Shown here piece by piece: positions 1 to 64,000 of a DNA stretch of 64,000 nt. Both the position numbers and the translations under genes were made by a program. The stretch is from Streptomyces albofaciens JCM 4342 (lineage in GTDB: Bacteria > Actinomycetota > Actinomycetes > Streptomycetales > Streptomycetaceae): assembly GCF_008634025.1 (NCBI RefSeq), contig NZ_PDCM01000001.1, positions 3,070,501 to 3,134,500 on the forward strand, written 5' to 3'. The notes beneath the pieces were generated by a model, which saw only the letters and a list, made by a program, of their open reading frames with translations, was not told the DNA's origin and searched no databases. Position 1 is the first letter of the stretch; every line of letters starts with the position of its first letter.

Positions 1-653
1 GTGGCCGCCTCGTCGACCAGTTCGTCCGCGTTCGCCCCGTCGATCACCAGCACCGCACCGGCCACCAGACCGCGCAGCCCGGCCGTCACGAACAGCGCGG
101 ACGCCTCCATCTCGATCGCCGCCACGCCCGCCGCGGTGTACGCCGCGACCGGCAGCGGCAGCAGACCCGGTTGGAACGCGGCGCGCGTCCACACCACCCC
201 GCGGTGGTACGGAGCCCCGGCTTCCGCGGCCGCGCGCTCAAGCGCCAGCACGGCTTCCGGCGCGGCCACGGCCGGGTACTCCGGCGGCACCAGCTGCTGC
301 GTCACCCCGTCGTCGCGCACCGCCGACTCGGCGATCACCAGGTCGCCGTCGCCGATCCCGGCCCGTATCGCCCCCGCCGTACCGAAGCGCAAGAAGGTCC
401 GCACCCCCGCGTCCGCCAGCTCCTGGAACAGCAGCACCGCGCCGGGCGCGCCCACGCCGTGCGACGCGACGGCCACCGGCATGCCCTTCCAGCTGCCGGT
501 GAACGTCCGGTACTCGCGGTGGTACGCGATCTCCGCCGCCCCGTCGAGCAGCTCGGCGACGGCGGCCGCGCGGGCCGGGTCGCCGACCACGACGGCCCGC
601 GGCGGCAGCCCGCCGCGGGGAAGGCGGGCGATGGGGGACAGATCTGGGGTCAC
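1..653 (-). CDS. Nucleoside phosphorylase family protein, 3' end outside window
   Basis: This gene reads leftward from a GTG at 653 and runs off the window edge, so its C-terminus is missing. The visible 217 residues look like the PNP/UDP phosphorylase superfamily, cytosolic enzymes that split nucleosides with phosphate. There is an N-terminal VVVGDPARA phosphate-loop-like motif (about residues 21-29), then SHGVGAPGA and FGTAGAI, and near the edge AAIEMEASALF, the purine/uridine-binding Met-Glu segment. GGAG lies 7 nt before the GTG. It is followed upstream by an MFS gene and a methionine-salvage pair on the same strand. Uridine or purine phosphorylase is most likely. A methylthioadenosine phosphorylase role would suit the neighbours but is only inference, because substrate cannot be read from this fragment. 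Confidence 0.8.
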   Translation of the reverse strand, partial: MTPDLSPIARLPRGGLPPRAVVVGDPARAAAVAELLDGAAEIAYHREYRTFTGSWKGMPVAVASHGVGAPGAVLLFQELADAGVRTFLRFGTAGAIRAGIGDGDLVIAESAVRDDGVTQQLVPPEYPAVAAPEAVLALERAAAEAGAPYHRGVVWTRAAFQPGLLPLPVAAYTAAGVAAIEMEASALFVTAGLRGLVAGAVLVIDGANADELVDEAA

Positions 654-786
654 GGGGCGGCTCCAGTGGCTCGGAAGGGTGGCCCGGCGGAAGACCGGAC
701 GACACGGACGGGACGGCGGTCCCGCACCAACCTACGGGCCCGGCGGAACGGGCCCGCAACGTGGTCCGCCCACGGCGGCCGTCCGC

Positions 787-2247
787 TCACGCGGCCCGGG
801 TGCGCGACGCGAACAGGACGGCCAGGGCGCACGGTACGAGCAGCAGCGCGAAGGCGGCACCGTACCCGGCGGCCCGCGCCACACCCGCGCCCAGGCACAG
901 GTTGAGCACGGCGGAGGCCGCCGCCAGCACCGTCACCTGGCCCAGGTTCTGGTTGGTCTGCATCGCGCCGCTCGCCGCGCCCTGACGGCCGGGCGGGCTG
1001 TGGGTCAGGGACAGCACGGTGAGCGAGGGGGCGAGCAGGCCCATGCCGACGGCCGCGACGAGCATCGCCGCCCCGGCGGTGAACGCCGGCGCCCAGGGCA
1101 GCGTCCCGACGGCCGCGATCACCACCGCCGCCGACTGCACCAGCGCCCCGGCCACGACCAGCCGGTGCCGGGGCAGGTGCTCCAGCAGGCGGCCCTGCAC
1201 CCAGGAAGCGGCGGCCCAGAACACCGCGGCCCCGGTGAAGACCAGGCCGATCAGCACGGGAGGCGCCGCCCGTTCGGTGACGAGCAGCAGCGGGACGAGC
1301 GCCTCCAGGGTGAAGAACGTGCCCGAACCGAGGCCGCGCAGCAGGACGGTCGCGGGCAGGCCGCGCGCGGCGCGCCACGTACCCCGGGGCAGCAGCCGTG
1401 GCGCGAACACCAGCAGCAGGCCGAGCCCGACGGCCGCGGCCGGCAGATGGCGCGGGTCCCGGCCGGAGACGCCGTACTGGCCCAGCGCCGCGCCCGCACT
1501 CACCGCCACCGCGACCAGCAGCGCGGGGCGCGGGGCCCGTTCGCCGGACGGCGCGGGCACCTCGGACCGGGAACGGCCGCGCAGTACGGCCGCCACCGCC
1601 AGCGCCGGAAGCACGGTGAGCACGGCCAGCCCGAAGAACACCGTGCGCCACGACCACCACTCGGCCACCAGCCCCGCCAGCGGCGGACCGATCAGCGACG
1701 GCACGATCCAGCAGGTGCTCATCAGCGCCAGCGCCCGCGGCCGGAGCCGGTCCGGATACGCCCGGCCGATGGCGGTGTTGACCGCGACCGTGATCATCCC
1801 GCCGGCCAGGCCGTCCAGGAACCGCCCGGCCGCCAGCTGCCAGACCGAGGTGGCGGCACCGGAGACCAGCAGCGTGGCCACCGCCAGCACCAGGCCCGCG
1901 GCCAGCGGCCGCTGGGCCCCGGACCGGTCCGCCCAGTGCCCGCCCAGCACCCCGCCGAACAGGCCCGCCGCCACGAAGCACCCCGCGACGAGCGGGAACA
2001 GCTCCACCCCGGCCAGGTCACGGGCGGCCGTCGGCAGGGCGGGCACCACGGCGAGCGCGGCCAGGCCGGTCAGGAACATCACCGCGGCGAAGCAGGCGGA
2101 GGCGGCCGCGTACGGACGGGAGAACAGGCCACCGGCAGGGGGCGGCGGGGAGGGGGACGGGCCGTCGTGGCCGGGGACGACCACGACGGCGGGCTCCGCG
2201 GAAGCCGCGGGCACGGCACGGGATGAGCACTTCGGATCATCGGTCAC
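787..2247 (-). CDS. MFS transporter, 14-TM or 12-TM drug-exporter type
   Basis: A 486-residue integral membrane protein of the major facilitator superfamily, probably a proton-coupled exporter. The cytosolic N-terminus (about 40 residues) is rich in Pro and Ser. Hydrophobic helices follow, starting near residue 50. The conserved motif between helices 2 and 3 appears as GGHWADRSGAQRP and the motif after helix 4 as RFLDGLAGG. The second half contains LTHSPPGRQGAASGAMQTNQN, typical of EmrB/QacA-like carriers. The GTG start at 2247 has no clear ribosome site. TACCTT lies 8 nt before it, so the transcript may be leaderless or nearly so. It ends 133 nt before the phosphorylase start. The substrate is unknown. 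Confidence 0.85.
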   Translation of the reverse strand: MTDDPKCSSRAVPAASAEPAVVVVPGHDGPSPSPPPPAGGLFSRPYAAASACFAAVMFLTGLAALAVVPALPTAARDLAGVELFPLVAGCFVAAGLFGGVLGGHWADRSGAQRPLAAGLVLAVATLLVSGAATSVWQLAAGRFLDGLAGGMITVAVNTAIGRAYPDRLRPRALALMSTCWIVPSLIGPPLAGLVAEWWSWRTVFFGLAVLTVLPALAVAAVLRGRSRSEVPAPSGERAPRPALLVAVAVSAGAALGQYGVSGRDPRHLPAAAVGLGLLLVFAPRLLPRGTWRAARGLPATVLLRGLGSGTFFTLEALVPLLLVTERAAPPVLIGLVFTGAAVFWAAASWVQGRLLEHLPRHRLVVAGALVQSAAVVIAAVGTLPWAPAFTAGAAMLVAAVGMGLLAPSLTVLSLTHSPPGRQGAASGAMQTNQNLGQVTVLAAASAVLNLCLGAGVARAAGYGAAFALLLVPCALAVLFASRTRAA

Positions 2248-2324
2248 GAGCGCACAAGGTAAGCGCGCCGCACGACCGGGAGCCAGTTGTTTTCAGAAGG
2301 TGCCCGCCGCCCGGTCCCCGGCGC

Positions 2325-3716
2325 TCAGGCCCGGTCCGACGCCAGCTCCAACTCCAGTAGCCACTGCACGACTTCGGCATGGTGGCGGGCCTGGAGCAGG
2401 TCCGCGCCCCACACGTACAGACCGTGCCCGGCGACGACCACGGCCGGCATCCGCGGGTCCCGGGCCGCCTCCAGCCGGTCCCCGAGCACGGCCATGTCCT
2501 GGCTGTTGGCGATCACCGGCAGCCGCGCCGCGGCCCCTTCCGCGGACAGTCCCAGCCCCTTGAGCATCTCCAGGTCGCGGAAGACGATCCCGCCGGGCCG
2601 GCGCCGCGCCATCGCCACCGCCGCGACCGTGTGGACGTGCACCACCGCCCCCGCGCCGGTCAGCCGCACCACCCGGGCGTGCAGCCCGGCCTCCGCCGAC
2701 GGCTTCCCGGCCCCGGCCGCCGTGCCCGCGACCGCGGCGCCCGCACCGTCCACCAGCACCACGTCGTCCGCGGTCAGCTCGCCCTTGTCCCGCCCGCTCG
2801 CGGTCACCGCCAGCCGCAGCGGATCGCGGGCCAGCACGGCCGACAGGTTGCCGGACGTGCCGCGCATCCAGCCGAACGAGGCGAACCGCGCGGCCTCGGC
2901 CGCCAGCCGGGCCCCGGCCCGCCGCACCTCCTCGTCGCCGACACCCGGCCCCGCGCCGCTTCCGGCCCCGGCAGCCGCCCCGGCCGCCACCGTCTCGGCT
3001 CCGGCCCCCGCCCGGATCTCCAGCTCCGCGAACGACGCCACCTCGGGATGGTCCCCCACCCCGCTCTCGTAGTACGGCTCCCCGGGCCGCCGCACCCCGG
3101 CCGTGCGCCACCCCGCCGCGCGCGCCGCGTCCAGCTCCCCGGGCCGGTCGGACAGGAACAGCACCCGCTCCGGCGCGGCCCCGAGACCGGCGGCGATCCT
3201 CTCGTACGACGCGGCCGCCAGCTTGGGCCCGGCGTTCTCCGTGTCGTGGAACCGCTCGGCCAGCGGCCGCAGGTCGCCCTCCGGACTGTGCCCGAACCAC
3301 GCCTGCTGCGCGGCCACCGAGCCCGACGAGTACACGTGCAGCCGGACGCCCGCCGCGTGCCACTCGCGCAGCCGGGGCACCACGTCCGGGTAGAAGTGCG
3401 AGACCAGCTCACCGCTCGCGAAGCCCTCGGACCACACGATGCCCTGGAGCGTCTTCAGGGGCGTGACCTTGCGGTCCTCGTCCAGCCAGGCGCCGAGCGC
3501 CCGCTCGATCCGCGCGGCGTCGGCGTCCGGCTCGGCCAGCAGCTCCCGGATCTGCGCGACGGCCCGCCGTACCGCCGGCTCCTCGGCCCGCTCGGCCAGC
3601 AGCCGCCCGAACCGCTTGCGGGAGTACGGGTACAGCTCGTCCACGACGAATCCGGTCGCGCTCGTGGTGCCCTCGATGTCGAGCACCACATGGTCCACGT
3701 CGAACGTGTGGTTCAC
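2325..3716 (-). CDS. Fused enolase-phosphatase E1 (MtnC) and methylthioribulose-1-phosphate dehydratase (MtnB)
   Basis: A 463-residue fusion of two methionine-salvage enzymes. The N-terminal part (about 1-225) is a HAD-type enolase-phosphatase: nucleophile motif DIEGTTSA near residue 13, [15 protein letters not shown] and [12 protein letters not shown]. The C-terminal part (about 245-463) is a class II aldolase-type dehydratase with RGTSGNLS, the metal ligands in VVHVHT and the third His in VAGHGLY. An Ala/Gly-rich linker (about 226-244) joins them. MtnB dehydrates methylthioribulose-1-phosphate; MtnC enolises and dephosphorylates its product. The GTG start overlaps the mtnD stop by four bases (GTGA at 3713-3716), so translation is probably coupled. 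Domain order is C then B, opposite to the plant DEP1 fusion as I recall it. Identity of both domains is firm; activity is inferred. Confidence 0.9.
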
Positions 3717-4309
3717 GCCGTGCCCCGTTCCGCCCGTCCGGCCACGAGCGTGTCGAAGTCCGGGAACCGCAGTGCGATGTCGTCGCCGGTGAACGTGCCG
3801 ACCCAGCCGTCCTCCTCGTGGAAGAAGCGGATGGCGGTGAACGACGGCCGGGTGCCCATGTCGAACCAGTGGGTGGTGCCCCGCGGCACGCCCAGCAGAT
3901 CACCCTCCTCGCACAGCACGGCGTGCACCTCGCCGCCCGTGTGCAGATAGAACACCCCGGCCCCGGCGACGAAGAAGCGCACCTCGTCGTCGTCCTCGTG
4001 GGTGTGCTCGGCGAGGAACTTCTGCCGCGCCGCGCGGGCCGTCTCCGCCCAGCCGGGGGCGTCGCTCGGGTGCAGGGCCGCCACGTCCACCGTCACGAAC
4101 CCCTCCTCGGCGGTCAGCCGGTCGATCTCCGGCCGGTACGCCGCGAGGACGGCCGCGGGCTCCGCGTCCGGCGCCACGTCCGGGCGCACCGGCCACCGCT
4201 CGTACCGCACCCCGGCGGGTGCCAGCGCGGCGGCGATCTCCGCGGGCCCGGACGTGCGCCGCAGCACGGTCCCGGGGCCGCTCTCCGGCCAGGTGGTCAG
4301 CAAGGTCAT
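3713..4309 (-). CDS. mtnD: Acireductone dioxygenase (cupin)
   Basis: This 198-residue cytosolic cupin oxidises acireductone, the product of the MtnC reaction, to the keto acid precursor of methionine and formate (Fe form). The metal-binding signature is clear: [12 protein letters not shown] supplies two His and the Glu, and RGTTHWFD the last His. Length is near the family norm of about 180-200. I chose the ATG at 4309 because GGAG sits 6 nt upstream; a longer reading to 4363 adds a non-conserved tail. The stop overlaps the GTG of the downstream fusion gene, giving a two-gene operon that covers MtnD, MtnC and MtnB. A perfect 15-bp direct repeat lies just upstream. No mtnA, mtnK or aminotransferase gene is visible nearby. 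Confidence 0.92.
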
Positions 4310-4321
4310 CGGAATCTCCAA

Positions 4322-4352
4322 GGTCGGTGACGGGTCCGGTCGGTGACGGGTC
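4322..4352. repeat. 15-bp tandem direct repeat in mtnD leader
   Basis: GGTCGGTGACGGGTC occurs at 4322-4336 and again at 4338-4352, identical and separated by one base. The copies lie 13-43 nt upstream of the mtnD start. They could be a tandem operator or a leader duplication. I see no SAM-riboswitch core here. Confidence 0.75.
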
Positions 4353-4527
4353 TGGAGAAACACGGGGGAGGCCGGACGGAGCGCCCGGGGCCCTTTCCGG
4401 CGATGCTAGTCCCGCCGGACCCGGGGGCGGGGGGGCCGTCCGGGGGACGTGTGTGATCCGCGCGCCGCGGGTACCTCAGGGAGCCGGAACCGTGAGTCGT
4501 ACCCAGAGAGAGGCGGAAGCCCAGGTC

Positions 4528-6021
4528 ATGGACGCATGGGAGGTGATCGTCGTCGGCGCGGGCTCGGCCGGCGGCGTACTGGCGGACCGGCTGTCCGAGG
4601 ACCCCGCCCGGTCCGTCCTGTTGCTGGAGGCCGGGCCCGACTACGGCAGCTCCCCCGACGGCCTGCCCGAGGACGTGGCCACCAGCCCCGCCGCCACCCA
4701 CAGCCACGACTGGGGGTACGTCAGCGAGCCGGGCGCCCTCGGCCGGTGCGTCGGGCTGCCCCGCGGCAAGCTCGTGGGCGGCTCCTCGGCGATCAACTCC
4801 GCGATCGCGCTGCGCGGCCGACCGCAGGACTACGACGACTGGGCCGCCCGGGGCAACGAGGGCTGGGCGTTCGCCGACTTCCTGCCCAGCCTCTGCCGCG
4901 TCGAGCGGGACCTGGACCTCGGCGCGCCCTGGCACGGCACGGACGGCCCGGTTCCCGTGGGGCGGTACGGGCCGGAGGCGACCAACCGGTGGCAGCGCGC
5001 CTTCCACGACGCCTGTACGGCCCTCGGCCACCCGCCGGTCGAGGACCACAACGCGCCCGGCGCGTGCGGCGTGGGCCCGGTCCCGGTCAACCGGGTCGGC
5101 GGCGTACGGCAGAGCACCGCGCTGACCTACCTCGCGCGGGCCCGCGAGCGCGCCAACCTCACCGTGCGCGGCGATGTCCTCGTGGACCGGGTCGTCCTGC
5201 GCGACGGCCGCGCGGTGGGCGTCCAGCTGGCCGATCCGGCGCGCACGGTCCTGCCCGCCCGCCGCGTCGTGCTCGCCGCCGGCGCCTACGGCAGCCCGCC
5301 GATCCTGCTGCGCTCCGGCCTCGGCCCGGCCGCCCACCTGCGCGACCTCGGCATCCCGGTGGTGGCCGACCTGCCCGGGGTGGGGGAGAACCTGCGGGAC
5401 CACCCCGCCGTCACCCTCACCTACGCCACCGACGCGCCGCCGCCCGGCCCCCGCGACCCGGTGTTGCAGACCTTTCTGACCTGCGACCTCACGTGCGGGG
5501 ACGGTCCGGCCGACCTCCAGGTCTTCCCGTCGGGGCCGGAGGCCGGCGAGGACGGCACCACGGTGCTCACCTTCTGGGTCGCCCTGCTGCGGCCGTCCTC
5601 CCGCGGCCGGCTGTGGCTGCGCTCGGCCGACCCCCGGGACGCGCCGCGCATCGACGCCGGCTTCCTGAGCGATCCGGAGGACACGCGGCGCATGGTGGCG
5701 GGCATGCGGCTGGCGCGCTCCCTGGCCCGTACGGCTCCGCTGTCCGGCCTGCTGGGCGAGGAGCGCGCGCCGGGCCCCGCCGTCACCACGGACGAACAGC
5801 TGGCAACGGCCCTGCGGCAGACGGTCAGCGGCTACCAGCACGCCGCCGGGACCTGCCGGATGGGTCCGGCGGGGGACCCCGGCGCCGTGGTCTCCGCCAC
5901 CGGCGCCGTCCACGGCGTCGAGGCCCTGGACGTCATCGACGCCTCCGTCATGCCGGCGCTGCCCGCGGCCAACACCAACCTCACCACCATGGCCCTCGCC
6001 GAGCACTGCCTGCGGCGCTGA
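4528..6021 (+). CDS. GMC family FAD-dependent oxidoreductase
   Basis: A 497-residue flavoprotein of the glucose-methanol-choline oxidoreductase family, oxidising an alcohol substrate I cannot name. The FAD-binding motif VVGAGSAGG is at residues 8-16. The GMC signature region RGKLVGGSSAINSAI follows at about 85-99. The catalytic His is H438 in YQHAAGTCRMG, and the second active-site position is Asn482 in AANTNLTTM, so it is a His/Asn pair. Length fits the shorter bacterial choline-dehydrogenase-like members. The ATG at 4528 gives a family-like start (MDAWEVIVVG). A GTG at 4492 with AGGGAG 8 nt upstream would add 12 residues and is a real alternative. It is transcribed divergently from mtnD. 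Confidence 0.88.
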   Translation: MDAWEVIVVGAGSAGGVLADRLSEDPARSVLLLEAGPDYGSSPDGLPEDVATSPAATHSHDWGYVSEPGALGRCVGLPRGKLVGGSSAINSAIALRGRPQDYDDWAARGNEGWAFADFLPSLCRVERDLDLGAPWHGTDGPVPVGRYGPEATNRWQRAFHDACTALGHPPVEDHNAPGACGVGPVPVNRVGGVRQSTALTYLARARERANLTVRGDVLVDRVVLRDGRAVGVQLADPARTVLPARRVVLAAGAYGSPPILLRSGLGPAAHLRDLGIPVVADLPGVGENLRDHPAVTLTYATDAPPPGPRDPVLQTFLTCDLTCGDGPADLQVFPSGPEAGEDGTTVLTFWVALLRPSSRGRLWLRSADPRDAPRIDAGFLSDPEDTRRMVAGMRLARSLARTAPLSGLLGEERAPGPAVTTDEQLATALRQTVSGYQHAAGTCRMGPAGDPGAVVSATGAVHGVEALDVIDASVMPALPAANTNLTTMALAEHCLRR

Positions 6022-6037
6022 AGACGCGGACACGCCG

Positions 6038-6070
6038 GAGGGCGGCTCCCCGGGAAGGGGAGCCGCCCTC
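6038..6070. terminator. Bidirectional terminator between GMC gene and glpD
   Basis: Perfect 14-bp stem: GAGGGCGGCTCCCC at 6038-6051 pairs with 6057-6070 across a 5-nt loop. It lies between two convergent genes and can serve both. Confidence 0.85.
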
Positions 6071-6094
6071 GTGACGGCAACGGGTGACGGGGCG

Positions 6095-7705
6095 TCAGCC
6101 GCGCTGCTCCAGTATCGCCTTGGCCCGCGCCCGGACGTCCTCCGTGTCCAGACCGCGGATGGTCAGCGTGGTGCGGCGGCGCAGCACGTCGTCCACCGTC
6201 TCCGCCCACTCGTGGTCCCGGGCGTAGACGACCTGGGCCCAGATCTCCGGCGCGTCCGGGTGGATGCGCTCGGCGAGGGCCGGGTCCTCGTTGGCCAGCC
6301 GTGCGATGTCGAAGGACAGCGAGCCGTAGTGGGTGGCCAGGTGGCGGGCGGTCTCCGGCGCCATGCGCGGGCCGGGGGCCGAACCGTCGACCAGCAGCCG
6401 GTGGGCCACCGCGTTCGGGTTGGCGATGCCCGGCAGCGGCAGCTTCTTCGGCAGCCGCGAGATCGGCTCCATGTCCTCGGCCAGCGGGTGGCCGGGCAGC
6501 GCCGCCAGCTTGTTCATGACCGTACGGCCGATGTGGCGGAACGTCGTCCACTTGCCGCCCGCGACGGACAGCATGCCGCCCGCGCCCTCGGTGACGACGG
6601 TCTCGCGCTTGGCCTTGGAGGTGTCGCCGGGGCCGCCCGGCAGCACCCGCAGGCCCGCGAAGGAGTACGTGATCAGGTCACGGGACAGCTGCTGGTCGCG
6701 GACGGAGAACGCCGCCTCGTCCAGGATCTGCGTGATGTCCTTGTCGTTGACGCGGACGTCCGCCGGGTCGCCCTCGTACTCCTCGTCGGTCGTACCGAGC
6801 AGCAGCATGTCCTCCCAGGGGAGGGCGAAGGTGATGCGGTACTTGTCGATCGGGGTGGCCAGCGCCGCCTTCCAGGGGGAGGTGCGCTTGAGGACCAGGT
6901 GCGCGCCCTTGGACAGGCGGATGGAGGGGGCCGCGTTCGGGTTCTCCATCTTGCGCAGGTGGTCGACCCACGGGCCGGTCGCGTTCAGCACCAGGCGGGC
7001 GTTGACGCCGAACTCGGTGCCGTCGGTGCCGTCCTTCAGCTCGGCACCGGTGACCCGGCCCTGGGTGAAGCGCAGGCCGGTGACCTCGGCGTGGTTGAGG
7101 ACGGTGGCGCCCGCGGCGACCGCCGCGCGGACCGTCATCAGGGCCATCCGCGCGTCGTTCATCTGGTCGTCGCCGTAGACGGCCACGGCCTTCAGGTTGT
7201 CGGTGCGCAGCTCCGGCACGTCCCGCTGGGCCTTGGCCGGGCTGATGACGTGGCCGACGCCGTCGCCGAAGGCGGACAGCGCCGAGTACGCGAAGACGCC
7301 CGCGCCCAGCTTGGCCGCGCCGTGCGGGCCGCCCTTGTAGACCGGCAGGTAGAAGGTCAGCGGGTTGGCGAGGTGGGGGGCCACCTCACGCGAGACCGCG
7401 CGGCGCTCGAAGTGGTTCTCCGCCACCAGCTTGACCGCACCGGTCTGCAGGTAGCGCAGACCGCCGTGCAGCAGCTTGGAGGAGGCGGAGGAGGTGGCGC
7501 CGGCGAAGTCGCCGGCGTCCACCAGCGCAACCCGCAGCCCCGACTGCGCGGCGTGCCAGGCGGTGGAGATGCCCAGGATGCCGCCGCCGATCACCAGGAG
7601 GTCGTACGTCGCCTTGGAAAGCCGCTCCCGAGTCTCGGCGCGGCTCGGGTTCGAACCGTCGGCCGGGTGCGTCCCGAGGGCCGGGACGCTCTGCAGGGTG
7701 CTCAT
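6095..7705 (-). CDS. glpD: Glycerol-3-phosphate dehydrogenase, FAD-dependent
   Basis: A 536-residue membrane-associated flavoenzyme that oxidises glycerol-3-phosphate to dihydroxyacetone phosphate and passes electrons to quinone. The dinucleotide-binding motif is VIGGGILG at residues 38-45, followed by the GlpD signature SSASSKLLHGGLRYLQ (about 68-83). The C-terminal DAO_C region contains ATHYGS and the Arg/Lys-rich DVLRRRTTL segment. Length matches the family. GAGGAG precedes the ATG. It is the last gene of glpF-glpK-glpD, 12 nt after glpK, and is presumably controlled with them by GylR. A sequence resembling a tRNA T-loop (GGTTCGAACC, near 7647) falls inside its N-terminal codons and has no meaning. 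Confidence 0.95.
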   Translation of the reverse strand: MSTLQSVPALGTHPADGSNPSRAETRERLSKATYDLLVIGGGILGISTAWHAAQSGLRVALVDAGDFAGATSSASSKLLHGGLRYLQTGAVKLVAENHFERRAVSREVAPHLANPLTFYLPVYKGGPHGAAKLGAGVFAYSALSAFGDGVGHVISPAKAQRDVPELRTDNLKAVAVYGDDQMNDARMALMTVRAAVAAGATVLNHAEVTGLRFTQGRVTGAELKDGTDGTEFGVNARLVLNATGPWVDHLRKMENPNAAPSIRLSKGAHLVLKRTSPWKAALATPIDKYRITFALPWEDMLLLGTTDEEYEGDPADVRVNDKDITQILDEAAFSVRDQQLSRDLITYSFAGLRVLPGGPGDTSKAKRETVVTEGAGGMLSVAGGKWTTFRHIGRTVMNKLAALPGHPLAEDMEPISRLPKKLPLPGIANPNAVAHRLLVDGSAPGPRMAPETARHLATHYGSLSFDIARLANEDPALAERIHPDAPEIWAQVVYARDHEWAETVDDVLRRRTTLTIRGLDTEDVRARAKAILEQRG

Positions 7706-7717
7706 GATTACTCCTCG

Positions 7718-9259
7718 TCAGCTCTCGTCGTCGATCCAGCCCATGGTCCGCTCGACGGCCTTGAGCCAGTTCTTGTACTCGCGGTCGCGGGTGTCCGCGT
7801 CCATGCGGGGGGTCCACTCGGCGGCCCGGCGCCAGTTGGCGCGCAGCGCGTCGGTGTCCGGCCAGAAGCCGACGGCCAGACCGGCGGCGTAGGCGGCGCC
7901 GAGGCAGGTCGTCTCGGCCACCATGGGACGCACCACGGGCGCGTCCAGGAAGTCCGAGATGGTCTGCATCAGCAGGTTGTTGGAGGTCATGCCGCCGTCG
8001 ACCTTCAGCGCGGTCAGGTCGACGCCGGAGTCCTTGGTCATGGCGTCGGTGATCTCGCGGGTCTGCCAGGCGGTGGCCTCAAGGACGGCGCGGGCGATGT
8101 GCGCCTTGGTGACGTAGCGGGTCAGGCCCGCGATGACACCGCGCGCGTCGGAGCGCCAGTAGGGGGCGAACAGGCCGGAGAAGGCCGGGACGAAGTACGC
8201 GCCGCCGTTGTCCTCGACGGTGGACGCCAGCGTCTCGATCTCGGCGGCCGAGTTGATCAGGCCCATCTGGTCGCGCATCCACTGCACCAGCGAACCGGTG
8301 ACGGCGATCGAGCCCTCCAGCGCGTACACCGGGGCCTGGTCGCCGATGCGGTAGCCGACCGTGGTCAGCAGCCCGTTGTAGGAGTTGACGGGCTCGTCAC
8401 CGGTGTTCATCAGCATGAAGGTGCCGGTGCCGTACGTGGACTTGGCCTCGCCCTTGTCGTAGCAGGTCTGGCCGAACAGCGCGGCCTGCTGGTCGCCCAG
8501 TGCCGAGGCGACCGGCACGCCGGCCAGCGCGCCGCCGGCGGCGGTGCCGTACACCTCGGCCGACGAGCGGATCTCCGGCAGCACCGCCGCCGGGATGTCG
8601 ATGGAGTGCAGGATCTTCTCGTCCCACTCCAGCTTGCGCAGGTTCATCAGGAGGGTGCGCGAGGCGTTGGTGACGTCGGTGACGTGCACACCGCCCTCGG
8701 TGCCGCCGGTCAGGTTCCAGATGACCCAGGAGTCCATGGTGCCGAAGAGGATGTCGCCGGCCTCGGCGCGCTCGCGCAGGCCCTCGACGTTGTCCAGCAG
8801 CCAGCGGATCTTCGGGCCGGCGAAGTACGAGGCCAGCGGCAGGCCGGTCTCGCGGCGGAAGCGGTCCTTGCCGACGTTGCGGCCCAGCTCGCGGCAGAGC
8901 GCGTCGGTACGGGTGTCCTGCCAGACGATGGCGTTGTGGACCGGCTCACCGGTGTTCTTGTCCCACATCAGCGTGGTCTCGCGCTGATTGGTGATGCCGA
9001 TGGCCTTGACGTCCTTGGCGGTGATGCCGGCCTTCTCGACGGCGCCGGCCACCACCTGCTGGACGTTTTCCCAGATCTCCTTGGCGTCGTGCTCGACCCA
9101 GCCCGGCTTGGGGAAGATCTGTTCGTGCTCCTTCTGGTCGACCGACACGATGCGGCCGTCCTTGTCGAACACGATGCAGCGGCTGGACGTGGTGCCCTGG
9201 TCGATGGCCGCGATGAACGGGCCGTGGCCGTGCGAGGCGGTGCTGTGGTTGTCGCTCAT
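7718..9259 (-). CDS. glpK: Glycerol kinase
   Basis: A 513-residue FGGY-family carbohydrate kinase that phosphorylates glycerol to glycerol-3-phosphate and so traps it in the cell. The N-terminal ATP-site motif [11 protein letters not shown] is at residues 17-27. The first FGGY signature is seen around [13 protein letters not shown] and the second as [21 protein letters not shown] near residue 433. A short His-rich N-terminal extension ([12 protein letters not shown]) precedes the domain. The ATG at 9259 is chosen over an in-frame TTG at 9277; GGAG lies about 13 nt upstream, rather far. It stands between glpF (42 nt upstream) and glpD (12 nt downstream) in one operon. Confidence 0.95.
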
Positions 9260-9301
9260 GGGGTGTCTGTGCTCCAAAGTCTTCGGTGCGGGCGGCGCGG
9301 C

Positions 9302-10090
9302 TCAGGCGAACGCGAGGTTGTAGATACCACCGGCGATCGCGCCGCCGATCAGCGGACCGGCGACCGGGATCCAGGCGTATCCCCAGTCCGACCCGCCCTT
9401 GTTCGGCAGCGGAAGCAGCGAGTGGACGATACGCGGACCGAGGTCGCGGACCGGGTTGATCGCGTAGCCGGTCGGGCCGCCCAGCGACAGACCGATACCG
9501 ACGACCACGAAAGCGGTCAGCAGCGCTCCGATGACGCCGACGCCCTTGCCGTTGTCACTGAGGCCCTGCGTGAGGATCGCCAGCACGAGCACGGTGGTGG
9601 CGATGATCTCCGTGGTCAGGTTCTGCACCGCGTTGCGGATCTCGGGTCCGGTGGAGAAGATCCCGAGAACCGGGCCGGCCTTGGGGGCCGCCGCCTGGTC
9701 GACCATGCCTTCCTGGCCGCTCTGCTCGCCCACGATCTCGGGGTCGGTCAGATGGGCCTTGAAGTGGCCGTAGTACGTGAGCCACACGAGTACCGCACCG
9801 ATCATGGCGCCGAACAGCTCACCGGCGAAGTACACCGGCACGTCGCCCCACGGCGTACCGCCCTTGATCGCCAGGCCCACGGTGACCGCCGGGTTCAGGT
9901 GGGCGCCGGACTTGGTCGCGATGTACGCGCCGGTCAGTACGGCGAAGCCCCACCCGAAGGTGATGGCCACCCAACCCGAGTTGAACGCCTTCGAGCGCTT
10001 GAGCGTGACGGCGGCGCAGACGCCACCGCCCAGCAGGATCAGAACAGCGGTACCGATGGTCTCGCTGATGAAGATGTCGGAGCTGGACAC
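9302..10090 (-). CDS. glpF: Glycerol uptake facilitator (aquaglyceroporin) with an NPV second box
   Basis: A 262-residue MIP-family channel with six membrane helices that lets glycerol diffuse in. The first half-helix box is canonical (HLNPAVTVG). The second reads [10 protein letters not shown], so the usual NPA is NPV; the codons are AAC CCG GTC. The following Arg of the selectivity filter is kept. The GTG at 10090 has AAAGGAG 7 nt upstream. A longer frame up to 10195 runs into the promoter and is not used. It is the first gene of the glycerol operon, with two candidate GylR sites in its upstream region. Assignment is firm from the operon and the family fold. Confidence 0.94.
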
Positions 10091-10195
10091 CCGCGACTCC
10101 TTTGTCCTTCGTCCAGGGGAAGGCGGACCCCGGGTCCCTCCGGTGGTCCGCGCCCTCCGAGAGGGCGTTGGTCGGCCTCCGGCACTGTCCACCAT

Positions 10196-10232
10196 AACGA
10201 ATATTGTCGTGTGGTGTTCGACAATGCCGACC
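10196..10232. promoter_or_regulatory. Paired GylR-like operator sites upstream of glpF
   Basis: GTTCGACAATGCCGACC at 10216-10232 matches the site upstream of gylR (GTTCGGCAATGCTGAAC) at 13 of 17 positions. A second copy of the core CGACAAT lies in inverted orientation 20 bp away, so ATTGTCG (10203-10209) and CGACAAT (10219-10225) form a perfect 7-bp inverted repeat. A possible minus-strand -35 element TTGACG is at 10266-10271 with only a weak -10 (AAAACT), which would place the sites just downstream of the start point. GylR binding is inferred. Confidence 0.6.
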
Positions 10233-10328
10233 GACGAACGGCAGTTTTCTTCACACGTAGCACCCCGTCAAGGGTTCTGTGACTGAAAACTTAGGTGAAC
10301 ATATGGGGTGAACCGGGGCAGGGGCGCG

Positions 10329-11102
10329 TCAGAATCGCCCGGCGCCCAGGTCACGGGAGACCGCACGTGCGCAATCCCTCACCGCCGCGACGATTTCCGG
10401 CCGCAGCTCACCCGGCTCGCCGTCCCGGCAGACCCGCTCGACGGCACCCGTGACACCCACCGCGCCCACCGGCATCCGCCGCCGGTCGTGGATCGGCGCG
10501 GCCACCGACGCCACGCCCTCCCAGGTCTCCTCCACGTCGGCCGCCCAGCCCCGCGCCCTGGTCAGGTCCAGCACGCCCTCCAGCTCGTCCAGGGCGGTCA
10601 CCGTGCGCGGCGTGAACGCCTGCCGCTCGGCCTCCGCCGCCTCGCTGTGCGCCACCGGGTCGTACGCGGCCAGCACCTTGCCCAGCGCCGTGCTGTGCAG
10701 CGGGTGCATCGCGCCGACCTCCAGCACCTGGCGGCTGTCGTCGGGCCGGAAGACGTGGTGCACGATCAGCACGCCCTGCTGGTGCAGCACGCCCAGGTAG
10801 ACGCTCTCGCCGCTGGAGCGCGCCAGGTCGTCCGTCCACACCAGGGCGCGGGCGCGCAGCTCGTGCACGTCCAGATAGCTGTTGCCGAGCCGCAGCAGCT
10901 CCGCGCCCAGCTGGTAGCGGCCCGAGGCCGGGTCCTGCTCGACGAAGCCCTCCTGCTGGAGGGTGCGCAGGATGCCGTGCGCGGTGCCCTTGGCCAGGCC
11001 CAGCGCGGAGGAGATGTCGGACAGGCCCAGCCGCCGCTCACCGCCGGCCAGCAGCCGCAGCATCGCGGCGGCACGTTCCAGTGACTGGATGTTCCGTGCC
11101 AT
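10329..11102 (-). CDS. gylR: Glycerol operon repressor, IclR family
   Basis: A 257-residue IclR-type regulator. The N-terminal winged helix-turn-helix (about residues 5-65) has the family pattern LGLSDISSALGLAKGTAHGILRTL, and the C-terminal effector domain (about 80-250) includes HPLHSTALGKVLAA and VASVAAPI. GGAGGT lies upstream of the ATG. In Streptomyces this position upstream of glpF-glpK-glpD belongs to GylR, which represses both itself and the operon and is relieved by glycerol-3-phosphate or glycerol. Here both promoters carry the same 17-bp motif, which supports autoregulation. It is divergent from metH with a 270-bp shared spacer. Confidence 0.92.
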   Translation of the reverse strand: MARNIQSLERAAAMLRLLAGGERRLGLSDISSALGLAKGTAHGILRTLQQEGFVEQDPASGRYQLGAELLRLGNSYLDVHELRARALVWTDDLARSSGESVYLGVLHQQGVLIVHHVFRPDDSRQVLEVGAMHPLHSTALGKVLAAYDPVAHSEAAEAERQAFTPRTVTALDELEGVLDLTRARGWAADVEETWEGVASVAAPIHDRRRMPVGAVGVTGAVERVCRDGEPGELRPEIVAAVRDCARAVSRDLGAGRF

Positions 11103-11180
11103 CGGGGGACCTCCGGGTCGAGCGGTGTGGAGCGGGTGGTGTGGTGCGGTGTCCAGCGGTGCCGGACGGCCTCATGAGCG

Positions 11181-11217
11181 GTTCGGCAATGCTGAACGAT
11201 ATCGGTGAATGCCGACC
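11181..11217. promoter_or_regulatory. Paired GylR-like operator sites upstream of gylR
   Basis: GTTCGGCAATGCTGAAC at 11181-11197 is a near-perfect palindrome (GTTC..GCA..TGC..GAAC pattern). A second, weaker copy ATCGGTGAATGCCGACC starts exactly 20 bp later (11201-11217) and shares AATGCCGACC with the glpF site. The two lie in the 270-bp spacer between gylR and metH. Confidence 0.6.
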
Positions 11218-11300
11218 CTCCGGCAGCCGACCGACCCCTGTCAATGATCTTGGCCGAGTCCACGCCGTGGGACGGCCGGGCCCGCGGCGGCGCCGCCCGC

Positions 11301-11372
11301 TACCCTGACCGGGTGCGCCTTCCACCGGAAGACGCAAAGCCGACAGCCGTCGCAACCAGGGGAGCTACCTCC
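11301..11372 (+). promoter_or_regulatory. metH promoter and short structured leader (candidate)
   Basis: TACCCT at 11301-11306 is a plausible -10 element; no convincing -35 is seen. The roughly 60-nt leader holds a small hairpin CTTCC-ACC-GGAAG (11319-11331) followed by ACGCAAAGCC and GAC-AGCC-GTC. I could not match it to a known SAM, SAH or cobalamin riboswitch core. Confidence 0.35.
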
Positions 11373-14300
11373 ATGGCCTCGTACACGCCATCGTCCACCA
11401 GCACATCCCGTACCACGGCCCTCCGCGAGGCCCTCGCCTCCCGCGTCGTGGTGGCCGACGGGGCGATGGGCACGATGCTCCAGGCGCAGGACCCCTCACT
11501 GGAGGACTTCCAGCAGCTGGAAGGCTGCAACGAGATCCTGAACCTCACCCGTCCGGACATCGTCCGCTCGGTCCACGAGGCCTACTTCGCGGTCGGCGTC
11601 GACTGCGTCGAGACCAACACCTTCGGCGCCAACCACGCCGCCCTCGCCGAGTACGACATCCCCGAACGCGTCTTCGAGCTGTCCGAATCCGGCGCCCGCA
11701 TCGCCCGCGAGGTCGCCGACGAGTTCACCGCCTCGACCGGACAGCAGCGCTGGGTGCTCGGCTCCATGGGTCCCGGCACCAAGCTGCCCACCCTCGGCCA
11801 CGTCGACTACGTGACGCTGCGCGACGCCTACCAGCGGAACGCCGAAGGCATGATCGCCGGCGGCGCCGACGCGCTGCTCGTCGAGACCACCCAGGACCTG
11901 CTCCAGACCAAGGCCGCCGTCCTCGGCGCCCGCCGCGCCCTGGAGGCCACCGGCACCGACCTGCCGGTGATCTGCTCGGTGACCGTCGAGACCACCGGCA
12001 CCATGCTGCTCGGCTCGGAGATCGGCGCCGCGCTGACCGCGCTGGAGCCGCTGGGCATCGACATGATCGGCCTGAACTGCGCCACCGGCCCCGCCGAGAT
12101 GAGCGAGCACCTGCGCTACCTGGCCCGCAACGCCCGCGTACCGCTGTCGTGCATGCCGAACGCCGGTCTGCCCGTCCTCGGCAAGGACGGCGCGCACTAC
12201 CCGCTGACCCCGGCGGAGCTGGCCGACGCGCAGGAGACCTTCGTCTCCGAGTACGGGCTCTCGCTCGTCGGCGGCTGCTGCGGCACCACCCCCGAGCATC
12301 TGCGCCAGGTCGTCGAGCGGGTACGGGGCACCGTCCCCACCGAGCGCAGCCCGCGCCCCGAGCCCGGCGCCGCCTCGCTCTACCAGACCGTCCCGTTCCG
12401 CCAGGACACCTCCTACCTGGCCATCGGCGAGCGCACCAACGCCAACGGCTCCAAGAAGTTCCGCGAGGCCATGCTGGAGGGCCGCTGGGACGACTGCGTG
12501 GAGATGGCCCGCGACCAGATCCGCGAGGGCGCGCACATGCTCGACCTGTGCGTGGACTACGTCGGCCGGGACGGCGTCGCCGACATGCGGGAGCTGGCCG
12601 GCCGCTTCGCCACCGCCTCCACCCTGCCCATCGTGCTGGACTCCACCGAGGTCGACGTCATCCAGGCGGGCCTGGAGAAGCTGGGCGGCCGCGCCGTCAT
12701 CAACTCCGTCAACTACGAGGACGGCGACGGGCCGCAGTCCCGCTTCGCCCGGGTCGCCGCGCTGGCCCGCGAGCACGGCGCGGCCCTGATGGCGCTGACC
12801 ATCGACGAGGAGGGCCAGGCCCGTACCGCCGAGCACAAGGTCGCCATCGCCGAGCGGATCATCGACGACCTGACCGGCAACTGGGGCATCCGCGAGTCGG
12901 ACATCCTCATCGACTGCCTGACCTTCACCATCTGCACCGGCCAGGAGGAGTCCCGCAAGGACGGTGTCAACACCATCGAGGCGATCCGCGAGCTGAAGCG
13001 GCGTCACCCCGACGTGCAGACCACGCTGGGCCTGTCCAACATCTCCTTCGGCCTCAACCCGGCCGCCCGCATCGTCCTCAACTCCGTCTTCCTCGACGAG
13101 TGCGTCAAGGCGGGCCTGGACTCGGCGATCGTGCACGCCTCGAAGATCCTGCCGATCGCGCGCCTGGAGGAGGAGCAGGTCAAGGTCGCCCTCGACCTGA
13201 TCTACGACCGGCGCGCGGAGGGCTACGACCCGCTCCAGAAGCTGCTGGAGCTGTTCGAGGGCGCCACCGCCAAGTCGCTGAAGGCCGGCAAGGCCGAGGA
13301 ACTGCTCGCGCTGCCCCTGGAGGAGCGCCTCCGGCGCCGCATCATCGACGGCGAGAAGAACGGCCTGGAAGCCGACCTGGACGCGGCGCTCGCCGAGCGC
13401 CCGGCCCTGGACATCGTCAACGACACCCTGCTGGAGGGCATGAAGGTCGTCGGCGAGCTGTTCGGCTCCGGCCAGATGCAGCTGCCGTTCGTGCTCCAGT
13501 CCGCCGAGGTCATGAAGACCGCGGTGGCCTACTTGGAGCCGCACATGGAGAAGTCCGACGCCGAGGGCAAGGGCACCATCGTGCTGGCGACCGTCCGCGG
13601 CGACGTGCACGACATCGGCAAGAACCTCGTCGACATCATCCTGTCCAACAACGGCTACAACGTCGTCAACCTCGGCATCAAGCAGCCCGTCTCGGCCATC
13701 CTGGAGGCCGCCGAGGAACACCGCGCCGACGTCATCGGCATGTCCGGCCTGCTGGTCAAGTCCACGGTGATCATGAAGGAGAACCTGGAGGAGCTCAACC
13801 AGCGCAAGATGGCGGCGGACTTCCCCGTCATCCTCGGCGGCGCCGCCCTGACCCGCGCCTACGTCGAGCAGGACCTCCACGAGATCTACGAGGGCGAGGT
13901 CCGCTACGCCCGCGACGCCTTCGAGGGCCTGCGCCTGATGGACGCCCTGATCGCCGTCAAGCGCGGCGTGCCCGGCGCCAGCCTCCCCGAGCTCAAGCAG
14001 CGCCGCGTCCCCAAGCGGGACGTGCAGATCGCCGAGCCGGAGCCGGAGGAGGGCACCGTCCGCTCCGACGTGGCCACCGACAACCCCGTCCCCACCCCGC
14101 CCTTCTGGGGCACCCGCGTCGTCAAGGGCATCCAGCTCGCCGACTACGCCTCCTGGCTGGACGAGGGCGCCCTGTTCAAGGGGCAGTGGGGCCTCAAGCA
14201 GGCCCGTACGGGTGACGGCCCCTCGTACGAGGAACTGGTCGAGACCGAGGGACGCCCCCGGCTGCGCGGCTGGCTGGACAAGCTCCAGACCGAGAACCTC

Positions 14301-14882
14301 CTGGAGGCCGCCGTCGTCCACGGGTACTTCCCCTGCTACTCCAAGGGCGACGACCTGATCCTGCTCAACGAGGACGGCACCGAGCGCACCCGCTTCACCT
14401 TCCCGCGCCAGCGCCGCGGCCGGCGGCTGTGCCTGGCGGACTTCTTCCGGCCGGAGGAGTCCGGCGAGCGGGACGTGGTCGGCCTCCAGGTCGTCACCGT
14501 CGGCTCGAAGATCGGCGAGGCCACCGCGGAGCTGTTCGCCTCCGACTCCTACCGCGACTACCTGGAACTGCACGGCCTGTCCGTCCAGCTCGCCGAGGCG
14601 CTGGCCGAGTACTGGCACGCCCGCGTCCGCGCCGAGCTGGGCTTCGGCGGCGAGGACCCGGCCGACGTCGAGGACATGTTCGCGCTGAAGTACCGCGGCG
14701 CCCGCTTCTCCCTCGGTTACGGGGCCTGCCCCGACCTGGAGGACCGCGCCAAGATCGCCGACCTGCTGCGGCCGGAACGCATCGGCGTCCAGCTCTCCGA
14801 GGAGTTCCAGCTGCACCCCGAGCAGTCCACCGACGCGATCGTCATCCACCACCCGGAGGCCAAGTACTTCAACGCACGGTGA
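11373..14882 (+). CDS. metH: Cobalamin-dependent methionine synthase
   Basis: A 1169-residue cytosolic enzyme that moves a methyl group from methyltetrahydrofolate through cobalamin to homocysteine. Four modules are visible in order. The homocysteine domain (about 20-330) has zinc Cys residues in LNCATGP and VGGCCGTT. The pterin-binding domain (about 345-610) has IGERTNANGSKKFREA. The cobalamin domain (about 640-880) carries the cobalt-ligand His in DVHDIGKN. A C-terminal AdoMet reactivation domain (about 900-1169) contains PARFSLGYGACPD-like sequence (YRGARFSLGYGACP). Length is slightly under the E. coli enzyme. The ATG at 11373 follows GGGGAG; the frame is open further upstream but that tail is not conserved. 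Neighbours give no operon; it is divergent from gylR. Confidence 0.96.
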   Translation: MASYTPSSTSTSRTTALREALASRVVVADGAMGTMLQAQDPSLEDFQQLEGCNEILNLTRPDIVRSVHEAYFAVGVDCVETNTFGANHAALAEYDIPERVFELSESGARIAREVADEFTASTGQQRWVLGSMGPGTKLPTLGHVDYVTLRDAYQRNAEGMIAGGADALLVETTQDLLQTKAAVLGARRALEATGTDLPVICSVTVETTGTMLLGSEIGAALTALEPLGIDMIGLNCATGPAEMSEHLRYLARNARVPLSCMPNAGLPVLGKDGAHYPLTPAELADAQETFVSEYGLSLVGGCCGTTPEHLRQVVERVRGTVPTERSPRPEPGAASLYQTVPFRQDTSYLAIGERTNANGSKKFREAMLEGRWDDCVEMARDQIREGAHMLDLCVDYVGRDGVADMRELAGRFATASTLPIVLDSTEVDVIQAGLEKLGGRAVINSVNYEDGDGPQSRFARVAALAREHGAALMALTIDEEGQARTAEHKVAIAERIIDDLTGNWGIRESDILIDCLTFTICTGQEESRKDGVNTIEAIRELKRRHPDVQTTLGLSNISFGLNPAARIVLNSVFLDECVKAGLDSAIVHASKILPIARLEEEQVKVALDLIYDRRAEGYDPLQKLLELFEGATAKSLKAGKAEELLALPLEERLRRRIIDGEKNGLEADLDAALAERPALDIVNDTLLEGMKVVGELFGSGQMQLPFVLQSAEVMKTAVAYLEPHMEKSDAEGKGTIVLATVRGDVHDIGKNLVDIILSNNGYNVVNLGIKQPVSAILEAAEEHRADVIGMSGLLVKSTVIMKENLEELNQRKMAADFPVILGGAALTRAYVEQDLHEIYEGEVRYARDAFEGLRLMDALIAVKRGVPGASLPELKQRRVPKRDVQIAEPEPEEGTVRSDVATDNPVPTPPFWGTRVVKGIQLADYASWLDEGALFKGQWGLKQARTGDGPSYEELVETEGRPRLRGWLDKLQTENLLEAAVVHGYFPCYSKGDDLILLNEDGTERTRFTFPRQRRGRRLCLADFFRPEESGERDVVGLQVVTVGSKIGEATAELFASDSYRDYLELHGLSVQLAEALAEYWHARVRAELGFGGEDPADVEDMFALKYRGARFSLGYGACPDLEDRAKIADLLRPERIGVQLSEEFQLHPEQSTDAIVIHHPEAKYFNAR

Positions 14883-14884
14883 CG

Positions 14885-14905
14885 CCGGGGCCCGCGAAGC
14901 CCCGG
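14885..14905 (+). terminator. Hairpin after metH
   Basis: CCGGGGC (14885-14891) pairs with GCCCCGG (14899-14905) just after the metH stop. The stem is short and has no T tract, so it is a modest candidate. Confidence 0.5.
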
Positions 14906-14943
14906 ATGCCACCGAGCGCACCGCGGGCCACCGTACGCGGACG

Positions 14944-15001
14944 TACACTGGTCGGTCCGGTAGCGGCCGGTCGTCCTTCCCGCGCGGAAGGGCGGCCGGC
15001 C
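14944..15001 (+). promoter_or_regulatory. Promoter and leader hairpin before the HAD gene (candidate)
   Basis: TACACT at 14944-14949 could be a -10 element. Downstream, GGCCGG (14965-14970) pairs with CCGGCC (14996-15001), and inside it CCTTCC (14975-14980) pairs with GGAAGG (14986-14991); CCTTTCG follows. The hairpin stands between promoter and gene, so it is an attenuator-like element, or a second metH terminator. Confidence 0.4.
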
Positions 15002-15042
15002 CTTTCGTCCCTCCGGGGACGTTCGACTACGGAGGTGCACGG

Positions 15043-15744
15043 ATGACCAGCAGCATCCCCGCGGTAGGCACGCGTACGGCCGACGGCGCCACCCTCCAGG
15101 CCGTCTTCCTCGACCTGGACGGCACCCTCGTCGACACCGAGGGCTTCTGGTGGGAGGCGGAGGCCGCGGTCTTCGCCGAGCTGGGCCACGTACTGGACGA
15201 CCACCACCGCGAGGTCGTCGTCGGCGGGCCGATGACGCGCAGCGCCGCGTACCTGATCGGCGTGACCGGCGCGGACATCGCCCTGGACGAGCTGACGGTG
15301 CTGCTCAACGCCCGCTTCGCGGAGCGCATCGCCCGCGGCGTGCCGCTGATGCCCGGCGCCCGCCGGCTGCTGGCGGAGCTGGCCGCGCACGGTGTGCCCA
15401 CCGCCCTGGTCTCCGCCTCGCACCGCACGGTCATCGACCGGATGCTGCCCTCCCTGGGCCCGGAGCACTTCCACCTGACGCTGGCCGGCGACGACCTGCC
15501 CCGGACGAAGCCGCACCCGGACCCGTACCTGACCGCCGCCGCCCGGCTCGGGGTGGACCCGCGGCGCTGCGCCGTGGTGGAGGACACCGTCACCGGTGTG
15601 ACGGCCGGGGAGGCGGCGGGGTGCCAGGTCGTCGCGGTGCCGTCGGTGGCCCCGATCGGCCCCGGCACCGGCCGTACCGTCGTCGGATCGCTCGAAGAAG
15701 TGGATCTCCCATTTCTGCGGTCGTTGATCACGGACGGCCGTTGA
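15043..15744 (+). CDS. HAD-superfamily hydrolase, beta-phosphoglucomutase-like
   Basis: A 233-residue haloacid-dehalogenase-type phosphatase. The nucleophile motif FLDLDGTLVDTE gives Asp24 and Asp26. Motif II is the Ser in VSASH, motif III the Lys in PRTKPHPDPY, and motif IV the acidic pair in VVEDTVTG. A helical cap lies between residues about 35 and 105, which puts it in subclass IA with sugar phosphatases and phosphoglycolate phosphatases. The ATG at 15043 follows a GGAGG 6 nt upstream. It stands alone between metH and the peptide-binding genes. The true substrate cannot be told from sequence. Confidence 0.88.
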   Translation: MTSSIPAVGTRTADGATLQAVFLDLDGTLVDTEGFWWEAEAAVFAELGHVLDDHHREVVVGGPMTRSAAYLIGVTGADIALDELTVLLNARFAERIARGVPLMPGARRLLAELAAHGVPTALVSASHRTVIDRMLPSLGPEHFHLTLAGDDLPRTKPHPDPYLTAAARLGVDPRRCAVVEDTVTGVTAGEAAGCQVVAVPSVAPIGPGTGRTVVGSLEEVDLPFLRSLITDGR

Positions 15745-16117
15745 CCCGGCCACCGAGCGTGCCCGGCGAAAAGGAAAGAAACTCTGAGCAGTGGGCCGCT
15801 CATTTTCCGTGACGAATGTACTGGCCGAATTCGTCCTGATGAACTCCCCAATCCGGGAGTGACGTTTCTCACGCGCCAGCCCGTCGACAGTTCGGCAGGC
15901 GCTCGTTCCGTGGGTGCTTTCTCCTGGTTTTCATGGGGGTATGTGTCCGGATTGATGGAGGCCCGTACGAATCGTTCCGCCGTCCGGATATCGGTCACCC
16001 GGCGGCCGTTATCCGGGCGTGATATCCGTTCAACTTGGTTGTGTCCCGGACGCCCTGGCCGTTCCTACTAATGTCATCGCGAGCAACACCTCTGCGCTGA
16101 TAAGGAACCTGCCGACG
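15745..16117. other. Intergenic region, 373 bp, no gene seen
   Basis: This stretch is less GC-rich than its surroundings. TACTAAT near 16066-16072 may be part of the promoter of the lipoprotein gene that follows. Short open frames here have no homology I recognise. Confidence 0.5.
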
Positions 16118-17728
16118 ATGAATCGCAAGACCTTGGTGCTGCCGGCCCTGGCCGGTCTGCTCGTCCCCACGCTCGCCGCGTGCGGCAGCTCGGACGGCTC
16201 CGGCGACGGCGGCAAGCCGATCAAGGTCGGCACCACCGCCCAGCTGGAGGCCACCAAGGACGCGCCCGCCCCGCTCGACCCCGCCCAGGCGTACGACGTC
16301 GACGCGTGGAACGTGCTGCGCGGCACCCTGCAGACGCTGATGCGCCTGCCGCGGACCGGCACCGCGCCGGTGCCCGAGGCCGCCGAGTCCTGCGGCTTCC
16401 GGGACACCCAGAACGAGCAGTACCGCTGCAAACTCCGCGACGGTCTGAAGTTCACCAACGGGCACGCTCTCACGTCCAAGGACGTGAAGTTCTCCATCGA
16501 CCGGATGCTCGCCATCAAGTACGACCGCGGCCCCGTCTCGCTGGTGGACAACGTCGACAAGGTGGAGACCCCGAGCGAATCCGAGGTGGTCTTCCACCTG
16601 AAGAAGCCGGACGCCACGTTCCCGCAGAAGCTCGCCACCCCGGCGGCCGCCATCGTCGACAGCGAGGTCTATCCGAAGAACGGCCTCTACAAGGGCTTCG
16701 AGGTGGCCGGCTCCGGCCCGTACACCGTCAAGGTCGAACGCAGCGGAGAGCGCGTCAGCAAGGCCGTCTTCACCAAGAATCCCGAGTACAAGGGCGGAAT
16801 CGAGGTGAAGAACTCCAGCGTCGAGATGAAGTTCTTCGACGACTCCGAAGGCATGGAGAAGGCGCTGCGCAAGGGCGACATCGACCTGGTGAACCGCAGC
16901 CTGGCGCCCGATCAGATCAAGGGCCTGGAGAACGCCCGGGACGAGCACGTCCGGCTGCAGGCCGTACCGGGCTCCGAGATCCGCTACCTCGCCTTCAACA
17001 CCGACAACCCGTCGGTCTCCGACAAGGCCGTCCGGCAGGCCATGGCCCAGCTGGTCAACCGCTCGGCGCTGGTGCGCGACGTGTACTCCTACACCGGTGA
17101 CCCGCTGTACTCCATGGTTCCCAAGGGCCTCACCGGCCACATCAACTCGTTCTTCACCAAGTACGGCAGCCCGAGCGTCCCCGCCGCCCGCAAGATCCTC
17201 CAGCAGGCGCACATCAACACCCCGGTGAAGCTCACCCTCACGTACACCACGAACCACTACGGCTCCAGCACCGTCAAGGAGTTCAAGGCGCTGCAGAGCC
17301 AGCTCAACCAGGGCGGCCTGTTCGACGTGAGCATCAAGGGCGTCGACAGCTGGCAGCAGTACCGCAAGGAGCAGAGCGAGGGCAAGTACGCGGCCTACGG
17401 CATGGGCTGGTTCGCCGACCTCCCGGACGCGGACAACTACATCGCGCCGTTCTTCGGCAAGGGGAACTTCCTCAACTCCCCGTACCGCAACAACAGGATC
17501 GAGTCCCAGCTGATCCCCGGCAGCCGCCAGCAGACCGACCGCAACTCCGCCGCGGAGCAGTTCAAGCAGGCCCAGGACATCATCGCGGACGAGGTGCCGA
17601 TCCTGCCGCTGTGGCAGGGCAAGCAGTACGTCGCCGCCCGCGACGACATCACCGGCGCCGAATGGGCCCTGAACTCGTCCTCGGCCCTGCAGATCTGGGA
17701 ACTCGGCCGCGGAGTGAGCAGCAACTGA
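16118..17728 (+). CDS. ABC peptide-binding lipoprotein, family 5, first of tandem pair
   Basis: A 536-residue extracytoplasmic substrate-binding lipoprotein of the oligopeptide/nickel type. The signal peptide ends in lipobox LAAC with lipidated Cys22. The body has the family pattern LRDGLKFTNGHALTSKDVKFSIDRM and, near the end, ILPLWQGKQYVAARDDITG. The ATG at 16118 with AAGGAA upstream begins the signal peptide; the longer open frame is not used. It is about as long as its downstream neighbour and clearly a paralogue. No permease or ATPase gene is adjacent, so it must work with a transporter encoded elsewhere or act as a sensor. Ligand unknown; BldKB-like peptide binding is possible. Confidence 0.88.
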   Translation: MNRKTLVLPALAGLLVPTLAACGSSDGSGDGGKPIKVGTTAQLEATKDAPAPLDPAQAYDVDAWNVLRGTLQTLMRLPRTGTAPVPEAAESCGFRDTQNEQYRCKLRDGLKFTNGHALTSKDVKFSIDRMLAIKYDRGPVSLVDNVDKVETPSESEVVFHLKKPDATFPQKLATPAAAIVDSEVYPKNGLYKGFEVAGSGPYTVKVERSGERVSKAVFTKNPEYKGGIEVKNSSVEMKFFDDSEGMEKALRKGDIDLVNRSLAPDQIKGLENARDEHVRLQAVPGSEIRYLAFNTDNPSVSDKAVRQAMAQLVNRSALVRDVYSYTGDPLYSMVPKGLTGHINSFFTKYGSPSVPAARKILQQAHINTPVKLTLTYTTNHYGSSTVKEFKALQSQLNQGGLFDVSIKGVDSWQQYRKEQSEGKYAAYGMGWFADLPDADNYIAPFFGKGNFLNSPYRNNRIESQLIPGSRQQTDRNSAAEQFKQAQDIIADEVPILPLWQGKQYVAARDDITGAEWALNSSSALQIWELGRGVSSN

Positions 17729-17737
17729 CGACGACTT

Positions 17738-17764
17738 CCGGCCGGCGCCCCGCGCGCCGGCCGG
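17738..17764 (+). terminator. Hairpin between the two peptide-binding genes
   Basis: CCGGCCGGCGC (17738-17748) pairs perfectly with GCGCCGGCCGG (17754-17764). It suggests that the two paralogues are separate transcription units or that the second is expressed at a lower level. Confidence 0.7.
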
Positions 17765-17862
17765 CTGCCGCACCCGACGGCGCGCACCACCACAACCGAT
17801 GACGGCATCCGCCGGCGCGGACCACAACGCTTCACCGCCATACGACTGTGAGGAACACGCAC

Positions 17863-19455
17863 GTGAGGAAACGCGACCAGTGGCTGGCCGCACCGCTGGG
17901 GGCAGGGCTCGTCGCCGCCCTGCTCAGTGGCTGCGGAACGGGTGACGGCAAGAGCGCCGGGACCGGCAACCCGGTGGTGATGGGCATGACCGACAAGATC
18001 GTGTCCATCGACCCCGCGGGCGGCTACGACCCGGTCTCCTGGGTGCTGTTCACCAACGTCTTCCAGTCGTTGCTCAGCTTCCCCAAGGGCGGCACGACGC
18101 CGGAACCCGAGGCCGCCGAGTCCTGCGGCTTCGCCGAGGGCGGCAGCACCGTCTACAAGTGCACCCTCAAGGACGGCCTGAAGTTCAGCAACGGCCACGC
18201 GCTGACCTCCGAGGACGTCAAGTTCTCCTTCGACCGGATCAAGCGCATCAACGACAAGCGCGGCCCGGCCGTGATGTTCGCCGGCCTGGAGAAGGTCGAG
18301 GCCCCCGACGCCAGGACCGTCGTCTTCCGCCTCAAGAACCCCGACGCGACCTTCCCCATGAAGATCGCCTCCGGCGCCGGCTCCATCGTCGACCACAACG
18401 AGTACGCGGCCGACAAGCTGCGCACCGACAACAAGGCCGTCGGCTCCGGCGTCTACACCCTGGAGGAGTACGACCCCGAGGACGAGGCCGTCTTCGGCGT
18501 CAACGGCTCCTACGACGGCCCCGCCAAGGTCAAGAACTCCGGCATGACCATGAAGTTCTTCAAGAGCCCGGACAAGCTCAAGAAGGCGGTCCAGGACGGC
18601 GCCATCGACGTCGCCTACCGCGGTCTGGACATGAAGGACATCGCCTCGCTGGAGCAGAAGTCCGCCAGCCAGAAGCACGGCATCCAGGTCGTCCAGGGCA
18701 ACAGCGCCGAGGTCATGCACCTCGTCTTCAACCTGCGTGACCCGGTCGTCGGCAAGCTCGGCGTCCGCAAGGCCATCGCCCACCTCCTGGACCGCTCCAC
18801 GCTGGTCCGGGACGTCTACAAGCGCACCGCCGAGCCGCTGTACTCGATCGTCCCCGCCGGCATCACCGGCCACAACACGGCCTTCTTCGCCAGCTACGGC
18901 GACCGGCCGCAGCCCGACAAGGCCGCCGCCGCCCTGCACGAGGCCGGCTACGGCAACGGCAAGAAGGTGCCGCTGACCCTGTGGGCGACCCCCGTCCGCT
19001 ACGGCCCCGGCACCGTCCCGGCCTTCCAGGAGATCGCCCAGCAGCTCAACGCCAGCGGCCTCTTCGACGCCCAGGTCAAGAGCGTGCCCATCGAGGAGTA
19101 CGAGAAGGGCGTCGAGGCCGGGAAGTACGGCGCGTACGTCAAGGGCTGGGTCCCCGACTACCCGGACCCGGACAACTTCACCCAGCCGTTCTTCGGCAAG
19201 GGCAACGTCCTCAACAACAACTACGACGCCAAGCGCATCACGAGCAAGCTGCTGCCCGGCACCGCCGGCCAGCCCGACCGGCAGGCCACCAAGCCCGCCT
19301 TCCGCGAGATGCAGGACATCGTCGCCGAGGACCTGCCCGTCATACCGATCTGGCAGGGCAAGCAGTACGCCGTCGCCGGCGAGAACATCGCCGGCCTCCA
19401 GTGGACGCTGGACGCCTCGACGGTCTTCCGCTTCTGGGAGATCAGCAAGGGCTGA
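17863..19455 (+). CDS. ABC peptide-binding lipoprotein, family 5, second of tandem pair
   Basis: A 530-residue substrate-binding lipoprotein, paralogous to the gene just upstream. The lipobox is LSGC with lipidated Cys24. Shared blocks include LKDGLKFSNGHALTSEDVKF, PDATFPMKIASGAG and VIPIWQGKQYAVAGENIAG. I chose GTG 17863 because GAGGAA lies 7 nt upstream; GTG 17848 is also in frame and would add five residues before the positively charged signal start. Like its partner, it lacks neighbouring permease and ATPase genes. Both proteins keep long conserved blocks, so neither looks decayed; divergence suggests different ligands. Confidence 0.88.
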   Translation: MRKRDQWLAAPLGAGLVAALLSGCGTGDGKSAGTGNPVVMGMTDKIVSIDPAGGYDPVSWVLFTNVFQSLLSFPKGGTTPEPEAAESCGFAEGGSTVYKCTLKDGLKFSNGHALTSEDVKFSFDRIKRINDKRGPAVMFAGLEKVEAPDARTVVFRLKNPDATFPMKIASGAGSIVDHNEYAADKLRTDNKAVGSGVYTLEEYDPEDEAVFGVNGSYDGPAKVKNSGMTMKFFKSPDKLKKAVQDGAIDVAYRGLDMKDIASLEQKSASQKHGIQVVQGNSAEVMHLVFNLRDPVVGKLGVRKAIAHLLDRSTLVRDVYKRTAEPLYSIVPAGITGHNTAFFASYGDRPQPDKAAAALHEAGYGNGKKVPLTLWATPVRYGPGTVPAFQEIAQQLNASGLFDAQVKSVPIEEYEKGVEAGKYGAYVKGWVPDYPDPDNFTQPFFGKGNVLNNNYDAKRITSKLLPGTAGQPDRQATKPAFREMQDIVAEDLPVIPIWQGKQYAVAGENIAGLQWTLDASTVFRFWEISKG

Positions 19456-19467
19456 CGCCCCCGGACA

Positions 19468-19524
19468 CAGCAACGGCCCGGCCCGCCACCGCTCCTCGGA
19501 GCGGGGCGGGCCGGACCGTTGCTG
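19468..19524. terminator. Long terminator after the peptide-binding pair
   Basis: A stem with few mismatches runs from CAGCAACGG (19468-19476) through CCGGCCCGCC to the complementary GGCGGGCCGG and CCGTTGCTG (ending 19524). It separates convergent genes and may act in both directions. Confidence 0.8.
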
Positions 19525-19559
19525 GGGGCCTCGTATGGCCGTATGGGATGTTGCCGCGG

Positions 19560-19643
19560 TACGGGCTGCTGCTGCCGTGTGGGCTGCTGCCGTAAGGCCG
19601 CGTCTGGACGTACGGGCTATTGCTGCCGACTGCCGTACGGGCT
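19560..19643. repeat. Degenerate GTACGGGCT repeats
   Basis: A 19-bp unit beginning GTACGGGCT and ending TGCTGCCG occurs at 19560-19578 and 19610-19628 (17 of 19 identical), with a partial third GTACGGGCT at 19635-19643. The last copy reaches the stop codon of the response-regulator gene. Confidence 0.65.
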
Positions 19644-20314
19644 CACTGGGCGCCGGGGCGCACCAGACCGCTCTCGTACGCGTACACCGCGGCCTGCACC
19701 CGGTCGCGCAGCCCCAGCTTCGTCAGCACATGCCCGACGTGCGTCTTGACCGTCGTCTCGCTCACGAACAGATCCGCGGCGATCTCCGCGTTCGACAGCC
19801 CGCGCGCCACCAGCTTCAGCACCTCGACCTCACGCTCGGTGAGGGTGTGCAGCGTGTCCGGCACCGGCTCCTCGCCGGACGGCAGATGGCCCGCGTACTT
19901 GTCCAGCAGCCGGCGCGTGATGCTCGGCGCGAGCATCGCCTCGCCCGCCGCCACCACCCGGATCGCCTGCACCAGCTCCTGGGCCGGCGCGTCCTTCAGC
20001 AGAAAGCCGCTGGCCCCCGCGCGCAGCGCCTCGACCACGTACTCGTCCAGGTCGAACGTGGTCAGCACCAGCACCTTCGCCGGACCGTCCTTCGCCGGGC
20101 CGGTGATCTGCCGGGTCGCCTCGACCCCGTCCATCCGCGGCATCCGGATGTCCATCAGCACCACGTCGGGCTGCAGCGCCCGTACCTGCTCCAGCGCCTG
20201 GAGACCGTCCCCGGCCTCGCCGACGACCGCGAGATCCTGCTCGGCCTCCAGAATCATCCGGAAGCCGGTACGCAGCAGCGGCTGGTCGTCGACCAGCAGG
20301 ACGCGGATTGCCAC
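19643..20314 (-). CDS. NarL/LuxR-type response regulator
   Basis: A 223-residue two-component response regulator. The receiver domain (about 1-120) has the acidic pair Asp9/Asp10, the phospho-acceptor Asp55 in VVLMDIRMP, the Thr in VLTTFD and the Lys in FLLKDAPA. The C-terminal LuxR-type helix-turn-helix (about 150-215) reads LTEREVEVLKLVARGLSNAEI then VSETTVKTHVGHVL. The GTG at 20314 has AAGGAG 6 nt upstream. It starts 13 nt after the stop of the RecB-like gene on the same strand, and its ribosome site lies in that gap. No sensor kinase gene is next to it, so it is an orphan regulator here. Targets unknown. Confidence 0.92.
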   Translation of the reverse strand: MAIRVLLVDDQPLLRTGFRMILEAEQDLAVVGEAGDGLQALEQVRALQPDVVLMDIRMPRMDGVEATRQITGPAKDGPAKVLVLTTFDLDEYVVEALRAGASGFLLKDAPAQELVQAIRVVAAGEAMLAPSITRRLLDKYAGHLPSGEEPVPDTLHTLTEREVEVLKLVARGLSNAEIAADLFVSETTVKTHVGHVLTKLGLRDRVQAAVYAYESGLVRPGAQ

Positions 20315-20327
20315 AGGAACTCCTTCG

Positions 20328-21401
20328 TTAGACCAGGTCCATTCTGCCCTGCCCCTCCCCGGACCCCGCCACAGGGAGCGCCCGCCCCCGGCCGGGCACC
20401 GGCAGCGGATACGGCGGGGGAGTACCGCCGAATTCCGGACACACCGCCTGGTGGTCGCACCATCCGCACAGCTTCGTACGGCGCGGGCGCCAGTCGCCGG
20501 TCTCGGTCGCCCGCTGGATGGCGTCCCACAGCGCCAGCAGCTTGCGCTCCACACCGAGCAGGTCCGCCTCGGTCGGGTCGTACGTCAGCACGTCGCCGCT
20601 GCCCAGGTACACCAGCTGGAGCCGGCGCGGCACGATGCCGCGCAGCCGCCACACCACCAGCGCGTAGAACTTCATCTGGAACAGCGGGCCGTCGGCGTAC
20701 TCGGGTCGGGGCGCCTTGCCGGTCTTGTAGTCGACGAGGCGCACCTCGCCGGTCGGGGCCACGTCCACCCGGTCGATGAAGCCGCGCAGCTGGAGGCCCG
20801 AGTCGAGCACCGTCTCCACATACAGCTCGCGGTCGGCGGGCTCCAGACGGGTCGGGTCCTCCAGCGAGAACCACCGCTCCACCAGCGCCTCGGCGTCCGC
20901 CAGCCAGGCCGCCAGCCGCTCGCCCGCCGGGTCGTCCACGAACAGCTCGGCCAGCTCCGGCCGCTTCGCCAGCAGCTTCTCCCACTCGCCCGGCACCATC
21001 GCCCGCGCGCCGACGGCCGTACGCTGCGCCGCCGGGGCGTCGAAGAGCCGCTCCAGCACCGCGTGCACCACCGTGCCGCGGGTCGCCGCGGCGCTCGGCT
21101 TCTCCGGCAGCTTGTCGATCACCCGGAAGCGGTACAGCAACGGGCACTGCATGAAGTCGCTCGCCCGCGACGGGGAGAGGGAGACGGGGCGGGTGGCGGG
21201 GGAGGGGGCGGTGGCCTCCGGGGTGGTGGCGTTCCGCACGCCGGCCTCGGGCGCGGCGGCAGGCGCAGGCACGGGGGCGGTGGCCGCTCCGGCCGTCCCG
21301 CCCTCGTCGGTCCCTCCGGCCACCCCGGCCCCGCCGGTGCCGTCCTGCCCGCCGTCCCCGCCCGTGGCGTCCGGCGCGGCCTTCTCGGTGCTCGTTCCCA
21401 T
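20328..21401 (-). CDS. RecB-family PD-(D/E)XK nuclease with probable 4Fe-4S cluster
   Basis: A 357-residue nuclease-domain protein of the PD-(D/E)XK superfamily (RecB/AddB C-terminal type). After a low-complexity Ala/Gly/Pro-rich N-terminus (1-70), the domain begins SLSPSRASDFMQCPLLYRF. Catalytic residues are visible in LRGFIDRVDV and LVDYKTGKAP. Cys86 with Cys312, Cys315 and Cys321 (LCGWCDHQAVCPEF) is the pattern of an iron-sulfur cluster that staples the fold. No helicase domain is present, so it is a stand-alone nuclease. TAGGGT at 21410-21415, 8 nt before the ATG, suggests an almost leaderless transcript. It is followed 13 nt later by the response regulator, perhaps as one operon. A DNA repair or processing role is likely but unproved. 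Confidence 0.88.
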   Translation of the reverse strand: MGTSTEKAAPDATGGDGGQDGTGGAGVAGGTDEGGTAGAATAPVPAPAAAPEAGVRNATTPEATAPSPATRPVSLSPSRASDFMQCPLLYRFRVIDKLPEKPSAAATRGTVVHAVLERLFDAPAAQRTAVGARAMVPGEWEKLLAKRPELAELFVDDPAGERLAAWLADAEALVERWFSLEDPTRLEPADRELYVETVLDSGLQLRGFIDRVDVAPTGEVRLVDYKTGKAPRPEYADGPLFQMKFYALVVWRLRGIVPRRLQLVYLGSGDVLTYDPTEADLLGVERKLLALWDAIQRATETGDWRPRRTKLCGWCDHQAVCPEFGGTPPPYPLPVPGRGRALPVAGSGEGQGRMDLV

Positions 21402-21593
21402 GACATACGACCCTACGGCCCGCCACTGACAGCTCCGGCAACCGAGGGATCACAATGGGAGACCGAGACGGGGCGTCGCGGAGCGTTCCGCATACCATCG
21501 ACGCCAGACCCCTTCGCCCTGCATGATCGACAGACCGTACCGGACCGGAACCGGACGGACAGGAGCGAAGGCCGCAATCGACGAGGGGACGCC

Positions 21594-22904
21594 GTGGACG
21601 AGAGTGGGAAGCCGCAGGACCCCGAGGAGTCCGCGCACCCCCAACCGCCCAACCCGCCCGGACCGTCCGACCCGGCCCGCGGCGCCGGCCGCACGAGGCC
21701 GTCCGGAAACCGTCCCTCCCCGCAGCCGGCGCCCAAGGACCAGCCGGGGCGGCGCACCGGCGGCGGCATCCTCATGGGCCGCCCCTTCGGCGTACCCGTG
21801 TACGTGGCGCCCAGCTGGTTCATCGTCGCCGCGCTGATCACCTGGGTCTTCGGCGGCCAGCTCGAACGGGTCCTGCCGGAGCTGGGCGCGGGCCGCTACC
21901 TGGTCTCGCTCTTCTTCGCCGTCGCCTTCTACGCGTCGGTGCTCGTGCACGAGCTCGCGCACACCGTCGCCGCGCTGCGCTTCAAGCTGCCCGTCCGCCG
22001 TATCCAGCTCCAGTTCTTCGGCGGCGTCTCGGAGATCGAGAAGGAGTCCGAGACCCCCGGCCGCGAGTTCGTGCTCGCCTTCGTGGGACCGCTGCTCTCG
22101 CTCGTCCTGGCGGGGATCTTCTACGGCGGCATGGAGCTGGTCGAGCCCGGCACCGTACCGGGCGTCCTGCTCGCCGGGCTGATGATCTCCAACCTGATCG
22201 TCGCCGTCTTCAACCTGCTCCCCGGCCTTCCGCTGGACGGCGGACGGATGCTCCGCGCCGTCGTGTGGAAGATCACCGGCAAGCCGATGACCGGCACCGT
22301 CGCCGCCGCCTGGGTCGGCCGCGCGCTCGCCATGACGGTCCTGATCGGGCTGCCGCTGCTCACCCACACCGGCGCCCTGGGCAACGCCCCCACGGACCTC
22401 GGGGGCGCCGACTCGATCACCGACGCGCTGCTCGCCGCGATCCTCGCCGCGATCATCTGGACCGGCGCGGGCAACAGCCTGCGCATGGCCCGGCTGCGCG
22501 AACGCCTCCCGGACCTCCAGGCCCGTACGCTCACCCGGCGCGCCGTCCCGGTGGAGGCCGACACCCCGCTGTCCGAGGCCCTGCGCCGGGCCAACGACGC
22601 GGGCGCGCGCGCCCTGGTCGTCGTGGACCGCGCGGGCCGCCCCACCGCCGTCGTACGCGAGACCGCCATCGTCGGCGTCCCCGAGCACCGCCGCCCCTGG
22701 GTTCCCGTCAGCGGCCTGGCGCAGGACCTCAAGGACGGCATGCGCGTCTCCGCCGAACTCGCCGGCGAAGACCTCCTGGACTACCTGCGCGCCACCCCGG
22801 CCACCGAGTACCTGGTGGTCGAGGAGACCGGCGAGATCTACGGCGTCCTGTCCACCGCCGACGTGGAACGCGCCTTCGTGGCGGCCATGGCCCGCCCGTC
22901 CTGA
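21594..22904 (+). CDS. Site-2-type M50 metalloprotease with CBS domains
   Basis: A 436-residue membrane protease of the M50 (Rip/SpoIVFB-like) family. A disordered Pro-rich N-terminus (1-55) precedes several membrane helices. The zinc motif is HELAH at residues 119-123, and the third ligand Asp215 is in LPLDGGRML. A pair of CBS modules occupies about 320-436 (TLTRRAVPVEADTPLSEAL, then TEYLVVEETGEIYGVLSTADV), which in this subgroup may sense adenosine nucleotides. The GTG at 21594 has GAGGGG 6 nt upstream. It would cut within the membrane, typically releasing an anti-sigma or signalling factor; the substrate is unknown. It stands between the nuclease (divergent) and trmI. Confidence 0.9.
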   Translation: MDESGKPQDPEESAHPQPPNPPGPSDPARGAGRTRPSGNRPSPQPAPKDQPGRRTGGGILMGRPFGVPVYVAPSWFIVAALITWVFGGQLERVLPELGAGRYLVSLFFAVAFYASVLVHELAHTVAALRFKLPVRRIQLQFFGGVSEIEKESETPGREFVLAFVGPLLSLVLAGIFYGGMELVEPGTVPGVLLAGLMISNLIVAVFNLLPGLPLDGGRMLRAVVWKITGKPMTGTVAAAWVGRALAMTVLIGLPLLTHTGALGNAPTDLGGADSITDALLAAILAAIIWTGAGNSLRMARLRERLPDLQARTLTRRAVPVEADTPLSEALRRANDAGARALVVVDRAGRPTAVVRETAIVGVPEHRRPWVPVSGLAQDLKDGMRVSAELAGEDLLDYLRATPATEYLVVEETGEIYGVLSTADVERAFVAAMARPS

Positions 22905-23240
22905 CCCGGCGCGCCCGGCGGGGGCCGGTGCACGGGGCCCGGCGCATGGGGCCCGGCGCACGGGGCCCCGTGCACGGCGCACGGCGCCTGGGGCCGTGCA
23001 CGGGGCTTCCGGCGCGCCACGCCTGGGTAGGCCCCCGGTGGGGGAATGATCACGTTCGATTTGCCCCGTAGGAGGCCCACCACCAGGCCCACCGCCCGGC
23101 CCTCCCACCCGGCGCGCCTCCCCACCCGCAAGCTCGCCCACCCCCGCAGCCCTCCACCCCGCGGCCCCCAGTCCGCGGCCCCCACCCCGCGGCCCCAACC
23201 CCACCCCCTCCTCCCGGCCCCCGCCCCACCTCCCCTCCTC
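22905..23240. other. Intergenic repeats and C-rich tract
   Basis: After the protease stop, three 14-bp units of CGGYGCAYGGGGCC stand in tandem at 22926-22939, 22940-22953 and 22954-22967, with a fourth at 22994-23007. From about 23075 to 23240 the plus strand is strikingly rich in C and poor in G. No gene is recognised. Confidence 0.7.
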
Positions 23241-23268
23241 CTGGTACTGACCACCTGGTACTGACCAC
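23241..23268. repeat. Perfect 14-bp tandem repeat upstream of trmI
   Basis: CTGGTACTGACCAC occurs twice without a gap (23241-23254 and 23255-23268), ending 14 bp before the -10 element of trmI. It covers the expected -35 position, so the duplication gives two possible -35-like CTGAC cores. Confidence 0.85.
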
Positions 23269-23281
23269 CCCTCGCGCCCGG

Positions 23282-23293
23282 TAGGCTGGTCAC
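23282..23293 (+). promoter_or_regulatory. Leaderless promoter of trmI
   Basis: TAGGCT at 23282-23287 lies 6 nt before the ATG and no ribosome site is present, so transcription probably begins at or next to the start codon. Confidence 0.6.
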
Positions 23294-24202
23294 ATGTCCG
23301 AACCGACCGGTGCCGCCCGCCGTCGCGGGCCCTTCAAGGTCGGGGACCAGGTCCAGCTCACCGACCCCAAGGGACGCCACTACACGTTCACGCTCGAAGA
23401 GGGCAAGAGCTTCCACACCCACAAGGGAGCCTTCCCCCACGACGAGCTGATCGGTGCTCCCGAGGGCAGTGTTGTCCGTACCACAGGGAACGTCGCCTAC
23501 CTCGCGCTGCGCCCGCTGCTCCCCGACTACGTCCTGTCCATGCCCCGCGGTGCCGCCGTGGTCTACCCCAAGGACGCGGGGCAGATCCTGGCGATGGCCG
23601 ACATCTTCCCCGGCGCGCGCGTCGTCGAGGCGGGTGTGGGCTCCGGCTCGCTCAGCAGCTTCCTGCTGCGCGCCATCGGCGACCAGGGCATGCTGCACAG
23701 CTACGAGCGGCGCGCCGACTTCGCCGAGATCGCCACGCAGAACGTCGAGCGGTACTTCGGCGGTCCGCACCCGGCGTGGACGCTCACCGTCGGTGATCTC
23801 CAGGACAACCTCTCGGACACGGACGTGGACCGGGTCATCCTGGACATGCTCGCCCCCTGGGAGTGCCTGGAGGCCGTCTCCAAGGCGCTCGTCCCGGGCG
23901 GCATCCTGTGCGCGTACGTGGCCACCACGACGCAGCTGGCCCGTACGGTCGAGGCCATCCGCGAGCACGGCACCTTCAACGAGCCGTCGGCCTGGGAGAC
24001 CATGGTCCGCACCTGGCACGTCGAGGGCCTCGCGGTCCGCCCCGACCATCGCATGATCGGCCACACCGGCTTCCTGCTCACCGCCCGCCGTCTCGCGGAC
24101 GGCGTCGAGCCGCCGCTGCGCCGGCGCCGCCCGGCCAAGGGCGCGTACGGCGAGGACTACACCGGTCCCGGCAGCTCCAGCGGGGGCGCGGAGCGCGGCT
24201 GA
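23294..24202 (+). CDS. trmI: tRNA (adenine-58-N1)-methyltransferase
   Basis: A 302-residue class I SAM-dependent methyltransferase that makes m1A58 in the T-loop of tRNA. An N-terminal beta-rich domain (about 1-85) precedes the Rossmann domain. The SAM-binding motif VVEAGVGSGSLS is at residues 110-121, and the conserved acidic region near residue 180 reads DRVILDMLAPWE. The C-terminus (from about 270) is a charged, probably disordered tail. It lies upstream of arc in Streptomyces, as in mycobacteria where the homologue neighbours the proteasome genes. The start is set by the leaderless arrangement; there is no ribosome-binding site. Confidence 0.93.
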   Translation: MSEPTGAARRRGPFKVGDQVQLTDPKGRHYTFTLEEGKSFHTHKGAFPHDELIGAPEGSVVRTTGNVAYLALRPLLPDYVLSMPRGAAVVYPKDAGQILAMADIFPGARVVEAGVGSGSLSSFLLRAIGDQGMLHSYERRADFAEIATQNVERYFGGPHPAWTLTVGDLQDNLSDTDVDRVILDMLAPWECLEAVSKALVPGGILCAYVATTTQLARTVEAIREHGTFNEPSAWETMVRTWHVEGLAVRPDHRMIGHTGFLLTARRLADGVEPPLRRRRPAKGAYGEDYTGPGSSSGGAERG

Positions 24203-24232
24203 CGCGCCCCGTACGCACCACCCGAACCGTCC

Positions 24233-24277
24233 GGCGCCGCCGACGAGTTCCCGCCCACGGGAACCGTCGGCGGCGCC
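24233..24277 (+). terminator. Terminator after trmI
   Basis: GGCGCCGCCGAC (24233-24244) pairs with GTCGGCGGCGCC (24266-24277), with an inner TTCCCG/CGGGAA stem, followed by GCTTCGTT. Confidence 0.85.
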
Positions 24278-24385
24278 GCTTCGTTCAGGGGGGCGGAAGC
24301 CCCGCCCGGTGTTCCCCGGCGGCCCGCCCTGTGGAACGATGCTGGGCACTCCCACCGCCACAGCTCTTCACAGGAGTTACCCCGC

Positions 24386-24970
24386 GTGCAGCCCACGGCA
24401 GGCCAGGACCTTCCGCACACCCGCACCCGCGCCCTGCACTGGCTCGCCACCGCCGCCGCCCTCGCGGCGGCCGTCGCGACCGCCTCCTTCGTCCAGCCCC
24501 CGGACGCCACCGCCACCACCGACGCCGCCCCGGGCACCCGCGCGGCCGCCGGCCCCGCCCCCGACCCGCGTGCCGCCAGGTATCCGGTCGACTGCGGCCC
24601 CAACCGCCTCGACGTGGTCGACAGCGCCACCGGCGACCTCGACGGCGACGGCAGCCCCGAGACCGTCGCCGTGGTCCGCTGCCACACCGAGACGGGCACC
24701 CCGCCGAGCGGCGTGTACGTCCTCGCCCGCCCCACGACGGGCAAGGGCGCCCCGCGGGTCGCCGCGACGCTTCTCGCGCCCGCACAGCAGCGCAGCGTCG
24801 AGGGCTTCGCCGTACGCGGCGGCGTGGTCGCCGCGACCCTGCTGGGCTATTCCACGGCCGATGTGCCGCGCTGCTGCCCGGACGTACGGGCGCGGACCAA
24901 GTGGCAATGGAAAGGCGGGAAGTTCGTCCAGAGCGAACTTCCCGCCTCTTCCGACACCGCCGGTGTGTGA
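24386..24970 (+). CDS. Small secreted protein of unknown function
   Basis: A 194-residue protein with an N-terminal hydrophobic segment (about 17-37) that looks like a Sec signal or membrane anchor after a charged leader. The mature part holds GDLDGDGSPETVAVVRC, an Asp/Gly loop like those of FG-GAP or dockerin-type calcium sites, and four Cys, one pair adjacent (PRCCPDV). I do not recognise the family. The GTG at 24386 has AGGAG 9-10 nt upstream. Its last codons contain a perfect 14-bp hairpin (24913-24947) that looks like the terminator for the convergent ferredoxin gene. The gap to that gene is only 15 nt. Confidence 0.7.
   Translation: MQPTAGQDLPHTRTRALHWLATAAALAAAVATASFVQPPDATATTDAAPGTRAAAGPAPDPRAARYPVDCGPNRLDVVDSATGDLDGDGSPETVAVVRCHTETGTPPSGVYVLARPTTGKGAPRVAATLLAPAQQRSVEGFAVRGGVVAATLLGYSTADVPRCCPDVRARTKWQWKGGKFVQSELPASSDTAGV
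24913..24947. terminator. Terminator hairpin embedded in coding sequence
   Basis: AGGCGGGAAGTTCG (24913-24926) pairs perfectly with CGAACTTCCCGCCT (24934-24947), loop 7 nt. It lies inside the 3' end of the secreted-protein gene and 38 nt past the ferredoxin stop on the other strand. Confidence 0.75.
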
Positions 24971-24985
24971 TCCGTCACACTGCGT

Positions 24986-25273
24986 CTACTCCGCGTCCGG
25001 TCCGTAGACCTCCACCCGGTCCGAGACGCGGCGTACGTGGATGCAGTCACCGGGGCACTCCTTAGCGGAGTCCCGTACGTCATTGAGCAGCGGCAGGGGA
25101 ACGGGGGTGGTGGCCCCCTTCTCCTGAAGCAGCTCGTCGTCGGCGCTCTTCACATAGGCCAGACCGTCGATGTCGAGTTCGAAGACCTCCGGCGCGTACT
25201 GCGCACAGATGCCGTCGCCGGTGCAGAGGTCCTGGTCGATCCAGACCTCCAGTGCTTCGTCCTGCGCCGTCAT
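24986..25273 (-). CDS. Ferredoxin, probably [3Fe-4S]
   Basis: A 95-residue electron carrier. The N-terminal cluster segment is DQDLCTGDGICAQYAPEVF, where the second Cys of a classical CxxCxxC motif is replaced (C-T-G-D-G-I-C). The remaining ligands are in KECPGDCIHV. This spacing is that of 3Fe-4S or mixed ferredoxins that serve cytochromes P450 in Streptomyces. An insertion rich in Glu and Leu separates the halves. It is divergent from arc, and this linkage is, as I recall, conserved in actinomycetes, though a functional link to the proteasome is unknown. The ATG follows GGCGAG. Confidence 0.85.
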   Translation of the reverse strand: MTAQDEALEVWIDQDLCTGDGICAQYAPEVFELDIDGLAYVKSADDELLQEKGATTPVPLPLLNDVRDSAKECPGDCIHVRRVSDRVEVYGPDAE

Positions 25274-25448
25274 CTCGCCTGCCGTTCCTGCGTACGTGAA
25301 TCAAATGGGGCCCACCCTGACGGGTGTTGACCGTCTCGACGATACAACCGTCCGCTTTCTGATGTTGTTGGGTGGGTATCCCCCTGAGGTGAGGACGTGC
25401 GCAAGGGTGAAGATCGGACACGCCCCGACAGTCTTTTCGATCTAGGGG

Positions 25449-25476
25449 TTTCAACCTGCACCGGCCCAGGTAGGGT
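25449..25476 (+). promoter_or_regulatory. Candidate arc promoter
   Basis: TTTCAA (25449-25454), a 16-bp spacer and TAGGGT (25471-25476) form a plausible housekeeping-type promoter. The start point would lie about 32 nt upstream of the arc GTG, leaving room for the GGAGGTGAGG ribosome site. Confidence 0.5.
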
Positions 25477-25514
25477 CAGGAAGCGTCCAGCTCCCCTTGG
25501 AGGAGGTGAGGACC

Positions 25515-27281
25515 GTGGCAGCCCACGACGACGACATCAACCGCGGCATCCGGCCGGGGCGGGGGTCTGACGACCCTGCCGGCCAGGTTGCCTATCTCGA
25601 GCAGGAGATCGCCGTCCTGCGACGCAAGCTCGCCGACTCTCCGCGTCACACGAGGATTCTCGAAGAGCGGATCGTCGAGCTGCAGACCAACCTGGCCGGC
25701 GTTTCGGCACAGAACGAGCGACTCGCCAACACACTGCGCGAGGCGCGCGACCAGATCGTCGCCCTCAAGGAGGAGGTCGACCGGCTGGCGCAGCCGCCGG
25801 CCGGCTTCGGCGTCTTCCTGCAGGCGAACGAGGACGGCACGGCCGACATCTTCACCGGAGGCCGAAAACTCCGGGTGAACGTCAGCCCGAGCGTCGACCT
25901 CGACGAGCTGCGGCGTGGCCAGGAGGTCATGCTGAACGAGGCGCTCAACGTGGTCGAGGCCATGGAGTACGAGAACGCCGGGGACATCGTCACCCTCAAG
26001 GAGATCCTGGAGGACGGCGAGCGCGCCCTGGTGATCGGGCACACCGACGAGGAGCGGGTGGTGAGGCTCGCCGAGCCGCTGCTGGACACCACCATCCGCC
26101 CCGGCGACGCCCTACTCCTGGAACCGCGCTCCGGCTACGTCTACGAGGTCATCCCCAAGAGCGAGGTCGAAGAGCTCGTCCTCGAAGAGGTTCCGGACAT
26201 CGACTACACGAAGATCGGCGGTCTGGGCGGCCAGATCGAACTGATCCGCGACGCGGTCGAGCTTCCGTACCTGTACCCGGACCTCTTCAAGGAGCACGAA
26301 CTGCGCCCGCCCAAGGGCGTGTTGCTCTACGGACCGCCCGGCTGCGGCAAGACGCTGATCGCCAAGGCGGTCGCCAACTCGCTCGCCAAGAAGGTCGCCG
26401 AGGTGACCGGCAAGCCGGCGGGGAAGAGCTTCTTCCTCAACATCAAGGGCCCCGAGCTGCTGAACAAGTACGTCGGCGAGACGGAGCGGCACATCCGTCT
26501 GGTCTTCCAGCGGGCCCGGGAGAAGGCGAGCGAGGGCACTCCCGTCATCGTCTTCTTCGACGAGATGGACTCCCTCTTCCGCACCCGCGGATCCGGGGTC
26601 AGCTCGGACGTGGAGAACACCATCGTCCCGCAGCTGCTCTCCGAGATCGACGGTGTGGAGGGCCTGGAGAACGTCATCGTCATCGGCGCCTCCAACCGCG
26701 AGGACATGATCGACCCGGCGATCCTGCGCCCCGGCCGGCTGGACGTGAAGATCAAGATCGAGCGTCCGGACGCCGAGGCCGCCAAGGACATCTTCTCGAA
26801 GTACCTCACCGAGCGGCTGCCGCTGCACGCCGACGACCTCAGCGAGCACGGCGGGGTCCGCTCGGCCGCGGTCAGCGCGATGATCCAGTCGGTTGTCGAG
26901 CAGATGTACGCGGAGTCCGAGGAGAACCGCTTCCTGGAGGTCACCTACGCCAATGGTGACAAGGAAGTTCTCTATTTCAAGGACTTCAACTCCGGTGCGA
27001 TGATCGAAAATATCGTCGGCCGCGCCAAGAAGATGGCCATCAAGGCATTCCTCGAACACAACCAGAAGGGTCTGCGCGTCTCCCACCTGCTCCAGGCGTG
27101 CGTGGACGAGTTCAAGGAGAACGAGGACCTGCCCAACACCACCAACCCGGACGACTGGGCCCGCATCTCCGGCAAGAAGGGCGAGCGGATCGTCTACATC
27201 CGCACCCTGGTCACCGGCAAGCAGGGCGCGGACACCGGTCGCTCCATCGACACGGTGGCGAATACCGGCCAATACCTGTAA
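25515..27281 (+). CDS. arc: Proteasome-associated AAA+ ATPase (ARC/Mpa)
   Basis: A 588-residue ring-forming unfoldase that recognises Pup-tagged proteins and threads them into the 20S proteasome. The order is an N-terminal coiled coil (about 20-75) that binds Pup, two OB-like domains (about 80-225), and an AAA+ module. Walker A is GPPGCGKT (about 273-280), Walker [11 protein letters not shown] (about 346-355). The last residues are GQYL, the Gln-Tyr-Leu tail that docks in the alpha-ring pockets. GGAGGTGAGG precedes the GTG. It opens the proteasome region, upstream of dop. A TTG 18 nt upstream is in frame but would fall on the ribosome site. Confidence 0.97.
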
Positions 27282-27290
27282 CACCGCCGA

Positions 27291-27328
27291 CCGGCTGCGG
27301 ATGTCCTGCACGGGGCGTCCGCAGCCGG
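27291..27328 (+). terminator. Terminator after arc
   Basis: CCGGCTGCGGA (27291-27301) pairs with TCCGCAGCCGG (27318-27328), an 11-bp stem beginning 9 nt after the arc stop. TAGGCT at 27438-27443 may then start a separate dop transcript. Confidence 0.65.
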
Positions 27329-27557
27329 ACGCATTTCCGGGGCCGTGGGGGTGATCCCCGGAAGGCGGCGACGGAGCAGGTGAAAACCGGACTGGAGCAA
27401 TGACTGTAATGATCTCCCCACCGCCGCAAAGGCGTTCTAGGCTCTTCGGTACCGCCGCGTCGCGCACTGCGGAAGCGGGGGCCGCACACGGACCGGAAGC
27501 GCAGCGGTACTTGAGCGCCGACCCCATCCGGGGGCGCCGCCGGGCAAGGAGGGCCGC

Positions 27558-29069
27558 ATGACCGTACGGCGAGTAATGGGAATCGAGACGGAGTACGGGA
27601 TCTCCGTCCCCGGCCACCCGAACGCCAATGCCATGCTCACCTCGTCCCAGGTCGTCAACGCCTACGCGGCGGCGATGCACCGGGCGCGACGCGCCCGCTG
27701 GGACTTCGAGGAGGAGAACCCGCTGCGGGACGCCCGAGGCTTCGACCTCGCCCGCGAGAACGCCGACGCCAGCCAGCTCACCGACGAGGACATCGGGCTG
27801 GCCAACGTGATCCTGACCAACGGGGCACGCCTGTACGTCGACCACGCGCATCCGGAGTACAGCTCGCCGGAGGTCACCAACCCGCGTGACGCGGTGCTCT
27901 GGGACAAGGCCGGCGAGCGCATCATGGCCGAGGCCGCCGAGCGCGCCGCCCAGGTGCCCGGCGCCCAGCCCATCCACCTGTACAAGAACAACACCGACAA
28001 CAAGGGCGCCTCCTACGGCACGCACGAGAACTACCTGATGAAGCGGGAGACGCCGTTCTCCGACATCGTGCGTCACCTGACGCCGTTCTTCGTCTCCCGG
28101 CAGGTCTTCGCCGGCGCCGGCCGCGTCGGCATCGGCCAGGACGGCCACGAGCACGGCTTCCAGATCAGCCAGCGCGCGGACTACTTCGAGGTCGAGGTCG
28201 GCCTGGAGACGACGCTCAAGCGCCCCATCATCAACACCCGCGACGAGCCGCACTCGGACGCGGAGAAGTACCGCCGGCTGCACGTGATCATCGGGGACGC
28301 GAACCTCTCCGAGATCTCCACGTACCTCAAGCTGGGCACCACCGCACTGGTCCTGTCCATGATCGAGGACGGCTTCATCGCCGCGGACCTCGCCGTCGAC
28401 CAGCCCGTACGCGCTCTCCACCAGGTCTCCCACGACCCGACGCTGCGGCATCTGATCACGCTGCGCAGCGGCCGTACGCTGACCGCCGTACAACTCCAGA
28501 TGGAGTACTTCGAGCTGGCGCGCAAGTACGTCGAGGACCGGCTCGGCGCGGACGCCGACGAGCAGACCAAGGACGTCCTGGCCCGCTGGGAGGACGTGCT
28601 GGGGCGCCTGGAGCACGATCCGATGAGCCTGTCCGGCGAGCTGGACTGGGTGGCCAAGCGGGAGCTGATGGAGGGCTACCGGCGCCGGGACGGCGTGGAG
28701 TGGGACGCGCCCCGGCTGCACCTCGTCGACCTCCAGTACGCCGACGTACGGCCCGACAAGGGCCTCTACAACCGGCTGGCGGCCCGCGGCAAGATGAAGC
28801 GGCTGCTGACCGACGCCGAGGTCGCGAGGGCGGCACAGGCGCCCCCGGAGGACACCCGGGCGTACTTCCGCGGCCGCTGCCTGGAGCAGTACGCGGACGA
28901 CGTGGCGGCGGCCTCCTGGGACTCGGTGATCTTCGATCTGCCGGGCCGTGACTCTCTGCAACGGGTACCGACGCTGGAACCGCTGCGCGGCACCCGCAAC
29001 CACGTCAAGGAGCTGCTCGACCGGTGCCGTACGGCCGAGGACCTGGTGCGGGTCCTTTCCGGAGGGTGA
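27558..29069 (+). CDS. dop: Pup deamidase/depupylase
   Basis: A 503-residue carboxylate-amine-ligase-fold enzyme that converts the C-terminal Gln of Pup to Glu and also removes Pup from substrates. The start [14 protein letters not shown] carries the magnesium-binding Glu residues. The Dop-specific loop region lies after residue 35 ([23 protein letters not shown]). Other conserved blocks are [17 protein letters not shown] and [21 protein letters not shown], shared with PafA. AAGGAGGG lies upstream of the ATG. It is paralogous to pafA in this window but about 50 residues longer. Because Pup here ends in Gln, Dop is required for conjugation. Confidence 0.96.
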
Positions 29070-29118
29070 CCGGGCGCCCGATCGGGCACCCGATCCAGGG
29101 GCTAAAGGCCGCCCTGGC

Positions 29119-29200
29119 GGGAATCATCGGGGTGACTCCGGACGTTGCACGAAGACGAGGAAGAACAGGGCCGATGTCAGACCTTGCTTGTAGGGTCTGA
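29119..29200 (+). promoter_or_regulatory. Candidate pup promoter region
   Basis: Two signals are seen. GGGAAT (29119-29124), 19 nt, then GTT (29144-29146) resembles the SigR thiol-stress promoter pattern. Further down, TCAGACC (29177-29183) and GGTCTGA (29194-29200) form a perfect 7-bp inverted repeat that overlaps a -10-like TAGGGT (29191-29196). Neither is proven. Confidence 0.4.
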
Positions 29201-29246
29201 TCTTGACAGTCACATCGAGCGGGGCGAACCGAGCGGGGTGAGGGAC

Positions 29247-29465
29247 ATGGCGACCAAGGACACCGGCGGCGGACAGCAGAAGGCGACGCGTTCGACCGAA
29301 GAGGTCGAGGAGCAGTCGCAGGACGCGCAGGCCGCGGACGATCTCAAGGAACGGCAGGAGAAGCTGTCGGACGACGTCGACTCCGTCCTGGACGAGATCG
29401 ACGACGTGCTGGAGGAGAACGCCGAGGACTTCGTGCGGAGCTTCGTGCAAAAGGGCGGACAGTAA
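29247..29465 (+). CDS. pup: Prokaryotic ubiquitin-like protein Pup
   Basis: A 72-residue, intrinsically disordered protein modifier. Its C-terminal half is rich in Asp and Glu and forms a helix on ARC binding (LDEIDDVLEENAEDFVRSFV). It ends KGGQ: the Gly-Gly-Gln form that needs deamidation by Dop before PafA can attach it to Lys of a target. The ATG at 29247 is the conserved MATKDTGGG start; the frame is open 34 codons upstream but without similarity. It follows dop by 177 nt and precedes the decayed endonuclease-like gene and prcB. Confidence 0.97.
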   Translation: MATKDTGGGQQKATRSTEEVEEQSQDAQAADDLKERQEKLSDDVDSVLDEIDDVLEENAEDFVRSFVQKGGQ

Positions 29466-29727
29466 GGGGCGTGTCGGTCTCCGCCGGCGGCGGGTACGGC
29501 ACCCGCGGGCGCGGTCGCGCATCGGCCGCGCACGCCCCGTACGAGAACCGTCCCGACGGGTTCCGACCCCGGCACCGGGAGCGTGTGGCCGCGCAGGCTG
29601 CCGTGCGCTCCCGGCGCCGTTCGAGCGCGCTCGGCGAGCGCGTGGGCACAGGCCGTGCCGGGCGCCTGCCCGCACGCGGGGAGCCGGGGCGAGGGGCGGC
29701 CGCAGCCGTCGTCCGGTCCGTTCCCGC

Positions 29728-29910
29728 GTGCATGTGGATCACGGCCCCAGGACAGGTAAGGTCCGGGACGTACTGTGCTTCAGCTGCAACGCAGCGCTGG
29801 GCCAATTCAAGGAGCGGCCGGACGTCTTGGCGCGGACGGCCGAATATCCGGAAGGAAACGTGTGGAAGCCAACACTCGTAGCACCGGGCGTCTACCAGCT
29901 GCCTTCCTGA
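29728..29910 (+). pseudogene. Decayed endonuclease VII-like gene between pup and prcB
   Basis: This 60-codon frame reads [20 protein letters not shown] and continues [14 protein letters not shown] to the end [14 protein letters not shown]. That is the C-terminal half of an endonuclease VII-type zinc HNH protein. The expected N-terminal zinc-ribbon and the CxxC just before HVDH are missing in all three frames upstream; the frame is open back to 29242 but contains no ATG, GTG or TTG and codes only Arg-rich junk. The active-site HVDHDH of the family is HVDHGP here. It overlaps the prcB start by 49 nt. As I recall, Streptomyces genomes often have an intact small gene at this place, so I call this a 5'-truncated remnant. 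A residual expressed peptide cannot be excluded. Confidence 0.6.
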
Positions 29911-30707
29911 CGCCCGGGTCCTCGTCGTTCATGGACTTCCTCGGGGAGCACTCGCCGGAGCTGCTGCCGGGCCGTCGGCAGCCGCTGCCCGTGCAGGGCG
30001 CCGTCGAGGCGCCGCACGGCACGACGATCGTGGCGGCGTCCTTCCCCGGCGGCGTGGTGCTCGCCGGTGACCGCCGCGCGACGATGGGCAACGTCATCGC
30101 GCAGCGCGACATCGAGAAGGTCTTCCCGGCCGACGAGTACTCGGCCGTCGGCATCGCCGGTACGGCCGGCCTCGCCGTCGAGATGGTCAAGCTCTTCCAG
30201 TTGGAGCTGGAGCACTTCGAGAAGGTCGAGGGCGCCCAACTCTCCCTGGAGGGCAAGGCGAACCGCCTGTCGACGATGATCCGCAGCAATCTCGGGATGG
30301 CCATGCAGGGCCTGGCCGTGGTGCCGCTGTTCGCCGGCTGGGACGTGGACCGTGCGAAGGGACGCATCTTCTCGTACGACGTGACCGGCGGGCGCTCGGA
30401 GGAGCACGGCTTCGCGGCGACGGGCTCCGGCTCGCTCTTCGCGCGCGGCGCCCTGAAGAAGCTCTACCGCGACGACCTCACGGAGAACCAGGCCGCCACG
30501 GCCGTCGTGCAGGCGCTGTACGACGCCGCCGACGACGACTCGGCGACCGGCGGCCCCGACCTGGCGCGCCGGATCTACCCGATCGTCACGGTCATCACCG
30601 AAGAGGGCTTCAAGCGGTTCACCGAGGCCGAGGTGTCGGAGATCGCCCGCACCATCCACGAGCGGCGGCTGGAACAGCCCGACGGCCCGCGCGCCGCGCT
30701 GCTCTGA
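29862..30707 (+). CDS. prcB: 20S proteasome beta subunit
   Basis: A 281-residue catalytic proteasome subunit. A 53-residue propeptide ends in EAPHG, and self-cleavage exposes the nucleophile Thr54 in [19 protein letters not shown]. The catalytic Asp and Lys expected after the Thr are visible in AGDRR and the following strands (Asp in GDRRATMG). Beta subunits form the two inner heptameric rings. The GTG at 29862 is supported by GGAAGGAAA just upstream and by the conserved propeptide; it lies inside the end of the endonuclease-like remnant. The gene is followed 60 nt later by prcA. Confidence 0.97.
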
Positions 30708-30767
30708 GGACGGTCCGCCATGCATGCGCCACAGAGAGAGTCATTGACAGAAAGGGACGGATAGCCG

Positions 30768-31562
30768 GTGTCGACGCCGTTCTATGTCTCACCCCAGCAG
30801 GCCATGGCCGACCGCGCCGAGTACGCCCGCAAGGGCATCGCGCGCGGCCGCAGCGTCGTGGTGCTGCAGTATGCCGACGGCGTGGTCTTCGTCGCCGAGA
30901 ACCCGTCCCGCGCCCTGCACAAGGTCAGCGAGATCTACGACCGGATCGCCTTCGCGGCGGTCGGCAAGTACAACGAGTTCGAGAACCTGCGCATCGGCGG
31001 CGTGCGCTACGCCGACCTGCGCGGCTATACCTACGACCGGGCGGACGTGACCGCCCGCGGCCTCGCCAATGTCTACGCCCAGACCCTCGGTACGATCTTC
31101 TCCAGCGCCGCCGAGAAGCCGTACGAGGTCGAGCTGATCGTCGCGGAGGTGGGCAACGCCCCCGAGGACGACCAGATCTACCGCCTGCCGCACGACGGAT
31201 CGATCGTGGACGAGCACGGTTCGGTCGCGGTCGGCGGCAACGCCGATCAGATCAGCAGCTACCTCGATCAGCGGCACCGCGACGGCATGACGCTCGGCGA
31301 GGCGCTCAAGCTGGCCGTCGAGTCGCTCTCGCGCGACAACAACGGCGGTGAACGCACTCTGACCGCCGAGCAGTTGGAGGTCGCCACCCTCGACCGTACG
31401 CGCCCGCAGCAGCGCAAGTTCAAGCGCATCCTGGGCCGTCAGCTGTCCCGGCTGCTGGAGGAGAACGGCGCCGCGGCGTCCGCAGAGGGCTCCGAGGCGG
31501 CCGCGGACGAGTCGTCGGGCTCCGCGGATTCCGAGGGCACGTCCGGTTCCGAGAGCTCGTAA
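30768..31562 (+). CDS. prcA: 20S proteasome alpha subunit
   Basis: A 264-residue alpha subunit of the outer proteasome rings, which form the gate and the docking pockets for the ARC tail. The N-terminus [20 protein letters not shown] is the gating segment. The core is typical: [21 protein letters not shown] and the [19 protein letters not shown] helix. The last 40 residues are a disordered Ser/Glu/Gly-rich tail, common in actinomycete homologues. GTG start with AAAGGGACGG upstream. A terminator follows 23 nt after the stop, so the dop-pup-prcBA unit ends here. Confidence 0.97.
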
Positions 31563-31584
31563 CCGGGCGCACACGGGCACTTAC

Positions 31585-31617
31585 GCGCCCCGGCGGGTGG
31601 ACAACCTGCCGGGGCGC
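31585..31617 (+). terminator. Terminator after prcA
   Basis: GCGCCCCGGC (31585-31594) pairs with GCCGGGGCGC (31608-31617) in a 10-bp perfect stem. Confidence 0.8.
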
Positions 31618-31640
31618 GCCGCGTTGTGCGGGCGGCGTTG

Positions 31641-31747
31641 TACGGACCGAAGCCGTACGGGCCGAGGCCGCACGGGCCAAAGTCGCACGGGCCGAGGCCG
31701 CAGCCGGTCGAAGCCGTACGGATCGAGGCCGCGGCGGACCGAAGCCG
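31641..31747. repeat. 15-bp minisatellite between prcA and lacI
   Basis: About seven units of consensus YACGGRCCGARGCCG follow each other with a period of 15 (two units have 16). They fill most of the gap between the prcA terminator and the stop of the LacI-type gene. Open frames here show five-residue repeats but no start signals, so it is treated as non-coding. Confidence 0.75.
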
Positions 31748-31758
31748 TGCCGTGCCCC

Positions 31759-32805
31759 CTACGGCACCGGCCCCGTGGACCCCCGTACGACCAGTTCCAC
31801 CGGCAGGCTGACCGGCGTGGGCGGACGGCCCTCCAGCGCGGCCATCAGGGCGTGCATGCCGGCGGCCCCCACCTCCTCGGCGGGCAGCCGGACGGTGGTC
31901 AGCTCCGGTTCCACGGCCCTGGACAGGGCCAGGTCGTCGAGGCCGGTGACGGAGAGGTCCTCGGGCACCCGCAGGCCCAGCCGGCGCGCGGCCTTGCACG
32001 CCCCGGCCGCCACCAGGTCGTCGTCGCACAGCAGGGCGGTCGGGCGCGGGCCCGGCCCGGTCAGGGCGGCGTGGGCGGCGCGCAGACCGCCGTCGACACT
32101 GAGCGCGGCGGGTTCCGTACGCACCTCCGCGTCCGGTACGCCCCGCAGCGCCTCGGCGAGCGTCGCGGACCGCACGTGGAAGGTCCAGGAGTCGACGGCG
32201 GCGGCGAGGTGGGTGATGCGGCGGTGGCCGAGCCCGAGCAGATGGGCCGCCAGGCGCCGGACGCCGTCGGCGATGTCGAGGTTGACGGTCGCGGTGGCGC
32301 CGGGGTCGTCCGGGTCGCTGTCGAGCATCACCAGCGGCAGTTCCTCGCCGCGCAGGGCGGCCAGCGCGTCGGTGGCCATGGCGGCGGCGATCACGCCGTC
32401 CAGTGCGGAGCGCGCCGAGGCGAAGGGGTCGCGCGCCGGGCCGATGCCCTCGGGGGAGGGGTAGAGGACGACGCCGAAGTCGTGGTCGGCGGCGACGCGG
32501 GCCGCCCCGGTGTAGACGCGGGCGAAGTACTCCGTGGTCAGGGCGGGCACCACGAGCAGCGCGGTGCGGGTGCGGCCCATCCGGAGGCTGCGCGCCGCGA
32601 GGTTGGGGCGGTAGCCCAGGTCGCGCGCGGCGGCCCGGACGGACTCGGCCTTGTGCGGCGAGACCCGGCCGCGCCACTTGTCGCCGAGGACGAGCGAGAC
32701 GGCGGCCTGCGAGACCCCGGCGGCGCGGGCGACGTCCCGGCTGGTGACGCGGGACCCGGCGGCGGTGCCGGGGCGGGCGGATGTCGGCTGCTCGTGGGCG
32801 GTCAC
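31759..32805 (-). CDS. LacI-family transcriptional regulator
   Basis: A 348-residue repressor of the LacI/GalR family. The DNA-binding domain (about 20-75) begins VTSRDVARAAGVSQAAVSLVL and has the hinge-helix segment NLAARSLRMG. The ligand-binding domain resembles sugar-binding proteins (DGVIAAAMATD, LVMLDSD, ALLCDDDLVAAGA). The GTG at 32805 follows GGAG by about 11 nt; the longer frame to 33048 overlaps the divergent transporter and is not used. The gene is divergent from an MFS gene, and two related operator-like sites lie between them. It most likely represses itself and the transporter. Effector unknown. Confidence 0.88.
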   Translation of the reverse strand: MTAHEQPTSARPGTAAGSRVTSRDVARAAGVSQAAVSLVLGDKWRGRVSPHKAESVRAAARDLGYRPNLAARSLRMGRTRTALLVVPALTTEYFARVYTGAARVAADHDFGVVLYPSPEGIGPARDPFASARSALDGVIAAAMATDALAALRGEELPLVMLDSDPDDPGATATVNLDIADGVRRLAAHLLGLGHRRITHLAAAVDSWTFHVRSATLAEALRGVPDAEVRTEPAALSVDGGLRAAHAALTGPGPRPTALLCDDDLVAAGACKAARRLGLRVPEDLSVTGLDDLALSRAVEPELTTVRLPAEEVGAAGMHALMAALEGRPPTPVSLPVELVVRGSTGPVP

Positions 32806-32863
32806 CGGGGTCAGGACTCCTCGTATCGGGCTTCGCGGTATGGACCCGCGAGCTGCGGACATG

Positions 32864-32893
32864 ATACGTATGACGCCGCACGTTATACGTAAC
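32864..32893. promoter_or_regulatory. Two LacI-type operator candidates between lacI and MFS genes
   Basis: ATACGTAT (32864-32871) is a perfect palindrome and GTTATACGTAAC (32882-32893) has GTTA/TAAC arms. Both contain ATACGTA, 21 bp apart, i.e. on the same face of the helix. They lie in the divergent promoter region. Confidence 0.65.
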
Positions 32894-32932
32894 ACTACTT
32901 CCCGGCGCTGCGCCGGACGGAAAGGAGCGGGC

Positions 32933-34201
32933 ATGAGCGCTGGATACGCGCAGCTGCTCCGCACGCGACATGCGGCCCGGCTGCTGGCCGGGACGCTGGT
33001 CGGCAGGCTGCCGAACGCGACCGGGCCGCTGGCCGTGGTGCTCTTCACCCGCGCCGAGGGCGGCGGCTACGTCCTGGCGGGCGTGCTGTCCGCCGTGTAC
33101 GGGGTGAGCAACGCGATCGGGCAGCCGCTGCTGGGCCGGGCGGTGGACATGTACGGACAGCCGCGCGTGATGCTGCCCGCGGCGGTGGTGTCCGCCCTGG
33201 GCATGGGGCTGCCGGCGGTCATCGGCCTGGAGCCGCTGCCCCTGGTGTACGCGGCCATGGTGATCGCCGGGTTCTTCACGCCGCCGCTGGAGGGCGGGCT
33301 GCGCGCGCTGTGGCCGTCGGTGCTCAAGCGTGAGGACCGGGTGCACGCCGCCTACGCGCTGGACGCGGTGGCGCAGGAAGTGCTGTTCGCGGTCGGACCG
33401 TTGCTGGTGACGACGTGCGTGGCCCTGTGGTCGGAGCGCTGGGCGCTGCTGGTCATCAACGCGATCGGGGTGCTCGGCGCGCTCTCCGTGGTGGTGTCCC
33501 CGCCCTCGCGCCGGTGGCGCAGCGCGCCGCGCGAGGCGCACTGGCTGGGTGCCCTGCGCTCCTCCGGGATGCTGGTGCTGATCGCCTCGTTCTTCTTCGT
33601 CGGGCTGGCGCTGGGGTCGATCGCGGTGGCGGCGGTGGCGTACGCCGACGCGCACGGCGGCGGGATGGTCTCCAGCTACCTGCTGTCCGCGCTCGGTGTC
33701 GGCGCCCTCCTGGGCGGCGTGGTCTACGGCGCCCGGCAGTGGCCCGGCCACCCGGAGAACCGGCTGCGGGTGCTGGCGGCCCTGCTGGCGCTCGGGTACG
33801 TGCCGCTGGCCCTGACGCCGGGCGTGCTCGGGATGACGCTGCTGACGGGCGTGGCCGGGGTCTTCCTGGCGCCCGCGCTGGCGTGCGCGTTCGTGGTGGT
33901 GGACCGGCACGCGCCGCGGGGGACGGTCACCGAGGCGTTCTCCTGGCTGGTGACGACGTTCGGGGTCGGTTCCGCGGTGGGGATGACGGTGGTCGGCCCG
34001 GCGGTGGAGCGGGGCGGCCCGGCCGCGGGGTTCGCCGTGGCGGGCGCGGGCGGGGTGGCCGCGCTGCTCGTACTCGTGTCGACAAAGCGCTTTCTTGCCC
34101 CCGTCCGTGACGCCGCTGTGCGCGCGGCCGCGCAGGTCACGGCGGAAACTGATCGAAACGAGGCCGTCCAACCCGGTTTCAGAGCAGGCCATCAGGCGTA
34201 A
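32933..34201 (+). CDS. MFS transporter beside the LacI regulator
   Basis: A 422-residue, 12-helix major facilitator protein. It resembles the sugar-efflux and drug-efflux branch: first helices RLPNATGPLAVVLF and GVSNAIGQPLLGRAVDMYG (the motif A loop), and a second repeat starting near residue 205. AAAGGAG lies 7 nt before the ATG. It is divergent from the LacI-type gene, and its stop overlaps the -10-like element of pafA. The pair interrupts the proteasome genes between prcA and pafA but its GC content and codon use look like the neighbours. Substrate unknown. Confidence 0.85.
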   Translation: MSAGYAQLLRTRHAARLLAGTLVGRLPNATGPLAVVLFTRAEGGGYVLAGVLSAVYGVSNAIGQPLLGRAVDMYGQPRVMLPAAVVSALGMGLPAVIGLEPLPLVYAAMVIAGFFTPPLEGGLRALWPSVLKREDRVHAAYALDAVAQEVLFAVGPLLVTTCVALWSERWALLVINAIGVLGALSVVVSPPSRRWRSAPREAHWLGALRSSGMLVLIASFFFVGLALGSIAVAAVAYADAHGGGMVSSYLLSALGVGALLGGVVYGARQWPGHPENRLRVLAALLALGYVPLALTPGVLGMTLLTGVAGVFLAPALACAFVVVDRHAPRGTVTEAFSWLVTTFGVGSAVGMTVVGPAVERGGPAAGFAVAGAGGVAALLVLVSTKRFLAPVRDAAVRAAAQVTAETDRNEAVQPGFRAGHQA

Positions 34202-34210
34202 TGTTCAGTC
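34199..34210 (+). promoter_or_regulatory. Possible leaderless promoter of pafA
   Basis: TAATGT (34199-34204) lies 6 nt before the ATG, and there is no ribosome site. It overlaps the stop codon of the upstream MFS gene. Confidence 0.45.
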
Positions 34211-35572
34211 ATGGACCGCCGCATTTTCGGGCTGGAGAACGAGTACGGCGTCACGTGCACGTTCAGGGGACAGCGCCGACTGTCTCCTGACGAAGTGGCG
34301 CGGTACCTCTTCCGCCGTGTCGTGTCATGGGGCCGCAGCAGCAATGTCTTCCTGCGGAACGGCGCCCGCCTGTACCTGGACGTGGGTTCGCACCCGGAAT
34401 ACGCAACCCCCGAGTGCGACAACGTGACCGAGCTGGTCACCCACGACAAGGCCGGTGAGCGCATTCTCGAAGGTCTGCTGGTCGACGCCGAGCGTCGCCT
34501 GCACGAGGAAGGAATCGCGGGCGACGTCTATCTCTTCAAGAACAACACCGATTCCGCCGGAAACTCCTATGGTTGCCACGAAAACTATCTCGTGGCCCGG
34601 CACGGGGAGTTCTCCCGGCTCGCGGACATTCTCATCCCGTTCCTGGTCACGCGTCAGCTGCTGTGCGGCGCGGGCAAGGTCCTGCAGACCCCCCGCGGGG
34701 CCGTCTACTGCGTGAGCCAGCGCGCCGAGCACATCTGGGAGGGCGTCTCCTCGGCGACCACCCGCTCCCGTCCGATCATCAACACCCGCGACGAGCCGCA
34801 CGCCGACGCCGAGCGCTACCGCCGGCTGCACGTCATCGTCGGCGACTCCAACATGTCGGAGACGACCATGCTGTTGAAGGTCGGCGCCACCGACCTCGTA
34901 CTGCGCATGATCGAGGCCGGCACGGTCATGCGCGACCTGACCCTGGAGAACCCGATCCGCGCCATCCGGGAGGTCAGCCACGACATAACCGGTCAGCGCA
35001 AGGTGCGGCTGGCCAGCGGGCGGGAGGCCTCCGCGCTGGAGGTCCAGCAGGAGTACTACGAAAAGGCGGTGGACTTCTGCGAGCGGCGCGGTATCCGCAC
35101 GGGCATGGTCGAGCGGGTTCTGGAATTGTGGGGCCGTACGCTCGAAGCCGTACGGGAACAGGACCTCGACCGGATCGACACCGAGATCGACTGGGTGATG
35201 AAGTACAAGCTCATCGAGCGCTACCGCTCGAAGAACAACATCACCATGTCGCACCCGCGGGTCGCGCAGATAGATCTCGCGTATCACGACATCCACCGCC
35301 GACGGGGTCTGTACTACCTCCTGGAGCGCAAAGGACAAGCCGCCCGCATCTGCAACGACTTGAAGATCTTCGAAGGCAAGTCGGTGCCGCCGCAGACCAC
35401 CCGGGCCCGGCTGCGCGGCGACTTCATCCGCCGCGCCCAGGAACAGCGCCGTGATTTCACGGTCGACTGGGTGCATCTGAAGCTCAATGACCAGGCGCAG
35501 CGCACCGTGCTGTGCAAGGACCCGTTCCGGTCCGTGGACGACCGGGTGGAGAAGCTGATCGCCGGTATGTGA
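34211..35572 (+). CDS. pafA: Pup-protein ligase
   Basis: A 453-residue ATP-dependent ligase that joins the C-terminal Glu of deamidated Pup to Lys of target proteins. The glutamine-synthetase-like fold starts [13 protein letters not shown], with the metal-binding Glu9 and Glu11. Conserved blocks follow: [38 protein letters not shown] and, at the C-terminus, [12 protein letters not shown]. The Dop-specific loop is absent, which separates it from dop in this window. The ATG is the first codon after a leaderless-type promoter. It stands upstream of two FKBP genes and pafBC. Confidence 0.97.
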
Positions 35573-35744
35573 GTCCGGAGGGTCACCGAATCCGGTGACG
35601 GCCGGACGTGGCTGTGCCGGGAGCGCCCGCGCTCCCGGCACTTCGCTTGTATTGCGCGGTTGTGTTGCGTCTGGAAATGCACCCCGGGTCAGGTCGTAGA
35701 GTGACGGCCATTGCCCACCCGCCCCACGATCCGAGTTGGACTCC

Positions 35745-36734
35745 ATGAACTTCACGAAGAACACCCGCCGCGCCGCCGCCGCGGCGCTGGCCGTGCCCGT
35801 CCTGCTGTTCACCGCCGCCTGTGGGTCCGATGACGGCAAGGGCTCGTCGGCCGCCACGGTCGCCAAGGTGGAGGGCAAGGCCGGGGAGCAGCCCAAGATC
35901 ACCGTGCCGAAGGGCGCCAAGGCGTCCGGGGAACGGGCCACCAAGACGCTGATCGAGGGCAAGGGGGCGACCGTCAACAAGGGCGACTTCGTCCGGCTGG
36001 ACTACGCCGCGCAGGCCATGAAGACCGGCCAGAACCTCGGCAGCTCCTGGACGCAGCAGCCCGGTACGGACACGAAGGCGCCGCGGCGGCAGGTGATCGG
36101 CGAGGTCAGCGACCAGGCCCAGTCGATGCTCCCCCCGAAGGTGCTGGGAGCCGTGGCGGGGCAGAAGGTCGGCAGCCGGGTCCAGGTCGAGGGCACCGCG
36201 AAGGAACTGGTCGGCGAGAACCTGAACCCGCAGCTCGGCATCAAGCCGGAGGACGGCCTGGTGTGGGTCGTGGACATCGCCGCCGCCACGAAGGCCGACA
36301 AGAAGGCCAAGGCCGAGGGCGAGCAGGCGAAGCCCGAGGAGGGCATGCCCGAGGTGAAGGCGGAGGGCGACAAGGCCGCCACGATCACCATCCCCAAGGG
36401 GGAGAAGGCGCCCACCGAGCTCAAGGAGCAGGTGCTGGTCAAGGGCAAGGGCCCGAAGGTCAAGGCCGGTGACGGGCTGATCGCGCAGTACACGGGTGTG
36501 AAGTGGGAGGACGGCAAGAAGTTCGACTCCTCCTGGGACCACGGCGGGGCCACCGCCTTCCAGATCGGCAACGGTTCCGTCGTCAAGGGCTGGGACCAGG
36601 CCCTGGTCGGCAAGAACGTCGGCGACCGGGTGGAGATCGTGATTCCGCCGAAGCTGGCCTACGAAGGGAACCCGCAGAGCGGGCTGGACAAGAACACCCT
36701 CGTGTTCAGCGTGGACATCGTCGGCACCGTCTGA
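35745..36734 (+). CDS. FKBP-type peptidyl-prolyl isomerase lipoprotein with two domains
   Basis: A 329-residue extracytoplasmic lipoprotein: signal peptide, lipobox ending at Cys26 (FTAAC). The C-terminal FKBP domain (about 235-329) is canonical: GDGLIAQYTGVKWEDGKKFD, VVKGWDQALVGKNVGDRVEI and PPKLAYEG. The first repeat (about 75-185) has the same outline (GDFVRLDYAAQAMKTGQNLG, LGAVAGQKVGSRVQV) but lacks the Trp and several pocket residues, so it may be inactive and serve for binding. A Lys/Glu-rich linker joins them. It probably helps fold exported proteins. The ATG at 35745 is preferred over the TTG at 35736. A cytosolic FKBP gene follows 57 nt later. Confidence 0.88.
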   Translation: MNFTKNTRRAAAAALAVPVLLFTAACGSDDGKGSSAATVAKVEGKAGEQPKITVPKGAKASGERATKTLIEGKGATVNKGDFVRLDYAAQAMKTGQNLGSSWTQQPGTDTKAPRRQVIGEVSDQAQSMLPPKVLGAVAGQKVGSRVQVEGTAKELVGENLNPQLGIKPEDGLVWVVDIAAATKADKKAKAEGEQAKPEEGMPEVKAEGDKAATITIPKGEKAPTELKEQVLVKGKGPKVKAGDGLIAQYTGVKWEDGKKFDSSWDHGGATAFQIGNGSVVKGWDQALVGKNVGDRVEIVIPPKLAYEGNPQSGLDKNTLVFSVDIVGTV

Positions 36735-36791
36735 ACGTGATCTGCCAGACTGTGCCCGTAGCTGTGCAGAAACTTTCGTAGGAGCACTTTC

Positions 36792-37166
36792 GTGAACATC
36801 GACAAGCCCGAGATCGACTTCCCCGAGGGCCCGGTCCCCACCGACCTGGAGATCGTGGACCTGTGGGAGGGGGACGGGCCGGTCGCCAAGGCGGGGGACA
36901 CCGTCTCCGTCCACTACGTCGGCGTCTCCTTCAGCACCGGTGAGGAGTTCGACGCGAGCTGGAACCGCGGCAAGCCGCTGCAGTTCGAGCTGGGCGCCGG
37001 CCAGGTCATCGCGGGCTGGGACCAGGGCGTGCAGGGCATGAAGGTCGGCGGCCGCCGCCGGCTGACCATCCCGGCGCACCTGGCGTACGGCGAGCGCGGC
37101 GCCGGCGGCGGCCGCATCGCCCCGAACGAGACGCTGATCTTCGTCTGCGACCTGGTCTCCGTCTGA
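36792..37166 (+). CDS. FKBP-type peptidyl-prolyl isomerase, cytosolic
   Basis: A 124-residue single-domain FKBP. It catalyses cis-trans isomerisation of Xaa-Pro bonds. The full family pattern is visible: VSVHYVGVSFSTGEEFDASW, VIAGWDQGVQGMKVGGRRRL, IPAHLAYGERG and the final IFVCDLVSV. There is no signal peptide. TAGGAGC precedes the ATG (GTG read as codon is not needed). It follows the lipoprotein FKBP in the same orientation and is closed by a strong terminator before pafB. The link to the proteasome genes is positional only. Confidence 0.93.
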   Translation: MNIDKPEIDFPEGPVPTDLEIVDLWEGDGPVAKAGDTVSVHYVGVSFSTGEEFDASWNRGKPLQFELGAGQVIAGWDQGVQGMKVGGRRRLTIPAHLAYGERGAGGGRIAPNETLIFVCDLVSV

Positions 37167-37209
37167 GACCGTCCGCGCACCCGGCCGCGGCACAGCGGCG
37201 GCCGTCGCA

Positions 37210-37243
37210 CCGAGGGCCCGTACCGTCCGGTACGGGCCCTCGG
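37210..37243 (+). terminator. Strong terminator before pafB
   Basis: CCGAGGGCCCGTACCG (37210-37225) and CGGTACGGGCCCTCGG (37228-37243) form a perfect 16-bp stem with a 2-nt loop. Confidence 0.9.
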
Positions 37244-37338
37244 CCGTCGCCGCCCGCACCTCCGCGAACCCTCGGCTTTGCCGCAGGTCCCCGGAGCGGT
37301 ACGGTCATCGGTCGGGAGTCCGACAAGAAGGGGCGTCG

Positions 37339-38328
37339 ATGGCCATTGCCAAGGCCGAGCGGCTGATGAATCTGGCGCTGTGCCTTCTGGGCACCCGTCG
37401 CCCGCTGACCAAGCGTGAACTGCGCGCCTCCATCGAGGCGTACGTCGAGGCGTTCGGCACCGGGGACGGCGGCACCGGCAGCGACGACTCCTTCAACCGG
37501 ATGTTCGAGCGCGACAAGGACGACCTGCGCGAACTGGGCCTGGTCATCGAGACCGTCGAGGGACTGGACGGGGAGACCGGCTACCTCGCGCGCCGGGACA
37601 GCAACCGCCTCCCCCCGATCACCCTGGACGCGGCCGAGGCCGCGGCGCTGGGCCTGGCCGCCAAGATCTGGCAGCAGGCCCGGCTGGCCGGCGCCGCCAG
37701 CGGCGCCCTGCAGAAGCTGCGCGCGGCCGGCATGCCCTTCGAGGACGACGGCTCCTTCGAGGCGCAGCAGCCGCACAGCGCCCTGGAGCCCCGCATCCCC
37801 GCCCACGAGGCCGCCTTCGAGCCCCTGATGCTCGCCTGCCGCGACCGCCGGCCCGTGGTCTTCGACTACCGCAGGTCCAACGCCGCCCGCCCCGAGCAGC
37901 GGCAGGTGGAGCCGTGGATACTGGAGTGCTGGCGCGGCCACTGGTACCTGGCCGGCTGGGACCGCGGGCGCCAGGCCGAACGCGTCTTCCGGCTCTCCCG
38001 CATCACCGGCAAGGTCCGCTCCCGGCAGGGGAAGTTCACCGCCGAGGTGCCCGACCACGTCACCGTCCGCGAGACGGTCGAGAGCTGGGCGGGCGAGACC
38101 GCCACCGGCACCGCCCGCATCAAACTGCGCGCCGACCACGGCTACCCGCTGCGCGCCCGCGCCCTGAGTATCCGTGAGCTGGGCGACGGCTGGGACGAGC
38201 TGGAGATCCCGTACGGGCACGGACTCGACGCCTGGCTGGTCGAGTTCGGCCCCGACGTGGTCGTGCTGGAACCCGCCGAACTGCGGGCCGATGTCGTGGA
38301 CCGGCTGCGCGCCGTGGCCAAGGGCTGA
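37339..38328 (+). CDS. pafB: WYL-domain DNA-damage regulator subunit PafB
   Basis: A 329-residue regulator with an N-terminal winged helix (about 1-75, KAERLMNLALCLLGTRRPLT) and a WYL domain (about 140-230) that may sense a damage-related nucleic acid. In the WYL core, RPVVFDYR, ECWRGHWYLAGWDRGR and ERVFRLSRITG are visible. A C-terminal extension (about 235-329) follows. In mycobacteria PafB and PafC act together to activate the LexA-independent DNA damage response from RecA-NDp promoters. Here pafC starts 21 nt downstream, a two-gene operon. A helicase gene 4 kb away carries a matching promoter element. Confidence 0.92.
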   Translation: MAIAKAERLMNLALCLLGTRRPLTKRELRASIEAYVEAFGTGDGGTGSDDSFNRMFERDKDDLRELGLVIETVEGLDGETGYLARRDSNRLPPITLDAAEAAALGLAAKIWQQARLAGAASGALQKLRAAGMPFEDDGSFEAQQPHSALEPRIPAHEAAFEPLMLACRDRRPVVFDYRRSNAARPEQRQVEPWILECWRGHWYLAGWDRGRQAERVFRLSRITGKVRSRQGKFTAEVPDHVTVRETVESWAGETATGTARIKLRADHGYPLRARALSIRELGDGWDELEIPYGHGLDAWLVEFGPDVVVLEPAELRADVVDRLRAVAKG

Positions 38329-38349
38329 GAGGGACGGGACGCACACTCC

Positions 38350-39300
38350 ATGGCTACGAACGCGATCGACCAGACCCGGCGCATGCTGTCGCTGGTGACG
38401 TACCTGCGCGAGCGCCCCGGCGCCCGGGTCTCCGACGTCGCCCGCGCCTTCGGCATCTCCGAGGACGAGCTGATCGCCGACCTCGACGTACTGCCGATGT
38501 GCGGTACGAGCTTCCGCGGCGGCGACCTGCTCGACATCGACACCGACGGCGACCGCATCTGGTGGCACAACCCCGACGACGTCGCCGAACCGCTGCGCCT
38601 GGCCGCCGACGAGGCCACCGCCCTGCTGGTGGCCGCCCGCGCGGTCGCCACCCTTCCCGGCCTGCGCGAGGGCGACCGGCAGGCGCTGCTGCGCGCCACC
38701 GCCAAGCTGGAGGCCGCGGCGGGCGAGGCGGCCGGCGCCAGCTCCCGGGTCTCGGTCACCTTCGAGTCCGAGGGCGGCGTCTTCGCGGACGTCGACCGGG
38801 CGATCGCCGAGCGGCGCCGGCTGTGGCTGCGCTACTACTCGCCCGCGCGCGACGAGCTGACCGAGCGCGAGGTGGACCCGATCCGGCTGTTCGCGGTGGG
38901 CCACACGTACGTCGAGGCGTGGTGCCGGCTCTCGGAGGCGCGCCGCACCTTCCGGCTCGACCGGGTCGCCGAGATCAAGCTCCTGGACGCCCCCGCCGAC
39001 CCGCCGCCGGTCGAACTGCGCGACCTGTCCGAGGGGCTGGTGCAGCCGGCCGCCGAAGATCCCGAAGTCGTCGTCGAGGTCGGGCCCGGCGGGCGCTGGG
39101 TGGCCGAGTACTACCCGCACGACAGCGCCGAGGAACTGCCCGACGGCGGCCTGCGCATCACCCTGCGCACCCCCGACCCGGCCTCGCTGCGGCGGCTCGC
39201 GCTGCGCCTGGGCCGGGACGGCCGTATCGTCGCGCCGCAGGCCCTCGCGGACAGCGCGCGGCAGGCGGCACGGCAGGCACTGGCGGCGTACGGCGAGTAG
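38350..39300 (+). CDS. pafC: WYL-domain DNA-damage regulator subunit PafC
   Basis: A 316-residue paralogue and partner of PafB. The helix-turn-helix (about 1-60) reads RMLSLVTYLRERPGARVSDVARAFGISEDEL. The WYL domain (about 140-220) contains RRRLWLRYYSPARDELTEREVDP and GHTYVEAWCRLSEARRTFRLDR. The C-terminal part ends in QALAAYGE. It follows pafB by 21 nt on the same strand. Together they form the PafBC activator; pairing of two WYL genes next to pafA is the diagnostic context. Confidence 0.92.
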   Translation: MATNAIDQTRRMLSLVTYLRERPGARVSDVARAFGISEDELIADLDVLPMCGTSFRGGDLLDIDTDGDRIWWHNPDDVAEPLRLAADEATALLVAARAVATLPGLREGDRQALLRATAKLEAAAGEAAGASSRVSVTFESEGGVFADVDRAIAERRRLWLRYYSPARDELTEREVDPIRLFAVGHTYVEAWCRLSEARRTFRLDRVAEIKLLDAPADPPPVELRDLSEGLVQPAAEDPEVVVEVGPGGRWVAEYYPHDSAEELPDGGLRITLRTPDPASLRRLALRLGRDGRIVAPQALADSARQAARQALAAYGE

Positions 39301-39325
39301 GGCGGCGAAAGGGCGGGCGGCAACG

Positions 39326-39586
39326 ATGACGACGACCACGGCGGGCGCGATGACCACGACCCTGACCGGCCCGGTGCTCTTCAAGGCGGCCTGCCCCGAG
39401 TGCCGCGGCTGCTTCGAGCTCGCCTCGGACGCCCTCCGCCTCGCCATCGGCGCCACCCGCCGCACCACGTTCTACTCCTTCACCTGCCCGGACTGCGGCA
39501 GCGCCGTCCGCAAACCGGCGGGGGAGCGGATCGTCGAACTGCTCACGGGGGGTGGGGTGCGGACGTTGCGGGTGCAGGGTGGGTGA
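39326..39586 (+). CDS. Small zinc-ribbon-like protein
   Basis: An 86-residue protein with two Cys pairs, CPECRGC near residue 23 and CPDCGSAV near residue 54, the spacing of a zinc ribbon. Between them lies ALRLAIGATRRTTFYSFTCP. The first residues are a Thr-rich stretch. I do not recognise a named family; such proteins are common in Streptomyces and may bind nucleic acid or a partner protein. The ATG at 39326 follows GGGCGG weakly; an internal ATG at 39350 is a possible start. It lies 25 nt after pafC and could be cotranscribed. Confidence 0.65.
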   Translation: MTTTTAGAMTTTLTGPVLFKAACPECRGCFELASDALRLAIGATRRTTFYSFTCPDCGSAVRKPAGERIVELLTGGGVRTLRVQGG

Positions 39587-39674
39587 TCGCCGCGGCGCCG
39601 CTGTTCCTCCGGCCCTGGGCGCCTGCCGTGCCTCCCCTTCAGCCCGTGTGTCCTGTTCGGCACACCCGCCCCGA

Positions 39675-39686
39675 TAGGCTCGTCCC
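39675..39686 (+). promoter_or_regulatory. Leaderless promoter of the small membrane protein gene
   Basis: TAGGCT (39675-39680) lies 6 nt before the ATG with no ribosome site. Confidence 0.55.
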
Positions 39687-39887
39687 ATGTTCTGGCCCAT
39701 GATCGCTGTCGCCCTCGGCTTCCTCGGCCTCGCCGTGCTCGGCGTCCTCGCCGTCCGTGTCTTCGTGGAGGTCCGGCGGCTGGCCCGCCAGGTGGGGGAG
39801 ACCTCGCAGCGCATCCAGCGGGCCGCCGAGGACCTGGAGCGCGCGGCGGTGCCGCTGGCCGCCCGGGGCGGGAGGGTAAAGGGATGA
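39687..39887 (+). CDS. Small single-span membrane protein
   Basis: A 66-residue protein with one N-terminal membrane helix (about 4-26, MIAVALGFLGLAVLGVLAVRVF) and a charged helical tail (RRLARQVGETSQRIQRAAEDLERAA) that may form a coiled coil. No family is recognised by name. Similar small proteins stand next to tatA in Streptomyces, so it could be an accessory of the translocase, but this is guesswork. Start set by the promoter spacing just upstream. Confidence 0.65.
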   Translation: MFWPMIAVALGFLGLAVLGVLAVRVFVEVRRLARQVGETSQRIQRAAEDLERAAVPLAARGGRVKG

Positions 39888-39979
39888 CGCGCTCTGCTCA
39901 GTCGCACGCGCGACCGGTACGCTGCTGAGGCGGGCCGAAGAGCGAGGCACCGGTCCGCAACCGGGAGTACGCGCGGAGA

Positions 39980-40042
39980 TTGTCCAGCGTTCGCCGCCGC
40001 GCGTTACGATCGCTGCTGGCGCGGCGGACGGACATATGTCCG
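39980..40042 (+). promoter_or_regulatory. tatA promoter and 14-bp palindrome
   Basis: TTGTCC (39980-39985) and TACGAT (40005-40010) are a plausible -35/-10 pair, spacer 19. Downstream CGGACATATGTCCG (40029-40042) is a perfect 14-bp palindrome in the leader, 52 nt before the tatA ATG. It looks like an operator for an unidentified dimeric regulator. Confidence 0.5.
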
Positions 40043-40094
40043 ATCTGTCGGGCAGCCCCAACCCCCAGCCGCCTCGGTGAGAAGGTACACAGTT

Positions 40095-40382
40095 ATGTTC
40101 GGTGGAAAGATCGGCGTTCCCGAGATCCTCCTCATCCTCGTCGTCGTCCTGCTGCTGTTCGGCGCGAAGAAGCTCCCCGACATGGCTCGTTCGCTCGGCA
40201 AGTCCGCACGCATCCTCAAGAGCGAGGCCAAGGCGATGAAGTCGGAGGGGACGGACACGCAGTCGGCGCCGTCCGACCCGCCGAACGGCCAGCAGGAAGT
40301 CCCCCGCACCATCCAGGCCGCTCCCGGCGATGTCAGCAGCGGACGGCCGGTGGCCCAGCCGTCCGACACCACCAAGCGCTGA
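40095..40382 (+). CDS. tatA: Sec-independent translocase subunit TatA
   Basis: A 95-residue membrane protein that forms the pore-like oligomer of the twin-arginine export system. A short N-terminus ([20 protein letters not shown]) gives the membrane helix, the conserved FG pair follows ([15 protein letters not shown]), then an amphipathic helix and a disordered Pro/Ser/Thr-rich tail. The ATG at 40095 is preferred over GTG 40077, which would add six residues before the helix; GAAGG lies 9 nt upstream. tatC follows 62 nt later. A separate tatB is not in this window. Confidence 0.95.
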
Positions 40383-40444
40383 CCGAGGGCCCGGACGGGG
40401 CAGGGGTGTCGGCCACTGCCTCTCGTACGAGATGAGGATGTGGG

Positions 40445-41419
40445 GTGCTCAAGTCCGCCCTCCCGAAGAACCGCAAACCGAAGGACCCCGAGGGGCGCAT
40501 GCCGCTCGTGGAACACCTGCGCGAGCTGCGCAACCGGCTCGCCAAATCGGTCCTGGCCATTCTGATCGCCACGATCGTCTGCGCGTTCTTCTACAGCGAG
40601 ATCATCAACTTCATCACCAAGCCGATCCTGCAGGCGGTCGGCTGTGATGCGCAGTTCACGGACCTCGCGAAGCAGCAGAAGGGCACCTGTGCCCGCATCG
40701 TGATGCTGGACCTGCTCGGGCCGTTCGCACTGGCCCTGAAGGTTTCCCTGATGGGCGGCGTGATCGTCGCCTGCCCGGTCTGGCTGTACCAGTTGTGGGC
40801 CTTCCTCGCGCCCGGTCTGCACCGCAACGAGAAGAAGTACTCGCTCAGCTTCGTGGCCGCTGGGTTTCCGCTCTTCCTCATCGGCGCCTACTTCGCTTAC
40901 TCGGTGCTGCCGACCACCGCCCAGGTGCTGCTGGAATTCACGCCGGTCGGCGTGGACAACCTCCTGCCGCTGGACAAACTGCTGGACCTCGTCACCCGCA
41001 TGTTCGTGGTGTTCGGCCTGTCCTTCGAGCTCCCCCTGGCGCTGGTGATGCTCAACTTCGCCGGGATCCTCACCGCGGCCCGGATGCGCGGCTGGTGGCG
41101 TGGCATGGTGATGGCCATCACGGTCTTCTCGGCCATCGCGACCCCGAGCACCGACCCGCTGACGATGATCGCCCTGGCAGCGCCGATCTGCCTTCTGTAC
41201 TTCGCAGCCGTCGCGATCGCCACGGTGAACGATTCCCGCAGGCAGCGCCGACTGTCCGAGGGGCCGGGCGACGACGAGGCCTCCGAGCTGGACCTGACCC
41301 CCGAGGACATCGGCGAGGTCGAGCCGGTCGCCGGTCACCGGATGCTGCCGGAGCAGGCGGGCACCGACACGCCGGATGGCCGGCCGCAGCGACGCAACGG
41401 GTACGACGACGTGACGTGA
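40445..41419 (+). CDS. tatC: Sec-independent translocase subunit TatC
   Basis: A 324-residue six-helix membrane protein that recognises twin-arginine signal peptides. The N-terminal receptor site MPLVEHLRELRNRL is at residues 19-32. Conserved loop LWAFLAPGLHRNEKKY follows helix 2, and the region FVVFGLSFELPL contains the functionally important Glu-Leu pair. A hydrophilic C-terminal tail of about 70 residues (GDDEASELDLTPEDIGEVE) is longer than in E. coli TatC and acidic. GTG start. The gene ends at a strong terminator shared with the convergent secreted-protein gene. Confidence 0.96.
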   Translation: MLKSALPKNRKPKDPEGRMPLVEHLRELRNRLAKSVLAILIATIVCAFFYSEIINFITKPILQAVGCDAQFTDLAKQQKGTCARIVMLDLLGPFALALKVSLMGGVIVACPVWLYQLWAFLAPGLHRNEKKYSLSFVAAGFPLFLIGAYFAYSVLPTTAQVLLEFTPVGVDNLLPLDKLLDLVTRMFVVFGLSFELPLALVMLNFAGILTAARMRGWWRGMVMAITVFSAIATPSTDPLTMIALAAPICLLYFAAVAIATVNDSRRQRRLSEGPGDDEASELDLTPEDIGEVEPVAGHRMLPEQAGTDTPDGRPQRRNGYDDVT

Positions 41420-41437
41420 TGCCCGAGCGGGCAGCGG

Positions 41438-41474
41438 AAAGGGGCGGGGAGCCGGCTGGGCTCCCCGCCCCTTT
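41438..41474. terminator. Bidirectional terminator after tatC
   Basis: AAAGGGGCGGGGAGCC (41438-41453) pairs perfectly with GGCTCCCCGCCCCTTT (41459-41474). The A/T ends give a T tract in both directions. Confidence 0.92.
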
Positions 41475-41519
41475 CATGTTCGGCCTGCCGGTGTCAGCAG
41501 GCGCCGGGCAGACGTCGCA

Positions 41520-41813
41520 TCAGCAGTACTTGATGCTCCGCACCGTGCCGGTGCCCTTGTAGTAGTGGCTCTTCCCCGGCTTGATCGTGATGCAGCTGCT
41601 GTCCCACCACCAGCGCTCGTCCACCTGGACCTTGATCGTGTTCTTGCAGCCGTTGTGGATGTTCACCGCGTTCTTGCTCGGGTACCACGTCGCCGTGACG
41701 CACTTGGCCACGCCCGAGCTCGCGGCCGAGGCCGGGGCGGCGACGGCCATCGGTACACCCACCGCGACGACGGCGAGCGCCGCTGCCGTCGTGGCTGCCT
41801 TGATCTTCCTCAT
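41520..41813 (-). CDS. Small secreted four-cysteine protein, tendamistat-like spacing
   Basis: A 97-residue exported protein. The signal peptide is MRKIKAATTAAALAVVAVGV and on to an ASA cleavage site after residue 30, leaving about 67 residues. Four Cys are at 38, 56, 74 and 97, all in the mature part. The blocks NGCKNTIKVQV and then CITIKPGK line up with NGC..T..VKV and C..-APG in tendamistat-type alpha-amylase inhibitors, with similar Cys spacing, though the inhibitory WRY triplet is absent (TWYPSK). I infer an Ig-like beta sandwich with two disulfides; inhibitor, lectin-like or toxin-like roles are open. GGAGGGAA precedes the ATG at 41813. It is convergent with tatC. Confidence 0.75.
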   Translation of the reverse strand: MRKIKAATTAAALAVVAVGVPMAVAAPASAASSGVAKCVTATWYPSKNAVNIHNGCKNTIKVQVDERWWWDSSCITIKPGKSHYYKGTGTVRSIKYC

Positions 41814-42049
41814 GCTTTCCCCTCCGTCGGGGCGCGGAACGCCCCGCTCGTCCATGCGGTCGGCGACCGGCGCACCTGGTCAACGGTGCAAACCGGAACG
41901 GAACGTCGGACCGCGAATGATCTCTGTGAGGGTAACGGGGTGATTGTTCTGTTTTTGGAGCAGGTGTGCCCGGTGAGCCATTTCGGTGCCGGGGAGGGGG
42001 CCGCACGGCCGGAGCCCCCCGGTAAAGCCCGTCCATAATGATCGGCTCG

Positions 42050-42072
42050 TTGTCAGAGGTGGCCGGTAGGCT
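42050..42072 (+). promoter_or_regulatory. RecA-NDp-type promoter (PafBC site) upstream of helY
   Basis: TTGTCAGAG (42050-42058), exactly 8 nt, then TAGGCT (42067-42072) fits the DNA-damage promoter pattern TTGTCRGTG-N8-TANNNT with one mismatch in the first element. It lies 10 nt before the helY ATG. I looked for the same pattern elsewhere in the window, including at the other TAGGCT promoters, and found no other match. Confidence 0.6.
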
Positions 42073-42082
42073 CGTAAGCACG

Positions 42083-44902
42083 ATGACCGAGGACATGTCC
42101 CCTGCTGAGCGCTACGCCGCCGCCAAGCTGCGGGCGGCGGAGCAGGCCACCGCACTCGCCCCTTTCCGTGAGATGTACGACTTCGCGCTGGACCCGTTCC
42201 AGATCGACGCGTGCAAGGCTCTGGAGGCCGGGAAGGGAGTGCTGGTCGCGGCCCCGACCGGATCCGGCAAGACGATCGTGGGCGAGTTCGCCGTCCACCT
42301 GGCCCTGGAGCAGGGCCGCAAATGCTTCTACACGACGCCCATCAAGGCGCTCTCCAACCAGAAGTACCAGGACCTGGTGCGGCGCCACGGCGCGGACCGG
42401 GTCGGTCTGCTGACCGGTGACAACAGCGTCAACTCCGAGGCGCCGGTGGTCGTGATGACCACCGAGGTGCTGCGGAACATGCTGTACGCGGGCTCCCAGT
42501 CGCTGGCCGGCCTCGGCTATGTGGTCATGGACGAGGTGCACTATCTCTCCGACCGCTTCCGGGGCGCCGTCTGGGAAGAGGTGATCATTCACCTGCCCGA
42601 GTCGGTCACGCTCGTCTCACTGTCCGCCACGGTCTCCAACGCCGAGGAGTTCGGTGCCTGGCTGGACACCGTCCGCGGCGACACGGAAGTGATCGTCTCC
42701 GAGCACCGCCCGGTGCCGCTGTGGCAGCACGTGCTCGCCGGACGCCGGATGTACGACCTCTTCGAGGAGCGCGAGGGCCAGGGGAAGGGCAAGGCCGGGC
42801 GCCGCGAGGTCAACCCGGACCTGGAGCGGCTGGCCCGGCTGGAGAACAGCCGCCCGACGTTCGGCCGCGACAAGCGCCGGGGCCGCAACCAGCGCGAGGC
42901 GGACCGCGAGCGCGAGCGGCGCCAGCGCAGCCGTATCTGGACCCCGGGCCGCGCCGAGGTGATCGACCGGCTGGACCAGGAGGGCCTGCTGCCGGCGATC
43001 ACGTTCATCTTCAGCCGGGCCGGGTGCGAGTCGGCCGTCCAGCAGTGCCTGTATTCGGGGCTGCGGCTCAACGACCAGGAGGGCCGGGCCAGGGTCCGCG
43101 CCATCGTGGAGGAGCGGACGGCCGGCATCCCCGACGAGGACCTGCATGTGCTGGGGTACTACGAGTGGCTGGAGGGGCTGGAGCGGGGCATCGCCGCGCA
43201 CCACGCCGGCATGCTGCCCACCTTCAAGGAGGTGGTGGAGGAACTCTTCCTGAAGGGGCTGGTCAAGGCCGTTTTCGCGACGGAGACGCTGGCGCTGGGC
43301 ATCAACATGCCCGCCCGTTCCGTGGTGCTGGAGAAGCTGGTCAAGTGGAACGGCGAGCAGCACGCCGACATCACCCCCGGCGAGTACACCCAGCTCACCG
43401 GCCGCGCCGGGCGCCGCGGCATCGACGTCGAGGGCCATGCGGTGGTGCTCTGGCAGCGCGGCATGGACCCGGGCGCCCTGGCGGGCCTCGCCGGCACGCG
43501 TACGTATCCGCTGCGCTCGTCCTTCAAGCCGTCGTACAACATGGCGGTCAACCTCGTCTCGCAGTTCGGGCGGCACCGTTCACGCGAGCTGCTGGAGATG
43601 TCGTTCGCGCAGTTCCAGGCGGACAAGTCGGTGGTCGGGATCTCCCGCCAGGTGCAGCGCAACGAGGAGGGTCTGGAGGGCTACAAGGAGTCCATGACCT
43701 GCCACCTCGGCGACTTCGAGGAGTATTCGCGGCTGCGCCGGCAGCTCAAGGACCGGGAGACGGAGCTGGCCAAGCAGGGCGCGGCGCAGCGCCGGGCGGC
43801 CGCCGCGGCCGCGCTGGAGAAGCTCCGGCCGGGCGACGTCATCCACGTCCCGACGGGCAAGTACGCGGGCCTGGCGCTGGTGCTGGACCCGGGCATGCCG
43901 TCCGGGCGGACCAACGGGCACCGCGGCTTCGACGCGCACGACGGCCCCCGGCCGCTGGTGCTGACCGCCGAGCGGCAGGTCAAGCGGCTGGCGTCGATCG
44001 ACTTCCCGGTGCCGGTGGCGCCGCTGGACCGGATGCGCATCCCCAGGACGTTCAACGCGCGCAGCCCGCAGTCGCGCCGCGACCTGGCGTCCGCGCTGCG
44101 CACGAAGGCCGGGCACATCGCGCCGGAGCGGCACCGCAAGCAGCGGTCGGCGGCGGCCGACGACCGCGAGATCGCCCGGCTGCGTACAGAGATCCGCGCG
44201 CATCCCTGCCACGGCTGCGACGAGCGCGAGGACCACGCCCGCTGGGCCGAGCGCTACCACCGGCTGCTGCGGGACACCCGGCAGCTGGAGCGCCGTATCG
44301 AAGGCCGTACGAACACCATCGCGCGCACCTTCGACCGCATCTGCGGCCTGCTGACCGAACTCGACTACCTGGAAGGCGATACGGTCACGGACGAGGGCCG
44401 GCGGCTGGCGCGGCTCTACGGCGAACTGGATCTGCTGGCCAGCGAATGCCTGCGCGCCGGTGTCTGGAACGGGCTGGGCCCCGCCGAACTGGCCGCCTGC
44501 GCCTCGGCGCTGGTGTACGAGTCGCGCCAGGCGGACGACGCGGTGGCGCCGAAGCTGCCGTCGGGCAAGGCGCGGGACGCGCTCAGCGAGATGGTGCGGA
44601 TCTGGGGCCGGCTGGACGCCCTGGAGGAGGACCACAAGATCAACCAGGCGGAGGGCGTCGGCCAGCGCGAGCCGGACCTCGGCTTCGCCTGGGCCGCGTA
44701 CCGCTGGGCCTCCGGCTTCGGCCTCGACGAGGTGCTGCGCGAGGCGGAGATGCCGGCCGGTGACTTCGTGCGCTGGTGCAAGCAGCTGATCGACATCCTC
44801 GGCCAGCTCGCCGCCGCCGCACCGCCGGACGTGGCGCGCAACGCACGCAAGGCCGTGGACGCGGTGCTGCGGGGCGTGGTGGCGTACTCGTCCGTGGGGT
44901 GA
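42083..44902 (+). CDS. helY: Superfamily 2 RNA/DNA helicase, HelY/Mtr4-like
   Basis: A 939-residue Ski2/Mtr4-type helicase. Motif I AAPTGSGKT (about 56-64), motif II MDEVHYLS, motif III LSATVSN and motif VI QLTGRAGRRG are all present. A basic, Arg-rich insertion (about 235-290) separates the two RecA folds. The C-terminal half has a KOW-like segment (RPGDVIHVPTGKYAGLALVL) and a DSHCT-type helical domain ending near the stop. Such proteins unwind structured RNA or DNA; the mycobacterial HelY is the nearest named homologue. The ATG at 42083 is set by the TAGGCT promoter 10 nt upstream, with almost no leader. The PafBC-type promoter suggests induction by DNA damage. Confidence 0.9.
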   Translation: MTEDMSPAERYAAAKLRAAEQATALAPFREMYDFALDPFQIDACKALEAGKGVLVAAPTGSGKTIVGEFAVHLALEQGRKCFYTTPIKALSNQKYQDLVRRHGADRVGLLTGDNSVNSEAPVVVMTTEVLRNMLYAGSQSLAGLGYVVMDEVHYLSDRFRGAVWEEVIIHLPESVTLVSLSATVSNAEEFGAWLDTVRGDTEVIVSEHRPVPLWQHVLAGRRMYDLFEEREGQGKGKAGRREVNPDLERLARLENSRPTFGRDKRRGRNQREADRERERRQRSRIWTPGRAEVIDRLDQEGLLPAITFIFSRAGCESAVQQCLYSGLRLNDQEGRARVRAIVEERTAGIPDEDLHVLGYYEWLEGLERGIAAHHAGMLPTFKEVVEELFLKGLVKAVFATETLALGINMPARSVVLEKLVKWNGEQHADITPGEYTQLTGRAGRRGIDVEGHAVVLWQRGMDPGALAGLAGTRTYPLRSSFKPSYNMAVNLVSQFGRHRSRELLEMSFAQFQADKSVVGISRQVQRNEEGLEGYKESMTCHLGDFEEYSRLRRQLKDRETELAKQGAAQRRAAAAAALEKLRPGDVIHVPTGKYAGLALVLDPGMPSGRTNGHRGFDAHDGPRPLVLTAERQVKRLASIDFPVPVAPLDRMRIPRTFNARSPQSRRDLASALRTKAGHIAPERHRKQRSAAADDREIARLRTEIRAHPCHGCDEREDHARWAERYHRLLRDTRQLERRIEGRTNTIARTFDRICGLLTELDYLEGDTVTDEGRRLARLYGELDLLASECLRAGVWNGLGPAELAACASALVYESRQADDAVAPKLPSGKARDALSEMVRIWGRLDALEEDHKINQAEGVGQREPDLGFAWAAYRWASGFGLDEVLREAEMPAGDFVRWCKQLIDILGQLAAAAPPDVARNARKAVDAVLRGVVAYSSVG

Positions 44903-44917
44903 GGTCCAGCGGGAAGC

Positions 44918-44952
44918 GGCGCACGCCCGGCCTCGCGGTCCGGGCGTGCGCC
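44918..44952. terminator. Terminator after helY
   Basis: GGCGCACGCCCGG (44918-44930) pairs with CCGGGCGTGCGCC (44940-44952), a perfect 13-bp stem between convergent genes. Confidence 0.85.
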
Positions 44953-45135
44953 GGTCTGCCCGCCGCTGCGGCCTGGCGTGCGACGGCCTGTCAGCCGCTG
45001 CGGGCCTGGTGTGCGCTGGCCTGGCCGTCAGTGTGATCCGGCCGCCCACGGGCTCGGCCTGTCGTTGCCGCGATACGAGCCCGTCACGTCCCGCCCGTTG
45101 CTGCGATCGGGCGCGCGTGATCCGGGCGCGCGTCG

Positions 45136-45171
45136 GCCTGCCCCTCAACCCAGGCCTGCCCCTCACTCCAG
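45136..45171. repeat. 18-bp tandem repeat at the methyltransferase 3' end
   Basis: GCCTGCCCCTCAACCCAG (45136-45153) is followed directly by GCCTGCCCCTCACTCCAG (45154-45171), 16 of 18 identical. The second copy contains the stop and last codons of the methyltransferase gene. Upstream, 44953-45135 holds only short degenerate GC-rich repeats and no gene. Confidence 0.7.
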
Positions 45172-46044
45172 CGGATTGACGGCCGTCCCCTTGAAGAACG
45201 TGTAGTGGAACGTGCCGCCCTCCTCCGCCGTACGCCGTAGATCGCGGATGCCCCGGTCCCACTCGGCCTTGGTCGTCAGTCCGGCGGCCAGCGCGTCGTC
45301 CCGTACGGACGCGATCATCGCGATGAACGTGTTGCGGGTGAACCCGTCGACCAGGCCGGGCCGGGTCGCGTCGGCGTAGACCGTGCGCGGCCGGACGGTG
45401 ACGTCCGCGTACCCGGCGGCGGCCAGCAGGGGCTGCACCTCCCGGCCGAGCAGCGCGTTGCCGCCGGCCGCCGCCTGCAACCGGACCTGGTGGCCGACGG
45501 CCGCGCGGGCGTGGGCGCTGTCCGGGTGGAAGAACGCCGACCCGTGGTCCCCTTCGATCACGGTGATGCTGCCGCCCGGCCGCAGCACGCGCCGCAGGCC
45601 CGCCAGCGCCCGCGCGGGGTCGGGCAGGTGCTCCAGGACGAAGCAGACGAAGAGGTGGTCGAAGGAGGCGTCGGGGTACGGCGGGTCGGTCAGGTCGGCC
45701 TGCTGCCAGTGCACCGTCGCCGCGTGCGGCCGGGCGGCCAGGCGTTCGCGGGCCCGGGCGAGCGAGGCGGCGGAGACATCGATCGCGGTGATGTGCGCCC
45801 CCGGGCTGGAGGCGGCCAGGTGCGCGGTCTGGGCGCCGACCCCGCACCCGGCCTCCAATACCCGGCTGCCCGCCGGGTACGCCGTACCCGCGTGCAGGAG
45901 CGCCGCCAGGGTCTCCGCCTGGTCGGTGAGCCGCCGGGTCTCTCGATCCGAATACCCGTGTACGTAACCGGGGTTGTGGGACGCGGTCCGGTGCCGGCTC
46001 TCGGGTGCGCCGGTCCCGTCGGTCGCTGTCGCTGCCGTTCTCAT
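45163..46044 (-). CDS. Class I SAM-dependent methyltransferase
   Basis: A 293-residue methyltransferase of the UbiE/Methyltransf_11 type. The SAM-binding motif I is VLEAGCGVGAQT (about 62-73), motif II HITAIDVSAASL, post-motif DHLFVCFVLEHLPDP and motif III LRPGGSITVIEGDHGS. It is preceded by YVHGYSDRETRRLTDQAETL, which is typical of small-molecule methyltransferases. The last third (GTFHYTFFKGTAVNP) matches a subgroup of unknown substrate. It starts at 46044, only 28 bp from the divergent MocR gene, so both promoters overlap the opposing 5' ends. Co-regulation by the MocR protein is likely. Its stop falls in a tandem repeat. Confidence 0.85.
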   Translation of the reverse strand: MRTAATATDGTGAPESRHRTASHNPGYVHGYSDRETRRLTDQAETLAALLHAGTAYPAGSRVLEAGCGVGAQTAHLAASSPGAHITAIDVSAASLARARERLAARPHAATVHWQQADLTDPPYPDASFDHLFVCFVLEHLPDPARALAGLRRVLRPGGSITVIEGDHGSAFFHPDSAHARAAVGHQVRLQAAAGGNALLGREVQPLLAAAGYADVTVRPRTVYADATRPGLVDGFTRNTFIAMIASVRDDALAAGLTTKAEWDRGIRDLRRTAEEGGTFHYTFFKGTAVNPLE

Positions 46045-46072
46045 GCCGTCACTCTGGCCGCACAATGGTCCG

Positions 46073-47560
46073 GTGCCCAGGTCCAAAGACGTACCGTCCG
46101 ACCGGTCCATACCGTCCGGTTCCGACTTCCTCCAGCTCAACGCGGCCGACGCGCCCGCGGGCGGGCTGTCCGAGTGGCTGGCGCGGCGGCTGCGGCTGGC
46201 GATCGCCGACGGCCGTCTCGCGGTCGGCGACCGGCTGCCCGCCACCCGTACGCTGGCCGAGGAACTGCGGGTCTCCCGCGGCGTGGTCACCGAGGCGTAC
46301 CAGCGGCTGATCGAGGACGGGCACGCGGCCGGGCGGGGCCGCGCGGGGACGGTCGTCGTCGCCGCGCCCGTCATGGCACCGGCCGCCGCTCCCGCCCGTA
46401 CGCGGACGGCCGCCACGCCGCCGCCCGGCGCGGTGTTCCCCGCCGAGCCCGGCGCGGACGTCTTCGACATGGTGCGGGCGGCACCGGCCCGTATCGACCT
46501 CAGCCCCGGCACGCCCGACCTGGCCTCCTTCCCCCGTTCGGCGTGGCTGCGCGCGGAGCGCCGGGTGCTCGGCACGCTCGCCGCCACCGGTCTCGGGTAC
46601 GGGGACCCGCGCGGCACGCCGGAGTTGCGGCGGGCCGTCGCCAAGTGGCTGGCCCGCAACCGCGGTATCGCCGCCGGCCCGGACGAGGTGCTGATCGTCA
46701 ACGGCACCGCGCAGACGCTCGGCCTGCTCGTCCGGGTCCTGGGCGACCGGGGCGTTTCCGCGGTGGCGGTGGAGGATCCCGGATCGCTCGGGACCCGCCA
46801 GCACCTCCGGTACTGGGGGATGCGCACGCCGCCGGTCCCGGTCGACGCGGACGGCATCCGCGTCACCGGGCTGCGGGACTGCGGCGCGCCCGCCGTCATG
46901 GTCACACCGGCGCACCAGTTCCCGACCGGGGTGGTGCTCGGCGGCGGACGGCGCCGGGAGCTGATGCGCTGGGCCACCGGCACGGGTGGACTGATCATCG
47001 AGGACGACTACGACGCGGAGCACCGCTACGACCGGCCGCCGGTGCCCGCCCTGCGCGCGATGCTGCCCGAGCACGTCTGCTACGCCGGAAGCGTCTCGAA
47101 GCTGCTGGCGCCGACGCTGCGGACCGGGTGGGTCGTGGCACCGCCGGAGCTGCACGGGGCGCTGGTCGACGCCAAGCGGTTCACCGACCTGGGCAGTGCC
47201 GCGCTGCCGCAGCTGGTGCTCGCGGACCTGATGGAGACGGGCGAGCTGGAGCGGCGGCTGCGGCAGCTGCGCCGCCGCCACCGGGCGCGTCGCGACGCGA
47301 TGATCCGGGCGGTCGACACGCACCTTCCGAACGCCACCGTCCAGGGAGCCGCGGCGGGCCTGCACCTGACGGTCACCTTCGACGCGGGCTTCGCCGACAC
47401 GGAGCTGGCGGCCGCGGCGCTCGCCCGCGGCGTCAAAACCCACCCGCTGTCGTGGCACCGGCAGCGCCGCGGGCGGCCGGGGCTGGTGCTGGGCTACGCG
47501 GCCAGCACGGTGACCGGGATCGAGGAAGGGGTGGCGGTCATCGGGAAGGTGCTGGCATAG
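46073..47560 (+). CDS. MocR-type regulator (GntR HTH plus aminotransferase fold)
   Basis: A 495-residue regulator. The N-terminal GntR-type winged helix (about 22-90) has GLSEWLARRLRLAIADGRLA, LPATRTLAEELRVSRGVVTEAYQ. A disordered linker (about 95-125) leads to a fold-type I aminotransferase domain (about 135-495). The PLP Lys is K343 in YAGSVSKLLAPTLRTGW, and the pyrimidine-ring Asp is in IIEDDYDAEHRYD. MocR proteins bind PLP and activate or repress, often the divergent gene. Here the neighbour is a methyltransferase, not pyridoxal synthase, so PdxR function is not implied. The GTG at 46073 has no ribosome site and the 28-bp spacer leaves almost no leader. Confidence 0.9.
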   Translation: MPRSKDVPSDRSIPSGSDFLQLNAADAPAGGLSEWLARRLRLAIADGRLAVGDRLPATRTLAEELRVSRGVVTEAYQRLIEDGHAAGRGRAGTVVVAAPVMAPAAAPARTRTAATPPPGAVFPAEPGADVFDMVRAAPARIDLSPGTPDLASFPRSAWLRAERRVLGTLAATGLGYGDPRGTPELRRAVAKWLARNRGIAAGPDEVLIVNGTAQTLGLLVRVLGDRGVSAVAVEDPGSLGTRQHLRYWGMRTPPVPVDADGIRVTGLRDCGAPAVMVTPAHQFPTGVVLGGGRRRELMRWATGTGGLIIEDDYDAEHRYDRPPVPALRAMLPEHVCYAGSVSKLLAPTLRTGWVVAPPELHGALVDAKRFTDLGSAALPQLVLADLMETGELERRLRQLRRRHRARRDAMIRAVDTHLPNATVQGAAAGLHLTVTFDAGFADTELAAAALARGVKTHPLSWHRQRRGRPGLVLGYAASTVTGIEEGVAVIGKVLA

Positions 47561-47970
47561 GGCGGCGGTCTGCCGGGGAGCGGCCGGTACGCCGGTGGCA
47601 CACGGCAAGGGGCGGCGGGCCGGTGCGCCGCGTCCGTACGGCGTGTCGCGCGCCGCGCGTGCGCCAGTCCGACACGCCGTGCGCGCCCTCGGCCGCGTAG
47701 TCCTGAGATGCGGGGGCGGCGACCGGGCCACCGGCGCTTTTCCGCCAGGCCCCACGGAGGCCGCGCGCACCCGCCGCGCGGGCCCGTTCCGGCCTGGCAA
47801 TGCGAGGCGGTGCGGACCGGGGGCCACGGCTTCACGAGGAGACGCGCCATCGGGCCCTCACCCGAACGTTCCCGGCCACCCGAAGACCGGTCGCGTCATC
47901 CCGTCGGACGCCAACTCCCCAGCGGCAGCACGTAGTTCGGGTACCCGCAGGGTCCATGTCCGAACCTCGT
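47561..47970. other. 410-bp gap without a gene
   Basis: ACGGCGTGTCG (47638-47648) and CGACACGCCGT (47670-47680) form a perfect 11-bp inverted repeat that may terminate the MocR transcript. The rest is GC-rich sequence with open frames of Arg/Pro-rich composition in several phases, none with similarity I can name. No tRNA was found. Confidence 0.5.
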
Positions 47971-48000
47971 GAGGGCGCCCGGTGACGGCGGGCGCCCTTC
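47971..48000. terminator. Terminator for the siderophore-interacting gene
   Basis: AGGGCGCCCG (47972-47981) pairs with CGGGCGCCCT (47989-47998) beyond the stop of the minus-strand gene. Confidence 0.75.
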
Positions 48001-48034
48001 AGGAGCAGCGTGCGGGGGAGGGGTCCGGGACGGG

Positions 48035-48892
48035 TCAGGAGGCGGTGGGGGCAGCCTTCTCCTGTTCGGCCTCGATCTGCTCGTTCCACACCTTCTTGGA
48101 CGCCTGCCAGCCGTCCTCGTCGTGGCCGCGGCGCCAGTAGCCGGAGATGGACAGGTCCTCGCGCGGAATACCGCGCTCGACGCGCAGCAGCTTGCGCAGC
48201 TCCTTCACGAAGCCCGCCTCGCCGTGCACGAACGCCTGCAGCCGCCCCTCGGGGAAGTCCAGCGCGCGGACGGCTTCGACCAGCAGCCCGCCCACCGGCG
48301 TGTCGCCGCGGTGCAGCCAGGTGATCTCGGCACCCGCCGGGGCTTCCAGCTTCTGCTCCTCCTCGGGGCCCGCGACCTCGATGAACGCCCGTACGGGCAC
48401 GTCCTCCGGCATCCGGGCCAGGGAGGCGGCGATGGCCGGCAGGGCGCTCTCGTCACCGGCGAGCAGGTGCCAGTCGGCCGCGGCGTCGGGGGCGTACGCG
48501 CCGCCGGGGCCCAGGAAGAGCGCCTCGTCGCCCGGGCGCGCCCGCATGGCCCACGGCCCGGCGAGGCCCGTGTCGCCGTGCACCACGAAGTCGACCGCCA
48601 TCTCCCGCGCGTCCGGGTCCCAGCTGCGCACCGTGTACGTGCGGGTCTTCGGCCACTGGTCGCGGGGGAAGGCGGCGCGGATCTCCGCGATGTCCAGCGG
48701 CTTCGGGTAGTCCACGCCGGGGATCGGGAAGACCAGCTTGATGTAATGGTCGGTGTACTCGCCCGCCGAGAACTCCGCCAGGCCGTCACCGCCCAGCACC
48801 ACCCGCACCATGTGCGGCGTGAGCTGTTCGGTGCGCAGTACCTGCGCGGAAATGAGCTTGGGCTTCTTGCGGGCCGGACGCTCTGCTGCCAC
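48035..48892 (-). CDS. Siderophore-interacting FAD-dependent reductase
   Basis: A 285-residue flavoprotein of the SIP (ViuB-like) family that reduces ferric siderophores in the cytosol to free the iron. The FAD-binding barrel includes RTYTVRSWDPDAREMAVDFVV and the phosphate loop GPGGAY; the NAD(P)H domain contains WHLLAGDESALPAIA and SGYWRRGHDEDGW. The start at GTG 48892 is preferred because AGGGGAG lies 5 nt upstream; a GTG at 48910 has no ribosome site. A 19-bp iron box lies 25 nt upstream of the chosen start, so it should be repressed by an IdeR/DmdR1-type regulator when iron is ample. Confidence 0.92.
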   Translation of the reverse strand: MAAERPARKKPKLISAQVLRTEQLTPHMVRVVLGGDGLAEFSAGEYTDHYIKLVFPIPGVDYPKPLDIAEIRAAFPRDQWPKTRTYTVRSWDPDAREMAVDFVVHGDTGLAGPWAMRARPGDEALFLGPGGAYAPDAAADWHLLAGDESALPAIAASLARMPEDVPVRAFIEVAGPEEEQKLEAPAGAEITWLHRGDTPVGGLLVEAVRALDFPEGRLQAFVHGEAGFVKELRKLLRVERGIPREDLSISGYWRRGHDEDGWQASKKVWNEQIEAEQEKAAPTAS

Positions 48893-48916
48893 GACGATCT
48901 CCCCTGCCACGGTTTG

Positions 48917-48935
48917 TTAGGTATACCTAACCTAA
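48917..48935. promoter_or_regulatory. Iron box (DmdR1/IdeR operator)
   Basis: TTAGGTATACCTAACCTAA, or TTAGGTTAGGTATACCTAA on the gene's strand, matches the consensus TTAGGTTAGGCTAACCTAA at 16 of 19 positions. It lies between the SIP gene and the exonuclease gene, next to the SIP start. Confidence 0.88.
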
Positions 48936-48961
48936 CAGTTCGTCGGGCGTGCCGTCGCTCC

Positions 48962-49900
48962 CTATTGGTCCGCCGGACGCAGCGTCGCGAGCAGCCGCTG
49001 AAGGGAGCCGCCCAGCCCCCACCGCTCCGCGAGCGCCTCCAGCCGTTCCGGATCGGCCGGCTCGCCGGGCAGCGCGGCGTCGAAGTCCGGCACCGGCACG
49101 TCGGCGGCGACCCGTACGACCTTCGGTGCCACCTGCAGGTACGGGCGGGCCTCGGCCAGCCGCTTGCGCTGCGACGGGGTGAGCTTGGACGCCGGGTCGT
49201 CCACCGCGGCCATGATCCCGGCGAGGTCGCCGTACGCCGCCAGCAGCTTGGCGGCGGTCTTCTCGCCGATGCCCGGCACGCCCGGCAGGCCGTCGCTGGG
49301 GTCGCCGCGCAGCAGCGCGAGGTCCGCGTAGCCGCGCCCGTCCACGCCGTACTTCTCGCGCAGCAGCGCCTCGTCCGTCGTCTGGAGCGTGCCGACGCCC
49401 TTGAGCGGATACAGGACGCGGACCCCGCGGCGGTCGTCGGCCAGCTGGAACAGGTCCCGGTCGCCGGTGACGATGTCCACCGGCCCGGCGGCGCGGGCGG
49501 TGAGGGTGCCGATGACGTCGTCCGCCTCGTACCCCGCGGCACCGACCCGGGCGATGCCGATCGCGTCGAGCACCTCCTCGATCACCGGGACCTGCGGGGA
49601 CAGGGTGTCCGGGACCTCCTCCGCGTCCGGTTCGAGGGAGTCGGCCGGGGTCTCCTCGGCGACCCGGTGTGCCTTGTACGAGGGGATGAGGTCGACCCGC
49701 CACTGCGGACGCCAGTCGAAGTCCATGCAGGCCACCAGGTCGTCCGGCTGGTGGTCCTGGACGAGCCGGGCGATGAAGTCCAGCAGCCCGCGCACCGCGT
49801 TGACCGGGGTGCCGTCCGGGGCCCGGACCGATTCCGGCACGCCGAAGTAGGCCCGGAAATAGAGCGAGGCGGTGTCGAGGAGCATCAGGCGTCGAGTCAC
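48962..49900 (-). CDS. 5'-3' exonuclease (FEN-like)
   Basis: A 312-residue structure-specific nuclease equivalent to the N-terminal domain of DNA polymerase I, on its own. Metal-binding acids are seen in MLLDTASLYFRAYFG, CMDFDWRPQWR, YEADDVIGTL and VTGDRDLFQL. The helix-hairpin-helix GVPGIGEKTAAKLLA follows near residue 195. It can remove RNA primers or flap ends during repair. GTG 49900 is chosen to give the conserved VTRRLMLLDTAS; GTG 49918 is also in frame and neither has a good ribosome site. It lies upstream of the SIP gene on the same strand but with the iron box between them. Confidence 0.88.
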   Translation of the reverse strand: MTRRLMLLDTASLYFRAYFGVPESVRAPDGTPVNAVRGLLDFIARLVQDHQPDDLVACMDFDWRPQWRVDLIPSYKAHRVAEETPADSLEPDAEEVPDTLSPQVPVIEEVLDAIGIARVGAAGYEADDVIGTLTARAAGPVDIVTGDRDLFQLADDRRGVRVLYPLKGVGTLQTTDEALLREKYGVDGRGYADLALLRGDPSDGLPGVPGIGEKTAAKLLAAYGDLAGIMAAVDDPASKLTPSQRKRLAEARPYLQVAPKVVRVAADVPVPDFDAALPGEPADPERLEALAERWGLGGSLQRLLATLRPADQ

Positions 49901-50032
49901 ACCCCGATGATGCCGCACCCCCGGTGACGTGCGCGGCTGATGCCCGGGGGCCGGGCGGGGCGCCGGATGTGAACTGAGTCACTTTTGTGTTTGTCATTTC
50001 CGGAAGGGGGCAGGCGCGCGGCCGGAGCGGAG

Positions 50033-50116
50033 CCGGTGGGAATTCAACTTTTCCACCGGTTAAGGCGGGCCCGACCCGTTCCGCGCCACGACCTGTCCAC
50101 GGGGGAGACGGGTCGT
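50033..50116. promoter_or_regulatory. Dyads upstream of the glycine-betaine importer
   Basis: CCGGTGG (50033-50039) and CCACCGG (50053-50059) form an inverted repeat around an AT-rich centre. ACGACCTGTC (50088-50097) and GACGGGTCGT (50107-50116) form another with one mismatch, ending 24 nt before the start codon. Either could be an operator or leader hairpin for osmotic control. Confidence 0.4.
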
Positions 50117-50140
50117 ACTCAGTCAATTCGAGAGGTGTAT

Positions 50141-51340
50141 GTGGCCAGGCTGCAAGCCGAGCACGTGTACAAAGTGTTCGGGAGACGACCCGAGGACGCG
50201 GTACGACGGCTCGAAGACGGAGCGAGCCGCGACGAATTGCGGGCCGACGGTACGACCGCCGCGGTGATCGACGCGTCCTTCTCCGTGGACGAGGGCCAGA
50301 TCTTCGTCGTCATGGGTCTGTCCGGATCCGGCAAGTCCACACTCCTGCGGACCCTCAACGGGCTGCTGGAGCCGACCGCCGGAAGCGTGCGGTTCGACGG
50401 CCAGGACCTGACCTCGCTCAGCGACAGGGAACTGCGCAAGGTCCGCTCCGAGAAGATCTCCATGGTCTTCCAGCACTTCGCGCTCTTCCCGCACCGCAGC
50501 GTGCTGGAGAACGCCGCGTACGGGCTGGAGGTGCAGGGTGTACCGCGCGCCGAACGCGAGAAGCGCGCCACGGAGGCGCTGCACCTGGCGGGCCTCAAGG
50601 GCTGGGAGAAGTCCTGGCCCGACGAGCTGTCCGGCGGCATGCAGCAGCGGGTCGGCCTGGCCCGCGCGCTGGCCACCGACGCCGACCTGCTGCTGATGGA
50701 CGAGTCCTTCAGCGCGCTGGACCCGCTGATCCGCCGCGACATGCAGGACCAGCTCCTGGAGCTCCAGAAGACGCTCAAGAAGACCATCGTCTTCATCACC
50801 CACGACCTGAACGAGGCCATGCGCCTCGGCGACCGGATCGCCGTCATGCGCGACGGCCGCATCGTGCAGATCGGCAGCGCCGAGGACATCCTGCTGACCC
50901 CGGCCAACGACTACGTCGCGTCCTTCATCCAGGACGTCGACCGCTCCCGGGTGCTCACCGCGGGCGCCATCATGGTCGACGCGGACGAGGTGCTGGGCGG
51001 CACGGCACCGGACGGCACGGAACTGCGCACGGCCGCGGACCTGCTGGCCGCCGCGCCCGCCACGGTCCACCGGGACACGCCGGTCGCGGAGCTGTTCGGG
51101 CCGTGCTCGACCGGGTCCGTGCCGGTCGCGGTGACCGGCGCGGACGGCGAACTGGTCGGCGCGGTGCCCGCGCAGCGGCTGCTGTCCGTGCTCGGCGACG
51201 GCGGGCAGCCCGCCGAGGAGCGGACGGTGACGCCGGCTCCGGCGGAAACGGCCGTCCGGGACTCCGGCGGTGCGGCCGGGGACGCGGCCCACGGCGAAGC
51301 GTGCGGCGAGCCCGAGGGCAAGGTGACCGCCGGTGCCTAG
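50141..51340 (+). CDS. Glycine betaine/proline ABC importer, ATPase subunit
   Basis: A 399-residue ATP-binding subunit of an osmoprotectant importer (ProV/OpuAA type). Walker A GLSGSGKS is at residues 59-66, signature LSGGMQQRVGLARAL and Walker B LLLMDESFSALDPL follow. The QDVDRSRVL segment begins the C-terminal regulatory part (about 265-399), a degenerate CBS-like region that in this family can sense ionic strength, followed by a disordered Ala/Gly/Glu tail. GTG 50141 has GAGAGGTG just upstream. The stop overlaps the GTG of the permease gene by 8 nt, so translation is coupled. Confidence 0.93.
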   Translation: MARLQAEHVYKVFGRRPEDAVRRLEDGASRDELRADGTTAAVIDASFSVDEGQIFVVMGLSGSGKSTLLRTLNGLLEPTAGSVRFDGQDLTSLSDRELRKVRSEKISMVFQHFALFPHRSVLENAAYGLEVQGVPRAEREKRATEALHLAGLKGWEKSWPDELSGGMQQRVGLARALATDADLLLMDESFSALDPLIRRDMQDQLLELQKTLKKTIVFITHDLNEAMRLGDRIAVMRDGRIVQIGSAEDILLTPANDYVASFIQDVDRSRVLTAGAIMVDADEVLGGTAPDGTELRTAADLLAAAPATVHRDTPVAELFGPCSTGSVPVAVTGADGELVGAVPAQRLLSVLGDGGQPAEERTVTPAPAETAVRDSGGAAGDAAHGEACGEPEGKVTAGA

Positions 51341-53930
51341 GATCAACGTCGGCTCCTGGGCCGACACCTGCGTCGAATGGCTGCGCCACCACCTCACCTG
51401 GCTCTTCGACTTCGTCTCCCGCGTCCTGACGGACATGTACAACGGCATCGAGGCGGTGCTGACCGCCCCGCACCCGTTGCTGCTGATGGGTATCCTCGCG
51501 GTGCTCGCCTGGTGGCTGCGCGGCCTGCCGGCCGCCGTCCTGACCTTCGCCGGCTTCGCGCTGATCGACTCGATCCAGCAGTGGGAAGCCACCATGCAGT
51601 CGCTGGCGCTGGTGCTGGTCGCCTGCATCATCACCGTCGTCGTGGCGGTCCCGCTCGGCATCTGGGCGGCCCGCAACCGCGCCGTCGGCGGCGCCCTGCG
51701 CCCGGTCCTGGACCTGATGCAGACGATGCCCGCGATGGTCTACCTGATCCCCGGCATCCTGTTCTTCGGCATCGGCGTGATGCCCGGCATGGTGGCGACG
51801 ATCATCTTCTCGATGCCGCCCGCCGTCCGCATGACCGAGCTGGGCATCCGCCAGGTCGACGGCGAACTGGTCGAGGCGGCCGAGGCGTTCGGCACCCACC
51901 CGCGCCGCACCCTCTTCCGGGTGCAGCTGCCGCTGGCGCTGCCCACGATCATGGCCGGCGTCAACCAGGTCATCATGCTGGCGCTGTCCATGGTCGTCAT
52001 CGCCGGCATGGTCGGCGCCGAGGGCCTGGGCTCCTCCGTCTACAACGCGGTCAGCTCGGTGAACGTCGCCCTCGGCTTCGAGGCCGGCCTCGCCGTCGTC
52101 ATCCTGGCCATGTACCTGGACCGGATGACCGGCGCCCTCAACGAGCGGGTCTCGCCGCTGGGCCGCCGCGCGCTGGCCAAGGCGCAGGCCTCGCTGGGCG
52201 GCCTGAAGTTCCTGTACTGGAAGCCCGCCACGTCCGTCGCGATGGCCGGCGTGGTCGTGCTCGCGCTGGTCGCGGGCGGTCTGAACGTCTTCGGCAAGGA
52301 CGGCGCGAAAACCGACGGCGGCGGCCGGCCGATCACGCTCGGGTACGTCAACTGGGACGAGGGCAAGGCCACCACGTACCTGTGGAAGGAGATCCTCGAA
52401 CAGCGCGGCTTCAAGCCGAAGGCGCAGGCGCTGGAGGCCGGGGCGCTGTTCACCGGGGAGGCCCGCGGCGACGTGGACGTGCAGACCAACGCCTGGCTGC
52501 CGACGACGCACGCCGAGTACTACAAGAAGTACCGGGACAAGCTCGAAGACCTGGGCGCCTGGTACGACAAGACCTCGCTGGAGATCGCGGTCCCGTCGTA
52601 CATGAAGGACGTCAGGACCCTCGACGACCTCAAGGGCAGGGCCGGCGAGTTCGGCGGCAAGATCACCGGCATCGAGCCGGGCGCCGGCGAGATGAAGATC
52701 CTCAAGGGCAAGGTCCTCAAGGACTACGGCCTGGAGGGCGAGTACAAGGTCGCCGAGTCCAGCACCGCGTCCATGCTCACCGAGCTGGACCGGGCGTACG
52801 CGGCGAAGAAGCCGATCGCCGTCACGCTGTGGTCGCCGCACTGGGCGTACGACAAGTACGACCTCACCAAGCTCGAAGACCCCAAGGGCTCCTTCGGCTC
52901 GGGCGACAGCCTGCACCTGCTCGGCCGCAAGGGCTTCTCCAAGGACGAGCCGCAGGTCGCCAAGTGGATGAAGAACTTCCACCTGGACGAGAAGCAGCTC
53001 ACCAGTCTGGAGAACGACGTCAAGAGCGCGGGCGAGGGCCACGAGCAGGACGGCGTGCGCACCTGGCTGAAGAAGAACCCGGGCCTGGTCGACAAGCTGG
53101 CGCCGTCGGCGAACGTCACGTACGCCAAGGGCAAGGACGCCGGCGCCGCGCCGAACATCGGCTACCCGGCGTGGGACGAGGGCATCGCCACCACGTACCT
53201 GTGGAAGAACGTCCTGGAGAAGCGCGGCTACAAGCCCGCCATCCGCAACCTCGACGTCGGTCCGATGTGGACCGGCCTGTCCAGCGGTCAGATCGACGTC
53301 GAGTTCGACGCCTGGCTGCCGGTCGCGCAGAAGCAGTACTGGGACCAGTACAAGAACGACCTCGTGGACGTCGGCGCCTGGTACGACAAGACGTCGCTGG
53401 AGATCGCGGTCCCGTCCTACGTCAAGGGTGTCAAGACGCTGGACGACCTGCGCGAGCACCGGGACGAGTTCCAGGGCAAGATCATCGGCATCGAGCCGGG
53501 CACCGGCGAGATGAAGCGCCTGAAGGACACCGTCGCGCCCGCGTACGGCCTGGAGGACTTCCAGGTCACCGAGGCCGGCACCAGCTCCATGCTGGCCGAA
53601 CTGGACCGCGCCTACGCCAAGAAGGAGCCGATCGCGGTCGTGCTCTGGTCGCCGCACTGGGCGTACAGCAAGTACGACCTGACCAAGCTCGCCGACCCGA
53701 AGCACACCTGGGGCGACAACAACCAGATCAGGACGCTCGGCCACAAGAGCTTCCCGGAGAAGTTCCCGGAGCTCAACGGCTGGCTGAAGAACTGGAAGAT
53801 GACGCCCGACGAGCTGGGCAGCCTGGAGAAGGACATCCAGGACGCCGGCAAGGGCCACGAGAACGACGGCGTCGAGAAGTGGATCGCCGACCACCCGGGC
53901 ATCGTGGACAGGATGGCGCCGGTGAAGTGA
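51333..53930 (+). CDS. Glycine betaine ABC permease fused to two substrate-binding domains
   Basis: An 865-residue fusion. Residues about 45-300 are the inner-membrane permease (ATMQSLALVLVACIITVVVA, and the coupling loop EAAEAFGTHPRRTLFRVQLPLALP). A further membrane helix (about 295-320) anchors the exported part. Then come two homologous betaine-binding domains, about 330-595 and 604-865. Both keep the aromatic ligand cage: NWDEGKATTYLW and AWDEGIATTYLW; GAWYDKTSLEIAVPSY in both; LWSPHWAYDKYDL and LWSPHWAYSKYDL. So each transporter would carry four receptors per permease dimer. The GTG overlaps the ATPase stop by 8 nt. A strong terminator follows. Confidence 0.93.
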   Translation: MPRINVGSWADTCVEWLRHHLTWLFDFVSRVLTDMYNGIEAVLTAPHPLLLMGILAVLAWWLRGLPAAVLTFAGFALIDSIQQWEATMQSLALVLVACIITVVVAVPLGIWAARNRAVGGALRPVLDLMQTMPAMVYLIPGILFFGIGVMPGMVATIIFSMPPAVRMTELGIRQVDGELVEAAEAFGTHPRRTLFRVQLPLALPTIMAGVNQVIMLALSMVVIAGMVGAEGLGSSVYNAVSSVNVALGFEAGLAVVILAMYLDRMTGALNERVSPLGRRALAKAQASLGGLKFLYWKPATSVAMAGVVVLALVAGGLNVFGKDGAKTDGGGRPITLGYVNWDEGKATTYLWKEILEQRGFKPKAQALEAGALFTGEARGDVDVQTNAWLPTTHAEYYKKYRDKLEDLGAWYDKTSLEIAVPSYMKDVRTLDDLKGRAGEFGGKITGIEPGAGEMKILKGKVLKDYGLEGEYKVAESSTASMLTELDRAYAAKKPIAVTLWSPHWAYDKYDLTKLEDPKGSFGSGDSLHLLGRKGFSKDEPQVAKWMKNFHLDEKQLTSLENDVKSAGEGHEQDGVRTWLKKNPGLVDKLAPSANVTYAKGKDAGAAPNIGYPAWDEGIATTYLWKNVLEKRGYKPAIRNLDVGPMWTGLSSGQIDVEFDAWLPVAQKQYWDQYKNDLVDVGAWYDKTSLEIAVPSYVKGVKTLDDLREHRDEFQGKIIGIEPGTGEMKRLKDTVAPAYGLEDFQVTEAGTSSMLAELDRAYAKKEPIAVVLWSPHWAYSKYDLTKLADPKHTWGDNNQIRTLGHKSFPEKFPELNGWLKNWKMTPDELGSLEKDIQDAGKGHENDGVEKWIADHPGIVDRMAPVK

Positions 53931-53950
53931 GGCGCTGAACGCCTCGCGCG

Positions 53951-53984
53951 GGCCCCGTCCCGGCCGTACGGCCGGGACGGGGCC
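53951..53984. terminator. Terminator after the betaine importer
   Basis: GGCCCCGTCCCGGCC (53951-53965) and its complement GGCCGGGACGGGGCC (53970-53984) form a perfect 34-bp palindrome around GTAC, followed by TTTG. Confidence 0.92.
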
Positions 53985-54025
53985 TTTGTGCGCGCGGGGC
54001 CGGCCAGGCCGCGTACCGTGGGGTG

Positions 54026-54769
54026 ATGACGACCGGTCACCGCAGCGCCCCCCGGGTGGTCTCCCTCGTGCCCTCGCTCACCGAGGCCGTGGCCGCCACC
54101 GCGCCCGACCTGCTCATCGGCGCCACCGAATGGTGCAGCCACCCCGCCGGTCTGGACGTGGCGCGCGTCGGCGGCACCAAGAACCCGGACACCGCCCGGA
54201 TCGCCGCCCTCGCGCCCGACCTCGTGCTGGCCAACGAGGAGGAGAACCGGGCGCCGGACCTCGGCGCGCTGCGGGCGGCCGGGCTGGAGGTGCTGGTCAC
54301 CGAGATCCGCGACCTGGACCAGGCGCTGCGCGAACTGGACCGGGTGCTGGTGCGCGGCTGCGGACTGCCCCGGCCCGGCTGGCTGGACGACGCGGCGGAC
54401 GCCTGGCGGGACGTACGGGCCGGGGCGGCGGACGCGCGCGGCGCGGTGGTGCCGGTCTGGCGGCGGCCGTGGATGGTGCTGGGCCGGGACACCTTCGCGG
54501 GCGACCTGCTCGCCCGGCTGGGCGTGAGGAACCTGTACGCGGACCACGCCGACCGGTATCCGCGGGTACCGGTCGACGAGCTGAACGCGCGCGGCGCCGA
54601 TCTGGTGGTGCTGCCGGACGAGCCGTACCGCTTCACGGCGGACGACGGCCCCGAGGCGTTCCCGGGGCTGCCCGCCGCGCTGGTCAGCGGGCGCCATCTG
54701 ACCTGGTACGGACCGTCCTTGGCGGAGGCGCCGGCGGTGCTCAGGGCCGCGCTGGACGCGGCTCGGTGA
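54026..54769 (+). CDS. BtuF-like binding-fold protein without a signal peptide
   Basis: A 247-residue protein with the helical-backbone metal-receptor fold (vitamin B12/siderophore binding family). The N-terminal pattern RVVSLVPSLTEAVAA, GATEWCSHPAG, RVGGTKNPDTARIAALAPDLVLANEEENR is that of BtuF relatives. The second lobe includes WRRPWMVLGRDTFAGDLLARLGVRNLYAD. There is no signal peptide or lipobox, so it should act in the cytosol. TACCGT (54014-54019) 6 nt before the ATG suggests a leaderless transcript; a GTG three bases upstream is equally possible. It overlaps the 3' end of the convergent TDT gene by 29 nt. Ligand unknown. Confidence 0.85.
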   Translation: MTTGHRSAPRVVSLVPSLTEAVAATAPDLLIGATEWCSHPAGLDVARVGGTKNPDTARIAALAPDLVLANEEENRAPDLGALRAAGLEVLVTEIRDLDQALRELDRVLVRGCGLPRPGWLDDAADAWRDVRAGAADARGAVVPVWRRPWMVLGRDTFAGDLLARLGVRNLYADHADRYPRVPVDELNARGADLVVLPDEPYRFTADDGPEAFPGLPAALVSGRHLTWYGPSLAEAPAVLRAALDAAR

Positions 54770-55946
54770 CCGGGGCGGCCGCGACGGCCGAAGCGGCGAC
54801 CGCCGCAGGGCCCGCCGGAGCCGCGGGCACCAGCAGCCGCCCGCCCGCCAGCCCCCGCGCCGTCCGCACCCCCGCCACCAGCCAGGCCGTCACCAGCACG
54901 CCGAACAGGCCCACCGCGAGCCAGGTGAAGGCCGTGAGGCCGGTGTGCCGGGCCAGTCCGGCCGCGCCCGTCACACAGGTACCGACCGGGAAGGTGAACG
55001 CCCACCAGGTCATCGAGAACGTCATCCCGGCGCGGAAGGCCCGGACGACCAGCGCCGTCGCCAGCGCGAGCCACAGCAGCGCGAAGCCCATGACGGGCAC
55101 GCCGTACAGCAGCGCGAAGGCGCTCATCGCCCGCGCGGATCCGGCGCCGACCGCGCCGGGCGCGGCGTCGGCGAGGTTGCCGACCGCGGTCGTGGACTGG
55201 CCCAGCGGGCCCAGGACGAGGAAGAGCGTCGGGGTCAGCGCGAGCGGCAGCGGGCCGTGGTGGATCAGCCGGGCCATGACCAGCGGCAGCATCAACAGGG
55301 TGGCCAGCAGCGACATGCCGAACAGCGCGTAGCAGGCGAGGAGCATCGCCTCCCGCCACTGCCCGGCGGGCAGGTGCGGCACCAGACCCGGTCCGAGGGC
55401 CGCCGAGACCATTGGGGCGACCAGCGGCAGGAGCCACACGGGGGAGGCGGTGCCGGCCTCGATCCGGTGCCGGCTCACCATCAGGTACGGGACCGCAGCG
55501 GCCGCCGCGAGCCCGGTCGCCGTACCGGCGCACCACAGCACGGCGTCCACCGCGACCGCGGCCGGCTCGCCGAGCACGTCGGTGCCGACGGCGAGGGTCC
55601 CGCCGCCGACCGCCAGCAGTGCCATCGACAGACAGCCGTAGAACGGCGCCACCGCCGGGTCGAGCAGATGGCGGCGCGCCTGGTCGGCGTGGTGGAGCCA
55701 GTGGGCGGTACGGGCGGCCAGCAGGACCAGCAGCAGGACGGCGGACAGTGCCCAGACCGCGGCGTACACGCCGCGCAGGAACGGGGAGTGCGGCAGGGCG
55801 ACGCCGGCGTTGGCGACGATGGCGGTGCCCATGACGGCGGCGTACCAGTTGGGGCCGAGGTGACGCAGGGCCGCCGGGGGCGTGCCGGGGGAGCGGGGCC
55901 GGGTGCGGGAGCCGGTGGGCGAGAGGGACTGCGTCGGGGTTGCCAT
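54741..55946 (-). CDS. TDT-family (TehA/SLAC1-like) transporter
   Basis: A 401-residue membrane protein with about ten hydrophobic helices, of the tellurite-resistance/dicarboxylate transporter family. Family marks are LGPNWYAAVMGTAIV at the first helix and, in the middle, GPLGQSTTAVGNL, then FSMTWWAFTFPVGTCVTG. Members carry anions such as C4-dicarboxylates, sulfite or chloride. The ATG at 55946 is in front of a Ser/Thr/Pro-rich N-terminus. It is divergent from a LysR-type gene, with 70 bp between, which likely controls it. The 3' end overlaps the BtuF-like gene by 29 nt. Confidence 0.88.
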   Translation of the reverse strand: MATPTQSLSPTGSRTRPRSPGTPPAALRHLGPNWYAAVMGTAIVANAGVALPHSPFLRGVYAAVWALSAVLLLVLLAARTAHWLHHADQARRHLLDPAVAPFYGCLSMALLAVGGGTLAVGTDVLGEPAAVAVDAVLWCAGTATGLAAAAAVPYLMVSRHRIEAGTASPVWLLPLVAPMVSAALGPGLVPHLPAGQWREAMLLACYALFGMSLLATLLMLPLVMARLIHHGPLPLALTPTLFLVLGPLGQSTTAVGNLADAAPGAVGAGSARAMSAFALLYGVPVMGFALLWLALATALVVRAFRAGMTFSMTWWAFTFPVGTCVTGAAGLARHTGLTAFTWLAVGLFGVLVTAWLVAGVRTARGLAGGRLLVPAAPAGPAAVAASAVAAAPVTEPRPARP

Positions 55947-55989
55947 GGTCCCAGGCTCGCCGCCCGTCCCGCCTCCCGCCAGGGCCCTC

Positions 55990-56009
55990 GCTTCTATGAG
56001 GGCATAAGC
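55990..56009. promoter_or_regulatory. LysR-type dyad between TDT and LysR genes
   Basis: TATG (55995-55998) AGGG CATA (56003-56006), flanked by GCTT and AAGC, is an imperfect dyad with a T-N11-A spacing as expected for a LysR-type regulator. It lies just upstream of the regulator's start. Confidence 0.5.
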
Positions 56010-56016
56010 TGGAGTT

Positions 56017-56964
56017 ATGGCCACCGTCAACGAAGAGCGCCCCGAGCCGGGCCCCGCGACCCCGCTCGCGCACCGTGTGCCGGACCTCGGCGCGCTGGAG
56101 CTGCTGCTCGCCGTCGCCCGGCTCGGCAGCCTCGGGCGGGCCGCCCGCGAGCGGGGCATCAGCCAGCCCGCCGCCAGCAGCCGCATCCGCTCGATGGAAC
56201 AGCAGCTGGGCGTGGCCCTCGTCGAACGCTCCCCGCGCGGCTCACGCCTGACGGACGCGGGGACGCTGGTCACCGACTGGGCGCGGCGGGTGGTGGAGGC
56301 CGCCGAAGCCTTCGACGCGGGAGCGCAGGCGCTGCGGGGGCGGCGGGACTCGCGGCTGCGGGTGGCCGCCAGCATGACCATCGCCGAATACCTGCTGCCC
56401 GGCTGGCTGATCGCGCTGCGCGCGCAGCGCCCCGACACCGCGGTGTCGCTGCTGGCCGGGAACTCCGCCGCGGTCGCCGAACGCCTCCTCGCGGGCGAGG
56501 CCGACCTCGGTTTCGTGGAGGGCCTGGACGTGCCCGCCGGGCTGGACGGCGCGGTCATCGGCCACGACCGGCTGGTCGTGGTCGCCGCGCCCGCCCACCC
56601 GTGGGCCCGGCGCCGCACCGACCTGACGGCCGCCGAACTGGCCGCCACCCCGCTGATCCTGCGCGAGCACGGCTCCGGCACCCGCCAGGTCCTGGACGCG
56701 GCCCTGGCCGGACACGGCGGCCTGGCGGCCCCCCTGCTGGAGCTGGCCTCCACCACGGCGGTCAAGGCGGCGGCGGTGAGCGGCGCCGGTCCCTCGGTGC
56801 TGAGCGAGCTGGCCGTGGGGGAGGAGCTGGCGGCGCGGCGGCTGGTCGAGATCCCCGTCCACGGCGCCCGCTTCGGCCGCGACCTGCGCGCGGTCTGGCC
56901 GTCCGGCCAGCGCCCGGCGGGCCCGGCGCGCCAGTTGCTGGGGCTGACCCGGGCGCTGCCGTGA
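56017..56964 (+). CDS. LysR-family regulator
   Basis: A 315-residue LysR-type regulator. The winged helix-turn-helix (about 25-85) reads ALELLLAVARLGSLGRAARERGISQPAASSRI. The effector domain (about 110-310) starts RLRVAASMTIAEYLLPGWL and includes ADLGFVEGLDVPAGL. Such members are often related to CysB/CbbR-like anion sensors. GGAG lies 4 nt before the ATG. It is divergent from the TDT transporter and probably controls it in response to the transported anion. It ends 9 nt before the convergent secreted-protein gene. Confidence 0.9.
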   Translation: MATVNEERPEPGPATPLAHRVPDLGALELLLAVARLGSLGRAARERGISQPAASSRIRSMEQQLGVALVERSPRGSRLTDAGTLVTDWARRVVEAAEAFDAGAQALRGRRDSRLRVAASMTIAEYLLPGWLIALRAQRPDTAVSLLAGNSAAVAERLLAGEADLGFVEGLDVPAGLDGAVIGHDRLVVVAAPAHPWARRRTDLTAAELAATPLILREHGSGTRQVLDAALAGHGGLAAPLLELASTTAVKAAAVSGAGPSVLSELAVGEELAARRLVEIPVHGARFGRDLRAVWPSGQRPAGPARQLLGLTRALP

Positions 56965-56973
56965 GCGCCCGCC

Positions 56974-57504
56974 TCACCGGTCGGCCTGGTACGCCGCGTC
57001 CGCGGCGGTGGCCGTCCTGCCGTCGGGGGCGGTGTAGGTGAGCGTACGGTCCCCTCTGATCTGGAAGACATTGGTGGGCCGTTGCCGGTTGCGGGGGTTG
57101 CAGATGGAGACCGGGACGGTGAAGACGGTCTGGTACCGCCCGCCGTCGGACGTGGTCACCCGCGTCATGAAGGTGACCACGCCCTTCTTGGCGGAGTTGC
57201 CGCCGTTCGGCGGCTCGTGGAGCCAGAAGCCGTCCGCCGTCGACGAGGAGTTCGTCGGCTCGACCGTGAGCGAGTGGTCGGCGTTGAACTGCACGGTCCG
57301 TACTTTGGTGCCGTCCTGGGTGTACGGCTTGGACAGCTCGAACGATGCTCTCGCACCCTCCTGCGGCGCCTCGACGTAGTCGTTCGCGCTGCCCCCGCAC
57401 TGGCCGGCGGCGGCCACGGCGGCGGAGCCGTCGAGGAAGCCGAGGGCCAGCACGGAGGACAGCCCCACGGCGGCGGCGGATGTGAGGTGGCGTTGGTATG
57501 TCAC
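56974..57504 (-). CDS. Secreted protein of unknown function
   Basis: A 176-residue exported protein. The signal sequence is VTYQRHLTSAAAVGLSSVLA and continues to an AAA-type cleavage site near residue 33. The mature part begins GQCGGSANDYVEAP and has a second Cys in VSICNPRNR, so one disulfide is possible. The body is rich in Thr, Ser and Asn with beta-strand-like alternation (KVRTVQFNADHSLTVEP, YQTVFTVPVSI). I recognise no named family. The GTG at 57504 has GGAAG about 12 nt upstream, a weak site. It is convergent with the LysR gene. Confidence 0.7.
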   Translation of the reverse strand: MTYQRHLTSAAAVGLSSVLALGFLDGSAAVAAAGQCGGSANDYVEAPQEGARASFELSKPYTQDGTKVRTVQFNADHSLTVEPTNSSSTADGFWLHEPPNGGNSAKKGVVTFMTRVTTSDGGRYQTVFTVPVSICNPRNRQRPTNVFQIRGDRTLTYTAPDGRTATAADAAYQADR

Positions 57505-57707
57505 GGGATGGCCTACTTCCGTCGGCAAAGCTGCACGAGGCAGGGCATTGCTGCACCGGGCACCTGACACACGGCGTTGACGCAGGTCAGCGCCGATGCA
57601 GCGAGCGTAGCCAGCCCCGCCGCGCGGTGTGCATCGCCGGATCGGATGGGTTTGCCGCCGCGAATACGCGGCTATACGGGAGCGCGGGTGCCGCCGGTTT
57701 CCCACCG

Positions 57708-58403
57708 TCAGGCACCGCCCGCCGCCCGTACCAGCGCCTCCATCACCCGTGTGTCGTCCCCCGCCTCCGGATGCCACTGGACCGACAGCACGAAGTGTTC
57801 CGCGCCGGGGAGTTCCAGGGCCTCGACCGTGCCGTCCGCCGTGTGGGCGGACGGCAGCAGGCCGTTGCCGAGCCGGTCCACGGCCTGGTGGTGGTACGTC
57901 GGTACGGCCACCGTCCCGGGGAGAATGCCGCCCAGCAGCGTGCCCGGTTCCGGCTTGACCTCGTGGCGGGCGAAGAGGCCCGCGGGGCCCGCGTGGCCGT
58001 CGATGTGCTGGACGAGGGTGCCGCCCAGGGCGACGTTCAGCAGCTGCATGCCCCGGCAGATGCCGAGCAGCGGCACGCGTGCCCGGAGGGCGGCCTCGAT
58101 CAGCGCCAGTTCCCAGGTGTCCCGCTCGCGGGCCGGGGGGCCGGTGCGCGGGTCGGGCTCGGCTCCGTACCGTACGGGTTCGACGTCCGGGCCGCCCGCG
58201 ATCACCAGGCCGTCCAGCCGCGCGACCACCTCCGCCGCGGTGCCGGGGTCGCCGGGCGGCAGCAGGGCGGCCAGGCCGCCGGAGCGCTGGACGAGGCGGT
58301 GGTAGCCGGCCGGGAGCAGCGCGGCGGGCAGGGCCCAGACGCCCCAGCGGGCATCGTCGGCGAGGTAGGTGGTGACGCCGATGAGGGGTGGGTGTGCGGA
58401 CAC
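57708..58403 (-). CDS. Class I glutamine amidotransferase, PuuD-like gamma-glutamyl hydrolase
   Basis: A 231-residue class I glutaminase-fold hydrolase of the peptidase C26 group. The nucleophile is Cys116 in LLGICRGMQLLN; His211 and Glu213 in VQWHPEAG complete the triad. DGLVIAGGPDVEP forms the oxyanion region. PuuD-type enzymes cut gamma-glutamyl amides such as gamma-glutamyl-aminobutyrate. This fits the nearby GlnA4-like ligase, which makes such amides. GGAGG lies 4 nt before the GTG, and directly before it stands a 24-base C run on this strand. It follows the permease gene by 53 nt. Confidence 0.88.
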   Translation of the reverse strand: MSAHPPLIGVTTYLADDARWGVWALPAALLPAGYHRLVQRSGGLAALLPPGDPGTAAEVVARLDGLVIAGGPDVEPVRYGAEPDPRTGPPARERDTWELALIEAALRARVPLLGICRGMQLLNVALGGTLVQHIDGHAGPAGLFARHEVKPEPGTLLGGILPGTVAVPTYHHQAVDRLGNGLLPSAHTADGTVEALELPGAEHFVLSVQWHPEAGDDTRVMEALVRAAGGA

Positions 58404-58412
58404 GGGTCCTCC

Positions 58413-58436
58413 GGGGGGGGGGGGGGGGGGGGGGGG
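58413..58436. repeat. 24-nt homopolymeric G tract
   Basis: Twenty-four consecutive G on the plus strand (C on the coding strand of the amidotransferase). It fills nearly half of the 53-nt gap between the permease stop and the amidotransferase start and touches the GGAGG ribosome site. Confidence 0.9.
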
Positions 58437-58456
58437 CTGCTCCAGCAGATGGGCGG

Positions 58457-59929
58457 TCAGTCGCGTTCCAGCTCGGCCTCGGCCGCCGCGAGCGCCGCGA
58501 ACTCCTCCTCGGGGGCCGCCGCGACCAGCCGGTGCCGGGAGTAGAGGGCGAAGTAGGCGAGGGCCACGCCGTAGACGACGAGGGCGATGAGGGCGGCCTG
58601 CCGGTCGACGAGGAAGGTCGCCACCAGCGCCGCGCAGGCCAGGACGAAGGCGGTGGAGGAGGTCAGGACGCCGCCGGGGGTGCGGTACGGGCGGGGCAGC
58701 CGCGGCTCGCGGCGGCGCAGCACGATGTGCGACAGCGACATCAGGGCGTAGGAGATGGTGGCGCCGAAGACGGCGATGTTGAGCATACGGGCGCCGTCGC
58801 CGGTCGCGGCGGCCAGCGCGAAGCCGAGCGCGCCGGGCACCAGCAGTGCCAGGTAGGGGGCCTTGCGGCGGCTGGTGAGGGAGAGGAAGCGGGGCAGGTA
58901 GCCGGCCCGGGAGAGCGCGAACAGCTGGCGGGAACCGGCGAAGATCAGGGAGAAGAAGGACGCCACCAGGCCCGCGAGTCCCGCGTAGTTGACGATGCGG
59001 GAGACGGTGGTGGGTTGGCCGTGCGGCTGGAGCGCCTGGACCAGCGGGTCGCCGGCGGACTGGATGGCGGCGGAGCCCCGGGCGCCGGTCGCCGCCACGA
59101 AGGTGACCAGCGCGAGCAGCAGCAGGATGCCCATCGCGGCGGCCATCGCCCTGGGCAGCGTACGGGCCGGGTCCCTGGTCTCCTCGGCGGCCAGCGGCAC
59201 GCCCTCGACGCCGAGGAAGAACCACATGCCGAAGGGGAAGGCGGCCCAGATGCCGAGGACGCCGAAGGGGAGCCAGGAACTGGAGCCGAAGGCGTTCGCG
59301 TCGGCGGGGATGTCGTTCAGGGCGCTGACGTGGAAGTCGCTGAGCGCCCCGAACGCGAAGACGACGACCGCGGCGACCGCGACGGCGGTGACGGCCAGGC
59401 TGAAGCGCAGCGCCTCGCCCACGCCCCACAGGTGGATGCCGATGAAGACGACGAAGCAGGCCAGGTACACGGGCCAGCCGGAGGTCAGGCCGAACAGGCC
59501 GAGGGATTGCACGTAGTCGCCGATGAAGATGGAGATCGCGGCCGGCGCTAGCACGTACTCGATGAGGATGGCCGTACCGGTCAGGAAGCCGCCCCAGGTG
59601 CCCAGCGCGCGCCGGGCGAAGCCGTAGCCGCCGCCCGCCGTCGGCAGGACGGAGGCCAGTTCGGCCAGCGCGAAGACCAGGCAGGTGTACATCACGCCCA
59701 TCAGGAGCGCGGCGATGGCCAGGCCGCCGAAGCCGCCCTGCGCGAGGCCGTTGTTCCAGCCGGAGAAGTCGCCGGAGACGACGTACGCGACGCCCAGTCC
59801 GGTGAGCAGGAGCGGGCCCGCGCTGCCCCGCCGCAGCGTGCGTTTTTGCAAGTAGGCGTCCTGGGGCGGAAAGTCGCCGGCCGCGGTGCCGAAGGGCGGT
59901 GCGGTGCGGGGTTCCGTGCTGTCGGCCAT
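58457..59929 (-). CDS. APC-family amino acid/ethanolamine permease
   Basis: A 490-residue permease with about 12 membrane helices of the amino acid-polyamine-organocation superfamily. It resembles the ethanolamine permease branch: GLGVAYVVSGDFSGWNNGLA in the first unwound helix, FALAELASVLPTAGGGYGFAR, and FFLGVEGVPLAAEETRDPARTLP. CAGGAG lies 7 nt before the ATG. It is transcribed with the amidotransferase gene downstream. Upstream is a GGTAAAGGT-N10-ACCTTTGCC dyad. With the GlnA4-like ligase nearby, ethanolamine or a related amine is the likely substrate. Confidence 0.88.
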   Translation of the reverse strand: MADSTEPRTAPPFGTAAGDFPPQDAYLQKRTLRRGSAGPLLLTGLGVAYVVSGDFSGWNNGLAQGGFGGLAIAALLMGVMYTCLVFALAELASVLPTAGGGYGFARRALGTWGGFLTGTAILIEYVLAPAAISIFIGDYVQSLGLFGLTSGWPVYLACFVVFIGIHLWGVGEALRFSLAVTAVAVAAVVVFAFGALSDFHVSALNDIPADANAFGSSSWLPFGVLGIWAAFPFGMWFFLGVEGVPLAAEETRDPARTLPRAMAAAMGILLLLALVTFVAATGARGSAAIQSAGDPLVQALQPHGQPTTVSRIVNYAGLAGLVASFFSLIFAGSRQLFALSRAGYLPRFLSLTSRRKAPYLALLVPGALGFALAAATGDGARMLNIAVFGATISYALMSLSHIVLRRREPRLPRPYRTPGGVLTSSTAFVLACAALVATFLVDRQAALIALVVYGVALAYFALYSRHRLVAAAPEEEFAALAAAEAELERD

Positions 59930-59971
59930 GAGCCGCTCCTGCTCGCCGGGGGTGGGGGAGGGGAAGTGCTG

Positions 59972-59999
59972 CGGTAAAGGTTTAGCCGCATACCTTTGC
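59972..59999. promoter_or_regulatory. Dyad upstream of the permease gene
   Basis: GGTAAAGGT (59972-59980) and ACCTTTGCC (59991-59999) pair at 8 of 9 positions across 10 nt. It lies 43 nt upstream of the permease start and could be bound by the adjacent GntR-type regulator. Confidence 0.5.
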
Positions 60000-60042
60000 C
60001 TCGCGATGTGGCCGAGCGCAAGACCCCTGCGTAAAAGACTGG

Positions 60043-60810
60043 TTACGGCGGCGGGGCCGTCAAGAACCCGCGCAGCAGCGCCGCCGTGCCCGCGCAGTGC
60101 TCGCGCATCACCTCCCGCGCCCCGTCCGCGTCCCCCTCCAGCACCGCCTCGACCAGGGCGGTGTGCTGCGCCTGCGAGTGCTCCAGGTTGCGCACCAGCA
60201 GCGGGATGCAGTCCAGCAGCTCGTTGACGCCCGCCCGCACCGCGGCGTACTGCGCCGCCAGCGACGGTGAACCGGCCAGCTCGGCCAGCGTCAGGTGCAG
60301 CAGCGTGTCCCGCCTCCGGTAGTCCGCCAGCGGCGCGTCGTGGGTCGCCGCCAGCGCCTGCCGCAGCCGCCGCGCCTGCGCGTCGTCCAGGCCGTGCGCG
60401 GCGCACAGCCCCGCGGCGCCCACCTCCAGCACCTCGCGGAACCGCAGCGTGTCCTCGACGTCGACCTTGCCGATACGGCGCCGCAGTTCGTCCTTGTCCG
60501 CGTTCTGCCGGCGCGGCCGTACGAACGTACCGCCGTACCGGCCGCGTCGGCTCTCGACCAGGCCCTCGTCCTGGAGGACCTTGAGCACCTCGCGCAGCGT
60601 CACCCGGCTGATGTGCAGCCGCTCCGCCAACTCGCGCTCCGCGGGCAGCCGTTCGCCGCCGGCCACCAGGCCCAGCCGGACGACCTGGAGTATCTGCTCC
60701 AGCGCCTCCTCGAAGCCGTTGCCCGCCCGTACGGGACGCAGCACGGGCGCGAGCCGGTCCGCGGGCCGCTCCCCCCGGCCGTCCGTGCCGCCCTCTCTCG
60801 CACCGTCCAC
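60043..60810 (-). CDS. FadR-subfamily GntR regulator
   Basis: A 255-residue regulator. The N-terminal winged helix (about 20-90) has FEEALEQILQVVRLGLVAGG, LPAERELAERLHISRVTLREVLKVL, ending in RYGGTFV. The all-helical FCD effector domain (about 105-250) contains RFREVLEVGAAGLCAA and a metal-ligand-like HLTLAELAGSP and EHSQAQHTAL. AAGGGG precedes the GTG at 60810. It stands between the permease (same strand) and the divergent glnA-like operon, so it probably controls both; 11-bp AACCAATGGTT lies in the divergent spacer. Confidence 0.9.
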   Translation of the reverse strand: MDGAREGGTDGRGERPADRLAPVLRPVRAGNGFEEALEQILQVVRLGLVAGGERLPAERELAERLHISRVTLREVLKVLQDEGLVESRRGRYGGTFVRPRRQNADKDELRRRIGKVDVEDTLRFREVLEVGAAGLCAAHGLDDAQARRLRQALAATHDAPLADYRRRDTLLHLTLAELAGSPSLAAQYAAVRAGVNELLDCIPLLVRNLEHSQAQHTALVEAVLEGDADGAREVMREHCAGTAALLRGFLTAPPP

Positions 60811-60824
60811 CGGAACCCCTTCCC

Positions 60825-60835
60825 AACCAATGGTT
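60825..60835. promoter_or_regulatory. GntR-type operator candidate before the glnA4-like gene
   Basis: AACCAATGGTT is a perfect palindrome around a single centre base. It lies 8 bp upstream of TACCTT (60844-60849), a plausible -10 of the ligase operon, so a bound repressor would block the promoter. Confidence 0.55.
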
Positions 60836-60883
60836 CGCCGCCCTACCTTATGACCTCCGGATGCAGCGACAGGAGGCACCACC

Positions 60884-62251
60884 GTGGCAGACCGCACGCC
60901 CCCGCTCTCCGTCGAGGAGCTGAGACGGCTCGTCGACGCCGGGGAGATCGACACTGTCGTCCTGGCCTTCACCGACATGCAGGGCAGGCTCACCGGCAAG
61001 CGGTTCGCCGCCCGGCACTTCCTCGACGAGGTGCTGGAGCACGGGACCGAGGGCTGCAACTACCTCCTGGCCGTGGACGTGGACGTCAACACCGTCCAGG
61101 GCTACGCGATGTCCTCCTGGGAGCGCGGCTACGGCGACTTCGCCATGCACGGCGACGCCGCCACTCTGCGCCGCACCCCTTGGAACCCCGGCACCGCCCT
61201 GCTCACCGCCGACCTCGCCTGGCACGACGGCACGCCGGTCGCCGCCTCCCCGCGGCAGATCCTGCGCCGCCAGCTCGACCGGCTCGCCGAGCGCGGCTGG
61301 AGCGCGTACGCGGGCACCGAGCTGGAGTTCATCGTCTTCCGCGACACCTACGAGGACGCCTGGAACCGCGGCTACCGGGACCTGACCCCGGCCAACCAGT
61401 ACAACACCGACTACTCCGTCCTCGGCACCGGCCGCGTCGAGCCGCTGCTGCGCCGCATCCGCAACGAGATGGGCGCCGCGGGGATGACCGTGGAGTCCGC
61501 CAAGGGCGAGTGCAACCTCGGCCAGCACGAGATCGCCTTCCGCTACGACGAGGCGCTGACCACCTGCGACCAGCACTCCGTCTACAAGACCGGCGCCAAG
61601 GAGATCGCCGCCCAGGAGGGCATGGCGCTGACCTTCATGGCCAAGTACAACGAGCGCGAGGGCAACTCCTGCCACATCCACCTCTCGCTGCGCGACGAGG
61701 CCGGGCAGCCGGTGCTCGCGGACGACTCCGGGCCGTACGGCATGTCGCCGGTCATGCGGCACTTCCTGGCCGGACAGCTGGCCGCGCTGCGCGACTTCAC
61801 GCTCTTCTACGCCCCCAACATCAACTCCTACAAGCGCTTCCGGCCCGGCTCCTTCGCCCCCACCGCCGTCGCCTGGGGCCCGGACAACCGCACCTGCGCG
61901 CTCCGCGTCATCGGCCACGGCCCCGGCCACCGGCTGGAGAACCGGCTGCCCGGCGGCGACGTCAACCCGTACCTCGCGGTCGCCGCCATGGTCGCGGCGG
62001 GCCTGTACGGGATAGAGCACGAACTGGAACTCCCCGAGGCATGTACGGGCAACGCCTACACCGGCGAAGCCGAGCACGTGCCCGCCACGCTGCGCGACGC
62101 CGCCGCGCTCTGGGAGGCCAGCCCCATCGCCCGCGAGGCCTTCGGCGGCGAGGTCGTCGAGCACTACCTCCACATGGCCCGCGTCGAACAGGACGCGTAC
62201 GACGCCGCCGTCACGGACTGGGAGCGCTTCCGCTCCTTCGAGCGCATGTAA
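60884..62251 (+). CDS. glnA4: Glutamine synthetase-like gamma-glutamyl-amine ligase (GlnA4 type)
   Basis: A 455-residue member of the glutamine synthetase superfamily. The N-terminal beta-grasp part has VVLAFTDMQGRLTGKRF. The catalytic part has GTELEFIVF (metal Glu), ESAKGECNLGQHEI, GNSCHIHLSLRD (metal His) and PNINSYKRFRPGSFAPTAVAWG. In S. coelicolor the gene at this location (SCO1613, GlnA4) makes gamma-glutamylethanolamide and does not replace glutamine synthetase; neighbours here match. AGGAGG precedes the GTG by 8 nt. It heads an operon with an aldehyde dehydrogenase and an SDR. The exact amine is inferred from context. Confidence 0.88.
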   Translation: MADRTPPLSVEELRRLVDAGEIDTVVLAFTDMQGRLTGKRFAARHFLDEVLEHGTEGCNYLLAVDVDVNTVQGYAMSSWERGYGDFAMHGDAATLRRTPWNPGTALLTADLAWHDGTPVAASPRQILRRQLDRLAERGWSAYAGTELEFIVFRDTYEDAWNRGYRDLTPANQYNTDYSVLGTGRVEPLLRRIRNEMGAAGMTVESAKGECNLGQHEIAFRYDEALTTCDQHSVYKTGAKEIAAQEGMALTFMAKYNEREGNSCHIHLSLRDEAGQPVLADDSGPYGMSPVMRHFLAGQLAALRDFTLFYAPNINSYKRFRPGSFAPTAVAWGPDNRTCALRVIGHGPGHRLENRLPGGDVNPYLAVAAMVAAGLYGIEHELELPEACTGNAYTGEAEHVPATLRDAAALWEASPIAREAFGGEVVEHYLHMARVEQDAYDAAVTDWERFRSFERM

Positions 62252-62263
62252 GGAAGACCGCAC

Positions 62264-63631
62264 GTGTTGCAAGAGCTGCGCATCATCAACCCGGCGACGG
62301 AGGAACTGGAAGCCGTCGTCCCCGTCACCACCCCCGCCGAGGTGGACGCCGCGGTCCGGCGGGCCGCCGCGGCACAGTGGACGTGGGCCGCGCTGCCGCC
62401 CGGCGACCGGGCCCGCGTACTGCGGCGGTTCGCCGAGGTCGTACGGGACAACGTCCCGTCGCTCGCCCGGCTCGAACTGGCGGAGGCCGGGCATCCGCTG
62501 GGCAACGCCGAGTGGGAGGCGAACAACGTCGTCGACCTGCTGAACTACGCCGCCGGGGGAGTGGAGCGGCTGACCGGTCAGCAGATCCCCGTCGCCGGCG
62601 GTCTGAACATCACCGTTCAGGAGCCGCTGGGCGTCGTCGCCGTCATCGCGCCCTGGAACTTCCCGATGCCGATCGCCGCCTGGGGCACCGCCCCTGCGCT
62701 CGCGGCCGGAAACGCCGTCCTCTTGAAGCCCGCCGAGACCACCCCGCTCACCGCCCTCCGGCTCGCCGAGTACGCGCTGGAGGCGGGCGTGCCCGAAGGC
62801 CTCTTCCAGGTGCTGCCGGGCGAGGGCGCGGTGACCGGCAACGCCCTGGTCGAACACCCCGGTGTCGCCAAGGTCGTCTTCACCGGCTCCACCGCCACCG
62901 GCCGCGCCATCGCCGCCACGTGCGCCGCGCAGACCAAGCGGCTCACCCTCGAACTCGGCGGCAAGAGCCCCAACATCGTCTTCGCCGACGCCGACATCGA
63001 GCGCGCCGCGGCCGCCGCCCCCGGCTCCTTCCTCGACAACACCGGCCAGGACTGCTGCGCCCGCAGCCGCATCCTGATCCAGCGCTCGGTCTACGACCGC
63101 TTCATGGAACTGCTGGAGCCCGCCGTGAAGTCCTTCGTCGCGGGCGACCCGGCCGACCCCACCACGCAGATGGGCCCGCTGATCTCCGCGGCCCAGCGCG
63201 AGCGCGTACGGTCGTACGTCTCCGAGGACGCGCCCGCCGCCATCCGCGGCGAGATCCCCAAGGGCAAGGGCTTCTGGTACCCGGCCACCGTCCTGGAGGG
63301 ACGGCCGGACGACCGTACCGCCGTGGAGGAGATCTTCGGCCCGGTCGCCGTCGTGATCCCCTTCGAGGACGAGGCCGACGCCATCCGGCTCGCCAACGCC
63401 ACCGACTACGGCCTGTCCGGTTCGATCTGGACCCGCGACGTGGGCCGCGCCCTGCGGGTGTCCGGCGCGGTCGCCGCCGGGAACCTCTCCGTCAACTCCC
63501 ACAGCAGCGTCCGCTACTGGACCCCGTTCGGCGGCTACAAACAGTCCGGGCTCGGCCGCGAACTGGGACCCGGCGCGCTCGCCGCCTTCACCGAGACCAA
63601 GAACATCTTCATCAGCACCGAGGAGAGCTAA
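62264..63631 (+). CDS. NAD-dependent aldehyde dehydrogenase
   Basis: A 455-residue aldehyde dehydrogenase. The general-base Glu230 is in LELGGKSPN and the nucleophile Cys264 in NTGQDCCARSR, 34 residues apart as usual. APWNFPM near residue 130 is the cofactor-binding start, and FTGSTATGR follows. In the pathway it would oxidise the aldehyde made from the gamma-glutamyl amine alcohol. AAGGAAG precedes the GTG at 62264, 12 nt after the ligase stop. It directly abuts the SDR gene, with no gap. Confidence 0.93.
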   Translation: MLQELRIINPATEELEAVVPVTTPAEVDAAVRRAAAAQWTWAALPPGDRARVLRRFAEVVRDNVPSLARLELAEAGHPLGNAEWEANNVVDLLNYAAGGVERLTGQQIPVAGGLNITVQEPLGVVAVIAPWNFPMPIAAWGTAPALAAGNAVLLKPAETTPLTALRLAEYALEAGVPEGLFQVLPGEGAVTGNALVEHPGVAKVVFTGSTATGRAIAATCAAQTKRLTLELGGKSPNIVFADADIERAAAAAPGSFLDNTGQDCCARSRILIQRSVYDRFMELLEPAVKSFVAGDPADPTTQMGPLISAAQRERVRSYVSEDAPAAIRGEIPKGKGFWYPATVLEGRPDDRTAVEEIFGPVAVVIPFEDEADAIRLANATDYGLSGSIWTRDVGRALRVSGAVAAGNLSVNSHSSVRYWTPFGGYKQSGLGRELGPGALAAFTETKNIFISTEES

Positions 63632-64000
63632 GTGACCGACCAGACCCCCGCGGCCGCCGGCGCCGGCGAGTCCCCCGTGTGCCGCCGTCTCGTCGGCCGC
63701 ACCGCCGTCATCACCGGCGCCGGCAGCGGCATCGGCCTGGCCACCGCCCGCCGGCTGGCCTCCGAGGGCGCGAACGTGGTCTGCGCCGACATCGACGAGA
63801 AGGCGGGCAAGGCCGCCGCCGAGGAGGTCGGCGGCACCTTCGTCCAGGTGGACGTGACCGACTCCGACCAGGTCGAGGCGCTGTTCAAGACCGCGTACGA
63901 CACGTACGGCTCGGTGGACGTGGCCTTCAACAACGCCGGCATCTCGCCCGCCGACGACGACTCGATCCTCACCACCGGGCTGGACGCCTGGAAGCGCGTC
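63632..64000 (+). CDS. Short-chain dehydrogenase, 3' end outside window
   Basis: The first 123 residues of an SDR-family oxidoreductase. The cofactor motif TGAGSGIG is at residues 27-34 and the structural NNAG at about 100. The Tyr-Lys active site is beyond the window. The GTG starts at the base after the aldehyde dehydrogenase stop, so it is the third gene of the ligase operon. It may oxidise the alcohol of gamma-glutamylethanolamide to the aldehyde used by its neighbour; this is inferred from position. Confidence 0.88.
   Translation, partial: MTDQTPAAAGAGESPVCRRLVGRTAVITGAGSGIGLATARRLASEGANVVCADIDEKAGKAAAEEVGGTFVQVDVTDSDQVEALFKTAYDTYGSVDVAFNNAGISPADDDSILTTGLDAWKRV

Follow-up and report, generated by a model that had tools for sequence, protein, structure and literature searches.

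A conserved RecA-NDp-type element in the helY promoter of Streptomyces, adjoining a putative WblC site

The window, the 64,000-nucleotide stretch of Streptomyces albofaciens JCM 4342 DNA analyzed here, carries a Pup-proteasome locus, the regulator genes pafB and pafC, tatA, tatC, and the helicase gene helY (Table 1). The best PDB relatives of the helY product are the RNA helicases DOB1, MTR4, and SKI2, and the protein is 90 to 92% identical to HelY of named Streptomyces. An earlier note on this DNA had placed PafB and PafC upstream of helY, and both genes were confirmed there; in NCBIfam, neither PafB nor PafC of the window was assigned to a family.

Table 1. Genes and promoter elements of the window
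Feature	Position	Strand	Basis
RecB/AddB-like PD-(D/E)XK nuclease gene, ATG 8 nt past the -10	20328..21401	-	AddB match below its cutoff
Second RecA-NDp promoter, CTGTCAGTG-N8-TAGGGT (core TGTCAGTG-N8-TAGGGT at 21410-21431)	21410..21432	-	scan, 1 mismatch
Proteasomal ATPase gene (mpa/arc)	25497..27281	+	domain search; start from ORF list, not curated
Pup-ligase-family gene, "dop" by position (name inferred)	27558..29069	+	domain search
RecA-NDp-like variant TGTCAGAC-N8-TAGGGT upstream of pup	29175..29196	+	scan, conservation
pup	29247..29465	+	Pfam PF05639
Proteasome-subunit genes, prcB and prcA by position	29775..30707 and 30768..31562	+	domain search
Pup-ligase-family gene, "pafA" by position (name inferred)	34211..35572	+	domain search
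pafB (WYL, WCX), recognition helix SDDSFNRMFERDK	37339..38328	+	domain search, alignment
pafC (HTH_PafC, WYL, WCX)	38350..39300	+	domain search
tatA	40095..40382	+	position and sequence, inference
tatC	40445..41419	+	domain search
A-rich block CATAATGATC (hexamer CATAAT, then 3 bp, -35 position, 18-bp spacer)	42034..42043	+	sequence compared with GAAAWY
RecA-NDp-type element TTGTCAGAG (-26 region) with -10 TAGGCT	42050..42072	+	sequence, conservation
-10 hexamer TAGGCT of helY	42067..42072	+	sequence
helY, Ski2/Mtr4-type RNA helicase gene, 939 aa, DEAD and DSHCT domains	42083..44902	+	Pfam

A scan of the window found TTGTCAGAG-GTGGCCGG-TAGGCT upstream of helY, at 42050 to 42072 on the plus strand. 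It has one mismatch to the RecA-NDp consensus TTGTCRGTG-N8-TANNNT, and the claim that the motif occurs here with exact spacing and a single mismatch was borne out. TAGGCT is found in the window only at 23282, 27438, 39675, and 42067; none of the first three is preceded by TGTC 12 nt away, in agreement with the statement that they lack the upstream element. A LexA (SOS) promoter for helY was rejected, since CGAACNNNNGTTCG, which we take to be the LexA box consensus, is absent at two or fewer mismatches between 40043 and 44079. From the end of the -10 at 42072 to the helY ATG at 42083 there are 10 nt. With the distance between the -10 and the start site taken from promoters reported in PMC7157823, transcription would begin at 42079 to 42080, 7 to 8 nt past the -10, leaving a leader of 3 to 4 nt.

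The earlier note had proposed a search for the motif upstream of helY orthologues. Using the best 80 of 592 confirmed loci, all from named Streptomyces, we found the strict form of the motif (TGTCRGNG-N8-TANNNT) at the same place in 71/80 and the loose form (TGTC-N12-TANNNT) in 80/80. The AGNG half is altered in nine loci. Directly past TGTC, the next four bases read AGTG in 36 loci, AGAG in 20, GGTG in 7, GGAG in 6, ATAC in 5, AGCG in 2, and singletons in four, and RGTG is present in 43/80. The distance from TGTC to TANNNT is fixed at 12 nt in all 80 loci, the ATG lies 9 to 10 nt past the -10 in all 80, and the gap to the ATG is one base shorter in four. In sister genera, where 40 loci were fetched from 51 genomes, the region within 300 nt held the strict form at 15 loci, the loose form only at 15 more, and neither at 10; some sites lie farther upstream, because the aligned residue is apparently not the true start.

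The helY gene is present in 118/118 genomes of the class. When about 400 nt upstream was searched at 110 of these loci, with spacings of 7 to 9 allowed, the strict form was found in 10/10 Streptomyces and in 0/100 loci from families other than that of Streptomyces (family label f1). The loose form occurs at 6/100 other-family loci, and the three copies near the start (L224, L229, and L231) may be degenerate copies of the motif. As a control, the same pattern was sought upstream of recA and found at 9/9 Streptomyces and 15/21 other loci, a sample that leans to nearer relatives because its 30 loci are the best scoring of 117 genomes; two of the six misses carry TGTCGGAC. Both genes were read in 19 non-Streptomyces genomes; the motif was present at recA in 13 and at helY in none, and its absence from helY is therefore informative. 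By eye, several non-Streptomyces helY loci (e.g., L162, L209, L210, and L237) have a TAG-containing, -10-like hexamer a few nucleotides before the start, without TGTC, and the near-leaderless start may for this reason be older than the TGTC element.

The nearness of pafBC to helY had been read as a regulator-target arrangement. This was not borne out, and nearness was rejected as evidence of regulation: pafB and pafC lie upstream of helY in 74/80 non-Streptomyces loci fetched with several kilobases upstream (74 of the 78 long enough, two of the six without them being too short to tell), and none of these loci has the strict motif. The neighborhood is therefore older than the motif. Its near-constant presence makes a comparison of motif and pafBC unusable as a test.

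The helY element had also been described as the only RecA-NDp promoter in the window, which proved incorrect, since further copies precede the RecB-like nuclease gene, on the minus strand, and pup. The nuclease-gene promoter is a canonical RecA-NDp promoter, with the strict form upstream in 28/30 Streptomyces loci. The TGTCAGAC-N8-TAGGGT variant ends 50 nt before pup, and its TGTCRGAC form is found in 26/30 Streptomyces loci. Among the 20 best-scoring non-Streptomyces pup loci, four (all of family f68) carry a canonical TGTCGGTG form with its start 50 nt upstream of pup, and 15 lack the motif altogether. TGTC-N12-TANNNT matches the window four times, compared with a shuffle mean of 0.69 and a maximum of 3 (0/100 shuffles reach 4), and three of the matches precede genes that belong to or adjoin the Pup-proteasome locus, namely, those for the RecB-like nuclease, Pup, and HelY. 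The fourth, at 10186 to 10207 on the plus strand, is AT rich. The strict motif is not significant in the window alone (three matches at two or fewer mismatches; shuffle mean, 1.23; 12/100 shuffles reach three).

Across the genome, the strict pattern was matched at 71 sites, compared with 4 for a reversed control pattern. Free position 6, the T of GTG, is the most conserved free position (T in 59/71), and the helY element of the window has A there. A codon-biased open reading frame starts within 400 nt at 58/71 sites and 6 to 11 nt past the -10 at 30/71. Pfam was run on 50 of the 58 downstream proteins, and 17/50 belong to repair or replication, a share given without a background rate: UvrB-like, Mfd-like, AlkZ-like, DNA polymerase III alpha, MGMT, DEDDh exonuclease, RuvC, RarA-like, UDG, RecB-like, YoaA/DinG-like, RecA, UvrD-family helicase, XseA, PcrA, Nth, and DnaX, with several of these names below NCBIfam cutoffs (Mfd, RarA, and YoaA). 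The other 33 include HelY and many unrelated proteins (transporters, acetyltransferases, and a kinase). The recA gene of this genome has TTGTCAGTG-N8-TAGCGT upstream. A TGTCRKAC variant (L331 to L345) has 15 matches, compared with 2 for its control, and the 12 proteins scanned behind it comprise RecD2-like, DnaG, DNA ligase, XseB, Pup, and seven others, either unrelated or not assigned to any family.

The exact TGTCAGTG form has 13 to 57 matches in each of eight Streptomyces genomes (control, 0 to 1) and 0 to 6 in the other 189 genomes of the phylum, where low counts are not read as absence because the recA sites of other families are mostly TGTCGG and are undercounted. A chance origin of the helY motif was rejected on the basis of the genome-wide enrichment of the strict pattern (71 sites compared with 4) and the fixed place in orthologues. 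It is these two lines of evidence, and not the count in a single window, that establish the helY motif as a real, conserved promoter element.

A second conserved element, which the earlier note did not mention, lies upstream of TGTC. This A-rich block ends in GATC, with AAWGATC present in 74/80 helY orthologues, and GATC is separated from TGTC by a variable 6 to 8 nt. The block sits at the position of a WblC/WhiB7 element, with an 18-bp spacer in 55/80 orthologues; the consensus reported for WblC promoters places GAAAWY 3 bp ahead of the -35, with a spacer of 16 to 19 bp to TANNNT (PMC7157823). At the allowed spacings, the best match to GAAAWY averages 4.35/6 in the 80 orthologues, compared with 2.62 for shuffled sequences; the 71 RecA-NDp sites average 2.59, and 4 of them score 5 or 6. 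Among the orthologues, 42 score 5/6, 14 score 3/6, and none scores 6/6. The hexamer of the window scores 4/6, and among the matches listed (L031 to L042), eight of L031 to L040, close relatives, score only 3. In Streptomyces coelicolor, helY (SCO1631) is reported as a direct WblC target by ChIP-seq and RNA-seq (5.1-fold by RNA-seq), and HelY was raised among ribosome-associated proteins; in the mutant, the tetracycline effect was only marginal, at twofold (PMC7157823). The A-rich block is thus a putative WblC site, judged from its sequence and position. WblC input at helY is better documented than PafBC input.

For the RecA-NDp-type element, the candidate reader is PafBC. The PafB recognition helix of the window, SDDSFNRMFERDK, aligns with SDEAFSRMFERDK of PDB 7p5x/9fnd, which we take to be PafB of Mycobacterium smegmatis, as the residue numbers fit, and R54 and R58 correspond to R46 and R50. 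In M. smegmatis, the double change of R46 and R50 is reported to behave like a pafBC deletion; once activated by single-stranded DNA (ssDNA), PafBC takes a place between sigma domain 4 and the promoter DNA, where the PafB helix-turn-helix engages the -26 motif (PMC11804915, PMC6789036). The RecA-NDp motif is described as resembling the mycobacterial PafBC element (PMC8223512). By analogy, PafBC would read the helY element, and in S. albofaciens, where A replaces the T of GTG, this half of the promoter is for that reason probably weak.

The reading that we consider rather probable is a composite helY promoter with WblC input and a probable, weaker PafBC input. The promoter would be served by the housekeeping RNA polymerase and have a near-leaderless start. 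The A-rich block upstream of the -35 would act as a WblC/WhiB7 element inducing helY under translation stress, and the -26 region would supply the RecA-NDp element as TGTCAGAG or TGTCAGTG, with PafBC its most likely reader. If the mycobacterial mechanism applies, ssDNA-activated PafBC would replace -35 recognition, and the WblC and PafBC inputs would use one common -10. HelY would then be raised both on stalled translation and on DNA damage, and the Streptomyces family would have fixed the element next to a pafBC-tatC-helY neighborhood that was by then ancient. Counting against this reading are the altered AGNG half in nine Streptomyces loci, the mixed picture in sister genera, the A at position 6 of the helY element, the low hexamer scores of the window and its relatives, and the absence of the strict form from the 100 other-family loci. 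Of the link between helY and the DNA damage response drawn in the earlier note, the element itself stands, being conserved at Streptomyces helY and belonging to a genome set that has recA, ruvC, uvrB-like, and pcrA; the WblC input had been missed.

It is unlikely that helY answers translation stress alone, with TGTC and the nucleotides around the -10 preserved for the sake of RNA polymerase or WblC geometry rather than for PafBC. The WblC target status is experimental (PMC7157823), and an AAWGATC-like block is still visible by eye where AGNG has been lost (L266 to L274). However, TGTC starts 16 nt before the -10, off the -35 position, and holds its 12-nt distance to TANNNT at every locus while its distance to GATC varies. 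Moreover, the 71 genome sites have TGTCRGNG, on average without the A-rich block. Less likely again is a different reader of the RecA-NDp element, such as another WYL protein or a sigma factor. Actinobacteria are reported to average about 5.2 WYL proteins per organism (PMC6789036), and PMC9380542 left open in 2022 whether the motif depends on PafBC in Streptomyces; its initial search suggested a lack of conservation of the PafBC motif in Streptomyces venezuelae, which also counts against the composite reading. The resemblance of the motif to the mycobacterial element and the conserved recognition helix of PafB argue against such a reader. The 71 sites in this genome and the 13 to 57 exact-form hits in each of eight Streptomyces genomes allow a PafBC-type damage response in Streptomyces to be tested directly.

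Chance or coding conservation, the latter through an N-terminal HelY extension from an in-frame ATG at 42038, is scarcely credible. The open reading frame from this ATG does span the motif; an ATG is present at this position in 36/80 orthologues, the frame is open for 60 nt in 52/80, and some in-frame ATG or GTG precedes a stop in 60/80. Nevertheless, the ATG is absent from 44/80, an in-frame stop lies within 60 nt in 28/80, and the gap to helY is one base shorter in four. On these counts, coding conservation was rejected as a general cause.

RecA-NDp promoters were described for Streptomyces rimosus recA (Ahel 2002) and for Mycobacterium tuberculosis (Gamulin 2004), and their activator in mycobacteria is PafBC. 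The motif in Streptomyces is already in print, and helY is likely a new member of the known class. It shares with that class a TTGTCRGTG-like element, 8 nt, TANNNT, and a start codon often just past the -10, and the sites of this genome share a repair-rich gene set in which recA carries the motif. The helY promoter differs in the T-to-A change in S. albofaciens and in being joined to an A-rich, WblC-type block; at helY, the element is confined to the Streptomyces family, and PafBC as its reader is putative. Like the WblC promoters of S. coelicolor (PMC7157823), helY has an A-rich block set 3 bp ahead of the -35, an 18-bp spacer, and TANNNT, but by eye it has no recognizable -35 hexamer, and TGTCRGNG lies in the spacer. 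The SIGffRid motifs TGTCAGT-N14-TnG of S. coelicolor and Streptomyces avermitilis belong to the same promoter class (PMC2375139). That study assigns related motifs to 67 genes of S. coelicolor, 13 to 20 of them repair genes, and cites the UV-inducible S. rimosus recA promoter TTGTCAGTGGC-N6-TAGggT; its motif section does not name helY, which its supplementary gene list may hold. Among the main texts consulted, we found no publication that assigns Streptomyces helY or pup to RecA-NDp or PafBC control. A RecA-NDp gene is reported to be induced fivefold by UV (PMC5087735). In M. tuberculosis, a recA mutant exposed to mitomycin C is reported to overexpress the recB-like exonuclease gene rv2119 (PMC8151990), which would fit the RecB-like promoter of the window if the two genes correspond. 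M. smegmatis helY is reported to rise with a G-quadruplex ligand (PMC8931766), which is a hint only.

More tentatively, and with somewhat less than even confidence, we suggest that the Pup-proteasome locus may be wired to its own damage regulator at the RecB-like nuclease gene, pup, and helY, such that damage would raise Pup and helY would join both stress responses. If this is true, more Pup would mean more machinery for clearing RecA and other repair proteins afterwards, a built-in off switch, making pup a candidate feedback loop. At the helY promoter, a single -10 would have to serve two activators of the housekeeping polymerase.

The RecA-NDp motif was also observed upstream of the DISARM phage defense gene drmA, in 9/22 Streptomyces loci (from 21 of 150 genomes) and in 6/6 loci at 60% identity or more. 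The loci with the motif are L112/L434 (from the same genome, outside the window, on contig C1 near 3212767), L435 to L439, L446, L453, and L454. An ssDNA-triggered regulator pair is reported beside other DISARM operons (PMC10693628), and the motif at drmA suggests a damage-inducible phage defense.
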